In this document: one piece after another, positions 1 through 64,000 of the stretch
How positions within the stretch are numbered: position 1 is the first letter of the stretch
Layout of the letters: every line of letters starts with the position of its first letter
Assembly: GCF_022919215.1 (NCBI RefSeq)
Contig: NZ_CP095047.1
Location: forward strand, 73,866 to 137,865
From: Hymenobacter cellulosilyticus
GTDB lineage: Bacteria; Bacteroidota; Bacteroidia; Cytophagales; Hymenobacteraceae
Direction of reading: 5' to 3'
Length of the DNA: 64,000 nucleotides
Translations under genes and position numbers: made by a program
Notes under the pieces: model-generated
What the model was told of the DNA's origin: nothing
Seen by the model: only the letters and a program-made list of their open reading frames with translations
The model's database searches: none

Positions 1-66
1 AGAGTATGCTTGCTAGGCACCAATTCCAGCGAAGAGCAACTAAAGAAAGCAGATAGAAAGTAGAAG

Positions 67-642
67 ATGACACTTAACACGATAGCGCCTTCCATGAAAG
101 TTCTGTTCGTAGCGCTCCTTTGTAGCCTCAGCCTTTCCTCACTTCGTTGTGAGCAATCTGTTTCAAGACCACCACTTCGGGACCCAACATGGATAAAGAT
201 TCCCTTGCGTAGTGGCTGGACATGCGCTGTACCGCAAGGCTTTACAAATACACCTACTCGGGGAGTTGATTCAGCCCCTGGCATTCTTCAATCAAAACAG
301 CATAAGATTCATCTTGATTATGATAGTGGGGGTGATTCGGGACTGCAAGACTCCGCTCTCTGCACGCTTACGCATAGAACAGAACGAGCAAAGAAGGATA
401 TTCAATCCGATTTCTACACGACGTATTACAAAGTGTCTTCAACCCATACCGCGCAGGTAGACACGATAAACAATGAGATTGCCATACTTGTAAAACCACT
501 ACAGAGTGGAACAGGTACTGTGAATCTTAGTATTTCATCTTGCACTACAGGCAGGTGGCTAAGTATCACAGGGGAGCAGTTAACTCCCACACAAGAAAAA
601 TTGGTTTTAGAGATATTCCAGACCATGAAACTTGACCAGTAG
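67..642 (+). CDS. Secreted lipoprotein-like hypothetical protein
   Basis: Unknown 191-aa protein. A hydrophobic stretch starts at the internal Met at residue 10 (VLFVALLCSLSLSS) and is followed by Cys (LRCE), which resembles a lipoprotein signal peptide. The real start may therefore be the ATG at 94. The rest is polar, with no motif I recognise. The C-terminal LTPTQEKLVLEIFQTMK resembles the end of small periplasmic proteins of unknown function. It stands alone, and a strong terminator lies 230 bp downstream. Function is not assignable. That it is a real gene is fairly likely, given the signal sequence and length. Confidence 0.6.
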   Translation: MTLNTIAPSMKVLFVALLCSLSLSSLRCEQSVSRPPLRDPTWIKIPLRSGWTCAVPQGFTNTPTRGVDSAPGILQSKQHKIHLDYDSGGDSGLQDSALCTLTHRTERAKKDIQSDFYTTYYKVSSTHTAQVDTINNEIAILVKPLQSGTGTVNLSISSCTTGRWLSITGEQLTPTQEKLVLEIFQTMKLDQ

Positions 643-1194
643 TCAGGCTTCACCTAGCGTGCTATCGTTTTCGTGATAAAGTATCGCAAGGGGTTGAGTT
701 CCCCGCCGGCCCATAGAAGTACTTGCTCTCCTGATGGTTGGCTTTGCCCCTTTTATCCCGTCCTCTGTTGGGTTGACAAGGCTTGATAAGCCGGAGCTTA
801 TTAGTGCCAAAGAGGCGTCTCCGTGTCCAAGAACCGGATGGTTTCTGGACACTCTCGCCACCCGCCCCAGCGGCCCCGAAAACGCGGTTTTTCGGGGCCG
901 TTTTTTCTGCCACTTTTTGGACACCTGAACGGAGAGTATAAGAATAGCCCGTGGGGGCAGCCAATAGAAAGGATTTCCAGCTCTCTTATGAGTAAAAGAC
1001 TAATTTTACTCAACTAACTCTCATCATTAGACTTAATAAAGGAGATGGGATGTGTCTGAATACGGCCTCCTCCTACTTTATAGTGTTGTACTGGACATTA
1101 CTTAAAGGCCTTACAGCACCACTCTGGATACCACTATTTAGCCATTTAAACAAAGATGGCTTAACAAGTGGATACGAAGTAAACCACAGCATAT
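643..1194. other. Intergenic stretch with terminator and TGTCCA boxes
   Basis: No convincing gene. It holds the terminator at 871-906. Three TGTCCA/TGGACA boxes lie at about 822-828, 846-852 and 915-921, the first two forming an imperfect inverted repeat. The last 150 bp is AT-rich and leads into the AT-rich island. Short ORFs here have no coding character. Confidence 0.4.
871..906 (+). terminator. Rho-independent terminator
   Basis: A perfect 12-bp stem (CGGCCCCGAAAA paired with TTTTCGGGGCCG, 871-882 and 889-900) with a 6-base loop is followed by six T at 901-906. It is a strong intrinsic terminator for + strand transcripts. Confidence 0.85.
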
Positions 1195-2136
1195 ATGCGT
1201 CTTACTCCAAAACAGCGGGCATCTGTACTGAATAACGTCAAGGCGATAGACCAAGCTTGCTTCGATGAAAAGCATATCAAGGACTTGCTTATTGATTTGA
1301 GGGAGTTTGTTGGACCAAAATCTATTATTAGAGAGCTAGGTCACTTTATTGCGCACTATCAACGTGATTCTGGTAAGTATCATGCTGAGCTAAGTCTGCG
1401 TGTGGCAAGTAAGAAATTTCTCTCTCCAAAAGGGCAGAAGCGGGTTATTGATTATGACATTGATTTCACAACCCTGCCAAAAGATTTATATGATATAATA
1501 TTTAATCATGGTTTAAACCAAGTTAATAAACTAGCTCCTCATATACTCCAGCCTTTCAATAAAAAGATAATTAACACCATGCTCATTGATAAATATACTA
1601 AAAACAAAGATTATTATGTGATAAATGATGTTAGATATGTAACTGCTTTTAGGGAAATTGCAAAAAAGTGCCTCTCCTTATTTGTGAATAAACCTGTTTT
1701 TTCTTACAAGCAAATGATTCATAGTATGGATAATGAAATTAAGCAGTTTTACAGTGAGTATATGGCCGGTGTTAAATATTCTAGTTCAATAAAGAAAAAT
1801 GCTAATGATGTTTTGTTGTGTATTATGAGCTTGCTGCAGGATGCGCACTTTAATTTGTTTGACGGTTCTACAGCAAAGTTTCAACTAATTGCTGTTGGTA
1901 CTATAGTAAAGGTCTTAGCAGAGAATGTTTTGATAAAAGACCCTACGATGGCTATTTCTGGAGCTGTTCAAATTGGTGATAGTGAGTTTGAGAATATGTC
2001 AATCTTTATAGATTCTGACATAAATCCAGCAAAAATTCATCCTGATAATTACAAACAACTTGATTATTCAATGCCTTTTAGGGCTGTTTATACTAAACGT
2101 GATGACAACGGTTCGTTAAGGCTATTTCCTTATTAA
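1195..2136 (+). CDS. Hypothetical protein of AT-rich island
   Basis: A 313-aa soluble protein that I do not recognise. It has no signal peptide or membrane segment. The N-terminal 60 residues contain IIRELGHFIAHYQRDSG, a His-rich helix-like stretch. The remainder is Lys/Asn-rich and ends in a predicted beta-rich part (AISGAVQIGDSEFENMSIFI). Base composition is clearly lower in G+C than genes after 5.8 kb, as for the two downstream genes, which suggests joint acquisition. The serine recombinase begins 14 bp downstream, so the two are probably co-transcribed. The start is the ATG at 1195. Confidence 0.7.
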   Translation: MRLTPKQRASVLNNVKAIDQACFDEKHIKDLLIDLREFVGPKSIIRELGHFIAHYQRDSGKYHAELSLRVASKKFLSPKGQKRVIDYDIDFTTLPKDLYDIIFNHGLNQVNKLAPHILQPFNKKIINTMLIDKYTKNKDYYVINDVRYVTAFREIAKKCLSLFVNKPVFSYKQMIHSMDNEIKQFYSEYMAGVKYSSSIKKNANDVLLCIMSLLQDAHFNLFDGSTAKFQLIAVGTIVKVLAENVLIKDPTMAISGAVQIGDSEFENMSIFIDSDINPAKIHPDNYKQLDYSMPFRAVYTKRDDNGSLRLFPY

Positions 2137-2150
2137 TTCATTTATAGTCT

Positions 2151-2750
2151 ATGAAAGCAGCCATCTACGCCCGCGTGAGTACCCGCGACAAAGGCCAAGA
2201 CAACGAAAACCAGCTACGTGAGCTGCGTGCCTTCGCGGATCGAAAGGGCTACTCGATATATAAGGAGTATACCGACCAGGAATCTGGCGGCAAAGCTGAT
2301 CGACCCGAGTTCAAGCAGCTCTTCCTGGATGCTCACCAGCGCCGCTTCGACGTGGTTATCTTCTGGGCTCTGGACCGTTTCAGTCGAGAAGGAGTAGTGG
2401 AAACATTGAACCACCTGCAGAAGCTCTCGGCCGCTGGTGTTCAATTTCTATCTTTCACCGAGCAGTACTTGGACAGCACAGGCGTTTTCAAAGATGCCAT
2501 CATCGGTATTCTTGCTACAGTGGCCAAGCAGGAGCGTGTACGGCAAGGGGAGCGAAGTAAAGCAGGTCAGCATCGAGCCCGTGAGAAAGGCAAGCTTATC
2601 GGACGTCCTACAGTAGATATTGAGAAGGTTGTGGACGTTAAGCGTTTGAAGGCAACCGGTATGTCAGATCGAGCCGTTAGTCGAGAGTTATGTTTGTCTC
2701 CTAGTACAGTAGCTAAATACCTTGCCTTGACTCCTTCAAGCAATCAATAG
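2151..2750 (+). CDS. Serine recombinase (resolvase/invertase family)
   Basis: Small serine recombinase of 199 aa, expected to cut and rejoin DNA through a 5'-phosphoserine intermediate. The catalytic motif YARVST places the nucleophile at Ser10. FWALDRFSREG and the GILATVAKQERVRQGER helix are typical of the resolvase domain. A C-terminal helix-turn-helix (MSDRAVSRELCLSPSTVAKYL) binds the site. Length matches resolvases/invertases rather than large integrases. It lies 14 bp after an unknown gene and 36 bp before the HD-GHKL gene, and probably serves the mobility or inversion of this island. Confidence 0.93.
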   Translation: MKAAIYARVSTRDKGQDNENQLRELRAFADRKGYSIYKEYTDQESGGKADRPEFKQLFLDAHQRRFDVVIFWALDRFSREGVVETLNHLQKLSAAGVQFLSFTEQYLDSTGVFKDAIIGILATVAKQERVRQGERSKAGQHRAREKGKLIGRPTVDIEKVVDVKRLKATGMSDRAVSRELCLSPSTVAKYLALTPSSNQ

Positions 2751-2786
2751 TAACGAACGTTTTCTTCCAAAATCACATCTGTAGAC

Positions 2787-5696
2787 ATGGTCAAGTACCT
2801 CGAAGAGCTTCTTCACGAAAAAACCAAGGATAGCCAAAGCTCAATACTTTTTGCCCAATGGAGCTACGATAAAAAAATCATTCCTACTGCTTTGCAAGCA
2901 GTGGCAAACCTGTTTCCACATTATAGTCTACATGATGAGTCGCATTCAGTAACTATTATCAACAATATAGTCCGAATACTAGGGAAAGAAAACTTAACGA
3001 AGCTTTCCTCCATCGATATATGGCTTATTTTAGAAGCAGCCTATTGGCATGATTTGGGGATGGTTGTCTCAGGTGAGAAACTAGTTGAAACTATGAGTTC
3101 TAAAGAATTTATTCAATTTATGACAGAATTGATAAATGATAAAAAGAATTCATTACATGATTTTGCTGTAAAGTTTGAAGTAGTGGATGGGAAAATCAAG
3201 GTTAAAAACACAGTGTATAATCTTGAGCTAAATGATAGTATTAAGTTTATTCTTGCAGAATTTTTTAGACGAAAGCATGCTGAAAGGTCCAGTGAGATAG
3301 TTTCAAATCCAATTGCTGAATTGCCAATTGTGTCTCCTAGAGGAGTGATTCCTGAACGAATAATTAGGATCTTGGGAGACATATGCTCAAGTCATACGAA
3401 AGATTTTAGTCAGGTAATGTCTTTGTCTTTCAATGAAGTTGGAATTGATATTGAAAATGCTCATCCTAGATTCGTGGCTTGTTTGCTAAGGATTGGTGAT
3501 CTGCTAGATTTAGATAATAATAGATTTTCTGAAGTTATGCTACGGACTTTAACTAAAGTTCCGATTGATACTTTGAACCACAAGGCAAAACATCTTGCTA
3601 TAACTTCATTTCGCGTTGATAGAGAAAAGATTGAAATAACTGCTAATTGCGAAGATTACGATATTGCCAATATAACTCAGCATTGGCTTAATTATCTTAA
3701 TTCTGAAATCAGCTCTCAAATGATAAATTGGAACGATATTGTTCCAGATAAAAGTTTTGGATATTTGCCTACGATAGGGGCATTGAAAGTTAATCTTTTG
3801 AACTATGATTTAATAGATGGAAAAAACAAACCTAAATTTTCAGTTGATACTGACAAGGCATTAGATTTGCTTAGAGGTGCAGGAATTTATGACGGCGCTT
3901 ATCAGTCTATTAGAGAAGTGCTTCAAAACTCCGTGGATTCCTCTTTAATAAGAGTGTGGCTAGAGCATAAAGGAAAAGCCGACTTTAGTTCTCCACTTAG
4001 TGCAAGCTTTAAGGCTATTGTTTTAAATTATCCTATAGTAGTAACTATTGAAAAGCTGGGTATTGAAAATGGATACACAAGTTGGAAGATTGATATTGAA
4101 GATAAGGGAATAGGTATATCGAAAAATGATTTGAAATTCCTGATGAATACGGGGAGTTCTTCTAAGAATTATGCAAAAATAAATATCGTGAATGAAATGC
4201 CTGTTTGGATGAAACCATCGGGGACATTTGGTATCGGTTTTCAAAGCATATTCATGATTACCGATCAAGTTGTTATTTCGACAAAAAGTTATTTTGATGA
4301 AAATCGACAGGTAATAGAGCTGAACAGCCCAAGCTCGAAGAAGGATGGTGATGTCCTTATTAAAAAGGAAAGCACTTCTCATTTTGACAAGCCAGGTGCA
4401 AAAATTTCCATCGTGCATAAGACGAAGGCAATACCAAGTAGATATAGTGTAAAGTTTGATCATCGTCATGCCAGTAGTATAGCTGAAAATTTCGATCCTT
4501 TCGTACATGAGTCACTAGATATTGAGATAGGGAAGATAATCGACGAGGTAATTTCGTTTTCTGATAAAGCTTATCTCCCAGTGCAATTAATTGTAGAAGG
4601 TGACCGGTTAGACGATATTAAGGAAGTTAATAGCTTTGAATTCTACGATAGTTCAACAAATACAGAGATTAGTGTTTTTAATAATAATGCACGCAGATAC
4701 CACAGTTTGATTTCCTATTACAAGGGGCAAGTGTTTGAAAATGGTATTAATGATTTATTGTTCTTGAGGTTTGAGATAAACATCCATAAGGATAATGCAT
4801 ACGATGTTTTAACGCTTAATAGAAATAAAATTAAAGATGAATATTACCCAATTCTTAAAAAAGATCTTTTAAGTTCTTCGTTTAAACTTATTACTACAAT
4901 CTATAATGACATTGAAGATAATAATAGTAAAATAGATGCGAGTATGTATTTGCATTTTTATGCAAATGACAAAATGAAGAAAAAGTACGACCTGTCAAAA
5001 TATGATGATTGGAGGAATTATAAAGTTGAAGTTGATGGTGAAGTGATGTTGTATGGTGATTTATTTGATTCAATCAAGGTGTTAAAAATTGTTACAGGTA
5101 TGAATAAGGATCCAGAAAAAGAGTTCTTTGCATTGTCCGATCACGAGTTGACAATACATATTGTTGGTGATTCATATGCGAATAGTTTATACACACATTT
5201 TTTTGTAAATCAGGTTTCAAAAGCATTTCAAGAAATAAATACTAGTATAACTGAGGATGGCAGGCGTATGCTGGTCTTATATCGAGATCACGCTAATAGA
5301 GAATTAATGAATCTGGATGGTGTTAAGAGAGTAATTCGTAGACGAGAGATCTATGGTTCACGAACAACTGTTCCTTGTCCTAGCGATTTTTTTGAACTCC
5401 GTTTAAAGGAAAAATCTCATATTCCTTATTTGGGGCACTATAGAATTGATCATAATGCTCTGCAACTCGCAACTTACCCTGAAATGGTTTTTCCATATGT
5501 GCTTGAAAGAAAGGGGAAGTATAAGTACCAGTATGTTAAATCTATTAATGAGAAGCTGTATAATTGGATTTATGAAAACAGGTTTGATAAAAGCACTTCC
5601 AAAGAACAAATAATTAATGCATATGATAGATTTTGTAGTCAAATAGATATTGATGAAATCAATCGTCAAATAAGGAAGACTGATGGTGAAGAATAA
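2787..5696 (+). CDS. HD-domain/GHKL (Hsp90-like) ATPase fusion, putative defence protein
   Basis: A 969-aa two-module protein. Residues about 45-245 carry an HD metal-phosphohydrolase signature: HDESHS near 49-53, WHDLGM at 87-92, KHAERSSEI, and RIGDLLDLD. The middle has the GHKL/Hsp90 ATP-binding boxes: N-box E377-V-L-Q-N381-S-V-D384, G1 box D439-K-G-I-G, and G2 box SGTFGIGFQS near 479-488. About 400 residues of unassigned C-terminal part follow. No signal peptide or membrane segment is visible. The DNA is AT-rich compared with the surrounding genome, and the gene sits between recombinases and an integrase. Such HD+ATPase fusions in islands suggest a nucleotide-sensing or chaperone-like immune function, but that is inference. 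The HD and ATPase domain calls are firm. Confidence 0.85.
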   Translation: MVKYLEELLHEKTKDSQSSILFAQWSYDKKIIPTALQAVANLFPHYSLHDESHSVTIINNIVRILGKENLTKLSSIDIWLILEAAYWHDLGMVVSGEKLVETMSSKEFIQFMTELINDKKNSLHDFAVKFEVVDGKIKVKNTVYNLELNDSIKFILAEFFRRKHAERSSEIVSNPIAELPIVSPRGVIPERIIRILGDICSSHTKDFSQVMSLSFNEVGIDIENAHPRFVACLLRIGDLLDLDNNRFSEVMLRTLTKVPIDTLNHKAKHLAITSFRVDREKIEITANCEDYDIANITQHWLNYLNSEISSQMINWNDIVPDKSFGYLPTIGALKVNLLNYDLIDGKNKPKFSVDTDKALDLLRGAGIYDGAYQSIREVLQNSVDSSLIRVWLEHKGKADFSSPLSASFKAIVLNYPIVVTIEKLGIENGYTSWKIDIEDKGIGISKNDLKFLMNTGSSSKNYAKINIVNEMPVWMKPSGTFGIGFQSIFMITDQVVISTKSYFDENRQVIELNSPSSKKDGDVLIKKESTSHFDKPGAKISIVHKTKAIPSRYSVKFDHRHASSIAENFDPFVHESLDIEIGKIIDEVISFSDKAYLPVQLIVEGDRLDDIKEVNSFEFYDSSTNTEISVFNNNARRYHSLISYYKGQVFENGINDLLFLRFEINIHKDNAYDVLTLNRNKIKDEYYPILKKDLLSSSFKLITTIYNDIEDNNSKIDASMYLHFYANDKMKKKYDLSKYDDWRNYKVEVDGEVMLYGDLFDSIKVLKIVTGMNKDPEKEFFALSDHELTIHIVGDSYANSLYTHFFVNQVSKAFQEINTSITEDGRRMLVLYRDHANRELMNLDGVKRVIRRREIYGSRTTVPCPSDFFELRLKEKSHIPYLGHYRIDHNALQLATYPEMVFPYVLERKGKYKYQYVKSINEKLYNWIYENRFDKSTSKEQIINAYDRFCSQIDIDEINRQIRKTDGEE

Positions 5697-5756
5697 AATG
5701 TTAATAAACCATTTTCGTCACGCCTTTATTAAAGAATAGATTTTGTGTCAAAACTT

Positions 5757-5799
5757 CATAAAGAAGGCCCGCTACCAATCGTAGCGGGCCTTCTTTATG
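5757..5799. terminator. Bidirectional terminator
   Basis: A perfect 19-bp inverted repeat (5757-5775 and 5781-5799, loop CAATC) lies between the convergent HD-GHKL and integrase genes. The stem ends are A/T-rich (CATAAAG/CTTTATG), so it can terminate both ways. Confidence 0.85.
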
Positions 5800-5826
5800 A
5801 GAAATGGGGAAACGAGGAAAGTGGAA

Positions 5827-7133
5827 TCAGGCCACTACGGCCATCGGCGCTTCGTTCTGCTCATCCAGCATCCGGATGGCGTCGCGCTTCATGTCGTTGT
5901 CCACGTGCACGTATTTCATGGTGGTTTCAATCTTCTCGTGGTCCATCAGCTTTTGGAGCACTTCGACTTTGCCCTTGCGTCGGATGAACTCGGTAGCGAA
6001 GGTTTCCCGCCCGATGTGGTGGTGCAGGTCTGTTTCGATATCGAGTTGGCGGGCAATAGCCTTAAGAGCGCGGTTTGAGTATTGGTTTGAGTATTGGTCC
6101 GAGTAATTGTAAAAGCCCTGCTGGCCTTCCTCGCGCTGGGCATCTTCCAGGTAGCTAATAGCCTCCTTAGTGAGCGGCAGCATCATATCCTGCAGCTTCT
6201 TGTCGTAGGTCTTCTGAATCTGGAAGGTGAGCTCGTGGCCTTCGAGCTTGGCGGCGCCCAGGTTCTTCAGGTCGCCCAATCGTAAGGAGCTACAGCAGCT
6301 AAAGAGGAACCGCTGTAGCACACGCCGGTGCACGCTACCGACCGGCAATTGGGTATAGTAGACCTTCAGCTTCATTAGCTCACCAGGCTTTAGGGGCTTC
6401 CAGGTGCCAGCCTCCGTCTTGTTGTCGAAGTCATCGTAGGCGGGCTCGAAGCGCATCCCGTCCTTTTTGGCCAGCGCTAGGTAGGCTTTCACATCTTTAT
6501 GCCGCCCCAGCGGGTATTGACCGCCTTCACGGTCTTGAGCAGGTAGCCGTGGAAATCATCCACGAACTTGGCGTCAATGGTGTCGAAGGGGATGGCACTA
6601 CGGAATGCCTTCAGGCAATTGAGCGTGCTAGTGTGATTTTTCTTCGTGGTGGGGCCGATGTGGAGCCGGTGGCCCTTGCCCTTGCGGCTCCGCTCGTGAA
6701 TCTTAGCTTCCATCCAGGTGATAAAATCGTTGCGGCTGCTATCGGTATCATAGCTGTAGTTGAACCGCTCGATGGTCAGGGCCTTCTTCGTCTGACCCGT
6801 CAGCAGCCGGTGCTCCACGAAAATATCGTTGGCCTTCGCCCGGGCCTGGCCGATGATCAGGTTGTAGTCGTCGGCCAACTTATCGAGCAGCTGCTGGGTG
6901 CCGCCAGCGGCGGCGTGGGCCCGCTGCAGCACCTCCTTATAGTTGGAAGGCTGCTTGCCCTTCGGCAGGCTGCTCAGGCACACGCCTAGCACCTCATCAA
7001 ATAATTCCGGATACCAGGCAATGCCCAGGCCTTTGGCGATCATAGCCCGCCGAATAACGACTTGGAGACGCAACTGGCAGGTACCGTCTTTTCGGGCCGG
7101 CTGCCGCAACACAACTTTCGCTGAAAAATTCAT
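5827..7133 (-). pseudogene. Tyrosine recombinase/integrase, frameshifted
   Basis: Phage-type integrase of the Bacteroidota family with an N-terminal arm-binding domain (MNFSAKVVLRQPARKDG at 7133), a SAM-like core-binding domain and a catalytic domain. Catalytic residues visible in the 3' part are the Arg in SSLRLGDL, HHIGRETFAT (H-x-x-R), LMDHEKIETTMKYVHV with the second His and the nucleophile Tyr. The reading frame breaks at the C-run 6505-6508. Restoring one base changes RWGGIKM-stop into RWGRHKDVKAYLALA, which joins both halves into a normal ~430-aa integrase. The break is either a true inactivation or a sequencing deletion, as in many other genes here. It lies next to a tRNA-like fragment, as expected for an island integrase. 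Confidence 0.9.
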
Positions 7134-7166
7134 GGTATGCATTTGGTATGCGCGTAAATGCAAAAA

Positions 7167-7214
7167 GCCTGAAAACGGACCCCTCTAGCTTGCTAGAGGG
7201 GTCCGTTTTCAGGC
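7167..7214 (-). terminator. Long perfect hairpin upstream of integrase
   Basis: A 23-bp perfect inverted repeat (7167-7189 and 7192-7214, spacer TT) is followed on the minus strand by TTTTT. It would stop minus-strand transcripts just before the integrase start and shield it from read-through. Confidence 0.8.
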
Positions 7215-7241
7215 TAATAGGCAGGGTTGCTACCTACAAAG

Positions 7242-7267
7242 TACCCGGAGCCGGGGTCGAACCCCGA
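7242..7267 (-). repeat. tRNA 3'-end-like fragment, possible attachment site
   Basis: Read on the minus strand this is GGGGTTCGACCCC followed by GGCTCCGGGTA, resembling a tRNA T-arm and acceptor 3' strand. The matching 5' half of a tRNA is absent in the next 100 bp. It sits about 110 bp from the integrase start, as is typical of an att copy left by a tRNA-targeting element. The T-stem does not pair ideally with a 7-base loop, so the identification is tentative. Confidence 0.4.
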
Positions 7268-7474
7268 CGAAGATATATTGCCAAACTAAAATCTAAGATA
7301 ATCACCTCACAGCAGAATAGAGTTTATACTGATCTGGTAGTCTCTTCCAAGACAGGACCCACGTGAGTTCCCTGATGGAAGAGACTGGGTTCAACAGCAA
7401 CTGTAGCTCGCTTGAGAATAATTCTGTCCTGTATCATTACATAAACGCACCTTTATGTAACTGTCGAGTAAACG

Positions 7475-7507
7475 TAAAAAAAGCCCTTACGCTACGTAGG
7501 GCTTTTA
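7475..7507 (-). terminator. Terminator of the small gene at 7532-7744
   Basis: Minus-strand hairpin AAAGCCCTACGTAGCG / TAAGGGCTTT followed by a T-run (the A-run at 7475-7482 on the + strand). Confidence 0.75.
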
Positions 7508-7531
7508 GAAGTACAAGAAGACAGCAGTGGG

Positions 7532-7744
7532 TTATCGAACAAAGAAGCCTTTGGCCTGCCAGGTTGCGACATTCTGGGTTCTCACGAAGCGGGTCTCAAC
7601 ATGGCCCCAGGCATCAATTTGATACATCACCGTCTTGCCGGCTTCGCGAGCCTGCAGGGCTTCTCGTTGTTCGACAGAGGATAACGGCTGGGTAAGCGGT
7701 TCAGCGGGTTTACGCACCCGGGGGCGTTTGGCAGAATCAGACAT
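7532..7744 (-). CDS. Small hypothetical protein
   Basis: A 70-aa basic protein with an N-terminal Arg/Pro-rich segment (KRPRVRKPAEPL) and a C-terminal segment resembling a small beta-rich domain (TVMYQIDAWGHVETRFVRTQNVATWQAKGFFV). It is followed at 25 bp by an intrinsic terminator, which supports a real transcription unit. No known family is recognised. Confidence 0.6.
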   Translation of the reverse strand: MSDSAKRPRVRKPAEPLTQPLSSVEQREALQAREAGKTVMYQIDAWGHVETRFVRTQNVATWQAKGFFVR

Positions 7745-8085
7745 GCCAGGACAACAGGACGTGCTGGGAAAGGTTCTGGCGCCGTCGGTGTAGGCATACT
7801 ACCCCTTGCGTTACCGCCGACCAAAAATAGAGCGCTCTCTACCCGGGAGACGATGCCACCAATGATTCTCCATTCAAGGTCTGACTACTTCCACCAGCCA
7901 ATGCTCCCCGACTAGCAGAAGGGTTACTTATATCAGCACTCCTTATTATATAGAGTGCACGGACTGAAGTTGCCGCAAAACGGCTGATATAACATTTAAC
8001 AAATGCTCCTTCGTAGAATGCGAACAGGTTCGCGTTATGCCTATGAGTCGGGGGCGAAGCTGCGACTAACATTGCGCACAGCTAT
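7745..8085. other. Gap without recognised gene
   Basis: The only ORF (minus, 7839-8072) lacks coding character and is not called. No strong hairpin, tRNA or repeat is seen. Confidence 0.35.
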
Positions 8086-9642
8086 TTACTCAGCAATCAA
8101 CCACTGCATCGCCTCGCCCTCATCTGTGAAGGTTTTGGCTGTGTAGCCCCGGCGCTTCTGAAAGTCGGCATCTGGAACCCCGGCGGAAAGGACGACGAAG
8201 TCGGGACGTATGAGCACGGCTACCCGGAGGATTATGCCGGTGGCAAACCGTTCAGCAGCCTTGGCGTCAGGCAATACCGTTCTGAAAAAATCATTAGCGT
8301 TGTATGCCGTTGTATCGCCGTGGACGCGGAAGTCTGCTAACCAGCGCCAGCAGTTGGTTTTTTGCGCTGTGCTCAGCATAGCACGGTCGTCATGGGTAAA
8401 GTCCTCTTCGATTCCTGGACCACTCCAACGAGCAATAAGTAAGTGTTGGTCGGGCTGCGTGACGATGTTGATGGTGGTGCTCATTTCGGTGGACGTTTTT
8501 GAAGTTTCAACTGATTTGCTAGCGCCTGTGGATGGAGTCAGGACTGCCAGTTGCTTGTGTTCGGTCAGTAGCTGCACGGTTTGCTGCCAGAAAAACATGG
8601 CTTCGGGCATACTGCGCAGCTTATTTAGAAAGTTGAATTGCGGGTCGGTAATGCGCAGGTCAGCAACAGCTTGGTCCTTGTAGATAGGCAATGCAGCGTA
8701 ATCCTCTACTACTAAGCGCGCCGCCAAGTAAGCGGTTTTTGCCGCCGCGACGACTGCAATATCAATGTTGAAGCGAGTACCAATTAAGAAATTGGCAAAC
8801 CGGACAATACCTGTTGCCAACTCCTTGGCGCCATCAGGGTCAGGCGTTTTAGCTGAATTGATTTTGTGCTGAGATAGCAGCAGAGCTGCTTGAATGGTAT
8901 CCTGCAGGACTTCAGCAGGGGAATGCGGTAGCTGACGGTAAGCTAACTCTTTGGCAACAGTAGCCGCAAAGGACTTGGCAGCAGCTTCGACATTCTGCAC
9001 TTCATCAAATAGTACGCCTACGTCAAACAGCTGCTTGATAATCTCTTGCTCCTTGCGCTTGCCATATAAAATACCGGTGGTTCGAGGAGCAAAGGCCGTG
9101 AGCTTGTCACCGGTGATGGACTCGACACTGGGCACTTTCACCATTTGAGGTGGGCCGTCGGATAGTAAAAACTCCGAGGTGACCGGTACGTCGCGTAACT
9201 CTGGGTACCCATGAACCTCGTATAGTACATCAAGGGCTACTCTCGGTTCTGAGTAGCCGGCTGAGCGTTTTTGGTTCAGGATGGGGGTGAAGTATAAATA
9301 ATAATGGCCGCGAGGTACGCCGTCTTTTTTTGTGCTCCGCTTTTCATCGTACTCGACGCGCAAAAACGGGGGATGTTCCGCAATACGATTTAGCACCGCT
9401 TCTAATTCCTCGGGCGACATTTCGGTCACGATGTCTACATCGACGGAGAAGCGGCGGGCCTTTTTGAGTAACAGAACCAAGCAGGTACCTCCTTTGAAGA
9501 CAAAGGGAATGGGCTCCTGAGCCAAGCGTTCAACCAGTGTTAACGCCAGTATCATTTTCTCGGCAATGCTTGGGTCGATATTCTTGTGGCGTTTGCCTAG
9601 ATGTTCTATCCATTCGGGTTGGAAGGTCTCGGGCGTAATCAT
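8086..9642 (-). CDS. abiEii: AbiEii-type nucleotidyltransferase toxin with STAS-like tail
   Basis: Type IV toxin-antitoxin or abortive-infection toxin. The nucleotidyltransferase motif KGGT at 50-53 and RRFSVDVDIV at 63-72 (D68, D70 as metal ligands) match the AbiEii/AbiGii family; VESITGDKLTAF is the second conserved block. The family is normally about 250-350 aa, and this one is 518 aa. The last 132 residues (from Met387, TTINIVTQPDQHLLIARW... to EAMQWLIAE) resemble the SpoIIAA/STAS-like stand-alone proteins of Hymenobacter. They may be a fused effector or sensor part, or a separate gene starting at 8484 read through by chance. The start ATG overlaps the antitoxin stop (ATGA at 9639-9642), indicating translational coupling. 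Confidence 0.88.
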   Translation of the reverse strand: MITPETFQPEWIEHLGKRHKNIDPSIAEKMILALTLVERLAQEPIPFVFKGGTCLVLLLKKARRFSVDVDIVTEMSPEELEAVLNRIAEHPPFLRVEYDEKRSTKKDGVPRGHYYLYFTPILNQKRSAGYSEPRVALDVLYEVHGYPELRDVPVTSEFLLSDGPPQMVKVPSVESITGDKLTAFAPRTTGILYGKRKEQEIIKQLFDVGVLFDEVQNVEAAAKSFAATVAKELAYRQLPHSPAEVLQDTIQAALLLSQHKINSAKTPDPDGAKELATGIVRFANFLIGTRFNIDIAVVAAAKTAYLAARLVVEDYAALPIYKDQAVADLRITDPQFNFLNKLRSMPEAMFFWQQTVQLLTEHKQLAVLTPSTGASKSVETSKTSTEMSTTINIVTQPDQHLLIARWSGPGIEEDFTHDDRAMLSTAQKTNCWRWLADFRVHGDTTAYNANDFFRTVLPDAKAAERFATGIILRVAVLIRPDFVVLSAGVPDADFQKRRGYTAKTFTDEGEAMQWLIAE

Positions 9643-10427
9643 TGCAAATTGATTGAGTGAGGCCAGTCGGGTAACTGGCGGAGAAAGCGGCGCAACTCGG
9701 GGGCCTTGTGGCGGCGTTGCGCGTAGCTTAGAAGGGTGCGCTCGTCAAGGGCGTAGGAGCGGTGGGCGTTGCTGAAAATGATTTCCAGCTCGCGGCCCTG
9801 GTAGGCAGCGAATAAATTGGGGCTGCTGAAGAGGTCGACCAGCATCTTTTCCAGGCGGGGTACTGGCACCCGCTTGACCTGCTGCACCGGAGCGCGTCTA
9901 ACGAAGGCCGTGACAATTATTGGCTTGTCGGTTTCGGCCACGTAGTAAGAAAGTATTTCGGGGTCGGGACGCAGAAATACGCGGTGAGAGTGCCGGTCTT
10001 TGAGGGCGAAGAAAACAGCCTGTACGTAGTCGCGGGGAACTTCTACAATCAGGAAGTTGCGGGCGGCCTGGTGCAGACTGAATTCATTGGCCCAAGCGGT
10101 GGACCAGAGGCAACCTTCGGGCATTTGCAGCTCTTTAACGAGGGCACGCCATATGTTCCGCTCAGTGCTGGCCAACTCAGGCAGGTAGCTGGAGTACTTC
10201 TGCGCGGTGCTGGCCAACGTGTAGCGCCCCCGCCCTAGCGATACGAGCAAGCCGCGGCTCACCAGCTCATATATGCGCCAATCAAGAGTAGTCTGCTTGG
10301 CTTCAGGCTCGCGGCGCCGATAGAAATCAAAAACCTGGGCGCGAGTCAGCTCTGGATGTTGCGCAAAAATGTTGCGCAACTCCAGCCAATTCAGCGTTTT
10401 GGGGACACTTTCTTCTTGTTCTTCCAT
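9639..10427 (-). CDS. abiEi: AbiEi-type antitoxin / transcriptional repressor
   Basis: Antitoxin partner of the AbiEii toxin. The N-terminal winged helix-turn-helix (LRNIFAQHPELTRAQVFDFYRRR ... GLLVSLGRGRYTLA) is followed by the C-terminal antitoxin domain, ending around FLRQLPDWP. The family binds palindromes in its own promoter and neutralises the toxin. I take the ATG at 10427 (MEEQEES). A GTG at 10445 is possible but lies inside the operator palindrome. It overlaps the toxin gene by 4 bp. Family assignment comes from domain layout and context. Confidence 0.85.
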   Translation of the reverse strand: MEEQEESVPKTLNWLELRNIFAQHPELTRAQVFDFYRRREPEAKQTTLDWRIYELVSRGLLVSLGRGRYTLASTAQKYSSYLPELASTERNIWRALVKELQMPEGCLWSTAWANEFSLHQAARNFLIVEVPRDYVQAVFFALKDRHSHRVFLRPDPEILSYYVAETDKPIIVTAFVRRAPVQQVKRVPVPRLEKMLVDLFSSPNLFAAYQGRELEIIFSNAHRSYALDERTLLSYAQRRHKAPELRRFLRQLPDWPHSINLQ

Positions 10428-10439
10428 TGAGCAAAGATG

Positions 10440-10463
10440 TGCCACTATTTTGAATTAGTGGCA
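10440..10463. promoter_or_regulatory. Proximal operator palindrome of abiE
   Basis: Perfect inverted repeat TGCCACTA-N8-TAGTGGCA immediately upstream of the antitoxin ATG. It shares sequence with the distal palindrome, including the adjoining ATCATAGGTC. Confidence 0.7.
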
Positions 10464-10512
10464 TATCATAGGTCGTAGTACGGAAGAGTTAACGCGTAGT
10501 TGCTGCAAAAGA

Positions 10513-10570
10513 AAAAAGGACCTATGATGTGCCACTAATTTGTAGTAGTGGCACATCATAGGTCCTTTTT
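10513..10570. promoter_or_regulatory. Distal operator palindrome/hairpin of abiE
   Basis: A perfect 25-bp inverted repeat (10513-10537 and 10546-10570, 8-base loop) contains the same TGCCACTA...TAGTGGCA core as the proximal site. A- and T-runs at its ends also make it a possible bidirectional terminator. Confidence 0.7.
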
Positions 10571-10684
10571 AATTTAAGAACAATGTGTGGGGCTCAGAAA
10601 GAATTTACTGTTAAAAGTCAGGCTACCTATACTGGAAGCTATTATTCACTTTGGCATAACTGATCTGTGGATGCCACAGCCTAC

Positions 10685-11362
10685 TCAGTCATTGACGGCA
10701 GAAGGGGCTACACTTGGTAACAACCTCCTAACCCCCATAGGGTGAAAGGCCTTCCCCCGCCGAGTCCGGTACCCGGATTCATTCAGGCGAGCGGCAATCT
10801 CCCGCAGCGTCACCCCGGTGGCCCGCAATAACACCGCCAGTTGCGCCGCCTGTCGGTTGTTCAAATTCGTCTGCGCATTGAGTTGCAGCGAGGTTAACGC
10901 CTTCTCCCGCGCATCAGCCGTTAGGTTCGCCGGCGTGCCGAGTTGAAAACCTCGTGCCTTCTTGGCCGCCAGCGCATCGCGTGTTCGTGTTGAGATGGCC
11001 GTGGCCTCTTTCTGAGCTACCGCGGCCAGGATGTGTAGGGTAAACTCATCGGCCGCCGGCAGGTCGACGGCTTTGAAGCGCACATGACTTTCCATGAGCG
11101 TCGCCAGGAAAGCTACGTTGCGCGCCAGGCGGTCGAGCTTGGCCACGAGCAGCACCGCGTTCTCCTGTTTGGCCTGGGTGATGGCCGCCTGCAGTTGGGG
11201 CCGGGCGTTCTTACGGCCACTCTCGATTTCGACATACTCGGCCACGATGCTCGCCTCGGTGTCGACGAAGTTGCGCACGGCGGCTTGCTGGGCTTCGAGT
11301 CCTAAGCCTGACTGCCCCTGCCGGGCGGTGCTCACGCGGAAGTACGCCACGTATCGAATCAT
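10685..11362 (-). CDS. Serine recombinase
   Basis: A 225-aa small serine recombinase. The active site YFRVST carries Ser11. GLGLEAQQAAVRNFV, VAKLDRLARN and DALAAKKARGFQLGTP are typical of the resolvase-like family often seen in Bacteroidota. The C-terminal helix-turn-helix is GVTLREIAARLNESGYRTRRGKAF. It is a close paralogue of the divergently transcribed frameshifted recombinase at 11505-12223. The start ATG lies 143 bp from that gene, and the shared intergenic region may hold their recombination sites. Confidence 0.92.
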   Translation of the reverse strand: MIRYVAYFRVSTARQGQSGLGLEAQQAAVRNFVDTEASIVAEYVEIESGRKNARPQLQAAITQAKQENAVLLVAKLDRLARNVAFLATLMESHVRFKAVDLPAADEFTLHILAAVAQKEATAISTRTRDALAAKKARGFQLGTPANLTADAREKALTSLQLNAQTNLNNRQAAQLAVLLRATGVTLREIAARLNESGYRTRRGKAFHPMGVRRLLPSVAPSAVND

Positions 11363-11429
11363 GGTAGCTTATATATAAAGGAGTGGAAAAAGCGCAAGAT
11401 AGGGGTTTGTCACGTTTCTTAAACGACCG

Positions 11430-11462
11430 TTGCTAAGATGTAAAATATCGTACTTTGCACCT
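11430..11462 (+). promoter_or_regulatory. Candidate Bacteroidota promoter
   Basis: CCGTTGC near 11427-11433 is followed about 19 bp later by ATCGTACTTTGC, which resembles the TTG/TAnnTTTG promoter. It lies 45 bp upstream of the recombinase ATG at 11505. Confidence 0.4.
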
Positions 11463-11504
11463 AACTCTTACTCAAAGCTCAGTTTTGTACTCTCTTTTTA
11501 TACT

Positions 11505-12223
11505 ATGACCTCCCTTCGGCGCTATACCCCTTACTATCGTGTCTCCACTCAGAAGCAAGGTGTCTCCGGCTTAGGGCTCGAAGCCCAGCAGGCCGCCGTA
11601 CGAAGTTTCGTGGCGGACCCCAGCCAACTGCTGACCGAGTTCATTGAGGTGGAAAGTGGAAAGAAGAATCAGCGGCCCCAACTGCAGTCGGCCATCGCGG
11701 CGGCGCGGAGGGGGGTAGTACGCTGCTCATTGCGAAGCTCGACCGGCTCTCCAGGAATGCGGGATTCATCTTCACCTTGCGGGATTCGGGAGTAGACTTC
11801 GTCTGCTGCGACATGCCGGATGCGAATACCCTTACGGTAGGCTTGTTTGCTGTACTAGCTCAACACGAGCGGGAGACCATTTCGAAGCGGACCAAGGATG
11901 CACTCGCCGCCAAGAAAGCCCGAGGAGCCCAGCTGGGCAATCCTCAGAACATGACCCCGGCCATTACCCGGCAAGGGCAGGCGGCCATGCAGCGTAATGC
12001 GCGTGAGCACCCGGCCAACCGGCAGGCAGCCCAGCTGGCTACCCTGCTGCGCGAGAAAGGACAGACCTTGGAGGAGATCGCTGTCACGCTTAACCGCACG
12101 GGCTATCGAACCCGGCGAGGCAAAGACTTTCATGCGACCTCCGTATGGCGTCTACTAAATGGTGAGCCATTGGCTAGGACAGCTTGGTTCGCCGATGCGG
12201 ATAGCAGCGCAGCCAACAGATAA
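11505..12223 (+). pseudogene. Serine recombinase, frameshifted
   Basis: Paralogue of the 10685-11362 recombinase. The N-part MTSLRRYTPYYRVST (Ser14) through LQSAIAAARR is followed by a frame break at the G6 run 11710-11715. Adding one G restores GGSTLLIAKLDRLSRNAGFIF and joins the rest, including HERETISKRTKDALAAKKARG and the helix-turn-helix GQTLEEIAVTLNRTGYRTRRGKDF. The restored length of about 240 aa is normal. It is either inactive or a sequencing deletion. The start is the ATG at 11505. Confidence 0.88.
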
Positions 12224-12531
12224 GGGGTTTCTCTAGAGTAGGAACTGAAAAACCTGCGAAGGAATCTCGGTCTGGCATTTCCTAGGTAGTTGGGGGGCGC
12301 AGCAGGTTCTTTAATAGGCTACAGTCGTGGAAGGACAGGCACGGCGCTACCACGTCGGCTTTCGCTGTGGTTAAAAGGTTGGTCCACCTAATAGCTGGAC
12401 ATCCCGCCGAATTGTCTGGGGGAATAAACAAACGAATAGGAATAATGAACCACTCTTTTCCCTAAAGCCACATTCTGGCCCAACTGTGCCTGCAGAAGAG
12501 GTAAGCGCTAGGAAGGTGCTTCTGCCCCGTG
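12224..12531. other. Gap without recognised gene
   Basis: Convergent intergenic region between the recombinase and the SDR gene. No gene, RNA or clear terminator is recognised. Confidence 0.35.
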
Positions 12532-13350
12532 CTACTTGCCGCCGTTGGTGCGGTTGAGGAGGCCCGCGAAGACCCGGTGGGGTAGCAGCCAGCGCAGCAA
12601 GTACACCAGTTTGGGCTGTGAGCCGGCCAACACGCGGGCCGACGTGCCACCTCGGGTGGCCGCTGCGAACACGACGCGGGCCACCGACTCCGGCGTGGCC
12701 GCGTGGGCGTAGCTGGCCAGCGTTTGCTCGTGCACCCGCTGAGCATAGGGGTCGTAGGCCGGGGCAGGGACGTACTGGATGGCGACTGTAAAATCGGTGC
12801 GCACCGTGCCCGGCACGATGGTGCGCACCTGGATGTTGAACTGCTTTACTTCGTACTGCAATCCCTCCATGAAGCCCTCCAGGGCAAATTTGGTGGCGTT
12901 GTAGACACTGTAGAGCGGGAAGGCAATGTGCCCGCCCACGGATGTAGTGGTCAGAATGAGCCCCTGCTTGCGTTCGCGGAAATGGGGCAGCACCGCCCGC
13001 GTCACGTTCATCACCCCGTACACATTCGTGTTAAACTGCTGCTGCACCTGCACGGGGCTAAGGGCCTCAAAGGCGCCGGCCAGGGCATAGCCGGCATTGT
13101 TAAAGAGCACATCCAGGCGGCCGAAGGCGTGCAGCGCCGCCGCTACGGCGGCCGCAATGCTGGCCACGTCCAGCACGTCGAGCGGCAGCACCAGCACATT
13201 GGCCAGCGTATGCAAGTCAGCGGGTGCCTTGTTCGGGGTGCGCATGGTGGCCACGACCTGCCAGCCGCGTTGGGCAAAGTAGCGGGCGGTAGCCAGACCA
13301 ATGCCGGTGGAAGCGCCGGTAATGAGAATCGTTTGGTTTGAAGTAGCCAT
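12532..13350 (-). CDS. Short-chain dehydrogenase/reductase
   Basis: Classical SDR of 272 aa. The cofactor motif TGASTGIG is at 11-18, NNAG at about 89-92, and the catalytic pair is in YSVYNATK. The segment after it (PGTVRTDFTV) is characteristic of the family of NAD(P)-dependent oxidoreductases acting on ketones or alcohols; the substrate is unknown. The start is the ATG at 13350 (MATSNQTILITG), since the longer ORF adds a non-homologous leader. Downstream on the same strand lie no genes; upstream are the cupin, DUF1772 and DUF4267 genes, likely a stress or redox group. Confidence 0.92.
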   Translation of the reverse strand: MATSNQTILITGASTGIGLATARYFAQRGWQVVATMRTPNKAPADLHTLANVLVLPLDVLDVASIAAAVAAALHAFGRLDVLFNNAGYALAGAFEALSPVQVQQQFNTNVYGVMNVTRAVLPHFRERKQGLILTTTSVGGHIAFPLYSVYNATKFALEGFMEGLQYEVKQFNIQVRTIVPGTVRTDFTVAIQYVPAPAYDPYAQRVHEQTLASYAHAATPESVARVVFAAATRGGTSARVLAGSQPKLVYLLRWLLPHRVFAGLLNRTNGGK

Positions 13351-13397
13351 GGCTTTGAAAGTCATGAAGTAAACAAAGAGCGTCACCCTGTTGTAAA

Positions 13398-13441
13398 AGG
13401 TGCAGCAGCCCGTGAGCTTAAGCCCGCTGGCTGCTGCACCT
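13398..13441. terminator. Hairpin between cupin and SDR genes
   Basis: Perfect 13-bp stem AGGTGCAGCAGCC / GGCTGCTGCACCT with an 18-base loop. There is no T-run, so termination is uncertain. Confidence 0.55.
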
Positions 13442-13460
13442 AACGCGATACAAGAGCAGC

Positions 13461-13967
13461 TTACGGCTCCGTTTTGGTGAGATAGTCCGGCGGAAATACT
13501 TCCTGGCCGCGTCGGGCGGCAATGGCCTGGAGTTTTTTCAGGTCCTCCGGGCTTAGGTCGGGCGTGGGCAAAAACTGGCCGGCCGCTACGGGCTGGCCGA
13601 TTTCGGCAAAGAAATCATCTAACCCCGCTGGTACGACCACGCACAGCAGATGCGCCAGCGAGTCTGATACGTTACGGAAGCTATGGATGGCACCACCCTT
13701 GGGAATCTCGACCACGGCCCCTTGACGAGCGGTGTAGGTCTGCGTTTCTGACCGGACTACGACTTCGCCCGCTATTACATAGAAGGTTTCCTGAATGAGC
13801 GCATGAGCGTGGGGACCCGGTCCGCCACCGGGCGGCACCAACATGTCGATAATCGCGTACGCGCCATCGGTCTGGGCCCCGCTGGCCACGGTGCGGTAGG
13901 TGTCGCCCATCACCGATAGTGCGGGGCCAGCCTGCGGGTCAAGGGTTCTAACGGAAATAGGACGCAT
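13461..13967 (-). CDS. Cupin-domain protein
   Basis: A 168-aa single-domain cupin. Motif 1 is PGGGPGPHAHALIQETFYVIAGE, with the His-x-His and Glu metal ligands. Motif 2 is HSFRNVSDSLAHLL. Such small cupins act as dioxygenase/isomerase-like enzymes or sensors; the substrate is unknown. The start is MRPISVRTLDP at 13967; the ORF upstream of it reads like non-coding sequence. It precedes the SDR gene with a hairpin between them. Confidence 0.88.
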   Translation of the reverse strand: MRPISVRTLDPQAGPALSVMGDTYRTVASGAQTDGAYAIIDMLVPPGGGPGPHAHALIQETFYVIAGEVVVRSETQTYTARQGAVVEIPKGGAIHSFRNVSDSLAHLLCVVVPAGLDDFFAEIGQPVAAGQFLPTPDLSPEDLKKLQAIAARRGQEVFPPDYLTKTEP

Positions 13968-14138
13968 AAACAGAGAAAAGTGAAGAAAAAGTGGGTAGGG
14001 GGCGTGCACTGGGAAATACCGTGGCAACTACCTCGGCAGCGGCTAGGCGTACAGAAGATTGTCTTCGTTGCAGCCAACTGGTTAAGTGGGCATGCGGAGT
14101 GGTTTTGATCGGGGGCTGGGTAGACTGAGACGACGAGT

Positions 14139-14618
14139 TTACTGGGGCAAGTGCAAGGCAACCCCGATTAATGCCGCTAGGGCGAGGGTAAGCGCCCCGG
14201 CCCGCAGACCGATAACGCTGTCCCAGCGGTCTTGCAACGCGCGGGCATCCGGTGGGGTGTGGCGGTAGGTTGCCGCGGCAGTTTGGCGCTTGTTGACGGG
14301 CTGAGCGACCAGCACGTACGCGGCCAGTTGCGTCAGCAATCCAGCCAAGGCCAACAAGGCGAGGCGGCCGGGCAGCGTCGGCCAACCGCCCACTGTAAAA
14401 AAGAGCCCGCCGGTCGTGAGCAAAGCCGTGGCGCCGAAAAGAGGCATGCGGGCATCCGCCACGGCGTGCAGGTGACCCAGCACCTGCGTGAGACTGGTCT
14501 CGTCGACCCGCCGCAGGGCCGGGCGAGCGACGAGGGCAAAGAAGACGTCGACGCCGTACACGACGCCGCTGCTGAGTAAGGCCACGGCCACCAGCCAGGA
14601 AGACCAAGACGGGCTCAT
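14139..14618 (-). CDS. DUF1772 (anthrone oxygenase-like) membrane protein
   Basis: A 159-aa membrane protein with four hydrophobic segments (LVAVALLSSGVVYGVDVFFAL, FGATALLTTGGLFFTV, LALLALAGLLTQLAAYVL, AGALTLALAALIGVAL). Residues such as NKRQT and DARALQDRWD between helices 3 and 4 fit the DUF1772 family. Its start overlaps the stop of the DUF4267 gene (ATGA, 14615-14618), so the two are translationally coupled. Family members are often associated with oxidation of aromatic compounds; the function here is unknown. Confidence 0.82.
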   Translation of the reverse strand: MSPSWSSWLVAVALLSSGVVYGVDVFFALVARPALRRVDETSLTQVLGHLHAVADARMPLFGATALLTTGGLFFTVGGWPTLPGRLALLALAGLLTQLAAYVLVAQPVNKRQTAAATYRHTPPDARALQDRWDSVIGLRAGALTLALAALIGVALHLPQ

Positions 14619-15048
14619 GACGCGTGCCGGGTAAGCGGCTCCGGGAGCTGAGCCCCCGCCGGGCTGGCCGGGCGGGGCATGGTGAAGAGGGAGGCCGCCA
14701 GACCCAGCAGCAGGACAATCGCTAGCAAATGGGGCATTTGCAGGGCGAGCGAGTCAGTGGGCTGGGCCCGCACGACGGTTAGGTCCACGCAGGGAATTAA
14801 GGTGCCGAGTAGCAGCACCCAGGCCAGGGGACGGTCGTAGCCCAGGCCAGCGAACAGGGCCAGCAGCAGGCCCGAGAAGACGTCGCGAATGCCTTTGGCG
14901 TAGTGGAAGGCGTAGTGCGTGTCGGTCGGGGCAGGAGCACGCCAAAGCCTTCGGCTCCCGCGCGCGGGGCCAGTAAAAAGCGCAGGCCAATGAATACCAT
15001 GCCCAGGCCAAGGAGCAGACTTAGGCTGCGGGAGAGGGTGCGACGCAT
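14615..15048 (-). pseudogene. DUF4267 membrane protein, frameshifted
   Basis: The restored protein starts MRRTLSRSLSLLLGLGMVF at 15048 and continues GFGVLLP, then in the next frame TDTHYAFHYAKGIRDVFSGLL, the typical DUF4267 block. Three further hydrophobic helices follow. The shift sits at the G4 run 14928-14931 (+ strand); one added base restores a ~144-aa protein of normal size. It is coupled to the DUF1772 gene by a 4-bp overlap and probably forms a two-gene membrane unit. It is likely functional if the shift is a sequencing error. Confidence 0.78.
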
Positions 15049-15133
15049 CGGGGAAGAAGAGGTTGGTACGGCACAAAGCTACGGCCACCCTCACCTCCAA
15101 CTCATTCACCCAGGTGCATAAACGCTGCGCCGA

Positions 15134-15706
15134 CTACCACGCCGCGCGGCTACGAATCCGGCTCAGTGACTGCGGCTGGACCCCGACGTAAGAGGCAATG
15201 TAGTACTGCGGAATGCGCTGTAGCAGGTCGGGGTAAGTGCGCACGAAGCGGGCATAGCGTTGCGCAGGTGGGTCTGTATAAAACGAGGTGAGCTGGCGCA
15301 ACATATCCACGAACAGAGTCTCCGCGACGAGGCGTCCCAGCCGCTCGCCTTCCCGCACCTCGCGATAAAGCCGTTGCAGGTTGTCGGCGGAGATGGTCAG
15401 TAGGTGGGCCTCCTCCAGGGCCTGGATGCCGTGGGCGGCCGGCTGGGCCGACAGGAAGCTCTCGTAGTCACCGATAAATTCCTGCTCGCGGCCGAAGTAA
15501 TATGTCAGCCGCTGGTCGTCGCCGCTTTGAAAGTAGTGAAACACACCTTGCAGCACGAAACCCACTTTGAGATTCACCTCCCCCGGCTGTAGGAAAAAGC
15601 CGCCCTTGGGCACGACTTCGGGCACGAACCACTGCCGAAGCAGGGCTTCCTCAGCGGGGGCTAAGGTAATGAAGCGGCGGATGGTGACGAGCAGCAGGTC
15701 GTGCAT
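15134..15706 (-). CDS. Crp/Fnr-family transcriptional regulator
   Basis: A 190-aa regulator. The cyclic-nucleotide-binding-like beta barrel (PKGGFFLQPGEVNLKVGFVLQGVFHYF ... REQEFIGDYESFL) is followed by a C-terminal helix-turn-helix (IPQYYIASYVGVQPQSLSRIR). It belongs to the Bacteroidota group of Crp-like regulators without an FeS cluster. The start is MHDLLLV at 15706. It is adjacent to the DUF4267/DUF1772/cupin/SDR group on the same strand and a plausible regulator of it. A half-palindrome TGTGAC-N7-GTTACA lies at 15874-15892, about 170 bp upstream. Confidence 0.9.
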   Translation of the reverse strand: MHDLLLVTIRRFITLAPAEEALLRQWFVPEVVPKGGFFLQPGEVNLKVGFVLQGVFHYFQSGDDQRLTYYFGREQEFIGDYESFLSAQPAAHGIQALEEAHLLTISADNLQRLYREVREGERLGRLVAETLFVDMLRQLTSFYTDPPAQRYARFVRTYPDLLQRIPQYYIASYVGVQPQSLSRIRSRAAW

Positions 15707-15873
15707 GAGCAAAAGAGATGGCCCCTGCCTGGCAGCTACTACCAAGCAGGGTGCGAGCGGCGCAGAAGTAGCAAAAGGAGCACGTCAAAAGTAGTAAATG
15801 GCTCCCGCACCTGCCAAGATGCCTACAAGGTAGTGCGGGCTACTGGCACGTTTGCCGAGCACCGTTCAAGAAA

Positions 15874-15892
15874 TGTGACAAGCTCGGTTACA
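15874..15892. promoter_or_regulatory. Possible Crp-type site
   Basis: TGTGAC-N7-GTTACA, a near-palindrome between the Crp/Fnr gene and the 15896-16447 gene. It resembles GTGACA-type sites near other Crp-linked genes in this window. Confidence 0.35.
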
Positions 15893-15895
15893 GGT

Positions 15896-16447
15896 TCATC
15901 TCCTATTCCCGCAGTCGAATACGATCAACCAAAAAGTAGTCATACAAAACGGCATCGGTGGCGTACGCCCCTGCTCATTGGCGAAGACGCAGAAATCGTG
16001 GTCTTTAAAGAAGGCTCCTCCGATAAAGGGATGTAGGTTCATCCCATACAGGTAAACGTGCCCATAGGCAACCCCACAGGTAGCCTGCTGGTTTCGTTGC
16101 TTGGCTACTTGATTGTAAGTGGCCGCGACCACGTAGGAATACATTTTACAGTGCGCTTGCTGGCCATCTAGAATTTTATTGGGGTCCGACAACGCCTTAG
16201 ACTTGATGGCAAAAGTCAATCTTCTAGCGGTCTCTGCTACGGCGAACTGACGTAGAGTCACAGGAGTCGCCGCCTGCTCACCAGTTGCTTGAAGCCGGGT
16301 CTGGACTGTCGCTAGGTGCTGATGGTCCAAAGTCTGCTGGTACGGACGATAGCTAAAAATCCGATACGACAGCCGGTGCACGACAACTACATACCCGGCG
16401 ATGACAACTAAGAATAACACGAGGGCGCTGATAAATACTCGTTTCAT
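15896..16447 (-). CDS. Membrane-anchored transglutaminase-like protein
   Basis: A 183-aa protein. An N-terminal membrane anchor (VFISALVLFLVVIAGYVVVV) precedes an extracytoplasmic domain with QQAHCKMYSYV, CGVAYGHVYLYG and FFKDHDFC. The order Cys...His...Asp resembles the transglutaminase/cysteine-protease triad. This is an inference from spacing, not a family I can name with certainty. The start is the ATG at 16447; the longer ORF adds a polar leader with no signal. It is transcribed away from the Crp/Fnr gene's start on the same strand. Confidence 0.6.
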   Translation of the reverse strand: MKRVFISALVLFLVVIAGYVVVVHRLSYRIFSYRPYQQTLDHQHLATVQTRLQATGEQAATPVTLRQFAVAETARRLTFAIKSKALSDPNKILDGQQAHCKMYSYVVAATYNQVAKQRNQQATCGVAYGHVYLYGMNLHPFIGGAFFKDHDFCVFANEQGRTPPMPFCMTTFWLIVFDCGNRR

Positions 16448-16630
16448 AGTAGTTTTTATGCGGCGCTGTGAAAAAGGCGCTCGGAGATAGCGGAATCTAT
16501 CCCCCGTAGCAATTTTTATTTCTTCCGCATCTTTGTCAACGTAGCGATTTACCGTCTGATCGCTGGTGATCCAATGAGTTAGTCTTCCGGATCTTGACCT
16601 TGTGCAGCGTCGATACGCGGACATAAAGGA

Positions 16631-16903
16631 CTACTCGCACACTTCTACTATCTGAGAGTTGACAGGAAAGTATTGGCGCGTGAGCCGTACAAATAGGTAG
16701 ACTGTCAAACCATTCACGAGCACCGGAAATACATTGCCAGAGACTTGCCAATGCCTATACTCGGAAGTGCTCAGGCCATAGAGTGGCGTGAGGCTATACA
16801 TACCATGACTAATACCGATTAATACCAGAAATACTTCCACCACAGTACTTATTGCACGCTCTGTGGAACTGATGAGAAACTGCGGTCGAGAGAGAATAAC
16901 CAT
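16631..16903 (-). CDS. Small membrane protein, unknown
   Basis: A 90-aa protein with two hydrophobic segments (VVEVFLVLIGISHGMYSLTPLYGL and FPVLVNGLTVYLFVRL). No family is recognised. It overlaps the end of the next upstream small membrane gene by 55 bp, so the true start may lie further in. The pair looks like one unit. Confidence 0.45.
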   Translation of the reverse strand: MVILSRPQFLISSTERAISTVVEVFLVLIGISHGMYSLTPLYGLSTSEYRHWQVSGNVFPVLVNGLTVYLFVRLTRQYFPVNSQIVEVCE

Positions 16904-17127
16904 CTGAGCATGGTTGTCATCAACCGGAGGAAGTATAGTCCTAAAACCAAGAACACAGCAGCGGCGGCGCTCAGATACAAATAGTTATTGAGAAGAACCT
17001 CCAGGTCCGGTCCACTGTGTTGGCCACGGTAGCCGTGCGGCAAGTAGCTATCCTGAATGTTCCACCCAATCGATAGTGTGAACAGGAACAACATCAGCAA
17101 AAAAGGTTGGACAAGTAGGGAACGCAT
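16849..17127 (-). CDS. Small membrane protein, unknown
   Basis: A 92-aa protein from MRSLLVQPF at 17127, with hydrophobic segments LLVQPFLLMLFLFTLSIGW and LYLSAAAAVFLVLGLYFL flanking a polar loop (SYLPHGYRGQHSGPDL). No known family. It precedes the other small membrane gene. Confidence 0.45.
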   Translation of the reverse strand: MRSLLVQPFLLMLFLFTLSIGWNIQDSYLPHGYRGQHSGPDLEVLLNNYLYLSAAAAVFLVLGLYFLRLMTTMLRWLFSLDRSFSSVPQSVQ

Positions 17128-17361
17128 CAACTTTTCGACAAGGGAGCATTGACGTAAATGAATAGACAGCACTAAGAGGTGTTCGAACTACTTATCCAAA
17201 CTATACTTTGCTAGAGCCAGTAGGTACTTAACTAACCAGCAGGAGCTTGAATAAAAAGCACCAACCAGTTGTGCAGGCTACACTCCCAGAGACAAGGATG
17301 GCTGGATAAGATGTAAATCAACGAACTTTGACGAATCTTTGCATTTTATAAAGGTCCCATT

Positions 17362-20300
17362 TTGACTAAACTATATACTCTTCCCCAGGGCATGTTGAGC
17401 CGGATAAGCTGTCAAATGCTGTGGCTGCTGGTCTTGGTGCCTGCGTTGGCCCATGCTAAGGTGCCAGCGTGGCCCATTGCCGAATCCGGTCGTACGGAGA
17501 AGACGAGTGGCATCAACTCCTTGGGTATCGTCCCGGCCAATGGGCTGGGGGCCAGCGACCTGGATGTCGAATCTTCCAACTGGACAGCAGGTCTTAACCC
17601 GGCCAGTGGCTTACTCCCTAATGGTAACGGGACGTTCCCCAGCGCTGACAACCGTTTTGGTGGCGTTGCCTTGGGCAAAGTAGAGGGTGAGCAGAACTAT
17701 TCCGTTAACGCTGCGGCCATGCGCCTGCACTTGGCCGCAGCGCCAGTAGTGAGCGGCTTCAGCCCTAGTAGTGCCGCAGCCGGCACAACGGTGGCCGTAG
17801 TCGGCACAGGCCTGGCAGACCTCACTGCATTCACTGTCAATGGCGTATCGGTGCCCATGGCGGCCATCAGCAACAACACTGCGACCGGCTTCTCTTTCGT
17901 TGTGCCGGCCGGGGCTACAGCTACTGGTACCAGCAGGGCCACCACGGCCAACGGCAGCGGTAGCAGCACGGGCTTTACGGTGCTGCTGCGCGTCGTGAGC
18001 ACCAGCCCGGCCGCCAATGCCCGCACGGCCCCACTGACTAATTCGGCCGTGGGGCTGACCTTTACCGAGCCGGTTACCGCTGCTTCGGCAGCAGGCATCC
18101 GCGTGTTCTCCGCCCAGGCCGGGGGCCGGAAGGCTGGTACCGTAAGCCTGAGCGGCAGCACGGTAAGCTTTCGAGCTACGGTGGGTACTCCACGCACGAA
18201 TTTCAAGCCCGGCGAAATAGTCCGTGTGACACAGCCCGCGACTGTGAGAAGCATATCCGGGCTTCTGGCTCCCAGGCGGGTGTACCAGTTTACGACGGCA
18301 GTAGGTGGTACCGGCACCGGCAACTTTACGGCCCCGGCCATCAATCCAAGCATAGCTGTGGATACCAGCCCGAACACTGTGGTCCTTGGCGATGTGGACG
18401 GGGACGGGGACCTGGACCTGCTCACCTCGAACGTCAATGCCAGTACGGTCAGCATCCGGCTCAACAATGGCTCTGGCAGCTTCACGGCTCCGGCCACCAA
18501 CCCAAACCCGGCCGTGGGGGCCAACCCTTTCGGCCTGGCTCTTGGCGACGTGGATGGCGATGGGGACCTAGACCTGCTTACGGCCAATAACACGGGCAAC
18601 ACGGTCAGCGTCCGGCTCAACAATGGCTCTGGCAGCTTCACGGCTCCAGCCACGAATCCGAACCCGGCCGTCGGGGATGGCCCCAACAGCCTGGCTCTTG
18701 GCGATGTGGATGGGGACGGGGACCTGGACCTGCTCACGTCCAATTACCTCAGCAGTACGGTCAGCATCCGGCTCAACAATGGCTCTGGCAGCTTCACGGC
18801 TCCGGCCACCAACCCAAACCCGGCCGTGGGAAGCAGGCCGTACAGCGTCGTTGTCGGGGATGTGGATGGGGACGGGGACCTAGACCTGCTCACGGCGAAC
18901 TATGATGAGAACACGGTGAGCGTTCGCCTCAACAATGGCTCTGGCAGCTTCACCGCCCCGGCTAGTAACCCGACCCTAGCGGTGGGGGCCAACCCTATTA
19001 GCGTAACCATGGGCGATGTGGACGGGGACCTGGACCTGGACCTGCTCGTCGGGTATTACAGCAATGCCAGCACGGTAAGCGTCCGACTTAACGATGGCTC
19101 TGGCAACTTCACAGCCCCGGCCATGAATCCGAACCCGGCCGTGGGGAGTTACCCGCAAAGCGTAGCCGTCGGTGACGTAGACGGCGATGGGGATTTAGAC
19201 CTGTTCACCGCAAACAATGGCAGCAACTCGGCCAGCGTGCGCCTTAACGATGGCAGTGGCAACTTCACGGCCCCGACCACCAATCCAAACCCGGCACTTG
19301 GAACCCGGCCTTCCCACGTGGCGGTGGGCGATGTAGACGGGGATGGGGATTTAGATTTGCTCACCGCTAACTTTGGAGCCAATTCGGTGACTGTGCGCCT
19401 AAATCAGCCGTTCCCCCTTTCCCTGACCAGCATTCTGCCCGCGGCCGAGCTACCGGGGATGCCCGTCACCCTCACGGGCAACGGTTTCGAGCCCGGCAGC
19501 AGCGTGAGCTTCGGCGGGGTGGCCGCCAGCGTCACCTATATCTCCAGTACTTCCCTGACGGCCATCGTACCGACGGGAGCTTTGGCCGGCAACAGCACCG
19601 TAGTAGTCACGGCCAGTGGGGTTACTACGGCAACCGCCCCGGCCTTTACGGTGCTGGCCGTGCACGAGGCCGCCACCACTAGTTGCCCTACGACGGTTCC
19701 TTATACAGCCATCGGGGACGGAAAGTGGCACTACCTGCTAACGCCCAGCGGTCAGGTGGTAGCAGCTTTGCAGGACACGCGCGCCGCCCTGGGGAGCGTC
19801 AGCCTGAATTACCAAGTAAACAGTTCGACCACCCCCGTGCGCCAGGACGGGGCTGGACACTATTACCTGGACCGCAACTTTCAGCTCACAGCCAGCGGGG
19901 GACGTTCCCCGGGGCCAGCGTTACGGTGCGCTTTTACGGCCTGACCACCGAACTGGACCGCCTACACTCGGCCGACGCGACAGTCAGCGCTACAACCCTT
20001 AAGGCCACGCAGTACAGCGGGGCCAACGAGGACTGCGTCTTAAGCAACAACGACTTCGGCACCGGCGAATGGCGCCTCCTGAACACGGCCGTCAATGCGC
20101 CCGGGGCCGGGGTACCCTGGTTTGTAGCCGAGGTAGCGGTGACGGACCACTTCTCAGAGTTTTACCTGCAGGGGGGCAACGGCCCGTTGCCGGTCGAGCT
20201 GGTGTCATTCAGGGCTGAGCGCCGGGGTAGTGCAGCGCTGCTACGGTGGTCAACAGCCCAGGAGCTCAACAATGAACGCTTTGAGGTTCAGGTATCGGAG

Positions 20301-20717
20301 GACGGTCGTATCTTCCAAACAATTGGCCAGGTTGCCGGTATGGGCACCTCGTCCAGGTCACATGCTTACCAGTGGAGCGACCCGTATCTGCAGCAGTACG
20401 GCTCAGCCCTAGTTTACTACCGCCTGCGGCAAGTAGATACTGACGGCACGGCCGATCTGAGCCCGGTGCGTAGTGTCCAGGTGCCGGACAAAGCTCCACA
20501 GCTTACTGTATGGCCAAATCCCCTGCGAGAAAAGCTACAGGTGACGGGCCTTGCGCCGGGCCAGAGAGTGGAAATACTGGATGCATTAGGCCGTGTCATG
20601 GCTGGCGGTATCATGCCGCTTGCAGGGCCCCTTTCTCTGCCCTTACCTGTACCTCTTCCCGCCGGTGTGTATATAGTGCGTGGACAAGGCAAGACGTGCA
20701 AAGTGGTGGTGCAATAG
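17362..20717 (+). pseudogene. FG-GAP/VCBS-repeat T9SS cargo protein (one frameshift)
   Basis: A secreted protein of about 1,118 aa once one base is restored at the G5 run 19897-19901 (SGG then TFPGASVTVRFYGL). Layout: signal peptide (LWLLVLVPALAHA); an IPT/TIG domain (VSGFSPSSAAAGTTVAVVGTGL); a Big_5-like domain (STSPAANARTAPLTNSAVGLTF); seven ~52-aa FG-GAP/VCBS repeats with the calcium loop DVDGDGDLDLL (about 18,330-19,410), expected to fold as a beta-propeller; a second IPT/TIG domain; the Hymenobacter Fn3-like module (LPVELVSFRAERRGSAALLRWSTAQE); and a C-terminal T9SS type A sorting domain (LTVWPNPLREKLQVTG ... GVYIVRGQGKTCKVVVQ). It is probably a surface adhesin or binding protein. Confidence 0.9.
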
Positions 20718-20989
20718 GAGCGCTAACAACATATGCAGGGACAAGGATAAACAGACGCTCTTGGAAAGCATCTGTTTGGGAAATTGCCTTATAGCAGTCA
20801 ATCAGCACAGAAAATTTCAGCACCAAGCCCTCGGCTCCTCCTGTCCACGAAACTATGGTCCAGCGTTGTTCCTAGCCAAGTAGCATGCCGGTAGCGGGTT
20901 GTGAAGCAGGGCAAAAACTGCTCTCATTCCCAGACGGTGTATAGCAAGCCAATTTATGGTAAGTGGCTATCGCAATGCAATGAGCTGCG

Positions 20990-21592
20990 TTAAGCGCTTT
21001 CCGCTCCTTTGCGATGACTCTGTATGACTACGCCTCGGTGGCGCAGATACTTGTACAGGGTGACTTTGGAGATATGCAGGCGCTGGGCAATTTCATTGAC
21101 GCCCAGCTGCTGCTCCTTGTAGAGGGCTTCGGCCACGATGGCCGTGCGCTCCGCTTCGTCGGACAACCCACGCCGTCGGCCCCCAACCCGACCTCGCGCC
21201 CGGGCAGCGGCCAGGCCGGCGGTGGTCCGTTCCCGAATCAATTCGCGCTCGAATTCAGCCAGGGAGGCAAATAGGTTGAACACGAGCCGACCCTGTGCCG
21301 AGGTCGTATTGATGGCATCGGTGAGCGAGACTAGGCCAACCCCTTTGAACTCCAACTCAGCCACCATGTCCAGCAGGTGTTTGAGCGAGCGGCCTAAGCG
21401 GTCCAGCTTGTAGATAGTGACCGTGTCTCCTGTGCGTAGGCTGGCTAGCAGCTTGTCCAATTCCGGGCGAGCTTTGCTGACCCCAGAGACTTTCTCTTGG
21501 AAGATGATGTCGCACCCGGCCTTCTGCAGGGCGTCGAGTTGCAGCTCTAAGTTCTGGTCGCGGGTCGAGACGCGGGCGTAGCCAATGTTCAT
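20990..21592 (-). CDS. Serine resolvase/invertase (Tn3/Hin type)
   Basis: A 200-aa recombinase starting MNIGYARVST at 21592 (Ser9 nucleophile), with KLDRLGRSLKHLLDMV, INTTSAQGRLVFNLFASLAEFERELI and ERTTAGLAAARARGRVGG, the standard TnpR/Pin core. The C-terminal helix-turn-helix is LGVNEIAQRLHISKVTLYKYLRHRG. Length is normal. No transposase adjoins it, though a Tn3-type transposase scrap lies at 58.6-58.8 kb. Repeated CTGAAC elements just upstream (about 21,634-21,667) may be its res/binding sites. Confidence 0.93.
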   Translation of the reverse strand: MNIGYARVSTRDQNLELQLDALQKAGCDIIFQEKVSGVSKARPELDKLLASLRTGDTVTIYKLDRLGRSLKHLLDMVAELEFKGVGLVSLTDAINTTSAQGRLVFNLFASLAEFERELIRERTTAGLAAARARGRVGGRRRGLSDEAERTAIVAEALYKEQQLGVNEIAQRLHISKVTLYKYLRHRGVVIQSHRKGAESA

Positions 21593-22003
21593 GCGGCCAA
21601 GTTCAGCTTTCTCGTTCAGACAACCATCGTTACTGAACTTTGCTAACTGAACAAGTTTTCTGAACTGTTTCCAGCCGTTTCGCGAGCTATTTCCTTCCCT
21701 ACTGCCCAGTATCTGAGTTGTACAGTTAAAGGAGGGCAAATGGCTAAGGACAAGATATTGTAGCTCTAAAACACCTCGTCATAAATGTGATCCTGGAAAA
21801 TGATCAAGAAAACGGCCGTTTTGCTTTCCGGACAAGAAATCCGATAAGAATCAGTGCTAGTACTGATTCGTTTAACGGCTGTATCGCCATTATTTGTCAT
21901 TCCTGATCCTGCGGTACCTGTCTGACACAGCTTGACGCAATATTATCTGCTGGCAAAAGACGGTATACCTAATTTTTCGCAAGAATCGACATCCGACTGG
22001 TTT
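21593..22003. other. Intergenic region with palindrome upstream of lod operon
   Basis: No gene. It contains CTGAAC repeats near the resolvase start and a 22-bp near-palindrome at 21848-21869 (GAATCAGT-GCTAGT-ACTGATTC), about 135 bp before the ferritin-like gene. The latter is a candidate operator or hairpin. The ORF extended upstream to a TTG at 21932 is not preferred. Confidence 0.45.
21848..21869. promoter_or_regulatory. Palindrome upstream of lod-like operon
   Basis: The 8-bp arms GAATCAGT/ACTGATTC flank GCTAGT. Only one base pair breaks full symmetry. Possible regulator site for the four-gene operon. Confidence 0.4.
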
Positions 22004-23023
22004 ATGTTGTCCTACACTCCCAAAGTCAACTGGGACTTGCCTGTCCCTCCGGCAGAACTTGCTCGGAAATTTTATTTTGTCGATCACCAAACAGTACTTC
22101 GAACGGAACTGCAGGTTGTTCTGGCAAACGTAGGCGTGCCTTCTGTAGAAGGAGCCGAAAATGCCGTGGAATTTGCCATAGGCCTGCTTCGATTAGCTGC
22201 CGAGGTCGAGCATGCACTGATGGTGCAATACCTGTATGCGGCATTTTCTGTTGCCAATGGCCCTGCGGTCGACGGCATCAATTACCGCGAGAAAATACTG
22301 GACGTAGCCATCCAAGAAATGGGGCACTTAGCCACTGTTCAAAATATTCTTATTCTACTTGGCGGTCCGGAGGCAGTGTACATGCAACGCGACGTGATGC
22401 GTCAAGCAAGTGCTAAGAATCCCATTCCATTCGTACTAGAACCTATTTCGCTGGCGGCATTAGCTAAATACGTGGCCGCTGAAAAACCAGCTGTGGTGCC
22501 GGCCGATGTTGCTGAGAAGGTGGATCGACTGGTAAAGCTAGCCGCTGAATCGGTTGGGGGGGATACGCACCGTGTAGGAGCCATATACGGTGTTTTGCAA
22601 TCATTATTCGACACAGGTGAAAGAATTCTGCCGGAGCTAGCTCATTTACCCTTCAACCCTCGCTTGAATGATGCGGACCTTCGGCCCAAGCAAGAAGTGA
22701 GCGCTTATCAAGCAACGCGCGAAGAGTGGGAGGCTGATGAAAATTCCTTCTTGTTAATTGAAGCCTTCGACTGTGCCAGTGCCCAAGCAGCCATCAGCCA
22801 AATTGCTGAGCAGGGCGAGGGATTATCGGACCGCAGCGATTCTCATTTCTCCGAATTTCTGGAAATGGCTGAGGCTTACGAGCAAGGGCCACTACGGGAT
22901 ATGGTAACCGACTTGCCTATCTCTCCAACTTTGGGTGCGCATGGCGGCGAGGGGGAACACTTATTACGCATACTTACACCGCGCTTTGGGGCCGGGTATT
23001 TAGCTTGCAATACAGCTCGCTAA
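22004..23023 (+). CDS. VioB-like ferritin-family protein
   Basis: A 339-aa protein. The ferritin-like four-helix metal motif is visible as AAEVEHALMVQYLYAAFS and, about 45 residues later, AIQEMGHLATVQNILILLGG (E-x-x-H pairs). This matches the ferritin-like domain found in VioB/RebD/StaD-type iminophenylpyruvate dimer synthases. Here it is encoded without the rest of VioB. The ATG at 22004 (MLSYTPKVNWDLPVPP) is preferred over an upstream TTG. The stop overlaps the next start (TAATG at 23021-23025). It heads the operon with LodA and LodB, so a role in oxidase maturation or in oxidation of a related amino acid is plausible but inferred. Confidence 0.8.
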   Translation: MLSYTPKVNWDLPVPPAELARKFYFVDHQTVLRTELQVVLANVGVPSVEGAENAVEFAIGLLRLAAEVEHALMVQYLYAAFSVANGPAVDGINYREKILDVAIQEMGHLATVQNILILLGGPEAVYMQRDVMRQASAKNPIPFVLEPISLAALAKYVAAEKPAVVPADVAEKVDRLVKLAAESVGGDTHRVGAIYGVLQSLFDTGERILPELAHLPFNPRLNDADLRPKQEVSAYQATREEWEADENSFLLIEAFDCASAQAAISQIAEQGEGLSDRSDSHFSEFLEMAEAYEQGPLRDMVTDLPISPTLGAHGGEGEHLLRILTPRFGAGYLACNTAR

Positions 23024-23415
23024 TGTTAACTCTTCACCATTCTTTCGTCATCTCGCGTGTAACGCAGGCTGAACTACGGGATACGCTGATCAAATTCGCG
23101 CGACGCTCTATGCGTCAGATCATCGGGAGGTTGACGGAAGTATTGGCAAGGCTGCCTTTGACTGATGCGGGCCATGCCCCGACGGCCGGGCCCCCTTACG
23201 ATCTTGATCCAGAAATACTACAAGAAGGCATTCCAACGTCACTGGTCGCACAGCATTTGCGCATTTTGGACGAGTTGGCTACCACATACACATTGATTAG
23301 AGCCTCCGATGAGTTTCAGACGGGAACCGATCAACCTAGTTACGAGGCAACGCTGCGGAACCTACTAACCGCCGATGATCGTCTGCGTCAATTGTTTGCA
23401 ACTGAGAACATGTGA
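23023..23415 (+). CDS. Small hypothetical protein in lod operon
   Basis: A 130-aa soluble, mostly helical protein (MLTLHHSFVISRVTQAELRD...). No family is recognised. It overlaps the previous stop by one base and precedes the LodA start by 22 bp, so it belongs to the same operon. It may be an accessory subunit. Confidence 0.7.
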   Translation: MLTLHHSFVISRVTQAELRDTLIKFARRSMRQIIGRLTEVLARLPLTDAGHAPTAGPPYDLDPEILQEGIPTSLVAQHLRILDELATTYTLIRASDEFQTGTDQPSYEATLRNLLTADDRLRQLFATENM

Positions 23416-23437
23416 TTTCTACTCTCATTTCCTGCCT

Positions 23438-24922
23438 ATGAAATCGTACCGCATTTTTCCCTCAATCGGCCTAGCCCGTTTGGGCGAGGCTCCTAATTTT
23501 TTTCTAGGACCTGAAGTGCCAGGCGCGGGCGTTGCCGAATTGTTGCCTGATGGCGGGCGCGGTCCGTTAACTCATCACAAGGATGCTAGCCTCACCAAGA
23601 TCCGCAAGCAAGGTGCCCGGTTCCATTTATTTGAATCAACGGACGGGGTCACATGGCAACCGGCTGTGCTGCCCGATACAGCGCAGGTTACTTGGTCGGT
23701 TTCCTTAGTCAACAAGAAGGCAGCGGTAGAACGCCCTGAAGACCCGCCAACGGCTCCGATGCACCCCCAAGTGCCGGCCGGTAATGCTTCCATGGTCATT
23801 GACGGAGGTAGGCGAACAATTTCTGGACTGAACCAGAAAAGCGCACCTTTTGCGGGAAAATTCGCTACCACCGACGCTAACGGTCAATTGTACCAAGTTG
23901 ATGTGGAGCTAGGACAATTGTTCACCGATGCTCAGGGCCGGCTTATCGTCGTGGGTGGGCGGGGCTTCTCCAGTGCACCCGAGGGTACTCCCCTCGGAAG
24001 GTCTTATTACCACAATCCTAAATGGCACGACGATGTGGCCGACGGACCGGTGCGCGCCGAAATCAGACTTGCGCCCGGCGAGGCTCCCATCGAGGCCGAC
24101 GGCGGCGCTTGGGTTGTGGTTGGCCCGCCTGACTATGCGCCTGGAATCGACTGCGTGGTGACCTTATTCGATGTACTACACCAACTAGGTATCTCCTTTT
24201 TCAGGTTGCCCGCCGATCAGGTTCCTTCTTACGATCGTGATATTGCTCCGTTGGTGGCTCGGGTCCGCCGATTGCAGTGGGTGCATGATGATGCTCAATG
24301 GACAGACCCTCGATTAAGCGACCCTCGATTGCGGAGCCGTGCCTCAACGGATCAACCCCTGCGAGAAGCTGTCAAAGAGTTAATTCTGGCAACCGAAGAT
24401 GTGTTCGAAGGCCATACTCTTCCTACAGGGCCACCATTTGAGCTCCGCAGCTTTCAAAAAACAATGCTAAGCAAGTGGGTTGAGGGTGACTTTGATGACA
24501 CACCCGTAGCTCAGGAGGCAACGTTGACTGCGGCGGGGCTTACTCGGGCCGCCTTGGAAGGGGCCGCTGGGCAAGGATTATGCCCCGGAATCGAGGCTGG
24601 TATATTGATGCTCGATCCTAACATTTACTTTCAGCCCTTTGACTACCGAATTGATCACGCGACAGTAAAACCTGGTGACTTAACAGCGTTGATGGCACAG
24701 CCTTGGCAAGCTGATTTCGTTAAATGTAACACTGAATGGTGGCCAACTCAACGCCCTGATTTCGCCCCACAGGCCGATGGGGGCAAGGAAGAGTGGATGC
24801 GAGGAATACAAGGACCGAAGCGCCATACCTTGTTGGTGCAGAAATCGGGGCAATTAGGTTTGGTAGTGCGCCAGGGCCCGGATGAGGTTTTTGTTGAGGT
24901 AGAGCGCGCGGCAAATCTCTGA
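23438..24922 (+). CDS. lodA-like: LodA-like CTQ-dependent amino-acid oxidase
   Basis: A 494-aa protein of the LodA/GoxA family, quinoprotein oxidases that convert lysine or glycine amino groups and release H2O2, NH3 and an aldehyde. The start MKSYRIFPSIGLARLGEAP at 23438 is typical. Family blocks include RSYYHNPKWHDDVADGPVRAEI, WVVVGPPDYAPGIDCVVTLFDVL, LCPGIEAG (Cys382) and WQADFVKCNTEWWPTQRPD (Trp434/435). The cysteine tryptophylquinone cofactor needs a Cys-Trp crosslink; the Trp is present. The cysteine is found inside LCPGIE, while the preceding LEGAAGQG segment has none, so cofactor geometry needs checking. The LodB homologue 18 bp downstream supports the call. Confidence 0.9.
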   Translation: MKSYRIFPSIGLARLGEAPNFFLGPEVPGAGVAELLPDGGRGPLTHHKDASLTKIRKQGARFHLFESTDGVTWQPAVLPDTAQVTWSVSLVNKKAAVERPEDPPTAPMHPQVPAGNASMVIDGGRRTISGLNQKSAPFAGKFATTDANGQLYQVDVELGQLFTDAQGRLIVVGGRGFSSAPEGTPLGRSYYHNPKWHDDVADGPVRAEIRLAPGEAPIEADGGAWVVVGPPDYAPGIDCVVTLFDVLHQLGISFFRLPADQVPSYDRDIAPLVARVRRLQWVHDDAQWTDPRLSDPRLRSRASTDQPLREAVKELILATEDVFEGHTLPTGPPFELRSFQKTMLSKWVEGDFDDTPVAQEATLTAAGLTRAALEGAAGQGLCPGIEAGILMLDPNIYFQPFDYRIDHATVKPGDLTALMAQPWQADFVKCNTEWWPTQRPDFAPQADGGKEEWMRGIQGPKRHTLLVQKSGQLGLVVRQGPDEVFVEVERAANL

Positions 24923-24940
24923 TCCAAATACGGAAACACT

Positions 24941-26010
24941 ATGGCAGCACTACCAATTGCGGTACTGGGTAGCGGGCCTGCAGGTAGTGCCTGCGCCATA
25001 GAACTGCTAAGATTAGGGCATGCCGTGGTGTTGATCGACAGGGGTGCTGAGGGTAAGGAGCGCCGCGGCGAAACATGCGGTCCACGGGTTGAACAAATGC
25101 TTCTTGGGCAAGGCACTGCATTCACTGCTACATGTCATCACTCTTTTGATTTGTATTCTTCTGCGTGGGGAACCAGTGTTATGGAAGGGCGCCAAATAGC
25201 TTTCTGGCAGGCAGGAGTGGGTAGTGTACTTGACCGCAGTACCCTCCATAACGACTTAGTAGCTAGTGCCTGTGCCGCTGGGGCCGTTGTGCTGTCCGAT
25301 TGTCACGTGCAGGTCGCCCAATGGACCGGGCGGCAATGGGTATTACAAGGCATGCAAGGCGGTAAAACGTGGAAACTAGCTGCGCGCTTTGTAGTCGAAG
25401 CAACCGGACGCCAATCTAGCTCTGTTTGTCAACCCGACGCCAAACGGGTCTTCCTAGACAAGTTGCAATGTTTGGTTACGGAATTTGCTGCCGTGGAAGA
25501 TGGTCCCTCGGGGTGGTTATCGAATCAGCCGAGGTTGGGTGGTGGTATACAGTTAGGCTGCCTGCAGGTCGCCGGGTACTAGCATTCTTCACCGATGCTG
25601 ATTTGGTAGCACCCCAGTCGGCACGAATACCCTGGTTCATCACCCTCCTCTGCCAAACCAAATACATGCACCAGTACGCAACCGCATACTCACCGGCAAT
25701 CCCCATTGGTATCCGTGATGCACGCACTTCTGTGCGCACTGTTTTGTGGCGAGGTTCCTGGATAACAGTAGGAGATGCAGCTTGGTCGATGGACCCTATT
25801 TCGGGCAATGGCATTGATCGCGCGCTGGCTCAAGGGGTGGTTACCGCACAGGCTATATCTGCTGCACTTGAAACAAACCAGATCTCCTTGCTTAAGGACC
25901 AAGCACTATCCCAAGTTCAGGCATTCAAGCAGGCCTTGGGTACTCAGCGTGGGTATTACCATGCTGAAAAGCGCTGGCCCACCAGTGCCTTTTGGCAGCG
26001 CCGAGCCTAG
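24941..26010 (+). pseudogene. lodB-like: LodB-like FAD-dependent oxidoreductase (one frameshift)
   Basis: Flavoprotein related to tryptophan halogenase-like enzymes and LodB, which is required to form the quinone cofactor of LodA. The FAD motif GSGPAG is at 10-15, with GETCGPRV near residue 47. The second half has GDAAWSMDPISGNGIDRALAQG, the C-terminal FAD-contact motif. The frame breaks at the G4 run 25510-25513; one added G restores SGVVIESAEVGWWYTVRLPAG and a ~357-aa protein. It is the last gene of the operon. It is probably functional if the missing base is a sequencing error. Confidence 0.87.
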
Positions 26011-26488
26011 GGATCACCAGAAACATATTGATCATTTACCCTCAAACTGGTTTAGGAGATTACAGTATGTAAATGAAAAAATAGTCGCGTAGATTCACCC
26101 ATACGCGTCTGGTATGCCACTGCTTGTTTGTAGTTCAAAAAAGTGGTAATGCTTGTTTGTGAAGGCCTAACGATACCAGTATTGTAGGAGCCGAATGCCC
26201 CGGCCAGGAGTGGTCGGGGCATTACTGTTTCTATCATCATATGGCCCGGCCTGCTTGACCGTCCTGCTGGCTGGTGCCAGCGAGGCGGCACTGTAGCAGG
26301 AAAGCTGCGTGCAGGAGGTAGCACAAAGCACGTGTCCAGCAGTGGGCCGCACCAAGAAGAATAGCCCCGTTTTTTGACAGGTCACTGACAGTTGCGCTGA
26401 GCGACGGCAGCGCAGGGGTGTTCAGAAAAACGAGGGTTTCTTTGGAGCTTATTAACCATCAGGCCCGACAATTTTATAGGAGCGCTTC
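26011..26488. other. Intergenic region after lod operon
   Basis: No gene recognised. It contains the hairpin at 26194-26223 and, at 26419-26456, a GTTCAGAAAAACGAGGGT element similar to one at 30039-30075. Confidence 0.4.
26194..26223 (+). terminator. Hairpin, probable terminator of lod operon
   Basis: AATGCCCCGGCCA / TGGTCGGGGCATT stem with a 4-base loop, then a T-rich stretch (ACTGTTTCT). It lies 184 bp after the lodB stop. Confidence 0.6.
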
Positions 26489-28263
26489 CTACTCTACCGC
26501 AAGGATTTGGGTAGCCTGCTGGGTACCAGCCTGCACTCGTAGGGTGTATAGGCCGGAGGTGAGGCTAAGCAAGGGCAACTCATGGCGCAGGCCCGTAGCT
26601 GGTAGGGGCAGAGTGGTGGTCCGTACTACGCGGCCCACTGCATCGGTGAGGATGAGAGTAGCAGTTGGGGCACCTGGCACTGCTGGCAGGCGAATGACTA
26701 CATGGTTAGAAGCTGGATTAGGGTACATGACCAGACCGGGCAATACGCCTCGGGCCTTCGCTACTAGAGTAATGGGCTCGGCCAGAGTGGCAAAAAAACC
26801 AGTAGAAACAGTGGAAGCACTGCTGATAGCTAAAGGTCCAAAGTTGACGTTGGGAGGCTGCACCATGCCCACGACCTGAATACCAGCGCTAGTCAGGGTA
26901 ATAGTGGATAAAGCATCCGTCTGAGGGCCTCCGGCTTGTTGCACCCAGGCCAACCGGCTGGTGACGCCAGCATCCACGAGTTTGGTCACAAACATATCGG
27001 AGCCCCAGCCCCCATGAGCGTATAAGGGCCAAAGGCGGCCGTGGGTGCGGCGGTAGTGGTCGTGAAGTTGCCGGCAGCGTAGACATCTGAACCATTTACC
27101 TTCAGTGCCCAAACGGCATCAGTGGCTTGCCCGCCCAGCGCCTGGGCCCAGCCCACAATGGGCCCGGAGCCAGTGTCGGTGAGTTTGGTAATAAATCCGT
27201 CCTGTGAAGTTCCAGAAGTGTTGGCATTGGTCAATACGGTATTGCCTATGCTGATCGTAGGGCCAGCAAAAGCACCACCCACATACAGATCGGAGCCGTT
27301 CAGAGCCGCGGTATAAATACCATCCCCTTCACCTCCCCCAATTTTCAGGGCCCAAACAAAGCTTGCTGTAGAACCCGCGTCGGTGAGTTTGGCTACAAAG
27401 CCATCCGAAACTGGCGTGGGGCCCTGGGTAGAATTGAGTAGAGTGGTTGAGCCAAACTGCACTGCTTGGCTTAAGAAGATTCCACTGATAAACACACTGC
27501 TACCCTGCACAACCACGCTATAGGCCGCCTCGCTCTCATTGCTACCTATCCGCTGGGCCCACACAAAGTTGCCATTGCTGCCCGTGTCCGTAAGCTTGGT
27601 TACAAAGGCGTCGAAACGTCCTGCGGAGGATAATGACGTGCTACCATACATTCCCGACTGGCCCAGAAAGGCGCCGGTAACATATATGTTGAATCCTTGC
27701 ACGGCTATGCCCAAAGGAAGCTCACTATCGGGGCCACCCGCCCGTTGAGCCCACACAATACTGCTGGAAGAGCCGGCATCTGTAATCTTAGCGAAGAACA
27801 GATCAGCATACTCGCCTCGGGCATTCGTTAAAGTAGTGGTGCCTACTTGCAACGTCATAGACTCAAACTGCCCCACTATATACACCCTGTCTTCATTTAC
27901 GGCTATCGTAGTGACCTTCGCACCTTCCCCACTTTTCCCCACCTGTTGCACCCAAAGGAAACTCTGAGTAACCGGGCTCCATTTAGCCACAAAGCCATTC
28001 TGACCATAACTACTGCCGGTAGTCAAGACGAAACTTCCGATAGTCACGGTACCAGAAAAGCCACCGACGACAAACACGTTGCCGCTAGCATCCACCGCTG
28101 AGCTTTCAACGCGCACGTTGCCGTTGCTAGCCTGATTGGGGTCTAAGGCAAATGCCCTTTGCCAAGCGGGCGCCTGCGCCTGCGCTACCGGCGCGCTAAG
28201 ACTGAAGACCACAAAAAGAAAAACTCCCCAAACTAGGGGAGCAACGTGAGTAGAGAGACGCAT
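26489..28263 (-). pseudogene. Secreted beta-propeller-like T9SS cargo protein (one frameshift)
   Basis: About 590 aa when restored at the C5 run 27009-27013 (+ strand): FGPYTLMGG then WGSDMFVTKLVDAG. The signal peptide begins MRLSTHVAPLVWGVFLFVVF. Six or seven repeats of the type VWAQRxGGxxxDxxxxIAVxGxxVYVxGxF...FVxKLTDxGS resemble SBBP/beta-propeller repeats. The C-terminal T9SS type A sorting domain is MYPNPASNHVVIRLPAV ... GLYTLRVQAGTQQATQILAVE. It is a surface-attached or secreted protein of unknown ligand. Confidence 0.86.
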
Positions 28264-28474
28264 AAGCACAATGAAGTGTGAGTGTATTGACCCTGAGTGG
28301 GAGTTGGAGCAACTGCATTAGGGTGAAAGGTATGGAAAAGCACTAACTCAACTGTTGTGTTAATGGCATCACTACTTAATTAGTCGTAGCATAGAAGCTC
28401 TACTTCCCCAGCTGTGTTAGCACATTCTAGTAGGTTTGAGCACACTACCACTGGCGCCTTCGTATCAAGTTGCA

Positions 28475-28494
28475 GTTCAGCGAAACGGTGGTTT
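28475..28494 (+). repeat. Dispersed GTTCAGCGAAA repeat, copy 1
   Basis: GTTCAGCGAAACGGTGGTTT matches copies at 29278 and 40505 in the same orientation. It looks like an insertion-sequence end remnant. Confidence 0.5.
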
Positions 28495-28506
28495 ACCTTG
28501 CACAAT

Positions 28507-28653
28507 ATGATGCTGTACACTGGAGACTGGGTTGAGGATGCCCTGATGCTGATTTTTTTATTGGCCTTGTTCGTACCCTCGGTCTACTTCGTGTGGTACG
28601 TCTTTACCATGATCCGCCATTACTGGCGTTACCGTCGCAACCGCCAGCGCTGA
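28507..28653 (+). CDS. Small single-pass membrane protein
   Basis: A 48-aa ORF: short acidic N-terminus (GDWVEDALM), one hydrophobic helix (LIFLLALFVPSVYFVWYVF) and a basic C-terminus (RHYWRYRRNRQR). Topology with an inside-positive end supports a real small membrane protein. No family is known. It ends just before the convergent lipoprotein gene. Confidence 0.45.
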   Translation: MMLYTGDWVEDALMLIFLLALFVPSVYFVWYVFTMIRHYWRYRRNRQR

Positions 28654-28670
28654 CGGAGCCGAACCGCCGT

Positions 28671-29194
28671 TCAAGAAAACGGTACTTTGGGAAGCACTTG
28701 CGACGTATCAATCTGCACTCTGCCCTCCCTTTCCGTAATACGCCATTGCAAAGGTTCATAGATAAAATCCGTACGCGTCTCTAGTTTCACCTGGTCTTGC
28801 TGCAGGACTCGGTCAATCTCCTGTTGCAACGCCTGCGGGTGGACTAACTGATCAGGATACTTTGAGTCATAGACAAAGACAAGGTAGCCCCGGTGGCGCG
28901 CCCAAAACTGGGGTAGTGCTGTTGCGTTTTGGGATGGACGCCCGACTGGCCGATGAAGACGCATTGCCCACCGAAGATGCCCATCCAAGTTACCGCGACC
29001 ACCGCTTCCTTTGCCTCTACTTCTGCATGCGCTACTTTCGTGATATACTGCTCAATGTAAGTATGAATCGTTGAGTCGAGTTCTATTTCGTACAACCTAC
29101 TAGATGGAGGCGCGACGGAAGTCTGCTTAGCCTGATCCGTGCAGGAACAAAGAATCACGAACAGCCAGGAGAGCAGGACGGTAGAAAGGCGCAT
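28671..29194 (-). pseudogene. Lipoprotein, unknown (one frameshift)
   Basis: The restored protein is about 174 aa. MRLSTVLLSWLFVILCSC at 29194 is a lipoprotein signal peptide with lipobox LCSC. The frame breaks at the C4 run 28888-28891; one added base joins FGRATG to GYLVFVYDSKYPDQLVHPQ. The remainder is soluble with a C-terminal beta region (TDFIYEPLQWRITEREGRVQIDT). No family is recognised. Confidence 0.7.
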
Positions 29195-29277
29195 AGAAGA
29201 CGTCAATAAGGTAGGCTTCGCCAAGTAAGCAGCCAAGGTAACAGCATGCATCTACCTGTTCCTGTCCGTCTGCTTAT

Positions 29278-29303
29278 GTTCAGTGAAAGGGTGATTTAAA
29301 CAC
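29278..29303 (+). repeat. Dispersed GTTCAGCGAAA repeat, copy 2
   Basis: GTTCAGTGAAAGGGTGATTT followed by AAACAC; the closest match is 40505-40532. Confidence 0.5.
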
Positions 29304-29390
29304 CCACTGGCTTTGAGCTAGGAGCCGAGAATAACCTGCTATCGGTTCTAAAGCGCTACTTTCTAACAAATGAAACCAAAGGTGCCCAGC

Positions 29391-29417
29391 AAATGTACAT
29401 ACATTGTACGTACATTT
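29391..29417. promoter_or_regulatory. Palindromic operator of mazEF
   Basis: AAATGTACATAC and GTACGTACATTT form an 11/12 inverted repeat 7 bp before the antitoxin ATG. This is the usual position for toxin-antitoxin autorepression. Confidence 0.65.
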
Positions 29418-29423
29418 GCTTCT

Positions 29424-29684
29424 ATGAACACGCGCCTGATTCGAGTCGGCAATTCCCAGGGAATTGTGCTACCCAAGAAATTACTGCTGCAGTATCACCT
29501 CAGCGGTGAGGTAGATCTGCAGCCCACGCCCGAGGGGTTGCTCATCACGCCGGTTCGCAAACCCCGCCGCCAAGGCTGGGACGAGCAGTTTCAGCGCGCC
29601 CTTGCCCAGGGTCAGGCGCCGGAGGGTGAGTTGCTGGAGGGATTCTCGGATGAAGCCTTTGAGGAGACGGAATGGCAGTGGTAG
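29424..29684 (+). CDS. mazE: MazE-like AbrB-fold antitoxin
   Basis: An 86-aa antitoxin: SpoVT/AbrB swapped-hairpin DNA-binding part (MNTRLIRVGNSQGIVLPKKLLLQY) and an acidic, unstructured toxin-binding tail (EGELLEGFSDEAFEETEWQW). It neutralises the downstream MazF ribonuclease and represses its own promoter. The start is the ATG at 29424, right after the operator palindrome. It overlaps mazF by 13 bp. Confidence 0.93.
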   Translation: MNTRLIRVGNSQGIVLPKKLLLQYHLSGEVDLQPTPEGLLITPVRKPRRQGWDEQFQRALAQGQAPEGELLEGFSDEAFEETEWQW

Positions 29685-30004
29685 CCGTGCACCGCTTCGA
29701 GGTGTGGCTTGTTAACCTCGACCCGACCCAGGGCAGCGAAATCAACAAGACCCGGCCCTGCGTGGTGCTCTCCCCCGACGAGATGAACCGCTACCTGCGT
29801 ACGGTGACCATCGCCGCGTTAACCAGCACCCAGCGCGAGTACCCTTCCCGGGTGGACTGCACCTTTCAGGGCAAACAGGGGCAAGTGGCACTCGATCACA
29901 TTCGCTCTGTGGATAAAACCCGCTTGGTGCGCCGCTTAGGGGTATTGCCCCAAGCCACTGCTGAGCAGGTATGCGACCGGTTGCTGGAGATTTTCCAGTA
30001 CTGA
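29672..30004 (+). CDS. mazF: MazF-like endoribonuclease toxin
   Basis: A 110-aa PemK/MazF toxin that cleaves mRNA at short sequences. Conserved features are FEVWLVNLDPTQGSEINKTRPCVVLS (active-site Arg in TRPC), VTIAALTS (Thr) and DHIRSVDKTRL. Full length, with no lesion. The start overlaps the antitoxin end by 13 bp, indicating coupled translation. Confidence 0.95.
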   Translation: MAVVAVHRFEVWLVNLDPTQGSEINKTRPCVVLSPDEMNRYLRTVTIAALTSTQREYPSRVDCTFQGKQGQVALDHIRSVDKTRLVRRLGVLPQATAEQVCDRLLEIFQY

Positions 30005-30038
30005 TGGGACAACCTACGCCAGGCCTATGGCCACATAG

Positions 30039-30075
30039 TTCAGGAAAACGAGGGTACTCTTTGAGATGATGAACT
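30039..30075 (+). repeat. GTTCAGGAAAACGAGGGT element
   Basis: Similar to 26419-26456 (GTTCAGAAAAACGAGGGT, then TCTTTG and TT/GAAC). Both copies lie at the 3' end of a minus-strand gene. Possible insertion-sequence end. Confidence 0.35.
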
Positions 30076-30550
30076 AGCAGTAATCCTCGCGAGAGTCCTG
30101 CCACATCAACACATCGGCATCAAACTCTTCTTCATCACAGGCTGGCGGATATTCTACCGCGATATAGCTTTTGTACGCTTGGGTTACGTGCTTGATTTCC
30201 GCCTCTATGGCAAGGACTTGATAGGCATCCGAAATGGAAATACCGAATACGACTTTCCCGTCGTAGGTAAATTTCACAATGGCTGATTTCACGTTTGTTC
30301 GCAACGCGAATTGGTTGTAAAAAACGAAGCCATGGTTCGGGTGCCGCACCGCGTAGGCAATCATGTCGGCAATGGATGTCATCGGCAACTCGATCAGTTC
30401 TGGGATGTGATACTTTTCACTGGGCCATACTTGCACCCATTGGTCTTGCAGCGGCTCTGCTATAGGGTCACGATAACAGAAGTGGCGTAGAAACCTCTCG
30501 ACGGTGGACTGGTCGCGACCCATCGATAGGCCGTAGATGTCGTAGAACAT
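30074..30550 (-). CDS. Hypothetical protein
   Basis: A 158-aa soluble protein starting MFYDIYGLSMGRDQSTVERFL at 30550. It contains a mixed alpha/beta region with SAIVKFTYDGKVVFGISISD and an acidic C-terminus (ACDEEEFDADVLMWQDSRED). No family name is known to me. The DIYGLSMGRD start seems conserved among Hymenobacter-type proteins, from memory only. Single gene, with terminators or intergenic DNA on both sides. Confidence 0.65.
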   Translation of the reverse strand: MFYDIYGLSMGRDQSTVERFLRHFCYRDPIAEPLQDQWVQVWPSEKYHIPELIELPMTSIADMIAYAVRHPNHGFVFYNQFALRTNVKSAIVKFTYDGKVVFGISISDAYQVLAIEAEIKHVTQAYKSYIAVEYPPACDEEEFDADVLMWQDSREDYC

Positions 30551-30735
30551 GGGGAAATATAAGACCAACACACCCTAAGTACAGCTCCCTGTTAAATGGT
30601 GTGCTATGCATTCCTCGAATTGACGCCGGCCCTAGACTCTGTTCACCTAAACGGTCCGAATAGCGAAAGGAGCCAGGTATGACCCTCAGCATGCGTTAGG
30701 TTCTCTTTCTGAACATCCGCCGACAATACGAAACA

Positions 30736-30766
30736 AAAGCGTTCCAGCTATAAGCCGGAACGCTTT
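30736..30766. terminator. Hairpin downstream of the large T9SS gene
   Basis: AAAGCGTTCC / GGAACGCTTT stem with an 11-base loop, flanked by A and T bases. It lies 60 bp past the stop of the 30829-34379 gene. Confidence 0.7.
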
Positions 30767-30828
30767 CGAAACGGTGGAAAAGAACACGCCTGCCTAGGTC
30801 CCAGCTTTTGCAGCCTATACCACCGGCG

Positions 30829-33800
30829 TTACTCGACCTGCAGGCGAGTGGTGCCAGTCCCGCAGCGGATAATATAGATGCCTGGGGTAAGGCCCTGGAG
30901 CGAGATGGACTCTGCGGCGTTGACCGTGCGCAACAGGCGGCCGGTCAGATCCAGCAACTGGGCCACATCGGCCGTCGCGCCTTCCAGGCGTACCTGGTCC
31001 CGGGCCGGATTGGGCAGGGCCCGCAAAGCCTGGCCCTGGCCGGCAGCCGGTGCCGAGAGCACGACAACCGGCGAGTAGGTGGCCTTTCCATCGTGGTCTA
31101 CCTGGCGCAGGCGGTAGCGGAGCTGTTGCCCAGGCCGCACGACGTCTGCATCCGTGTAGGCGTAGGTGCTGGCGGCCGTCGTGGTGCCCCGGCCGGCTAC
31201 CGTCGCTATGCGGGTGAAGATCTGCCCGTCTCCCTGGGCCCGCTCGACTTCAAAGCGGTCGTTCTGCAGTTCCTGGGCCGTGGCCCAGCGCAGCACCACC
31301 GAGCGCTGCTGCACCTGGCCGGTGAAGGCAACCAGTTGCACGGGCAAGGGAGCCGGCACCTGCTGGCGCACCACGGCAAAGGTGGTGCCCACGCGCAGTC
31401 CATCCAGCAGCAGCGGCGAGGTCGAGCTACCCTGGCGCAGGGCCACTGAGCCGATGTTGGCCGGGGACGAGGAGGCCGCTTCCGCGCTGGTCGCATTGCT
31501 GCCGGCGGGCTCCGAAACGCCCGGATTCACGTACAGGCGCGTTTCCGTGCCCGTGCTGCCGAAGTTGTAGCGCACGACCAGCAGGTAGGAGGTGCCCAGC
31601 TCGTACTCGGTCGGATCATACACGGCCGTGGTCCCGCTGCCGCTGACACCAAACTGGATCTTGCCCGTCGTGGCCGCCGGCTTGACCAGCACCCGGGCCC
31701 GGAAGGTCGTGCTGATCGGATCCGGCCCCAAATGGAAGAAGTAGTCGGTCCCGGGCGCGCTGTTAACCTGCACCAGGAAGGAAGCATAGACCGGCGTGCC
31801 GGCCGCCACGGGGGCAAACGTGCGGTGCACGTCCTCACCCGTGCCAGTCAGGGCCGCCGCGTTGCCGCCTGTGGCGTTGTAGTCCGAACGGCTCAGGCCA
31901 GCCGAACTCACCAGCACGGGGTTTGTGCCGGCGGCGCTGTGGGCGTTCCAGCCGTGGTCTGTCAATCGCTCCGCGGCCGCGTAGAGGAAGTTTTCCTCCA
32001 ACAGCAGCTGAGCCGGCTGCTCGGGTGTGGTCAGCGTACGCTTGCCCGGGTCCTGGGTGCGGTAGTTTTCAGCCCCCGTCGTGTTGTCGTCATTGTAGTC
32101 GAAGACGGCAAAGGTATACTCTGTGTTGGGCTGCAGGCCCGTAATCGTCACGCTGGTGGCCGGGCCAGCCGCTACGACATAGATGCCCGGGGCCGGCTGG
32201 TCGCCCTGGCCCACGGTAGAGTTGCCCGCGTAGGTCGTCCCATCAGTGGGCACGCTCAGCAGGTCAGCCGACTGGGTGGCCAGAAACAGGCGCTTGCTGC
32301 CTGTGCCGCCGCTGGCCGTGAGCAGCACGGAGGTAGGGGTCAGCTCGCTGGCCGTGAGCGTCGAGGATTGGGTGGGCTCCGCAGCCAGGGCTACGGGGGC
32401 CGTGGTAAAGGAAATCTCCTGGCCGTAGCTGGTTCCGACCTCGTTAGTGGCGTAGGCCCGCACCACGTAGCGCGTGTTGGGCTTTAAGCCCATCAGTGTG
32501 CTAGTAAAGGAGCCGCTACCCGCCCCGTCCACGGTAGATTCGTCGCTGAGCGTCGGATTGGCCGATGTACTGTAGACCACGCCGCGCTCGGTGACTGTCG
32601 AATTACCCTCGTTGCTAATCGTGCCGCCGGCTGTGGCCTGGGTCGCTGTAATGGCTGTGACGGGGGCCGATTGCACGGTGGCCGGGTAGATGGGCGCCAC
32701 GCCGGTACCCGATACGGTGATGGGCTCTTGCGTGGGAACGTCCGTAGATGCAACTGGCAGCGTGGCTGAATAGAGCTGAGCCAGCGCGGGTACGAAGCGC
32801 ACGTCGATGGTAGTGCCCGGGAGCGTGCCGCCCTGCGGGGTCAGGGTAATGGCGCAGCAGGCGAAGGGGCCGTACCCATGCGAATCTCAAAGCCGGGTGC
32901 TGGCGTGATGGTCACCGGGGCACTCAGGTTCGAGCCGCTGACCACGACTGGCTGGCTGGTGGAAGCCGAGCCGACGTACACGCTGCCAAAGTCCGGCACG
33001 GTTAGGGGCGTAATCGTGAGTACTGCCGAGGGGGCCGTCACGGTCACCGTGACCGGGGCGCTGGTGCCGGCCACGCCACCGCAGGAGCTGGTCGCCCGGG
33101 CGACCAGGTAGTACGTGCCGGCGCTGCCAAAGTCGGCGCCCCGTACCTGGTAGGAAGCCGCGGTGGCCCCACTGATGGGCGTCGTGAAGGGTCCGCTGGC
33201 CGAGGTACTGTAGGCCCAGGCAAAGGAGGCTGGCGCGCTGGCCGTGGCCGTGAGCGTAGCACCCGTGCCGGTCGTGGTCACTGACTGGGCACTGGCCGGC
33301 GCAACCGTTACGGTCACGCTAGCCGGGGCAGCCGTTACGGTCAGGTCGCTGCCGTTGTCGCTGCCCGCCGTGCCGCTGGCCGCGTGCACAACCCGGACCC
33401 GGTAGCCGGTGCCGGCACCGGTACCGGCCGGCAGGGTAGCGGTCAGGGGCGAGGTTGTGCCCTGCCCGATCAGGTTCGTGGTCAGGTCTGCGGCAAAGCT
33501 GCCGGTGGCCGAGGAGAGCTGCACGGCAAACGAGCCGCTGAGCGTACCACTCACCGTAAAGGGAACGGACAGGCTGCTGCCCGTCGTGGCCGTCACGCAG
33601 AACGGGCTGCCGTTGACTGCGCCCGTGGTAAGGGTTGGCGTGCCGCCGCCGCCCGAAAGCGTGGGCGTGAGCACCAGGTTGTCCAGACCCAGGGCCTGTC
33701 CGTTGGTACTGCCGCCGTTGCCCACGTAGGCCCAGCGCAGGTAGATCGTGGCCCCATCGGCCAGGCTTAGGCCCGTGAGCGTGGTGGATTTGTTCGTGCT

Positions 33801-34379
33801 GGTCGGGGGATTGACAGGCGCGCCCGTGGTGGCATCGGCCGGGTAGCTCTGCGTCAGAGTCGTCAGCTGGGTCCAGGTGGTGCCGTTGGCACTGGTGAAG
33901 AACTGCCACTCAAAGGCCCGGGAGCCCAAGCGGTACTTTTCCACGTCGTAGGCGACGGCCAACTCGGTCACGGTCGAGCCGGTCGTGTTCTGCACGGCCA
34001 GCAGCAGGTTGCGCGGGGAGGAGTAGCTGCCCGAGGAAAGAAAGCCAACCGCCCGGTCCGTCGAGCTGGCCGTGACCCCGTTGGCAAAGTTATAGGCTCC
34101 GCCCGAGGAAGTGCTGCTCAGCGCGCCCGTACCGGTGGTACCGGCTGCCTGGGTCGTGGCCGTTGTCCCGCCGCTATAGGTCGGATTCGCGCCCGCCGCG
34201 AGCACAAAGCCTGCAGGTAGGGAAGCCGTGGCGCTGCTGCCCAGGTTGTCAAAGGAGACCGTTACGGGGCTGCTGCTGGTCAGCGGCAGCTGGGCGCGGC
34301 TGGTAAGGGGCAGCCACAGGCTCAGCAACAGACTCAGCAGGGGCAGAAGGCGAACGGCTGCACGGGAAAAAGGACGCAT
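30829..34379 (-). pseudogene. Large Ig-like T9SS cargo protein (one frameshift)
   Basis: About 1,180 aa after one base is restored at the G4 run 32866-32869 (RMGTAP then FACCAITLTPQGGTLPGTTI). The start is MRPFSRAAVRLLPLL at 34379 with a signal peptide. Layout: N-terminal LamG-like or adhesion domain (YDVEKYRLGSRAFEWQFFTS); Ig-like and PKD-like beta domains; an abnormal-spindle-like domain (VPDFGSVYVGSASTSQPVVVSG); an Fn3-like part (ERGVVYSTSANPTLSD ... LKPNTRYVVRAYATNEVG); a second domain containing DYNATGGNAAALTG; the LPVQLVAFTG module; and the T9SS sorting domain (ALPNPARDQVRLEG ... GIYIIRCGTGTTRLQVE). It lies 47 bp behind a secreted nuclease gene, probably one operon. Confidence 0.87.
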
Positions 34380-34425
34380 AGCAACAGGAGCCAAAGAGGC
34401 TGAGAAGGAAAGGAAGGGGACTGGT

Positions 34426-35743
34426 TCATCGCGTCGGACCGTTATCAATGGTGGCTTCCACCAGGTCCTGCACGGCCGTTGGCAGCGAGGAGAGTAGATC
34501 CAAGCCGGTGTTGGCTTCAATGGCATCCACGGAGACACGGTACTGGCCCCAGTTGCTGGTCAGGCCCTGCTCGTTGGGCGTATCCACGGCGATGATGCGC
34601 GTGCCGCTGCCCACGCGGGAAACGTCGTTGTTGCCCGTTGGTAGCACCACGATGACTTTCCAGACCCGGGTGGGCACCTGCACGCGGCCGTTGTCGATGG
34701 TTTCCTTGTATCCGGCCGAGCCCGTGCCCCCCTTGCCGTAGCTGCCCATGATGATGTAGAGCTCATTGCCCTGCTCGACTAGGGTGCGGGCATAATTCTC
34801 CAGCGTGGCCCAGGTAATCTGGTTGTTGTTGGGGCCTGCGGAATCATGTTGGTCATCAGAAACGTGGCCGAGTTGTCGGCCACCGAGCTGGTGCGGTCCG
34901 CCGATGGGGTATTGTGGCCCGGTCAAAGCCCGAGCCCGAGTAGCTGCCGCTGCCGACCTGGTACCAGCCAGCGGGCAGGTCGGGGTCGGCTCGGAAGTTG
35001 TCCTGCCGGGGCGTCGAGCCCAGCCAGACGGGAGCCAGGTACCAGCTCACCCAGGTGGGCTTGCCCTGGTCGCGGTGATAGGAGAGGGCAAACTGACGCT
35101 TGCGCAGCAAGTAGTTGGTGGGCATGTTCACGTCCGTGGCCGCGCCGCTGGGGTTGCCCATGGTCAGGTGGTCGTTGTCGCCCACGGTGGGCGGCAGCGT
35201 CACGGCATACGGAGTGACGACGAAGTCGTCCAGGTTCAGCTGCGCGGCCCCGCCGGAGACTTTGCGCAGCTCGAAGCGCAGGGGGCCGGAAACGTTGACC
35301 GGGAAGGACGCGGTCTGCAGCGTGGTCGCGCTGGCAATGATGGTGGAGCCGACTTTTACCCACGTGTTGCAGCTGCAGCTTTGGCTCTGGTAGTAGAGCT
35401 CAAAACCCGAGCTGGCTTCGCTGTCGTAGAGCGCGTGCTGCACCGTCACGGTAGAGGCCCCATCCGGCAGGAAGAAGTCCATGGTGGCCTTGCCCGTCTG
35501 CGTCAGGCGCAGGGCCTGGGTGCCGTTCTTGCGGTCCAGGACCGAGGTGCCCAGCAGGGCGTTGTCCAGGGTCCAGGAGCCGGTGCTCAGCACGACGGCG
35601 CTGGATGGATACGTGGTCTTGCTGCCCGTCTCGAAGGACTCGCGCGTGGTGGTCTGCGCCACGCTCAGCAGCGGGCTGCCCCAAAGGGACGTGACCAGGG
35701 CGGCCAGCCAGAAGCCACGGGCACGCCGGTACAAGTGTTTCAT
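34426..35743 (-). pseudogene. Secreted DNA/RNA non-specific endonuclease (two frameshifts)
   Basis: A restored protein of about 440 aa. The signal peptide is MKHLYRRARGFWLAALVTSLWG at 35743. An N-terminal jelly-roll-like domain (ESFETGSKTTYPSSAVVLSTGSW) is followed by the NUC1/Serratia-type nuclease domain: YLLRKRQFALSYHRDQG, WVSWYLAPVWLG, then SGFDRGHNTPSADRTS with the DRGH active-site His, and MTNMIPQAPNNNQITWATLE with the metal-binding Asn. The frame breaks at 34918-34920 (GGG on minus) and 34831-34834; adding one base at each gives this sequence exactly. It degrades extracellular nucleic acid. No T9SS sorting domain is seen. Confidence 0.88.
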
Positions 35744-36110
35744 GCAATAGGAAGTAGAAAGTAGCAGAGCAAACGCCCAAGGGCACATCTGCAAAATTAA
35801 CGAGTAGATGTTACCCGAATATTACGCATTTAAGATCACATAGCACTTATTGATCCTAAGGAGCCGCGGCCTTCTTCTGGGACTTGCCCTACCTACCATA
35901 GATCAGTTGCCGTTATTCGGCCGGGATGGACCACCTGCCCTGGCTGCTAGTAGATAGGTCCGATTGGTGGAGGGTATAGAGGAAGCAGCCGCAGCAATGA
36001 GGGTTATGTAGCTAATCCGAACCAGCAGCTATCTTTCCGGATTGAATACCCCTGCTGTAGGTCGGTAAGAGCAACCTACAGTCTGCCTTCTCTGGCAGAA
36101 GTAGCTCTTC
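35744..36110. other. Divergent intergenic region
   Basis: Between the nuclease and HNH genes. Contains hairpin CTGTAGGT/ACCTACAG (36055-36081) and, just after, TCTGCC/GGCAGA. No gene is recognised. Confidence 0.4.
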
Positions 36111-36749
36111 GTGGATACCGTTTATGCGTTCCCAGACGAGATTTTTCGCATGAGAGCTCCTTTGAAAATTGTATTACGCGCCCATTGTCCTCATGGGTAT
36201 GTGTTTTTGCCCGATGACCCGTACTTGGTGAAGAGTTGGGCCGGCCACGTATGCCAAGTCTGCTCGACACCTTCTCCGAGCAGGCAGCGGACTCGCCGGA
36301 ATGACGCGCGGCCACCCTTACCTGTTGAGCAACGGTTCTGGGCCAAAGTGGAGAAAACGGATTCCTGCTGGAACTGGACGGGTGCCTTGAATAAGGCCGG
36401 ATATGGCGTGACTCGCGGCCAGGTCACCCCAGCGGCCCCCAAGGGCGCCGTGCGCAAGGCTCCCTGGATAAGCTACGAGTTGGTGCATGGTCCTGTACCC
36501 GACGGATTACCGCTGCTACACGCGTGCCAGAATCGCCGCTGCGTAAACCCCGCTCATTTAGTGCTTGGGATGCTGCAAGACCGCCCAGCCAAAGGGCGGC
36601 GTAAAGAAGCGAGAACCCATTGTCCGCAAGGGCACGAGTTCACCGCTGAGAATAGCTATTTCCAGCAGAAGAAGCGTTCGTGTCGCCACTGTACTAGTGA
36701 GCGTACTCGTGCGTTCCGTGCCCGCAAGAAAGCAGGGCAGTCGGGATAA
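36111..36749 (+). CDS. HNH endonuclease with flanking zinc-knuckle motifs
   Basis: A 212-aa nuclease. The central HNH core is recognisable: RFWAKVEKTDSCWNWTGALNKAGYG, WISYELVHGPVPDGLPLLHACQNRRCVNPAHLVLG, with the LLHACQNRRCVNPAHL block as the metal/catalytic part. C-terminal THCPQGHEFTAENSYFQQ and CRHCTSERTRAFRARK form a zinc-finger-like module. An N-terminal AHCPHGYVFLPDDPYL...CQVC has the same HCPxG...CxxC pattern, so the module appears twice. The start may instead be Met14 at 36150. It stands alone; mobile-element origin is possible. Confidence 0.82.
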   Translation: MDTVYAFPDEIFRMRAPLKIVLRAHCPHGYVFLPDDPYLVKSWAGHVCQVCSTPSPSRQRTRRNDARPPLPVEQRFWAKVEKTDSCWNWTGALNKAGYGVTRGQVTPAAPKGAVRKAPWISYELVHGPVPDGLPLLHACQNRRCVNPAHLVLGMLQDRPAKGRRKEARTHCPQGHEFTAENSYFQQKKRSCRHCTSERTRAFRARKKAGQSG

Positions 36750-36857
36750 AGACAGACATATTGTTGAATTCACTATGTACTTAGATGGGATAGCCCAACT
36801 CTGTCTACGACTCAAGTAAGCAGTCCCTGCTGGTCTTTCACAGCAGGGCGACGATGC

Positions 36858-37109
36858 TTACGGTAGGTGGTCAGGTAAAATAAGCTGCGGCAAATACAGG
36901 TCTAGGGCCATAGCTGCCGTAAAGGTTCGGAATTGGGGTGGCTTTACGCACTCCTGCTCCAACCAGATTTCGCAGTAGAAGGAACCCATCCAATAGAGGT
37001 CAATTACATAGTTTGCTTCCCAACGACAGGCTAGGTACGTGCCCTTGTCTAGCACATACCGCCCTTTGATGCTCCATGGTAACAAGTCAAACCGATAGTT
37101 CTGTAGCAT
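36858..37109 (-). CDS. Small hypothetical protein, paralogue of 39854-40107
   Basis: An 83-aa protein: YRFDLLPWSIKGRYVLDKGTYLACRWEANYVIDLYWMGSFYCEIW... It aligns by eye with the 39854 gene (YAFRVLPFEQRLAVIWAEGTFLATRWEEENAVNLYHLGTFFAEVY): the pattern Y-F-LP-...-GT-LA-RWE-...-LY-GSFF is shared. Unknown family. The start ATG at 37109 is chosen from that alignment. Confidence 0.6.
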   Translation of the reverse strand: MLQNYRFDLLPWSIKGRYVLDKGTYLACRWEANYVIDLYWMGSFYCEIWLEQECVKPPQFRTFTAAMALDLYLPQLILPDHLP

Positions 37110-37399
37110 AGAAGCGTTCAACTAGTCTAATTATGTCTTAAGCTAAAAGATACAGTTCAGATTAGCAATCTATTACGCATGCTAGTAGCTTCGGGACCTT
37201 ACACTTCTTTCCCGGCCCTAAGTGCACCCTTATTCCATATGTTACCAGACCCCTTGGTCATTTATCCGCGCTCACCGGTGGTGAATATTCCTAGCATCCC
37301 ACACAGCAGGAATTTATGTCTCGTAGTACTCCGGAAATGTTCTTCCTCCTTATGAATAGGTTAAGAAAAGGTAGCTTTGAATTCGTATGTATTTGCCTA

Positions 37400-37672
37400 A
37401 TGGCCACTCCTGCTCTTCTTTCTCAGCTTCTTACCCTTGGCCAGGCACTGGAAGATACCCCGGCGCGAGGCGAAGACGGCAGCACGGGGCCGCTGGAGCA
37501 GGCACGGACCTTCGTACTTACCCACTTGCGCCAAGAGCCCCGCGTACCTTACCGGGCCGATGAGCTGCTGGAACTGCTTGCTCCCTCGCCCCATATTCAC
37601 TGGAGCTGGGCCGAGGAAAGGGAACTGGTACTGGAGAGCCTGACAATGCTGCACCAGTTATGGAGACGCTAG
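37400..37672 (+). CDS. Hypothetical protein
   Basis: A 90-aa soluble protein from MATPALLSQLLTLGQALE. Helical, with acidic and aromatic residues (HIHWSWAEERELVLESLTMLHQLWRR). The upstream 28 codons of the ORF look non-coding. It lies 44 bp before a membrane-protein gene. No family is recognised. Confidence 0.5.
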   Translation: MATPALLSQLLTLGQALEDTPARGEDGSTGPLEQARTFVLTHLRQEPRVPYRADELLELLAPSPHIHWSWAEERELVLESLTMLHQLWRR

Positions 37673-37716
37673 GGTATTCCTCTATCGCGGAAAACAAGTA
37701 CACCTGCTAGTCTCCC

Positions 37717-38147
37717 ATGACCCCACGGCAGCTCTATCACCTGCAAGCCTCCAACTGCTACCTCGTAAGTGCGGGCTTGTTTGCAGCGCCGTGTGCCTAC
37801 CTCATCCTCACGCGCTTGTCATGGGGCCTGTTCATCCCGCCAAGCTATACGGGCTACTGGGTGCTGGCCATCTGCCAAGTGGCCATATGGCTGCTGCTGG
37901 CCATTGGTCTGGGCTTGCGGGCCGGCCGCCGCGTGGCCATCGGGGCATTCGGGCTCTATGCCCTAGGCCTAGTGGTACTGCTTACCAAAGTAGTACTGCG
38001 CTTCCCTACCTATTCCCATGGGCCCCGCTGGTGGGCCGTCGTGGTGCTCTGGCTGCTACTGGTGCTGTTCCTGGCCGCCAAATGCACCCAGTGCCTGTTT
38101 CGGGCCCACCAGCGGCAGCAACGGCTGCGGCAGCTGGTGGGGCGTAG
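37717..38147 (+). pseudogene. Small membrane protein (frameshift at 3' end)
   Basis: About 143 aa with four hydrophobic segments (YLVSAGLFAAPCAYLIL, YWVLAICQVAIWLLLAIGLGL, VAIGAFGLYALGLVVLLTKVVL, WWAVVVLWLLLVLFLAA) and a basic C-terminus. Past 38140 the open frame runs on into the next gene without coding sense. Adding one G to the G4 run 38139-38142 gives QLVGA-stop at 38147, a natural end 71 bp before the next ATG. Unknown function. Confidence 0.65.
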
Positions 38148-38218
38148 TCGTTGGTCGGGTTGCGGCCGTGTCGTACCTTTCCGGCCTCTTGCGTGCTTCT
38201 GCATCCTTTCCCTGCCCC

Positions 38219-39846
38219 ATGGCTCCACTGCTACCCTCGCTCCTGCTGAGCACTACCCTACTGCTCACTACGGCCTTCGCCATGCCCGCCGCGGCCCAAG
38301 CCCCACCAAAGTGTGGGATAAAACGTTTGGCGGCACGGCCAGAGATGAGATTGTTGCCCTACGCGCTGCCCCCGGCGGGTATATCTTAGTAGGTAATACG
38401 GCCTCTGGGCTCGATGGCACCAAAACACAGGCGACACGGGGGATGCAAGATATGTGGGCTATCAAGCTCAATGCGGATGGCACCCAATTGTGGGACCGCT
38501 CCATTGGAGGAACTAGTCAGGATGGCGCGGCCGGATTTGCGCTCACCCCAGACGGAGGGATTCTACTGGGCGGCACTTCCCACTCGGACATCAGTGGTGA
38601 TAAAACGCAAGCCCGCAAAGGCCTATACGATTTCTGGGTCGTCCAGCTGGATGCGGCCGGCACCAAGCTCTGGGACAAGAGCTATGGAGGAGATTTAGCA
38701 GACGATTTGCGCGCACTGCTCCCCACTGCGGATGGAGGCTATTTACTCGGGGAAGTTCTACCTCCAATATGTCGGGCGATAAAACACAAGCGAACAAAGG
38801 CCTGGATGATTTCTGGCTCGTTAAGATTGATGCAGCGGGCACCAAACTCTGGGACAAGAGCTATGGCGGCACTTCCTCCGAGTATATGAACTCCATCCTG
38901 CCCACCAGCGATGGGGGCTTTCTGCTCGTAGGAGTCTCCACCTCTGGTGCCACAGGTGACAAAACCCAGCCCGCCCGCGGCGGTCTCGACTATTGGGTGG
39001 TTAAAGTCGACGCCAATGGCACCAAGCTTTGGGACAAAACCTTTGGTGGGCCCCTTCCAGATGTTCTGCTCAACGCTGCGCCTACCCCGATGGCGGGTAT
39101 CTACTCGCGGGCTATTCAGCATCCCCAGCTGGGGACGATAAAACCCAGGCGAGCTTAGTGGGCAATGACTATTGGGTTGTCAAAATCGATGCTGTTGGTA
39201 ATAAGGTCTGGGACCACACTTACAACGCTTGGGGCAACGCTGACATTCTCGGCAGCATCCTCGCGACTCCGGATGGGGGTATCTCCTTACCGGTTCCTCC
39301 GATTCCTACGCTGGGAGAGACAAAACGCAAGCCAACCGCGGGGCTTCTGATTATTGGCTCGTCAAAATTGATGGAGCCGGTAGCAAGCTCTGGGACATGA
39401 CCCTGGGCGGAAGTAGCAACGAGCGGGCGTATGCCACTGCGCTTACCCCAGATGGGGGCTATCTGGTTGGCGGGTTTTCAAACTCTGATATCGGGGACGA
39501 AAAAACGCAGCCTCGTTTTGACCCTGTTAGCGATGCGTGGATCATCAAGCTACAGGGCGGCCTCCCCACAGCTACAACGACTGCCACCGCCGCGACGGCC
39601 CTACACGTATCTCCCAATCCGGCACAGATGGGCCGCTTTACCCTGCATCTTGCCGATGCTGCTCCCCGCACAGGGCTGCGCCTCTCGCTGCTCGATGCCA
39701 CGGGCCGTACCGTGTATGCTCAGGCACTGGCTCCCACCAGCACGCAGGTACCCGTAGTCGTGGGCCCACAGCCCGCCGGCTTGTACCTGTTACGACTGGA
39801 AGGCCCGAATGGCTTCTTGGCCACCCAGCGCCTAGTACTCCAGTAA
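38219..39846 (+). pseudogene. T9SS cargo protein with LWDKxxGG repeats (four frameshifts)
   Basis: About 543 aa once four single bases are restored at homopolymers 38301-38304, 38749-38752, 39085-39088 and 39275-39279. The signal peptide is MAPLLPSLLLSTTLLLTTA at 38219. Eight repeats of about 58 aa follow the pattern KLWDKSYGGxxxDxxxxLLPTxDGGYLLxGxSxS...GDKTQAxxGxxDYWVVKxDAxG, a bacterial beta-propeller-like repeat. The C-terminal T9SS sorting domain is LHVSPNPAQMGRFTLHLAD ... GLYLLRLEGPNGFLATQRLVLQ. Each repair restores an uninterrupted repeat, which is strong evidence that the gene is intact in the cell. Confidence 0.87.
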
Positions 39847-39853
39847 CGTAGGC

Positions 39854-40107
39854 ATGTCCATCAACCATTACGCCTTCAGGGTCTTACCCTTCGAGCAGCG
39901 CCTGGCCGTCATCTGGGCCGAAGGCACCTTCCTGGCCACGCGCTGGGAAGAAGAGAATGCCGTGAACCTCTACCACCTGGGCACCTTCTTCGCCGAGGTG
40001 TACTATGACCCGACAGCAATGAGATGCTACGCACCGGTGCCTTCACCAATAAGCGGTGCCTAGAGGACTATGCGGTGTATATCACGCTGGATGACCTGCA
40101 GCAATAG
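39854..40107 (+). pseudogene. Small hypothetical protein, paralogue of 36858-37109 (one frameshift)
   Basis: An 85-aa restored protein. The first part is YAFRVLPFEQRLAVIWAEGTFLATRWEE... Adding one A at 40018-40019 continues NEMLRTGAFTNKRCLEDYAVYITLDDLQQ and stops at 40107. It matches the 36858 gene. It begins 7 bp after the large T9SS gene and ends 24 bp before the next small gene. Confidence 0.65.
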
Positions 40108-40131
40108 AAAAGCCTGACGTACCCTACTGCT

Positions 40132-40353
40132 ATGGCGTTTACCTATCGTATTACCGTCCTGGGCTCTACCAGCTCCCACCCGGCGTTGGCGTCTTTTCTG
40201 CAGAACTATGTCACTAGTGCCAAACGCTTCCCCCGCGAAGGGGATCTTATTGCCTACAGCCTAGCGTATGCGCTGCGAATCCTCGGCTGCGCGTGGAGCG
40301 ATACCCCAGCTACCATCATCTACTACACGGTTCACCTGGAAGCACAAGCTTGA
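40132..40353 (+). CDS. Small hypothetical protein
   Basis: A 73-aa protein (MAFTYRITVLGSTSSHPALASFLQNYV...). Mixed alpha/beta; no motif recognised. The tight spacing (24 bp) after the 39854 gene suggests co-transcription. Confidence 0.55.
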   Translation: MAFTYRITVLGSTSSHPALASFLQNYVTSAKRFPREGDLIAYSLAYALRILGCAWSDTPATIIYYTVHLEAQA

Positions 40354-40658
40354 GATAGGGCTCACAAACCGACCTGCTTTGCCATCGGCAGATTAAAACA
40401 TCCGCCCTACTATCCCTGTGCTTCTCCGCAGTAACGGGAGTACGATTCGTTGATGGGCCTTTACCACAGAAGTAGTCAGCGAGGGGCGCCCATACATCGG
40501 ACAAGTTCAGCGAAAGGGTGGTTCAAATACACATGATGACTTCAGTTCGTGTGGCCAAATAACACCTTGTCGCCTACTTTATACCACTCGTCAATTAATA
40601 GCTCACAGGGTTGCGTGAAGCGGGTAAGTTGGTGGATTCAACACCAACTTACCCGCTA
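40354..40658. other. Gap before the mobilisation block
   Basis: No gene. Contains the dispersed repeat at 40505-40532, possibly marking the border of the element that follows. Confidence 0.4.
40505..40532 (+). repeat. Dispersed GTTCAGCGAAA repeat, copy 3
   Basis: GTTCAGCGAAAGGGTGGTTC, then AAATACAC. Same orientation as the copies at 28475 and 29278. It lies about 125 bp before the mobC gene. Confidence 0.5.
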
Positions 40659-42665
40659 ATGGAAGACGAAAAGGGATTACGGAAAATTATGGAGTTCATG
40701 CGCCTGTTTTCCATCGTGCTGCTGGGCCTGAATATATATTACTACTGCTTTAGCTACTTCAAGGCCCTGGGTTGGGCACCGGCCGTAGTTGAGCGTTTGC
40801 TAGAGAGTTTTACGCGCAACACCTTTTTGTTTAAGGGTAGTTGGGTGAGCAAAACCCTGGCCGTGGTGTTTCTGCTGCTAAGCTGCCTGGGCACCCGGGC
40901 CGCAAGGATGAAAACGTTAAGGGCATTTCCGTGGCTGGCTACGCCGTCCTCGGCTTGGCCCTGGTGTATGGCGCGGACTTGCTACGCAGCTTTTCGATGC
41001 CTGCCGGGGTGGCCACTGTTCTTTATGCGGGGCTGCTGACCAGCGGCTTCTTGCTGCTGCTGAGCGCCGGCGCCTGGTTAAGCCGGCTGTTCAACAACGA
41101 TTTGATGAAGGACATCTTCAACAAGGACAACGAGAGCTTCCCGCAGCAGGAGCGGCTAATGGAAAACGAGTACTCCGTGAACCTGCGTACCGAGTACCAG
41201 CTGCGGGGCAAGCGCCGCCAGGGCTGGCTCAACGTGGTGAACCCCTTCCGGGCCACCATGGTGCTGGGCACGCCTGGCTCAGGCAAGAGCTTCGCCATCA
41301 TCAACGAGTTCATCCGGCAGCACCTCTCGAAGGGCTTCTGCATGTACATCTACGACTACAAGTTTGACGACTTGAGCCGCATCTGCTACAACACGCTGCT
41401 GCGTCACCAGGATAAGTTTGATAAACCCGTGGGCTTTTACGTCATCAACTTCGACAACCCCGCAAAAGCCACCGCTGCAATCCGCTGCTTCCGGAGCTCA
41501 TGTCCGACATCGTGGATGCCTACGAGTCGGCTTCCACCATCATGCTCAACCTCAACAAAAGTTGGATCAGCAAGCAGGGCGACTTTTTCGTGGAGTCGCC
41601 CATCAACTTCGTGGCCGCCATCATCTGGTTTTTGAAGCTATTCGAGAAGGGAAAGTACTGCACCTTCCCCCACGTCATTGAATTTCTGAGCCGGGACTAC
41701 GAGGAAATATTCCCCGTGCTGGCGTCTTACCCCGAGATTGAAAACCTGGTAAAACCCTTCGTGTCGGCCTTCCAGAAAGATGCCATCGAGCAGCTGGAAG
41801 GGCAGATTGCCTCGGCCCGCATTCCGCTCTCGCGGCTGGCCTCGCCGCAACTGTACTGGGTGATGTCGGGCAATGACTTTACGCTCGACATCAACAGCAA
41901 CGAAGAGCCCAAGGTCTTGTGTGTGGGCAACAACCCCGAGCGGCAGGCCATTTACGGGGCCGCCCTGGGCCTTTATAATGCCCGCCTGGTCAAGCTGGTC
42001 AACCAGAAGGGCAAGCGCAAAAGCTCGCTTATCATCGACGAGCTGCCCACCATCTATTTCAAAGGCCTCGACAACCTCATTGCCACGGCCCGCAGCAACA
42101 AGGTCAGCACCTGCCTGGGCTTTCAGGACTTCTCGCAGCTCGAGCGCGACTACGGCCAGAAGGAAGCCGAAGTCATCAAGAACACCGTGGGCAACGTGTT
42201 CAGCGGGCAGGTGGCGGGCAACAGCGGCAAGTGGCTGAGCGAGCGGTTCGGCAAAATCCTGCAGCAGCGCCAGAGCCTGAGCATCAACATGCGCGAGACG
42301 AGCACTAGCCTCTCCACGCAGATGGACAGCATGATTCCTGCAAGCACCATTGCCAACCTGACGCAGGGCAACTTCGTGGGGCTGTAGCCGACAATTTCGG
42401 AGAGGAGATTGGTCAGAAGGTCTTTCACGCCCGCATTCAGGTGGACGTGAAAACCGTGGCGGCTGAGACCAGCGCCTACCTGCCCATTCCCGACATCACC
42501 AGCTTCATCAACCCGTCCACAGGGGAAGATGAGGCCGAGGAGATGATTAAGGCCAACTTCAACCGTATCAAAACGGACGTGAAGGAGCTATGCGAGCGGG
42601 AGCTGCTGCGCATCCGGCAGGACCCGGCCCTGCAGCACCTCATCCGGGAAAAGGCAGAGAAATAA
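40659..42665 (+). pseudogene. mobC: MobC/TraG-type coupling protein (three frameshifts)
   Basis: Type IV coupling protein of mobilisable Bacteroidota elements, the membrane ATPase that brings the relaxase-DNA complex to the secretion channel. The start is MEDEKGLRKIMEFMRLFSIV at 40659. Three N-terminal hydrophobic segments are followed by YQLRGKRRQGWLNVVNPFRATMVLGTPGSGKS (Walker A), LLIIDELPT-type Walker B (SSLIIDELPTIYFKG), and TARSNKVSTCLGFQDFSQL. Frame breaks at 40894-40899, 41464-41467 and 42378-42381 are each repaired by one added base (for example NFVGA VADNFGEEIGQKVFHARIQ). Restored length is about 670 aa, normal for the family. No relaxase gene is nearby. Confidence 0.9.
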
Positions 42666-42837
42666 GGCGGATAAAGGGAGTAGAGCCGCCGCTTACCGGT
42701 GAGCCGTTCGTGTGGCCTGCGCGTGTCTCACCGCTCGATTTCAACCGTTCGTCAACTTTCTGCCAATCGGGCTAGAGCCCCGGATAGGTTTGCAGCGTTG
42801 AATTCCGCTTCGACCCCATTCCTAACCCCACCTTTCC

Positions 42838-44975
42838 ATGGCAGAGCTAGATGAAAACCAGACCCAGGCGCCGCTGTACCTGAGCCAGCTGCCCACTTCC
42901 AACGGCACCATCGCCGGGAACTGGCTGCAGCCCCAGCAGGCACACCACAGCCTGTTTCAGGTGCTGCTGAACCCGGCTAATCCCAACCAAGCGGCGCTGC
43001 TGCCCGCTCCCGGCGCCGATGGGGCCCTGATGAGTTCCTACCACGACACGCTGGGCAGCGTATATCAGCTGGGTACCTCCCCCGGGCAGGCCGACCAGTA
43101 CGTGCGGCTGGAACGGCCCACGCTGCTGGAAAAGAGTGGCGACAACTGGAAGGTCGTGCAGCAGGGGCGCGTCGGCTTCAGTCCCAACGCCCCGGAGCCG
43201 CTTGGCGCCTTGTTTGGAGAGCCAGCTCCAACTCCTGCGCGGGAGCTTGAACTCGGGCAGCAGGGCATGATTCCGGTAGCTACTGCCTCTGAGCAGACGA
43301 CAGCACCGGCCAAAGAAAGTCCTGCGAGCGAAATGCCAGCGCAGGAGGGCTCTAACAAAATGGAAGAAACCCCGCAGACGGTCAGGCCGGAGCAAACGGC
43401 GCCGGCAGGGCAGGGGCAAGAGTCCGAGCCTAAAGCGGAACTGCTGCCCCGGTTATCGCTACTCCAGCACAAACAGGGGAGCTGCAGATTCACTGGCGGC
43501 AGAAAGGCGTCGAAATAGCCCCATTGCTGGAAATGCGGGCCTACCTCGACCAGCTTAAGGAAACCGGGGTGGCCGTCGGCGCGCTAACCATGGAACGCGA
43601 CCCGGGCGGCAAGCTCAGCGGCCGATTTGACGTCAGCTACGACCCGGCCTCCAGCAAACTGGGCCAGCTGGAGGCCACCCTGCAGGGCTTTAAACTGGTG
43701 GGCAATGGCCTGGCGGTGGTCGAGAAGCCCGAGCAGGCCGCAGCCCGCCGGCAGGAAGCCGGCTACGATGAAGGGTACGAGCCCCCGCGCAGCCGGCAGG
43801 TAAAAGAGGCGTTTGGCGTGAAGCAGTGGGACGCGCTGAGTGCCCAGTTGTCGGCCGTGCCCAAGCACGCGCTCACGGCCCCGGAGCAGGTGCAGCAGCA
43901 CGCCGCCAGCCAGCGGGTGGAGCAGGTTGCCCAGCAGCAGGGCAAGACCACGGAACAGGTTATCCGCGAAGCCAAAAGCCTGTTTGACATCGACACCAGC
44001 GGCAACCCGGCGTCGGCTTTCCTGAAGAACTTCTACGCCCATCTGAACGGCGGCCCGAAAACGCGGCAGACCCTGGAAGTCGACTACGAGAAGACCCGCC
44101 AGCAACTGCAGACCCGCTTAACCCAGCAAGTGGGTGCGGGTCCACTCCCAACTGCGGAGCAAGCCAGCAGCGGTCCGGCACCAGCGTTGAAGGAAACAAT
44201 GCCAACAGTAGCACCTGCCGATACTCCGGCCGGTAGGGCACCGATGCCTCATCCTTCCCTTTTGTTTGAATCCCGTGATGTGCCTCAGCACGCGCTTGAT
44301 TCTCTTGGGTTGAAATCGGAGGAGCTGGCCGCCAGCGGTCAGCTGCACAAGCTGCTGCGCGGCGAGAAAACGGACCTGCTGCCTATGGCTGTGGCGGGCC
44401 GGGATGGGCAGGAGCCCGTGCGCTTTGAGGGCAAGATGGTGCTGCACCGCGAAGCCGACGGCTCGGCTACGCTAAAGCTGGAGCTGCCCCAGCAGCAGCT
44501 GGTCATTCCCAACGAGATTGGCGGGCAGGCCATCACAGCGGAGCAGCGCGAAAAGCTGGAAAAAGAGGGCAATGCGGGCCTGGTCCGGGGGCTCAAAGAC
44601 GAGCAGGGCCGGGAGTACAACGGCTACGTAGCCGTGGACCGGACTATGAATAAAGTGGTAGTACTGCCGGAGCACAAAGTAACTCTGCACGACATCGTAG
44701 CCGGTGTGCCGCTCAGCCCCGAACAAAGCCAGGACCTGCGCGAGGGCAAAGTGGTGGCGCTGGCCAACATGGTCAGCGGCAATGGCGGCCCGAAGTTCGA
44801 CGGCACGGTCCAGGTGAATGCCGCCAAGGCCTGCCTGGAAGTAAAGCCCGCCGCCCACGAGCTTCAGCAGCGGCAGGTCTCGCGCAAGGAGCAAGCTAAG
44901 AAAGCCACCCGGGCAGTTACCACCGCGCCGGCAGCTGAAGCGCCTCAGGTCAAAACCCGAGGGCCCCGGCGCTAA
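42838..44975 (+). pseudogene. DUF3945/DUF4099-type mobile-element protein (one frameshift)
   Basis: About 713 aa restored. The N-terminal 120 residues form a DUF-like domain (LYLSQLPTSNGTIAGNWLQPQQA). A low-complexity Glu/Gln/Pro linker follows, then IHWRQKGVEIAPLLEMRAYLDQL (after adding one C at 43447-43450). The C-terminal DUF3945 blocks are LVIPNEIGGQAITAEQREKLEKEG...VRGLKDEQGREYNGYVAVDR and VTLHDIVAGVPLSPEQSQDLREGKVV. Such proteins accompany conjugative elements of Bacteroidota; the molecular role is unknown. It starts 173 bp after mobC. Confidence 0.82.
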
Positions 44976-45068
44976 GGGCCACCCCACTCTTCCTCTTTTC
45001 TGTCGGGCCGGCCCCGGCGCTCAGCGCCGGGCATTGGCTATGCTGTGCCTTACTCCCACGGAATCAGT

Positions 45069-46544
45069 ATGGAACACGAGCTGACTTTTCAGAAAATCAA
45101 GGAGCAGGTAGAGCTGCCCGAACTGCTGAGCCACTATGGCTACACCCTCAAAAAAGGCGAGGTGCTGGGCAAGGGCAAATGGCACGTCTTTGAGGGCGAT
45201 GATACGCTCGTCGTCTTCAAGGGCCGGGGCGGGGACTGGATGTACTTCAACGCCCAGGACGACCGAGATAAGGGCAGCGTTATCGACTGGATGAAGAACC
45301 GGGTCAACTCCGGGCGCATCAACGGCATTGCCCAGGCCCCCGACCGCAGCGTATGGCAGGCCGTGAATGACCACTTTAGGGCCTACCTGAACCTGCCCGA
45401 GGCCCAGCGGCCCCGGCTAGACCTGCCGCCCATCGCGGAGACGGCGCCGGGGGAGAAGTTCCACAGCATCTACACCAAGAACTGCCGCCCGTTGGAAAAC
45501 ACTGCTTATCTGGAGGGGCGGGGTATTACCAAAAGCACCTTGTCCCTGCCGCAGTTTGCGGGCCGCATCCTTAATCAGTTCCACACCGTGCAGCACGCGG
45601 GAATGCCGGCTAAAATTTACGTCAACACGGCCTTCCCCGCCTATCACGAAGGCCGCGTGGTGGGCCTGGAGCTGAAAGGGGAGGGATTTAAAGGCCAGGC
45701 CCCGGAAAGCCAGTTTTCCCGCTCGCTGTGGCTGAGCATGCTGCCCGAGCCAGGGCCGGCCACCTACCTGCTGGTGAGTGAGTCGGCGCTGGACGCGCTG
45801 TCCTACGCGCAGCTGCATGCTGGCGATACTGCTCTGTATGCCTCCACGGCCGGTACGCTTACCCAGAATAAGATCTTCGAGCTAAAGCGTCTGCTTACCG
45901 AGGCAGGTATTCCCACCGTCCGGGCGGCCTTTGATAACGACACCCAGGGGCACCACTTCGACACGCGGCTGCTGGCTGGTTTTGCCGGGGCGGAAAACCC
46001 CATGAAAGTAGCTCGGGAGCACGAGCGGCTGCTCACCGTGGAGGTAACCACTACCAACGTGGCCACCCTCCAAGCGCTCAGCGACAAACTCAAAATCTAT
46101 AACGCTGACGCGACCGTGCACTACTATCAGCACAGTGGGACCACGGCGGGCAAGGGCATCAGCCCAACGCTCCGGGACGAGCTGATTCATTCGGTTCAGT
46201 CGGCCCCCAATACTTTCCAGTTTCACGTCCCTATAAACCGCGACGCGTTAGGCGCTTTCAACCAGGCGGCCATACACAGCCTGGCTTTTGAGCACCGGGT
46301 TGAAATTGCGAAAAGCCAGGGCAAAGACTGGAACCAGGACCTGAAGCAGGAACAGCTGCAGCGCGTGGTAAAGCAGCAGCTGGGCGGGGTGGATGAAGAC
46401 CAGTATGGGTTTGGTCAGCTGCACTGGGATAATCCCCGGTTTGAGGGTGATGGAAAAATGCCGCCCCATACGCGTGGGCAGGAACGAGCCCCCGATTGCC
46501 GCGGTAGCACCTCGGCGATACTTAGCGATATTACCCGGCTATGA
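45069..46544 (+). CDS. Toprim-domain primase-like protein
   Basis: A 491-aa protein. The N-terminal zinc-less primase-like part (LLSHYGYTLKKGEVLGKGKWHVF, GDWMYFNAQDDRDKGSVIDWM, resembling DUF3991) is followed by a Toprim domain (YLLVSESALDALSYAQLH, VRAAFDNDTQGHHF with acidic residues). The rest is a coiled C-terminal part. Primase-like proteins of this kind prime replication of transferred DNA. The start is MEHELTFQKIKEQVEL at 45069. It follows the DUF3945 gene by 93 bp and belongs to the same mobile block. The C-terminal 30 residues look less conserved. Confidence 0.82.
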   Translation: MEHELTFQKIKEQVELPELLSHYGYTLKKGEVLGKGKWHVFEGDDTLVVFKGRGGDWMYFNAQDDRDKGSVIDWMKNRVNSGRINGIAQAPDRSVWQAVNDHFRAYLNLPEAQRPRLDLPPIAETAPGEKFHSIYTKNCRPLENTAYLEGRGITKSTLSLPQFAGRILNQFHTVQHAGMPAKIYVNTAFPAYHEGRVVGLELKGEGFKGQAPESQFSRSLWLSMLPEPGPATYLLVSESALDALSYAQLHAGDTALYASTAGTLTQNKIFELKRLLTEAGIPTVRAAFDNDTQGHHFDTRLLAGFAGAENPMKVAREHERLLTVEVTTTNVATLQALSDKLKIYNADATVHYYQHSGTTAGKGISPTLRDELIHSVQSAPNTFQFHVPINRDALGAFNQAAIHSLAFEHRVEIAKSQGKDWNQDLKQEQLQRVVKQQLGGVDEDQYGFGQLHWDNPRFEGDGKMPPHTRGQERAPDCRGSTSAILSDITRL

Positions 46545-46620
46545 GGGATGCACAGGTGAAGGGGGCTAGGTTCCAAAGCGGGCTAAGAGGAACAAAAGGG
46601 AAAAAGCAATCGGCGTGCCA

Positions 46621-46647
46621 TTATTTATGCTTAAAAAGCATAAATAA
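46621..46647. terminator. AT-rich perfect hairpin
   Basis: TTATTTATGCTT-AAA-AAGCATAAATAA: a 12-bp perfect stem in an AT-rich patch with repeated AAATAAG words, inside otherwise GC-rich DNA. It may be a terminator for the upstream gene or an AT-rich element of the mobile unit. Confidence 0.5.
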
Positions 46648-46727
46648 ATAAGCTAAATAAGCAACAATAAGTGCCCGAATTGCGTTTAATAGGTATAAGC
46701 AACGCACATAAAAACAGCCTGTTACTT

Positions 46728-46982
46728 ATGGATTTGACTCCCGCGCCCACGTCCCTTTGTCCCGGTCAAACGCTGTTCATCTCCTCAGCCCGCCGCAACC
46801 TGCGGCAAGTGCTGCGCCATCCGGCTTTTACCCCGGAGCGCCGGCAGAAAGCCGAAGCGCTGCTCACCGCCAGCACCGACACTACCCAGCTGCTGCGCTG
46901 GAAGCTGCTTGCCCTGAAAGAGTGTGAGGCCCGGGAGGCCCGGGAGTTAGGCCCCGCCGCGCACCCTGACTACGCTTACTAA
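46728..46982 (+). CDS. Small hypothetical protein of mobile block
   Basis: An 84-aa basic, helical protein (MDLTPAPTSLCPGQTLFISSARRNLRQVLRHPAF...LLRWKLLALKECEAREARE). No family recognised. It lies 30 bp upstream of the ArdC gene. Confidence 0.55.
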   Translation: MDLTPAPTSLCPGQTLFISSARRNLRQVLRHPAFTPERRQKAEALLTASTDTTQLLRWKLLALKECEAREARELGPAAHPDYAY

Positions 46983-47012
46983 TCCGCTTTGCTCACCTTA
47001 ATCCTTCTCGTT

Positions 47013-47904
47013 ATGAAAGCTGCCACCCCCGCGCCGACGTGTACGACATCATCACCAACCGCATTATCCTGGCCTTGGAGAATGGGGTTACACCCTGGAA
47101 GCAGAGCTGGAACGCGGCCCACGGCGCCCCCGCAACTACCGCAGCAAGCACGTGTACCAGGGCATCAACGCCTTTCTACTGGGCATGCTCCAACATGAGC
47201 AGCCCTATTACCTGACCTTTAACCAAGCCAGGGAACTGGGCGGGCATGTGCGCAAGGGAGAAAAGGGCATGCCCGTCGTGTTCTACAAAGTGTCCAAGAA
47301 GGAAGATGCCCAAGGCAAGGAGAAGAAGGTGGCCATCCTGCAGTATTCCACTGTCTTCAATATCTTTCAGATTGATGGAGTAGACTGGCAGCTGCCTGAA
47401 TTACCCCAGCGGGAGCATACGCCCCTGCAGGCCGCCGAGCAGATACTAGCCGGCTACGTCGACGGGCCGCGCGTGCGTTACGCGGGCAGTGAGCCCCACT
47501 ACCGCACCAGCACCGACACGGTGACCGTGCCCGAGGCCGGCAACTTCCACACACCAGAAGACTTCTACACGACCCTGTTCCATGAACTGGCCCACTCCAC
47601 TGGCCATGCAAAGCGCTTGGACCGGGTGACGCTCACAGAAAAAGCCTCGTTTGGCTCCGAAACCTATGCTAAGGAAGAGTTAGTGGCCGAACTGGGCGCT
47701 GCTTTTCTGAGCAATGCCGCCGGGCTGGATTTGGCCCGAACCGAGCCTAGCACCGCCGGTTACTTGGCCAACTGGCTGCAGGCCCTGCGCAATGACAAGC
47801 GCCTAATCATCTCCGCGGCCAGCCAGGCCCAGAAAGCGGCTAACCACATTTTAGGTATTGTGCCCAGCTACGAAGCTGAGCCCGTGAACGAGGCCAGCGA
47901 GTAG
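47013..47904 (+). pseudogene. ardC: ArdC-type antirestriction/zincin protein (two frameshifts)
   Basis: About 297 aa restored. The N-terminal ssDNA-binding domain (ADVYDIITNRIILALENGVTPWKQSWN, then NYRSKHVYQGINAFLLGML, YYLTFNQARELGGHVRKGEKGMPVVFYK) appears after adding one C at 47026-47030 and one at 47127-47131. The C-terminal zincin peptidase domain has FHELAHSTGHAKRL (HExxH) and the later Glu in ELVAELGAAFLS. ArdC proteins protect incoming conjugative DNA from host restriction. The start is the ATG at 47013. It is the last gene of the mobile block. Confidence 0.88.
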
Positions 47905-48213
47905 GGGAGGGGCCCAGGCCCGGTTATATTAATCCGGTTGGGCTACGGGGGTGCCGACAAAAGGAAAACCACCGTTTTGTATTTCAGTCTGTCACCTCGT
48001 CCGGCTCGGCGCGAGCATCTCGACATTCTCGCTCCTACTTGTTCCATGCCTCTACTGCACCTTGCCTGCTGGCATGGTGCAGTTGCGCGCGCACATCGTG
48101 GGGCTTCTCTTGCCCGTGCAACGCAAACGGGTGCATGCCGTGGTAGTGACGGCATGCACCCGTTTGCGTGCCAAGCAGTATCGCTCGGCACCTTCATTAT
48201 TTAGCGGCGGTTT
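47905..48213. other. Intergenic region after mobile block
   Basis: No gene. It holds a strong hairpin at 48121-48169 between the convergent ArdC and hydrolase genes. Confidence 0.4.
48121..48169. terminator. 21-bp perfect hairpin, bidirectional terminator
   Basis: ACGCAAACGGGTGCATGCCGT and its exact complement at 48149-48169, with loop GGTAGTG. GC-rich, no T-run. Confidence 0.65.
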
Positions 48214-48999
48214 TCACCGCTGCCCGTTCGCCGCTTTTTGGATGACGTCGGCCACAATTTTGGGCTGCGAGATGTAGATGCAATGGCTACCCTTTACTTC
48301 CGTCACGTTGGTATTGGAGCGGCTATACATGCTGCGCTGAATAAGCGGATTAATGCTTTTATCCTCCGTGGCTAAGATGGCATACGTCGGCTTCGTTCGC
48401 CAAGCGGCCTGGGTGAGCGGGGTAATAAACGCTTTGGCGTTGAAGGCTCCTTGCGAGGCGGCCATAAACTGGGCCTCCTTTGCACTTACGTCAGCGCAGA
48501 AGCCGGCGTGAAATTTCGCTCGGTCATAGTACACAATACCTTGCGCATTGGGCGGTAACACCCCATTTTCCGGCGCGGGTGGCGCGCTCTGAAACCATTG
48601 CAGGGCCGACTCGCCCTTGTCCGGCTGGAAGGCGGCAATGTAGACCAGTGCCGCTACCTTGGCGTGATTACCAGCCTCGGTGATGACGGCCCCGCCCCAG
48701 GAGTGGCCCACTAAAATGGCGGGGCCATCTTGTTGGTCCAGCGCCAGGTTTGTCGCCGCTACGTCATCTTCCAGCGAAGTCAAGGGGTTCTGCACCACCG
48801 TAACATGGTAGCCGTTTTTAGTTAGCTCTTGGTAGAGGGCTTTGTAGCCCGAGCCGTCGGCAAACGCGCCGTGTACCAGCACTACGTTTTTGACTGTTTG
48901 CGCCCGGATAGTGGCGGGCAAGCCTACGAGGAGGGTCATGGCGAAAATTGAATGGGCCAGCAGTTGCGCTAGGCGGGTGAATGGAACGGAAAATTTCAT
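48214..48999 (-). CDS. Secreted alpha/beta hydrolase
   Basis: A 261-aa esterase-like hydrolase. Signal peptide LLAHSIFAMTLLVGLPATIRAQ; oxyanion-hole motif VLVHGAFADGSG; nucleophile elbow GHSWGG; catalytic His probably in GSHCIYISQP. It belongs to the group of small hydrolases resembling EstC and plant salicylate-binding-protein-like enzymes. The substrate is unknown. A GGGACCTTTG -7 box lies 27 bp before the start. The AraC gene directly upstream on the same strand probably regulates it. Confidence 0.9.
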   Translation of the reverse strand: MKFSVPFTRLAQLLAHSIFAMTLLVGLPATIRAQTVKNVVLVHGAFADGSGYKALYQELTKNGYHVTVVQNPLTSLEDDVAATNLALDQQDGPAILVGHSWGGAVITEAGNHAKVAALVYIAAFQPDKGESALQWFQSAPPAPENGVLPPNAQGIVYYDRAKFHAGFCADVSAKEAQFMAASQGAFNAKAFITPLTQAAWRTKPTYAILATEDKSINPLIQRSMYSRSNTNVTEVKGSHCIYISQPKIVADVIQKAANGQR

Positions 49000-49025
49000 G
49001 TCCTTTTAAGAGTTAGTGAACATGA

Positions 49026-49033
49026 CAAAGGTC
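49026..49033 (-). promoter_or_regulatory. -7 box of hydrolase promoter
   Basis: On the minus strand GACCTTTG within GGGACCTTTGTCATG, 27 bp upstream of the hydrolase ATG. Same core as four other promoters in 48-64 kb. Confidence 0.5.
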
Positions 49034-49076
49034 CCACCAGACGGCGCGCTGCGTATTGCCCAGAATTCCCGAAGAG

Positions 49077-49946
49077 TTATAAAAACTTCCCATCGTCCGG
49101 CAGCAAGGCTTTGTCCTGACGATACTTAATAGGTGATACGGCCGTGTGCCGCTTGAAAAAGTTGCAGAAATAGGCCGGCTCCTCAAAGCCGAGCTCATAG
49201 GTGATTTCTTTAACGGACTTGGGCGTGTAGTGCAGCAGCCGTTTTGCTTCTAACAGAATTCGTCCCTGGATTAACTGCAACGCCGTTCTGTCGCTATAAA
49301 GCGCAAAGACGTTGGCCAGCGTTTTCGGCGACTTGTGCAGCAAATTTGCGTAGTAGGCCACGGAATGCTCCCGTCGGAAATGACTTTCAACGAGCACGTT
49401 GAACTTCCGAAATATACTTAGCCGCTGGTCCTGGCTGTCTTCTCCCGGCATATATTCCGACCGGGCCAGCTTCGTAATCGTAATAATCAGGCGCTTTAAC
49501 AGCACCACCAGCATCTCGTTCTGAACGTGGTCTTGCGTGGCTAACTCCTGCTTGAAGATGGCAACCATCAATTTCAGCTTTGCTTGGTAAGCCGCATCGA
49601 GGCGAATAAATACCGTATTCCCCATTCCGAACAGGAACCCTGCGCAGCTGACTTCGGCATCGTGGTCCACCACGCAATAAAACTCCCGATTGAATTGCCA
49701 AGCGACTACATCGGCCGGCCGCTCAAACGTGAACGACTGGTTGAACATCAGGGGCAAAATAGTTTGCGAGTCAAACCGGTGGGACGTACCGTCAATATCC
49801 ACTGCTTGGGCAGGGCCACTGTTCCAGGCAATGGTGAAATACGGTTTGGCGGCGTCGCGGGAATAAAACCGGTGGTCAAACCCTGCCTCCTCACTAATCA
49901 GTAGTAAGTCTGCCCCCGTCTGGTGGTCGGTCAATGCTAGCTTCAT
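49077..49946 (-). CDS. AraC-family transcriptional regulator
   Basis: A 289-aa regulator. The N-terminal cupin-like sensor part (SHRFDSQTILPLMFNQSFTFERPADVVAWQFNREFYCVVDHDAEVSCAGFLFG) is followed by a C-terminal double helix-turn-helix (HSVAYYANLLHKSPKTLANVF and SVKEITYELGFEEPAYFCNFFKRHTAVSPIKYRQ). Complete. It lies 77 bp upstream of the alpha/beta hydrolase on the same strand. Remnants of a zinc-type alcohol dehydrogenase lie directly behind it. Ligand unknown. Confidence 0.92.
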   Translation of the reverse strand: MKLALTDHQTGADLLLISEEAGFDHRFYSRDAAKPYFTIAWNSGPAQAVDIDGTSHRFDSQTILPLMFNQSFTFERPADVVAWQFNREFYCVVDHDAEVSCAGFLFGMGNTVFIRLDAAYQAKLKLMVAIFKQELATQDHVQNEMLVVLLKRLIITITKLARSEYMPGEDSQDQRLSIFRKFNVLVESHFRREHSVAYYANLLHKSPKTLANVFALYSDRTALQLIQGRILLEAKRLLHYTPKSVKEITYELGFEEPAYFCNFFKRHTAVSPIKYRQDKALLPDDGKFL

Positions 49947-49949
49947 GCA

Positions 49950-50202
49950 GATTTTGGTTTAAGAACCAGAAGTTGAGCCAACTACTGGTTCTGACTTGGA
50001 CCGCCAACAGGGCAAGATGTCCATAAGCCTTCCGCAACGGCGGCAGGGCGGCCAAGTGGTTGGCCGAGGAGCGGGTAGCCAGTACCATAGCTACCTTCTC
50101 GATGCTAGGCTGCATCTTTTGTGCGGCCATCTCCTGGCTGTGGTCCAGCACCATATCGGCGCCCATGGCCTCGCCCCACCCTTTGGAGGCGGGGCGTGAC
50201 AA
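49950..50202 (-). pseudogene. Remnant of zinc-type alcohol dehydrogenase
   Basis: The minus-strand frame reads WGEAMGADMVLDHSQEMAAQ ... VAMVLATRSSANHLAALPPLRKAYGHLALL, which resembles the cofactor-binding half of zinc-binding alcohol dehydrogenases (xxGADxVIDHS, then ...QGRLALI). Both the N-terminal domain and the last part are missing. It lies between an SDR and an AraC gene. A decayed gene is more likely than a functional short one. Confidence 0.55.
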
Positions 50203-50216
50203 GCAGTGGCGACCCG

Positions 50217-50969
50217 CTAGATTTGAGCCGTGCCGCCGTCCACAAACAACTCGATGCCCGTAATAAAGCTGCTGTCGTCGGAGGCCAGGAAAACCGCCGC
50301 TTTCGCCGTCTCCTCCGGCTGCCCCATCCGGCCCATTGGAATGCTGGAGACGATGTAGTCTTGGATGAACTGCTTTTGCTCTGGCGTACTGCCCATCCGG
50401 GTTGTAGCAGCCGTTTCCGTTGGCCCGGGGCTCAGCGCATTCACCCGAATCTTGCGGGCCTGCAAATCCATCGTCCAGGTGCGGGCAAACGAGCGCACGG
50501 CGGCCTTCGAGGCGCTGTACACACTAAAGGCCGCCGCCCCCTTGGAGCCGGTAGTGGAGGCCATGAGGATGATGGAGCTACCGTCGCGCAGCAAGGGGAG
50601 CGCTTTTTGCACGGTAAACAACATGCCCTTCACGTTGCTGTTGAACACCTTATCAAAGTGTTCTTCTGTAATGGCGCCCAGTGGCACCATCCCACCGCTC
50701 CCGCCAGCATTGGCGAACACAATGTCGAGGTGGCCTTTCTGCTGGCGCACCTGCTCGTAGAGGCGGTCGAGGTCGGCCAGATTGGTCACGTCCCCCTGCA
50801 CGCCGGTCACCTGCTGGCCGATAAGCTTTACGGCTTCGTCCAGCTCTTCCTGCCGACGGCCGGTAATAAAGACGTACGCGCCTTCCGCCACGAACCGTTG
50901 CGCGGTTGCCAGGCCGATGCCGGAACTGCCACCCGTAATGAGCGCGATTTTGCCTTCCAGTTTTTTCAT
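50217..50969 (-). CDS. Short-chain dehydrogenase/reductase
   Basis: A 250-aa classical SDR (MKKLEGKIALITGGSSGIGL). TGGSSGIG is the cofactor motif, NAGGSG replaces the usual NNAG, and the catalytic pair is in YSASK; the C-terminal GIELFVDGGTAQI is typical. Closely related by eye to the 63185-63948 SDR (EEHFD/E...FTVQKALP). Probably reduces a carbonyl or quinone with NAD(P)H. No adjacent regulator on its 5' side, but a TetR gene lies 527 bp upstream. Confidence 0.93.
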   Translation of the reverse strand: MKKLEGKIALITGGSSGIGLATAQRFVAEGAYVFITGRRQEELDEAVKLIGQQVTGVQGDVTNLADLDRLYEQVRQQKGHLDIVFANAGGSGGMVPLGAITEEHFDKVFNSNVKGMLFTVQKALPLLRDGSSIILMASTTGSKGAAAFSVYSASKAAVRSFARTWTMDLQARKIRVNALSPGPTETAATTRMGSTPEQKQFIQDYIVSSIPMGRMGQPEETAKAAVFLASDDSSFITGIELFVDGGTAQI

Positions 50970-51187
50970 GATTCCGTTCTCGGGTTAAGAATTTTTAAGG
51001 GTGAAGTAAGGTGGACCGTGTACCAGGCCAGTCGCCATGGGGTGGCCGACGGCCGATAAGGTGCGGGTCATCAGCTTGCGGAAACCGGTGCTCGCGCCTA
51101 TCGCGGAATGCGAATTTTAGGCCGTAAATGTCTAAATTTCAATAATATGTACTAAATAAATCGGTGTAATTGGGTTGGCCGCTAACG

Positions 51188-51195
51188 TACCTTTG
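51188..51195 (+). promoter_or_regulatory. Orphan -7 promoter box
   Basis: TACCTTTG within CGTACCTTTGCACC, with no intact + strand gene behind it. The downstream sequence to 51407 looks like a gene remnant. Confidence 0.35.
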
Positions 51196-51459
51196 CACCA
51201 ACCATACACCTAGAAGCAGTAGGTTTGCTAACCTCCATGAACAGGCAATCCGGGTCCAACTCGACGCACGGTCACCGTTTTACTGACCTGGGAAGGCGTG
51301 GCTAGCTGGACCGGCCCCCGGCCCACCCGGGCTGGCTGCGCGAGGGCGCGGAGGCATGGTTCCCCGACCTGAGACAGCCTGTCCAGATGGACTGGCTTCC
51401 AGCCTAACTCGGTCTTTCATGACTTTCTCCTTTTAAGAGCGATGTTATCACTTATCAAG

Positions 51460-51476
51460 TTGACTAGTCGGTTTAA
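51460..51476. promoter_or_regulatory. TetR operator-like site, copy 1
   Basis: TTGACTAGTCGGTTTAA, containing the palindrome GACTAGTC, 20 bp past the tetR stop. It matches the copy upstream of tetR at 15 of 17 positions. Confidence 0.45.
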
Positions 51477-51495
51477 TATTGAGGCAAAAAAAGCG

Positions 51496-52095
51496 CTAGA
51501 TGGCCTTTTGAATTCCCATCAGCCGTAACAAACCGGGCAGCATGCGTTGAACGGATTTAAGCTCGTTGTCAATCTTGGCCTGGGTCAGGACCCCGGTGAT
51601 GTAGGCGCACATCTCTTTGGCGAGTTCGACCGCATCCGTTTCCTGCACCGTGCCTTCCGCAATGAGTTCCAGCACCATCGATGTGAAATACTTCACCATC
51701 CGTGCGTTCATCTCGTGCGCTTTCTGGCGAATGTTCTCGTCCTGCGTGCTCAGCTCGCAGCCCACCGAACTAAAGGGGCAGCCGGCTACTTTGCCAAGGG
51801 TTTCGTATTTGCCCAGCTGGTCGGCGACCGCAAAATCGCAGTAAAGCTTTAGCCGTTCCAGGGGAGGTATCTGCGTGGAGAACAGCTGGTCCAAGGCTGG
51901 CCGCTTCTGCTCCCAATGGTTTTCGAAAGCCGCCACCGCCAGCTCCGACTTTGATTTAAACGCGTGATAGAAGCTACCCTTGGCAACGGCGGCTTTTTCA
52001 CAGATATCATCGACGGAGACCGACCCGTAGCTGTTTTCCCAGATGAGGTCGTGGGCCACCTCGAGCAATCGAAGTTTGGTGTTTCGATTCGACAT
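51496..52095 (-). CDS. TetR-family transcriptional regulator
   Basis: A 199-aa regulator. N-terminal helix-turn-helix region: LLEVAHDLIWENSYGSVSVDDICEKAAVAKGSFYHAFKSKSELA. The C-terminal ligand domain has a Cys-containing stretch (VAGCPFSSVGCELS) typical of the YxaF/AcrR-like subgroup that responds to quinones or electrophiles, an inference from context. It is followed by the OYE gene in the same orientation further upstream. A TTGACTAGCCAGTTTAA site lies 14 bp before its start and suggests autorepression. Confidence 0.92.
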   Translation of the reverse strand: MSNRNTKLRLLEVAHDLIWENSYGSVSVDDICEKAAVAKGSFYHAFKSKSELAVAAFENHWEQKRPALDQLFSTQIPPLERLKLYCDFAVADQLGKYETLGKVAGCPFSSVGCELSTQDENIRQKAHEMNARMVKYFTSMVLELIAEGTVQETDAVELAKEMCAYITGVLTQAKIDNELKSVQRMLPGLLRLMGIQKAI

Positions 52096-52108
52096 AGGAA
52101 TAAGTTGG

Positions 52109-52125
52109 TTGACTAGCCAGTTTAA
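52109..52125. promoter_or_regulatory. TetR operator-like site, copy 2
   Basis: TTGACTAGCCAGTTTAA 14 bp upstream of the tetR ATG. Same orientation and near-identical to the copy at 51460. Confidence 0.5.
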
Positions 52126-52322
52126 GTCACGTGAATGAAAGAGACAAAATTAAGCGCTTTTGCCTTCGTCCACTCAGACCTGGCTGGTTCATCTCCACGC
52201 TTCCTCACTCGTGTGGCCAGTCATTGCTTTCGGCAACCGGGTCATTTCATACAGCCCAAAATGGCGCCATGCGACAATACTGCAAAGGGGAGACCGGAGC
52301 AGGGCAGTGCTGGTTGCGTAGC

Positions 52323-52351
52323 GTGCTACCTGCCAAACAAGCAGGTAGCAC
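52323..52351 (-). terminator. Hairpin after the OYE gene
   Basis: GTGCTACCTGC / GCAGGTAGCAC with a 7-base loop, immediately past the OYE stop at 52356. No clear T-run. Confidence 0.55.
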
Positions 52352-52355
52352 TGGT

Positions 52356-53417
52356 TTAATAGTAGGTTTTGGCGCTGGCAGCCTCAAACGACCGGATATC
52401 ATCCAGCCGGCCGCTTTTAAGCTTGGCAACCCACTCCGGGTCCTGCAGCAACTGCCGGCCCACGGCAATGAGGTCGAAGTCGCCGCGCTCAAACCGGCGG
52501 AGCAGTTCCTCAAAGCCGGCGCGCTCCGACCCTTGGCCTCCCGCAAACAGGCCGGTCACGTCTGCTTGCAGCCCCACGGAGCCGACCGCAATGACCGGCC
52601 GCCCGGTAACTTTTTTAAACCAGCCCGCCAGGCCCAGGTCCGAACCCTCAAACTCCGGCTGCCAGTAGCGGCGGGTCGAGGCGTGAAAAATGTCCACTCC
52701 CGCCTCGGTGAGCGGTACGAGCCACTCTTCTATTTCCTGCGGGGTGGTCGCTATTTTCGCTTCATAGTCAGCGCTTTTCCACTGAGATAACCGCATAATA
52801 ATCGTGAACTCCGGGCCAACGGCCGTCCGGATGGCTTTGACCACTTCGGTCCCAAAGCGCGTGCGTTCTTTGAGGGTTTTGCCGCCGTACTCGTCCTGCC
52901 GGTTATTGGTGCGGGCCCAAAAAAACTGGTCAATCAAGTAGCCGTGTCCGCCGTGGATTTCAAGGGCGTCAAACCCCCGCCGCTTGGCCTCCGTCGCAGC
53001 CCGGGCAAAAGCCGCCACCGTGTCCTCGATATCTTGCACCGACATGCTGTCCGGACCTTCAAAGGGCACTGGCGGTTCCCAGCCGAAGGGGCTATTACCC
53101 ACGTGCCACAGCTGCGGGGCAATGGCTCCACCTTTCTGGTGCACCGCATCCGCCACGTTTTGCCAGCCCTGCAGGGCAGCGTCTCCATAAAAATGGGGAA
53201 CGTCGGGGTGGTTTTGGGAAGAGGGGCGGTCAATAACCGTTCCTTCAGTAAGCAGGAGCCCGACATCTGCAGCTGCCCGGCGGCTGTAGTACTCGGCTAC
53301 CTGCGTGCTGGGCACCCCACCCGGTGATTGTACCCGGGTCATGGGCGCCATCACAAAGCGGTTGCGCAGGGTCAGGCTTTTGTGCGTAAACGGGGTAAAA
53401 AACGATTCGTAGTTCAT
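52356..53417 (-). CDS. Old Yellow Enzyme-family alkene reductase
   Basis: A 353-aa FMN-dependent NAD(P)H:flavin oxidoreductase (NemA/OYE type) that reduces activated C=C bonds and quinone-like electrophiles. Motifs: NRFVMAPMTRVQSPGGVPS near the N-terminus, APQLWHVGNSP, FDALEIHGGHGYLIDQFFW (His/His substrate-binding pair region replaced by HGGHGYL), and the C-terminal phosphate-binding stretch RPVIAVGSVG...DLIAVGRQLLQDPEW. Complete. Divergent from an HxlR regulator (107 bp between the ATGs), which probably controls it. Confidence 0.95.
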   Translation of the reverse strand: MNYESFFTPFTHKSLTLRNRFVMAPMTRVQSPGGVPSTQVAEYYSRRAAADVGLLLTEGTVIDRPSSQNHPDVPHFYGDAALQGWQNVADAVHQKGGAIAPQLWHVGNSPFGWEPPVPFEGPDSMSVQDIEDTVAAFARAATEAKRRGFDALEIHGGHGYLIDQFFWARTNNRQDEYGGKTLKERTRFGTEVVKAIRTAVGPEFTIIMRLSQWKSADYEAKIATTPQEIEEWLVPLTEAGVDIFHASTRRYWQPEFEGSDLGLAGWFKKVTGRPVIAVGSVGLQADVTGLFAGGQGSERAGFEELLRRFERGDFDLIAVGRQLLQDPEWVAKLKSGRLDDIRSFEAASAKTYY

Positions 53418-53523
53418 GGCCTTCAGTAGTATGACGCAAAATTAAACTGCTTAGTCTAGCTTTGTATCGGGCGATGAATAATACCGGTAACCAAAAAGTA
53501 ACAACTCTGGTCGAGCAGTCATC

Positions 53524-53894
53524 ATGAGTAACACCACAACGAAATACAGCACCTGCCCCATGCGACGTGTCATGTCCATTGTGGGCTCCAAGTGGAAGCC
53601 CATCGTGATATGGGTACTGCGTGAACGCACCGCCCGCTTTGGGCAGATAGCCGCCGCTATCGAGGTCGTGTCGCGGAAGGTGCTGACCGACACGCTGCAA
53701 GAGCTGGAAGCCGACGGCCTTGTTTTAAGGAAAGAACACGCAGCGCTAGCGCAGCGGGTGGAGTACAGCCTTACCCCCGGGGCAAGGCGTTGTTGCCCAT
53801 TTTACACCAACTGGTGGGGTGGAATGAGGCCGAGTACCCATTAGAAACAGCTACGCATAGCTTGCCAATCACTAGTGCGAAATCGTGTCGGTGA
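53524..53894 (+). pseudogene. HxlR-family regulator (frameshift near 3' end)
   Basis: The winged-helix HxlR domain reads CPMRRVMSIVGSKWKPIVIWVLRERTARFGQI ... LTDTLQELEADGLVLRKEHAALAQRVEYSLTP. The frame breaks at the C5 run 53774-53778. One added base gives the standard end RGKALLPILHQLVGWNEAEYPL and a stop at 53894 (about 123 aa). The Cys before PMRR is the redox-sensing position in many HxlR proteins. Divergent from the OYE gene, suggesting electrophile-responsive control. Confidence 0.85.
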
Positions 53895-54107
53895 CTTTCC
53901 GCCTTATTGCTTTTATAGACTGCTTATTCTACCGATGGCTAATCACCAACGGGTGCTTTTAGCAAGCGGACATAGTCTCATGCTAAGCGCAGGAGCCGTT
54001 AGCGGCCCCGGCTAGGCGCGCCTGACTAAGCAAGCTTCGGTGATTATGGCTGGCCGTTTTTCAGGCCAGACTACTGATTGATAACCGGTGAGGCAACAAG
54101 CCGGTGC

Positions 54108-54988
54108 TCAGTTTGCCCGGCGGCAGGCGAGGGGCGTGATGCCGGTCTGCTTCTTGAAGAAATTGTTGAAGTAGGTGGGGTAGGCAAAGCCGAGGCAGTA
54201 GGCAATTTCGGCCACGCTCCAGGTGGTGTGTTGGAGCAGGGCCTTGGCCTCGTCGGTGATGCGGCCGGTGATGTGGGCGCTCGTGGGCTTGCCGGTGATT
54301 TCCTTCACGGCTTTGTTGAGGTGGTTGACGTGCACAGCCAGTTGGTCGGCAAACTCCTGCGCCGTTTTCAGCGCCAGCGTCTGCGCGGGGTTTTCCACGG
54401 GAAACAGCTGCTCCAGCGTTTCCAAAAACCGGGCGGCCAAGCGCGCCGCCGCCGTGTGGTGCAGCAGCAGCAATGTTTCGGCGGGCTGCAGGTGTAGGGC
54501 CTCGTGAATGGCCAACTGCAGGTAAGTCCGAATCAGCTCGCCTTTGAATGGGTAATCGCCTTCCTGCTCGGCCAGCATCTTCTGAAAAATGCCGCTCATG
54601 AAAGGCACTTGTTCCGCTGGAAGCTGGTAGAGCGGCGGACTGCCGATTTTGAACAAGGGCGACTGCAGCAGGCTTTCCGACCGGTCGAGCGAGGTGATGA
54701 ACTCCTCCGTGAACAGGCTGATGTAGCCGTGGCGCAGGTCCCCCGCATTTCCATGGAGTAGGGAATGTGCGGATTGAAGAACAGCAGGTAGGTGCCGTCG
54801 AGCTCCCAGCTCTGGTGGCCGTAGTGCAGCCGCGCCTGGGTCGTGAGCAGGATGAGTTTGTAGCAGTCGCGCCGGGTGAAGCGCGGCTCGGTCGTGCAGG
54901 GCCGGTCCACGGCGTACACCCGGAAGCCTTTCAGCTTCAGTTCCCGCGGAGCCCACTTGACGGGCGTATGAGCAACAGAACTTACCAT
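54108..54988 (-). pseudogene. AraC-family regulator (one frameshift)
   Basis: About 294 aa restored. The N-terminal cupin-like part MVSSVAHTPVKWAPRELKL ... YGHQSWELDGTYLLFFNPHIPYSME starts at 54988. One added A at 54748-54750 continues NAGDLRHGYISLFTEEF. The C-terminal double helix-turn-helix is FADQLAVHVNHLNKAVKEITGKPTSAHI ... WSVAEIAYCLGFAYPTYFNNFFKKQTGITP. Close paralogue of the 58863-59805 regulator. It follows the Abm and reductase genes on the same strand, so it may regulate them. Confidence 0.88.
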
Positions 54989-55039
54989 GAGGTAAAAGTA
55001 CGAAATTCAAGCAGGGCCGGGCCATTACCCGCCGCAACG

Positions 55040-55360
55040 CTACGCCGCGTTCTCGCTCACCCGCCGGATGGGCAGGACCTGCATGGGCGCGGCCAGCAGC
55101 GGCAGCATCCGCTCGACCACGCGGGACTGCGGGGGCGTGGGGTGGGCAGCCACGGCGTCGTCGTCGGCCCAGGCAGCGGCTATTACTAAGGCATCGGCGT
55201 CTTCGGCTTGCTGAAAGATATTGTAGTACAAACAGCCAGGCTCCTGGCGAACCAGGGCCACCAGTTCGAGCAGAAACTCCTGCACGGCTGTGCGGTGCTG
55301 CGGCAGGCTCCGAACGGTGACGAGCAGGTGCCGTTCGGCGGATTTATCGGGCGTGGGCAT
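55040..55360 (-). CDS. Antibiotic biosynthesis monooxygenase-like (quinol monooxygenase) protein
   Basis: A 106-aa ABM-domain protein starting MPTPDKSAERHLLVTVRSLP at 55360. The conserved core EFLLELVALVRQEPGCLYYNIFQQAEDADALVIAAAWADDDAVAAH is clear. Small ABM proteins of the YgiN type handle quinols without cofactor. It lies between an AraC gene and a quinone-oxidoreductase-like gene on the same strand, consistent with a quinone-handling unit. Confidence 0.88.
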   Translation of the reverse strand: MPTPDKSAERHLLVTVRSLPQHRTAVQEFLLELVALVRQEPGCLYYNIFQQAEDADALVIAAAWADDDAVAAHPTPPQSRVVERMLPLLAAPMQVLPIRRVSENAA

Positions 55361-55422
55361 CAGGACGGAGGTTGAGTTGGCAAGCACCAGGAGTGGACTT
55401 ATCCATTTTGCAAATTGGGCGC

Positions 55423-56484
55423 TCAGGCCACGGTGAGTACGATTTTGCCCTGGATGTGCCCCCGGGCGGCGCGCTCGTGCGCCTGGCGTACCTCGGCCAG
55501 CGGAAAAGTGCTGTCGATAACCACCCGAACCGTTCCGGCCTCGAGCAAGCGCCCGAGTTCGGCGAGCTGCGAACCGCTGGAGCGCACCTGTGCCATTGAA
55601 ACCGTGATGCCCAACTGAGCGGCCTGGTCGGGCTCATTGAAACCCAAAAACACCGGGAACAACGCCCCGCCCCGCTTCAATACGCGCAGGAAACGGCTTG
55701 TGGTGGGGCCACTGAGGGTGTCGAGGACGAGGTCCACGTCCTTCACCACGTCCTCAGCCGGGGTTTTGGTGTAGTCAATAAACTCATCGGCCCCAAGTTC
55801 CTTCAACAGGGCCTCCTGCTTGGCGGAGGCCACCGCAATGACGTAGGCTCCCTGCCATTTGGCCAGTTGCACCGCCAGGTGGCCCACGCCACCCGCGGCC
55901 CCGTTCACGAGCACGCGCTTGCCGTGTAGCGACACCGGGCGATGCGCCTCCGGCTGAAACGGGTTGGGCTCCGTGTGCCCCAACTCTATAAGATATTGCC
56001 ACGCGGTGAGGCCGGACATCGGGGCCCCGGCGGCCTGCACGTGGTCGAGGCCAGCGGGCTTGCGGGCCAAGTCCGTTGCGGGCGCGGCCACGTACTCGGC
56101 GTAGCCCCGGCTTTCGCCCACGCTCGGAAAGCGCACCATGCCAAATACTTCCTGGCCCACGGCAAATTCCTGCACATCCGGGGCCACGGCTTCGACGACG
56201 CCCGAGATGTCCGTGCCCAGGGTGAGGGGCATGGTCACCGACGGCCGCCATTCCGGCGGCAGCATCTTGTATCCGTCGCGCAGGTACCAGTCGGGGGGAT
56301 TCAGGCTTACGGCGTGCACCCGCACGAGCACCTCGCCCGCCTGCAACTGGGGTTTCGGGGCATCTTCGTAGTGCAACACTTCCGGGCCACCGAATTCGTG
56401 CAGTCGCACCTCCTTCATGGTGTTGAGCGTGCCAGTGGCTTGCTGTTGGGAGGTTGTTTCGTGTTTTTCTGCTGCGGTTGCCAT
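55423..56484 (-). CDS. NADP-dependent quinone oxidoreductase-like (MDR family)
   Basis: A 353-aa medium-chain reductase. After a 22-aa leader, MKEVRLHEFGGPEVLHYEDAPKPQ is the usual start, so the ATG at 56418 is an alternative. Motifs: GTDISGVVEAVAPDV, RGYAEYVAAP, and the cofactor motif GAAGGVGHLAVQLAKWQGAYVIAVAS; no zinc-ligand cysteines, so quinone oxidoreductase-like. A GGGACCTTTG box lies about 132 bp upstream. Close relative of the 61759-62732 gene. Confidence 0.93.
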   Translation of the reverse strand: MATAAEKHETTSQQQATGTLNTMKEVRLHEFGGPEVLHYEDAPKPQLQAGEVLVRVHAVSLNPPDWYLRDGYKMLPPEWRPSVTMPLTLGTDISGVVEAVAPDVQEFAVGQEVFGMVRFPSVGESRGYAEYVAAPATDLARKPAGLDHVQAAGAPMSGLTAWQYLIELGHTEPNPFQPEAHRPVSLHGKRVLVNGAAGGVGHLAVQLAKWQGAYVIAVASAKQEALLKELGADEFIDYTKTPAEDVVKDVDLVLDTLSGPTTSRFLRVLKRGGALFPVFLGFNEPDQAAQLGITVSMAQVRSSGSQLAELGRLLEAGTVRVVIDSTFPLAEVRQAHERAARGHIQGKIVLTVA

Positions 56485-56615
56485 GTTCGTGACGATTGGG
56501 GTTTAAGTAGAAATCCGCATCCTTGGGCTATCGGGCTGTGCTTGTCTAGCCAGGCATGTTATAGCCCGGAAATCAGCTGGCCAGCACCGTGTTTGGCCGG
56601 GTGCGATTGACTCTA

Positions 56616-56623
56616 CAAAGGTC
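56616..56623 (-). promoter_or_regulatory. -7 box upstream of reductase gene
   Basis: Minus-strand GACCTTTG in GGGACCTTTGTAGAG, about 130 bp before the annotated ATG at 56484. Confidence 0.45.
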
Positions 56624-56799
56624 CCGCTTGCTGGCAGGGGCAAAAAACACGATTCAATCTAAAAAGTATGAATATCACGCAAGCGGCGCGGGCGTATCTC
56701 CCTTCCTCATTGGCCCGCTTATAGCAGCGAGGGCTAAAATGAACGGTGTTAAAAGGCAAGGGGAAGGCTTCGCCTTATAGCCATTAAAAGCATTAAAGC

Positions 56800-56853
56800 A
56801 GAACAACTCATCAGAACCTGGAGACTTGCTCTCCTGGTCTGATGAGTTGTTCT
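56800..56853 (-). terminator. Hairpin terminator after SDR 56906-57769
   Basis: AGAACAACTCATCAG / CTGATGAGTTGTTCT arms with an inner ACCTGG/CCAGG-type extension, 50 bp past the SDR stop. Confidence 0.65.
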
Positions 56854-56905
56854 CTTAGTGCCTGTGCTTTAGCACACGCTAGCGCTTAAGGCTCACACCG
56901 CAGTG

Positions 56906-57769
56906 TTAATACGCACTCCAACCCATTCGCTCCATCCAAATGGCCTTGAAAGGCAGTTTGGAATCAGCGTACTCTTGTTCTAAGTCGGCCGTCATCCGGT
57001 TAACCGTCGTCTGGAAAGGACGGGTGCCGTCTTTCATCCCGATAAGCCGGGAAACCGCATCGGCTACCTCCTGGGCATCCATGCCGTACTCGGTTATCTT
57101 CCCTTCCATGATGCCGCCAAACTGCTCCAGAGCCGTTTGCATAGCCGGTCCGTAAGCCGCCAGTACTTCGGGACGGTCCGGCCCAAAGCTGGCGGCTTTG
57201 GCTCCTATTTCCGTCGGAAATGGCCCGGGCAATACGGATACGGTTTCAATGCCGTACCCTTTCACTTCGTGCCGGATGCCTTCCGTGAGCGCTTCCAGCC
57301 CGAACTTGGTCATTTGGTAGGGCACGACAAAGGGGGTAGCCACCACACCAAACCCGCTGGAGATGTTGATAATCAGCCCCGATTTATGCGCTCGCATCGA
57401 CGGCAACACCGCTTGATAGGCGCGGACCACCCCGAAAAGATTGACCTCGAAGAGTTTTTTCATCTGGGCAATCGAGGTCGCCTCTACTATCCCAAACCCG
57501 GTGCTGCCGGCGTTATTGACCAGTACATCCAAATGACCATACTTTTGGATGGTCGACGTGATGGCCTGGGTAACCGACTCGTCGCTGGTGATATCCATCT
57601 CCACCACTTCCACGTTGGGCAGCGCGGCCAGCTCCTGGGCGACCGCGGCGTTTTTGCTCGTGGTGTTGCGCATCGCGGCGATGATGCTATGGCCTTGCTC
57701 AGACAGGGTGAGCACCATCAGCTTGCCAAACCCACTGCTGGTCCCGGTTATTAAAATGTTCTTTGACAT
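56906..57769 (-). CDS. Short-chain dehydrogenase/reductase
   Basis: A 287-aa SDR. The cofactor motif TGTSSGFG is at 8-15 and NNAGSTG near 88. The catalytic segment is VPYQMTKFGLEALTEG (Tyr-x-x-x-Lys), and VLPGPFPTEIG is typical of family members acting on larger carbonyls. Complete. A GTGACATTTGTCAC palindrome lies 104-117 bp upstream (57873-57886) and the Crp regulator gene follows behind it on the same strand, so that regulator is a likely controller. Confidence 0.93.
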   Translation of the reverse strand: MSKNILITGTSSGFGKLMVLTLSEQGHSIIAAMRNTTSKNAAVAQELAALPNVEVVEMDITSDESVTQAITSTIQKYGHLDVLVNNAGSTGFGIVEATSIAQMKKLFEVNLFGVVRAYQAVLPSMRAHKSGLIINISSGFGVVATPFVVPYQMTKFGLEALTEGIRHEVKGYGIETVSVLPGPFPTEIGAKAASFGPDRPEVLAAYGPAMQTALEQFGGIMEGKITEYGMDAQEVADAVSRLIGMKDGTRPFQTTVNRMTADLEQEYADSKLPFKAIWMERMGWSAY

Positions 57770-57872
57770 GTCCTTACGCTGGTTTTGAGTGCGTCAGCTG
57801 TTCGTTCAGTTGACCCTGCAAAATTCAGCGCGCTGCCAGGGGTAGAAAGAGGACATTTGGCGCAAAATAATC

Positions 57873-57886
57873 GTGACATTTGTCAC
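57873..57886. promoter_or_regulatory. Crp-type palindrome upstream of SDR
   Basis: GTGACATTTGTCAC, a perfect 6+2+6 palindrome. A GAATTTTGC -7-like box lies about 55 bp nearer the gene, which places the site near -64. The half-site GTGACAAATG recurs upstream of the SDR at 63185. Confidence 0.55.
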
Positions 57887-57932
57887 AGAAAACGGCTAAG
57901 ATGTCGGCAAGGACGAATCAATAGGGGGTTAT

Positions 57933-58507
57933 CTAAAGCACATCGTGCTTGCGGATACGGCTCAGCGTTTCGCGGGAGACCCCAGGTAGGAGGCGACCAT
58001 GTGCAACGGCACACGATTATGAAAGTCCGGAAATGTCTTGAGAAAGGCATGGTATTTCTCTTCGGCGGTGTAGCTGATGGCTGCATGCAGCCGATTAACC
58101 TGCGCATCGATGGCGCGGCCCATCAACTTGGTCTGCAAGGCATCGAACGCGGGAATTTCTCTGCGAAGCATTTCCCAGTTGTCTTTTGACCACAGCAGCA
58201 GCTGACTATCTTCCAAGGCGTCAATGTTCCCCTTAGAGGGCAGGCCGCTCTGAAAGCTTTCGTAGTCACTAACCCACCAGTTTTCGCCGGTAAAGCGTAA
58301 AATGTGTTCGGTCGCATCATCACCTACGCGGAAAAGACGCAATAACCCACTGACCACGAAACCATGGTATTGGCATATTTGGCCTTCGTGTAGCAAGTAC
58401 TGCCGGCGCTTTAGCTTCTTGTTGACCGTAACAGCGTCAATCTTGTTCAAGTCAGCAGCAGTGAATGAAGCTCTATCGGTCAGGTATTTTACAAAGGTTT
58501 CAACCAT
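57933..58507 (-). pseudogene. Crp/Fnr-family regulator (frameshift at 3' end)
   Basis: About 190 aa restored. The cyclic-nucleotide-like barrel (KRRQYLLHEGQICQYHGFVVSGLLRLFRVGDDATEHILRFTGENWWVSDYESF) is followed by a C-terminal helix-turn-helix, cut by a frame break at the C4 run 57980-57983. One added base yields ASYLGVSRETLSRIRKHDVL and a stop at 57933-57935. It lies 160 bp upstream of the 56906 SDR on the same strand, with the GTGACA palindrome between them. Close in type to the 15134 regulator. Confidence 0.87.
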
Positions 58508-58862
58508 AGCGGGTTAAGAGGTTGACGAAGCGGACGGTACGCACGAAGTAGCGGGGGTGTGGAGCAAGGATGTAAACTAAGCCGTTCCGAACCCAGCCAG
58601 GTAAACATCAACGCATGTGCATGTGTTTGACAATCGACTATTTTAGGAACTCCTTCGCTGCCAAATCATAGCCAGGCGCGTAGCGCGTGTGGTTCTTCGC
58701 CCTTGTTAAGCTGGGCGTGGATGCGCTGGTGCAGGGGCTGGCTTTGCAGGTAGCGCAGGATGAAGCGGGCCCTGATGAGCTGACCGTGGGCCTGCAGCAC
58801 CTAAAACTTTTTGCGCTCTTGGGGGTTGCCACAGCTTTGAATTCTACAAGTCCCCTGCTATC
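58508..58862. other. Divergent region holding a transposase scrap
   Basis: Between the Crp (minus) and AraC (plus) genes. Contains the Tn3-type remnant at 58623-58800. No intact gene. Confidence 0.45.
58623..58800 (-). mobile_element. Remnant of Tn3-family transposase C-terminus
   Basis: The minus frame from 58800 reads AHGQLIRARFILRYLQSQPL, RIHAQLNKGEEPHALRAWL, then a stop (TGA at 58662-58667 region) and FGSEGV. This strongly resembles the C-terminal block of Tn3 TnpA (AxGxLxRxxFILRYL...RRIHxxLNKGExxHALRR). The rest of the transposase is absent. The stop and the lack of flanking sequence mark it as a dead fragment. Confidence 0.6.
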
Positions 58863-59805
58863 ATGACGACCGCCGCGCTCACCACCCTTTACCAGGAGTT
58901 GGCTCCCTGCACAGGCCTCGACTTGAGCACCCTGCTGCCCGGGGGTATTCAGCGCGAAGTCGGTCACTTCAATGTGTTTGATATGGCCGACCTCTGGGAG
59001 ACTACCGGACTGCGGCCCGGCACACCGTACCCCTGCCGCTCGTTCTACAAAATCAGCCTCTTCCGAAGCCACAGCCGCGCCGAATACGCCGACCACAGCA
59101 TCGACATTGCGCCCGATACCCTGGTGTTTTCAACGCCCAAAGTGGCGTTTCAGTGGTGGCCCGCCGAGCCGCAGCAGGGCCAGTTCTGCCTCTACTCCGC
59201 CGAGTTCTTGCTGCCGGTCCTCGGGGCATGACGCCTGACGAACTGCCCTTGTTTCAGGCCGAGGGGTCCCTCGTGTTCCAGCTTACGCCGGCCGAAGCAG
59301 CGCGGGTGTCGGCTATTTTCACCCAGATGCACGAGGACTTGGTTTCCGACTACGCCCACAAGTACGACCTGCTGCGCGCCTACGTGCTGGAGCTGCTGCA
59401 CCTGGGCCAAAAACGACAACCCACGACCGCGCTGCACCCCACCCACTCGGCGGCCGCCCGGCTCGCTTCCCGCTTCGTGGAGCTACTGGAGCGGCAGTTT
59501 CCCCTCAATTCGCCCCAGCAGCGCGTCCAGTTGCGCATGGCCAAGGACTTTGCCGACCAGCTAGCCGTGCACGTCAATCACCTCAACAAAATATTGAAAG
59601 CGCACACGGGCCGTACCACCAGCGACCTGCTCGGGGACGGTTGGCACAGGAGGCCAAGGCGCTCTTGCAACAGTCCGACTGGACGCTGTGGGAAATTGCC
59701 GACAGCCTGGGCTTCGTCGATGTGGCGCACTTCTCGCACTTCTTCCGCCGCTATGCTGCCGTGAGCCCCGGCGCGTTTCGCACGCTGGAAGCCGTAGCGG
59801 ATTGA
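58863..59805 (+). pseudogene. AraC-family regulator (two frameshifts)
   Basis: About 314 aa restored. MTTAALTTLYQELAPCTGLDLSTLLPG begins at 58863. Added Gs at 59223-59226 (VLGG MTPDELP) and 59633-59636 (LLGGRLAQEAKALLQQSDW) join the parts. C-terminal double helix-turn-helix: FADQLAVHVNHLNKILKAHTGRTTSDLL ... TLWEIADSLGFVDVAHFSHFFRRYAAVSPGAFR. Paralogue of 54108-54988. It lies 93 bp before an SDR with a 21-bp-spaced direct repeat between them. Confidence 0.88.
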
Positions 59806-59809
59806 TTTA

Positions 59810-59842
59810 TACAACAAGCGGATTGGCGGGTACAACGCCGCC
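59810..59842 (+). promoter_or_regulatory. AraC-type direct-repeat operator
   Basis: TACAACAAGCGG at 59810 and TACAACGCCGCC at 59831 are repeated exactly 21 bp apart (two helical turns), as is usual for AraC half-sites. The -7 box follows 16 bp later. Confidence 0.5.
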
Positions 59843-59857
59843 AGCAGGGGACTAGAG

Positions 59858-59865
59858 GACCTTTG
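59858..59865 (+). promoter_or_regulatory. -7 box of SDR promoter
   Basis: GACCTTTG within AGGACCTTTGTCGTG, 34 bp before the SDR ATG at 59899. Confidence 0.5.
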
Positions 59866-59898
59866 TCGTGTTGCATTAACACCACAAATACATCCCTC

Positions 59899-60650
59899 AT
59901 GAGTACTTCCAAAATAGCGCTGCTCACCGGTGGCAGCCGGGGCCTGGGCAAAGACATGGCCCTGAAACTGGCCCAGCAGGGCATTGATGTCATCCTGACC
60001 TACCGCAGCCAGCAGGCCGAAGCCGAAAGCGTGGTCGCCGCCATCGAAGCCCTGGGCCGCCGCGCCGTGGCCATCCCGCTGAATGCCGCCGACCTGAGTA
60101 CCTTCCCTGAATTCTTCGCGCAGGTCGCGGCGGTCCTGACCGATACCTTCGGCACCGACCGGTTCGATTTTCTTATCAATAACGCCGGCGCCAGCCTCTT
60201 TACTCCAATTGCCGAGATGACGGAGGCCCAGTTTGACGAGATGCTGAACGTGAATTTCAAGGGCGTATACTTCCTCACCCAACTGGCGCTGCCCTGCTGC
60301 GCGACGGCGGCCGCATCATCAACATTTCCTCGGTGTCCGCGCGCAGTTCCTTCGCGGGCGTGTCGGCCTACGCTGCCATGAAAGGCGCGGTGGAGGTCTT
60401 CACGCGTTACCTGGCGCTGGAGTTGGGTAGCCGGGGCATTGCGGCCAACGTAGTCGCCCCTGGCGCCGTATTTGGGGGCGGCACGATGCCGGATACGCCC
60501 GAGATGCGCGCTTGGGTGGCCCAAGCCACGGCCCTGGGCCGCACGGCCGAGCCCGACGATATCGGCGGCATCGTCGCTTTCCTCTGCACCGATGCGGCCC
60601 GCTGGCTCAATGGCCAGCGCCTAGAGGCAACCGGGGGAATCGTGCTCTAA
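59899..60650 (+). pseudogene. Short-chain dehydrogenase/reductase (one frameshift)
   Basis: About 250 aa restored. MSTSKIALLTGGSRGLGKDMALKLAQQ starts at 59899, with TGGSRGLG as the cofactor motif and INNAGASL near residue 95. One added C at 60292-60294 joins QLALPLLRDGGRIINISSVSARS; the catalytic pair is in YAAMKGAVEVF. The end is RLEATGGIVL. Likely controlled by the AraC gene directly upstream. Confidence 0.9.
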
Positions 60651-60688
60651 ACGGGCTGACGAATTACTTCTTGTGCGTTACACCCTAC

Positions 60689-60735
60689 TCCACAACACGC
60701 CGTTACTGGCTATTATAGTAGCTGCGTGTTGTGGA
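60689..60735 (+). terminator. Hairpin after SDR
   Basis: TCCACAACACGC / GCGTGTTGTGGA with a 23-base loop, 38 bp past the SDR stop and followed by TTTTA. Confidence 0.65.
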
Positions 60736-60753
60736 TTTTAAGGGAGCAAATGG

Positions 60754-60785
60754 GGGTGTTGTTAAACAGATAGGGTAAATCCTCC
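60754..60785 (+). repeat. Inverted repeat, left end of cassette
   Basis: A 32-bp repeat starting GGGTGTTGTTAAACA and ending CCTCC. It matches the reverse complement of 62911-62942 at 30 of 32 positions. Confidence 0.75.
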
Positions 60786-60853
60786 AACCCCGACCACCCA
60801 GGCTTGGTTAACGGCGGCCAAGTGGCAACCAGAACGGAGTAGCTCGTCTTTGG

Positions 60854-61762
60854 TCACGTAAAAGTAGCCCTGAATTCCAACGGCGACAGATTCGTTTTGG
60901 CCTTAAACAGCTTGCTAAAGGACGGCACATGCTCGAACCCCAACTGGTAAGCAATTTCGCTGACAGTCAGGCTGGTCGTTGATAGTTTCTCCTTGGCTTT
61001 GGCGATGAGCCGGGCATGAATGTGCTGCTGGGTATTTTGCCCCGTGACGACGCGCAATAGATTGCTCAAATACTTGGGCGACAAGTGTAGGCTTTCGGCC
61101 ACGTACTGCACGGTGGGCAGTCCCGTTTCTGGCAAATGGTCGTGGTTGAAATGCGCGTGCAGCAGGGTGTCCAGCCGGTCGAGTACCTCGTGGTTGGCCT
61201 TTTCGCGGGTAAGGAACTGACGGTGGTAAAACCGGTCGGCGTAGGACAGCAGGCTTTCCAGGTGCGAGACAATAATCTGCTTGCTGAAGCGGTCCAGGTT
61301 GGCGCTGCACTCCTGCGCCACCGTGGCAATGATGCCCGTTACGGCCGCTTCCTCCTTGGCCGACAGGAACAGGGCCTCCTTGAGCGCGTAATCCCAGAAA
61401 TCGTGCTGCTGGATGGTTTTGGCCAGCGGCGTATTCCACAGAAAATCGGGGTGGAGGTAGACCACCCACCCCGATTTCTCTACGGCCTCGGCCGGGTCGG
61501 CCACCCCGATGCTGAACACCTGGTTGGGTGCCATGAACGACATGATGCCGTCGTTGAAGTCGAACGAATGCTGCCCGTACTGCACCTGGACGTTGCGCAT
61601 GCGTTTGACGGAAATGGCGTAGAAATCCAGGACCGTGCTCGTCGGCTCCTCGCCGGCCCGGTGCGGCACGGCGCCCACGTCCACGACGCTGAGCAGCGGG
61701 TGCTGGGGTGGGGGCAGCTGCGCGAACGCATGAAACGCACTCAGCGTCTGAAAGCGCCTCAT
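60854..61762 (-). CDS. AraC-family transcriptional regulator
   Basis: A 302-aa regulator. The N-terminal sensor domain (HSFDFNDGIMSFMAPNQVFSIG ... GWVVYLHPDFLWNTPL) is followed by a C-terminal double helix-turn-helix (PTVQYVAESLHLSPKYLSNLLRVVTGQNTQQHI and TVSEIAYQLGFEHVPSFSKLFKAKTNLSPLEFR). Complete. Its ATG overlaps the stop of the reductase gene by 4 bp (61759-61762), so the two are translationally coupled. Both lie inside a 2.2-kb inverted-repeat-bounded segment. Confidence 0.94.
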   Translation of the reverse strand: MRRFQTLSAFHAFAQLPPPQHPLLSVVDVGAVPHRAGEEPTSTVLDFYAISVKRMRNVQVQYGQHSFDFNDGIMSFMAPNQVFSIGVADPAEAVEKSGWVVYLHPDFLWNTPLAKTIQQHDFWDYALKEALFLSAKEEAAVTGIIATVAQECSANLDRFSKQIIVSHLESLLSYADRFYHRQFLTREKANHEVLDRLDTLLHAHFNHDHLPETGLPTVQYVAESLHLSPKYLSNLLRVVTGQNTQQHIHARLIAKAKEKLSTTSLTVSEIAYQLGFEHVPSFSKLFKAKTNLSPLEFRATFT

Positions 61763-62732
61763 GCCGGCTCGTCGTCGGGGTGTATTTCCAGCACCAGCTT
61801 GCCCCGCACGCGCAGGGTCTGGCTTTCGCGGTGGGCGTCGGCCGCCTGCGCCAGCGGAAACACCTGGCTCACCAGCACTTTCACGTGGCCCGCATCAATC
61901 AGTTGGGCGATTTCCTGCAACCACTCCTGCCGGGGCTGGTTGGCGGCCAGCTCGCCTTTGGCTTGCTGCTGCGCCAGGGCGGCGAGCACTGCCTCGTCAA
62001 ATGGCGCGTCGACGTTGACCGTGACGAAGATGCCGCCGGCCTTCAGGACCGGGACCACTTTCAGCCGCTCGGCGTTGTCGCGCAGGGGGAGGCTTCCAGC
62101 ACCACGTCCACGTCCTGCACCAACGCCACCACCTCCTGGCTGCGGTAGTCGATTACCTCGTCGGCCCCGAGCTGCTTCACGTAGTCCAGGTTAGCGGCTG
62201 ACGCGGTGCCAATGACGTACGCGCCCTTGGCTTTGGCAAACTGCACGGCAAAGCCCCCTACTCCGCCCGAGGCCCCTTGAACTAAAACGCGCTGGCCAGG
62301 CTGCAGCTTTCCTTGCTCAAAAAGGGCCGTCCACGCCGTTAGGCCAGCCAGGGGCACGCCCGCCGCCGCCATGAAGCTGAGGCTCTTTGGTTTGAGAGCA
62401 AACTGCGTGGCCTTGGACGTGCAGTACTCGGCGTAGCTGCCCGCCCCGGGGAAGTTCGGCTCCCCGTACACGGCGTCGCCGACCTGAAACCCGGTGACCT
62501 CGCTGCCGACCGCTTCCACCACCCCGGCTGCGTCCCAACCAAGGGTCATCGGCAAGGCCAGGTACGGCCGCAGCACATCGTTCCCGCCTTCCCGAATGCC
62601 CCAGTCTACGGGATTGACGCCGCTGGCGTACACTTTGATGAGAATTTCGTCGGCTGCCGGCACGGGCCGCGCCACTTCTTCGAGTTGTAGGACCTCGGGT
62701 CCGCCAAAGGCATGAATTCTGACCGCTTTCAT
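61759..62732 (-). pseudogene. NADP-dependent quinone oxidoreductase-like reductase (one frameshift)
   Basis: About 324 aa restored. MKAVRIHAFGGPEVLQLEEVARP starts at 62732. GWDAAGVVEAVGSEV, AGSYAEYC and the cofactor motif GASGGVGGFAVQFAKAKGAYVIGTAS are of the zinc-less MDR family. One added C at the 62085-62089 run joins VVLEASP to LRDNAERLKVVPVLKAGGIFV. The end is LRVRGKLVLEIHPDDEPA. First gene of a two-gene operon with the AraC regulator, and it has a 21-bp-spaced direct repeat in its promoter. Confidence 0.9.
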
Positions 62733-62761
62733 GTAGACGTTTTTTGGGTTTGTTGACGATA

Positions 62762-62769
62762 CAAAGGTC
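62762..62769 (-). promoter_or_regulatory. -7 box of reductase-araC operon
   Basis: Minus-strand GACCTTTG in AGGACCTTTGTATCG, 30 bp before the ATG at 62732. Confidence 0.5.
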
Positions 62770-62790
62770 CTCCCTGCTTGAAAAGCAGGT

Positions 62791-62823
62791 TTAACCAAAA
62801 TGCCCTTCGTGTTAGTCAAAATG
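62791..62823 (-). promoter_or_regulatory. AraC-type direct-repeat operator
   Basis: On the minus strand CATTTTGACTAA and CATTTTGGTTAA start exactly 21 bp apart, upstream of the -7 box. Expected target of the AraC protein encoded in the same cassette. Confidence 0.55.
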
Positions 62824-62910
62824 ACGCCGCTTATTTATTCCTGCTAGTTGATTTGCCAGTCGCGCACGCGACGCCCCGACCTCCTTACTGGCCAACTGAT
62901 GCGCCTAGTC

Positions 62911-62942
62911 GGAGGTTTTACCCTATTTGTTTAACAACACCC
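62911..62942 (-). repeat. Inverted repeat, right end of cassette
   Basis: Begins GGAGGTTTTACCC and ends AACAACACCC; reverse complement of 60754-60785 with two mismatches. Confidence 0.75.
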
Positions 62943-63047
62943 AAATAGGCATAAACAACTTGATTGCTTAGCGTTTAAATCTGCCCTTTCGGAAGAAGAA
63001 CCCCTAGTAGCCGCACTGGTCGAGCTGGCCATCCGTAGCCGGATTCC

Positions 63048-63083
63048 GTGATAAATGTCCTCGTAATTCGGTGACAAATGCCC
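63048..63083 (+). promoter_or_regulatory. Tandem Crp-like half-sites upstream of SDR
   Basis: GTGATAAATGTCC (63048-63060) and GTGACAAATGCCC (63071-63083), 23 bp apart. They match the half-site of the palindrome at 57873-57886. A GAACTTTG -7 box follows at 63107-63114. Confidence 0.5.
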
Positions 63084-63106
63084 TCACACTGCCCTGCACA
63101 GGGGCA

Positions 63107-63114
63107 GAACTTTG
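63107..63114 (+). promoter_or_regulatory. -7 box of SDR 63185
   Basis: GAACTTTG, about 70 bp before the ATG. The two half-sites fall near -44 and -67 relative to a start site 7 bp after the box. Confidence 0.4.
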
Positions 63115-63184
63115 TGTAAGCAAGCAGCGGAGCAGCGAGTGGTAAGTCGCCACTCCTTTTTTCACCCCCTGCTACCTACAAACA

Positions 63185-63948
63185 ATGTCTAACAGACTCG
63201 CAAACAAAGTAACCGTCATCACGGGCGGCAATAGCGGCATTGGCTTCGGCATTGCCCAGGAATTTCAGCAAGAAGGTGCCAAAGGTGCTATCGTCGGCCG
63301 CAACCAGGAGACGCTGGACCGTTCGGCCGCGCAACTTGGGGACAACTTTATTGGTATCAAAGCCGACGTCACGCAAATCGCCGATTTGGAACGGGTGTTT
63401 AAAACCGTAGCCGACAAGTTTGGGAAGCTTGATTCGCTGGTCGTCAATGCGGGCGGGGCAGTGGAGGCGGGCATCGTTGGCTCGGTGGTTGGTGCTACCG
63501 AAGAACACTTTGAGCAGACAATCGACCTCAACCTGAAAAGCGTCTTTTTTACGGTGCAAAAAGCGCTGCCGTATATGAACGACGGGGCCTCCATCGTACT
63601 GGTTTCGTCGATGGTGGCACACCGGGCGATGCCCGGCCTGACGGTGTATGGGGCCGCCAAGGCGGGGTTGTCTCCTTCGCTCGCTCCTTTTCGCACGACC
63701 TGCTAGAGCGCAAAATTCGCGTCAATGTACTCAGCCCCGGCACTATTGAGACCCCGGTTTTCGATAAGTTCGGGATTCCGGCTGAGGCAATGGCCCAAGC
63801 CAAAAACGATTTTGCGGACCTGATTCCCATCAAGCGCATCGGGCAGCCGAGCGAGATGGGCCGGGTCGCGGTGTTCCTGGCTTCGGAGGATTCTTCCTTT
63901 ATGCTGGGCACCGAAGTGTTGGCTGATGGCGGCGTCATCAACGTCTAA
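63185..63948 (+). pseudogene. Short-chain dehydrogenase/reductase (one frameshift)
   Basis: About 254 aa restored. MSNRLANKVTVITGGNSGIGFGIAQEF starts at 63185; VNAGGAVEAG follows the cofactor part and YGAAKAG is the catalytic segment. One added G at the 63664-63667 run joins VVSFARSFSHDLLERKIRVNVLSPGTIETPVFD, and the end is LGTEVLADGGVINV. Related to the 50217 SDR. The tandem half-sites upstream suggest control by a Crp-type protein. Confidence 0.9.
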
Positions 63949-64000
63949 AACAAGGCGTTTGCCTGGCTAGACACGCGCAGGTCTTTTTAATCGAGTCCGG

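Follow-up and report, generated by a model that had tools for sequence, protein, structure and literature searches.

In Xanthomonas, mobile insertion cassettes (MICs) lie between long Tn3-family repeats and encode no transposition enzymes, according to PMC6304161. In Pseudomonas, the elements named TIME, TIME-RES and TIME-COMP are non-autonomous derivatives of Tn3 that measure 262-3892 bp, have 38-bp ends and make 5-6-bp duplications in AT-rich targets, as PMC4133298 describes them. The locus of Hymenobacter cellulosilyticus considered here is very likely another non-autonomous Tn3-family unit of the MIC kind, in which a reductase-araC operon is held between Tn3 ends that we call type A. Several features of a MIC can be recognized in it: there are no transposition genes, the repeats are those of the Tn3 family, the passengers have no role in transposition and the site is empty in a relative.

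The unit is 2189 bp long and lies near the right end of the window, by which we mean the whole 64-kb stretch of DNA that was analysed (C2:73866-137865 of the assembly). It contains a reductase gene, an overlapping araC gene and the operator upstream of them, and it is bounded by inverted repeats at 60754-60788 (plus strand) and 62908-62942 (minus strand), with 35-nt arms that are 91% complementary and 2119 nt apart. An earlier reading, made from the sequence only, had described two 32-bp inverted repeats that enclose this operon together with its upstream half-sites and no transposase. Each of these points holds: the repeats agree at 30 of 32 positions over that length, the open reading frames (ORFs) and Pfam matches give the same content, no transposase ORF appears between the repeats in the ORF list or by Pfam, and tblastn with the TnpA of both Tn3 types and with resolvase finds no match inside the unit. 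The absence of tnpA and resolvase by all three approaches also rules out an autonomous Tn3 transposon. With up to three mismatches, the 26-nt core of the repeat occurs at exactly two sites in the window, both of them unit ends, and in none of 100 shuffles. A genome-wide search for the 32-nt end, as the sequence-only reading had proposed, gave at the same tolerance two copies in the whole assembly (6.09 Mb, 3 contigs), again both at the unit. No degenerate type-A end was found elsewhere in the 64-kb window, where the next best site has 12 mismatches.

Within the unit, the repeat on the left is followed by a subterminal stretch (60789-60833, plus strand) that resembles the tnpA-side end of type-A Tn3 elements in an alignment to the element of Hymenobacter sp. 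GOD-10R (L094). The operon is read from the minus strand. Its AraC-family regulator (60854-61762, 302 aa) matches HTH_18 (PF12833) and HTH_AraC (PF00165), and its zinc-type NAD(P)H reductase (61759-62732) matches ADH_N and ADH_zinc_N, the best match being to the PIG3-like quinone-reductase subfamily with a score below the curated cut-off. Translational coupling of the two genes, as claimed earlier, stands with regard to the gene overlap, an ATGA at 61759-61762 that joins the araC gene to the stop of the reductase, but not with regard to a single open reductase frame, which in this assembly is split into two ORFs (62061-62819 and 61759-62058). Among the matches listed, 45 of 46 relatives have an open stretch of 310 codons or more over the reductase, whereas the longest one here is 225 codons. 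The operon as compared measures 1887 nt here; it has 1888 nt in 33 of the 46, and in the remaining 13 its length varies between 1884 and 1933 nt. The broken frame may reflect either an assembly error or a decayed gene. Reductase or regulator genes at 58863-59764, 59863-60650, 61759-62732 and 63185-63950 of the window are each split into two overlapping or adjoining frames, which suggests assembly indel errors or widespread decay. The putative operator (62791-62826, minus strand) has two CAAAATG half-sites at 62796-62802 and 62817-62823, with the 21-bp spacing noted earlier as AraC-type. TTTTG on the sense strand is exact at both half-sites in 19 of the 46 related operons among the matches listed (counted by eye from aligned rows), and the others differ by single bases. 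The spacing of the half-sites in E. coli araI is similar. It is plausible that the AraC protein regulates the operon through these two half-sites, in which case the trait would travel with its control.

The identity of the ends becomes apparent from the genus. With up to three mismatches, the 32-nt end is present in 66 of 120 Hymenobacter genomes, including the source genome, while a reversed-pattern control gave none; its exact sequence occurs in 32 stretches of a genome-contig collection, every one from Hymenobacter. Relaxing the pattern brought in one more genome, G049, in a scan that covered the 65 other positive genomes and 21 of the 54 negative ones. Ends frequently stand alone, with no partner close by at many sites in the genus. 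Inward-facing pairs enclose DNA of three kinds: elements about 273 bp long, elements of 3946-3960 bp, and passenger units that have no transposase, so that the other repeat-bounded passengers for which the sequence-only reading had advised a search do exist. TnpA and a serine resolvase are encoded in all 12 of the 3946-3960-bp elements tested, TnpA being open over its length in nine. There are also longer type-A forms, one of which, the 6909-bp element of Hymenobacter sp. GOD-10R (plasmid NZ_CP141185), carries TnpA, resolvase and an AraC gene (Pfam matches DDE_Tnp_Tn3, PF01526, 6.5e-108; Resolvase; HTH_18). An exact 6-bp duplication marks the boundary in 17 of 78 inward pairs, counted as those of at least 150 bp in the fetched regions and including some alternative pairings in one locus; the other 61 have none, and the count falls to 0/78 when the position is shifted by 6, 12 or 18 bp. 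These duplications are 80% A+T, and the GOD-10R element with its intact TnpA is among the pairs that have one. The transposition genes and the exact duplications thus point to Tn3, more precisely to a subgroup, type A, that duplicates 6 bp. The "insertion-sequence ends" of the earlier reading are transposon ends, but of the Tn3 family, and the insertion-sequence type is ruled out by the Tn3 TnpA and resolvase in all 12 tested elements. A 6.5-kb type-A Tn3 occurs in two copies on one contig of another genome (L092 656-7161, G092:C6), and the fetched copy is flanked by an exact 5-bp repeat, ACCCA, rather than by 6 bp.

Did the unit insert as one piece? Its flanks, AAATGG (60748-60753) and AAATAG (62943-62948), match at five of six positions and are presumed to be an imperfect target duplication; the chance of at least 5/6 between hexamers of both flanks is 0.0047. 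A genus search with the joined flanks, from which the unit and one hexamer had been removed, brought up an empty site in Hymenobacter genome G116 (G116:C1:4529253-4529494), with 212 of 245 aligned positions matching across the junction and a single hexamer, AAAAGG. Since a related species has the same spot empty, the reductase and regulator pair most likely arrived as one unit. Of the further tests that the sequence-only reading had outlined, the one for an empty site in relatives is thereby answered positively, and the one for target duplications in part, with exact ones at 17 of the 78 related pairs and 5/6 at the unit itself. Neither of the patterns that it had held to be at odds with a mobile cassette was encountered, namely repeats occurring singly at many unrelated sites with no bounded cassettes, and the same region syntenic without repeats in all relatives. 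In the named plasmids, where the flanks were searched apart, left matches reach 60649 and right matches start at 62962, so that no empty site was seen in those plasmids. Immediately to the left of the insertion site lies a hairpin (60689-60735; arms of 19 nt) that is probably the terminator of an SDR gene.

Two alternatives had been put forward for the repeat-bounded operon, a self-regulated passenger moved in trans and genes caught between two ends. The first fits best with the TnpA-bearing kin of the ends, the empty site in G116, the 5/6 flanks and the decayed copies found elsewhere, whereas the second is contradicted by the G116 site. The Tn3 family transposes by a replicative route. Presumably a cognate TnpA, whose source was a type-A Tn3 either already present in the cell or newly arrived, acted in trans on both ends and moved the segment by this route.

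How such a unit came into being is a matter on which the evidence is divided. The unit may descend from an autonomous type-A Tn3 with the operon as its passenger, in which an internal deletion removed the transposition genes and left the ends; this is compatible with movement as a cassette, and we give it an even chance. It is favoured by the first 79 nt of the unit, which resemble the tnpA-side end of autonomous elements and reach 78.75% in the alignments to the two ends of the GOD-10R element, by the passenger unit L097, where the final 45 residues of TnpA (62%) survive next to the right end, and by the existence of autonomous type-A elements with an AraC passenger. However, no autonomous element carrying the reductase-araC operon was found, and the right spacer of the unit (62836-62907) matches none of the Tn3 interiors compared. 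A possible but more doubtful origin is composite capture between two 273-bp miniature elements, in the manner of TIME-COMP, with later loss of their cores. Miniature elements are indeed abundant (42 of the 78 pairs are 190-300 bp long), the right end of the unit matches them over 43-52 nt, and the units L091 and L099 look composite, but neither end of the H. cellulosilyticus unit extends into a full 273-bp element. The resemblance of the left end to the tnpA side and the TnpA remnant in L097 favour deletion over such a capture. The unit as it stands was rejected as a TIME-COMP, the similarity to the 273-bp elements stopping about 43-52 nt inside the right end. It is very improbable that two ends inserted independently on either side of genes that never moved as a unit. 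While partnerless ends are common in the genus and the duplication is imperfect, this scenario does not explain why the G116 site lacks the whole 2189-bp segment and one hexamer, nor why the same cassette recurs at other places in other species, its ends at corresponding distances. Finally, a native role of the repeats in the operon, as an inversion switch or a regulatory palindrome, might be suggested by their inverted orientation around promoter and genes. It is scarcely credible, because the same ends also enclose DNA of unrelated content, 197 bp to several kb long, and are missing from 42 of the 46 related operons among the matches listed.

The surroundings of the cassette contain traces of another transposon. 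What the unit region and genome G050 have in common over 40 bp is the end of another Tn3 subgroup, type B, lying just outside the right repeat (62966-63004, minus strand). This end differs at 3 of 39 positions from the repeat that follows the 3' end of tnpA in H. sublimis and in Hymenobacter sp. 5516J-16, and at up to three mismatches it is single-copy in the assembly, where no left partner was found at that tolerance; the window has none either, the next best site (15/39 mismatches) being within the range of shuffled windows. A scrap of type-B transposase (58648-58800, minus strand) with two stops lies at the sole PF01526 match in the assembly and is 88% identical over 51 residues to the TnpA of L167, the TnpA proteins of types A and B being 28% identical to each other. 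In G116, the block homologous to the left flank of the unit, an SDR gene, stops at a decayed type-B end (8 mismatches). Taken together, end, scrap and block point to a type-B element, or its remnant, that carries an AraC and SDR module (58863-60650), with the unit probably located immediately within its right end. As the type-B scrap is the only Tn3-transposase match in the assembly and no cognate, type-A TnpA was found there, the unit is now probably stranded. The region 56906-63950 of the window is a row of modules, an SDR with a cyclic-nucleotide-domain regulator, AraC with SDR, the AraC-reductase cassette and another SDR; several of these modules have relatives on an H. volaticus plasmid, where they are arranged differently.

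The reductase-araC operon is common in Hymenobacter, a genus search with the interior of the unit giving at least 47 nearly full-length alignments, its own copy included. We examined 46 others (29 loci of this search and 17 further regions, with at most about two candidates scored per genome) for ends with a weight matrix whose maximum in the wrong orientation is -10.1 bits (n=92). Among these matches, ends are found on both sides in G017 (31.5 left, 26.2 right) and G108 (14.9 left and a weak 1.1 right), and on the right only in G050 (31.4, left absent) and in the G116 copy at C1:3752472 (6.6, with a left score of -26.8 that falls within the null range). The remaining 42 of the 46 listed score -10.0 or below, so most of the spread of the operon needs no transposon. 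The right end lies 211-223 nt past a common reference point in these four copies and 202 nt past it in H. cellulosilyticus, and the right spacer has matches with E <1e-3 in G050, G108 and G017 and in none of the other related operons. The outer flanks of the five copies, with only about 0.3 kb of left flank for G108, have no junction in common save the 40 bp between the unit and G050; further similarities to the left flank of the unit, 1394 bp at 74% in the right flank of G116 and 140 bp at 68% in G017, lie away from the junction and are gene-level. One ancestral insertion inherited by all five carriers is therefore rejected for lack of a common junction, with the exception of G050 and its 40-bp type-B end; since G050 and the H. 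cellulosilyticus unit both have this end beside the right repeat, they may share history. In operon trees the five end-bearing copies cluster, with two label changes (0/500 shuffles as low). These could be taken as two separate captures, which the common right spacer opposes, and this spacer would rather speak for one capture with later losses or transfers, as far as a weak root allows. Because the copies without ends are deepest when the tree is rooted on a single, long Spirosoma branch, capture within Hymenobacter followed by loss of ends appears likeliest under this weak rooting.

What do other units of this type carry? We surveyed transposase-less end pairs of 300-3500 bp, several of which have no exact duplication. 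Their cargo comprises an SDR with AraC (L076 5927-8036, duplication ATTTCT), AraC with a flavodoxin-fold reductase (L095 651-2752), an SDR with a cyclic-nucleotide-domain regulator (L097 673-2541), an aldo/keto reductase (L091 583-2472), an NAD(P)-binding protein (L089 576-1716, duplication ACTTTT), a YdcZ exporter (identical units in L077 and L078), a gene of no family in a 921-bp unit (95.6% identical in L076 and L098) and a TonB_C protein (L197 695-2642, duplication TACTTT), the three duplications given being exact. A further locus, L099 699-5466 (G077:C2:5052900-5059100), holds an SDR, an NmrA-like protein and HxlR, then a hydrolase and an aldo/keto reductase, between three 69-bp near-perfect palindromes that each consist of two type-A ends head to head; its outermost flanks match at 5/6. 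Similar 69-bp double ends are seen in L097, G073 and G113. L077 with L078, and the 921-bp units of L076 and L098, were counted once each. The count excludes L096, whose 713 bp show no convincing gene, L084, which at 449 bp is a truncated relative of the 921-bp unit, and also L198 (4.7 kb) and L199 (5.0 kb). L198 669-5406 (G057:C2), a type-A pair without duplication, has a gene that by eye resembles a microbial rhodopsin, and the transposase-less pair L199 120-5155 (G077:C1), with the exact duplication TATTAT, encodes a response regulator (PF00072) and a long ORF that looks PAS-domain kinase-like by eye.

A reductase-type gene is present in 8 of the 11 coding units, including that of H. cellulosilyticus, and 5 of these also have a regulator. 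By genes, 9 of 18 in the cargo are reductase-type versus 10 of 193 in a background of five annotated Hymenobacter plasmid stretches (Fisher p 1.5e-6; 4.9e-6 without the H. cellulosilyticus unit); these plasmids were chosen for carrying ends or a related gene, their genes were classed by eye from product names, and two reductase genes inside units were dropped. The p value is 1.1e-4 without two NmrA-type proteins (7/18) and 1.1e-5 with a lenient background (14/193). L099 was absent from the first Fisher test and was added after its content had been read; p is 1.0e-4 without it, and 0.018 without it and the H. cellulosilyticus unit against the richest stretch alone. When the H. cellulosilyticus unit is taken together with the coding units that have exact duplications, 3 of 6 genes are reductase-type (p 0.004), and without that unit 2 of 4 (p 0.019). 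A bias of type-A units towards reductase-type cargo is thus suggested by gene content. A tentative extension, which we regard as rather unlikely, is that Hymenobacter keeps a common pool of NAD(P)H or flavin reductase modules, often with their own regulator, that move between plasmids and chromosomes on Tn3 ends without their own transposase, nest next to each other, and lose their ends once settled. If this were true, the pool would be an equivalent of integron cassettes built on transposons, for redox stress or catabolism, and the reductase-araC operon would have spread through part of the genus in cassette form.

With the empty site there is good evidence for the movement, on Tn3 ends and without a transposase, of a regulated metabolic operon in an environmental genus of Bacteroidota. 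The ends are easily recognized and so allow copies to be catalogued and the cargo of each to be read, and the apparent bias raises the question of why self-controlled redox genes should ride on such ends. Among titles on Hymenobacter transposons, Tn3 passengers in Bacteroidetes and oxidoreductase cassettes, a search largely outside subscription papers, none describes such a case. The closest autonomous relative is the type-A Tn3 on the GOD-10R plasmid (NZ_CP141185), which has the same terminal repeats and an AraC passenger, with a 6-bp duplication; unlike that element, the unit encodes neither TnpA nor resolvase. Units without transposase have been described in Pseudomonas and Xanthomonas (PMC4133298 and PMC6304161). 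In size and structure, the 273-bp elements of Hymenobacter come close to the Pseudomonas TIME elements of PMC4133298, whereas the H. cellulosilyticus unit differs from these in that its cargo is a regulated metabolic operon, neither of its ends has a full miniature element and it would owe its place to a movement deduced from comparison. Like the Xanthomonas MICs, which PMC6304161 presents as thought to depend on an outside transposase, it has passengers between Tn3-family repeats and no transposition genes; unlike them, it belongs to another phylum, has other ends and contains a regulator-reductase operon instead of effector genes. Mechanistically, the unit is of a known kind, while the frequent reductase-type cargo in the genus, suggestive as it is, is less expected.
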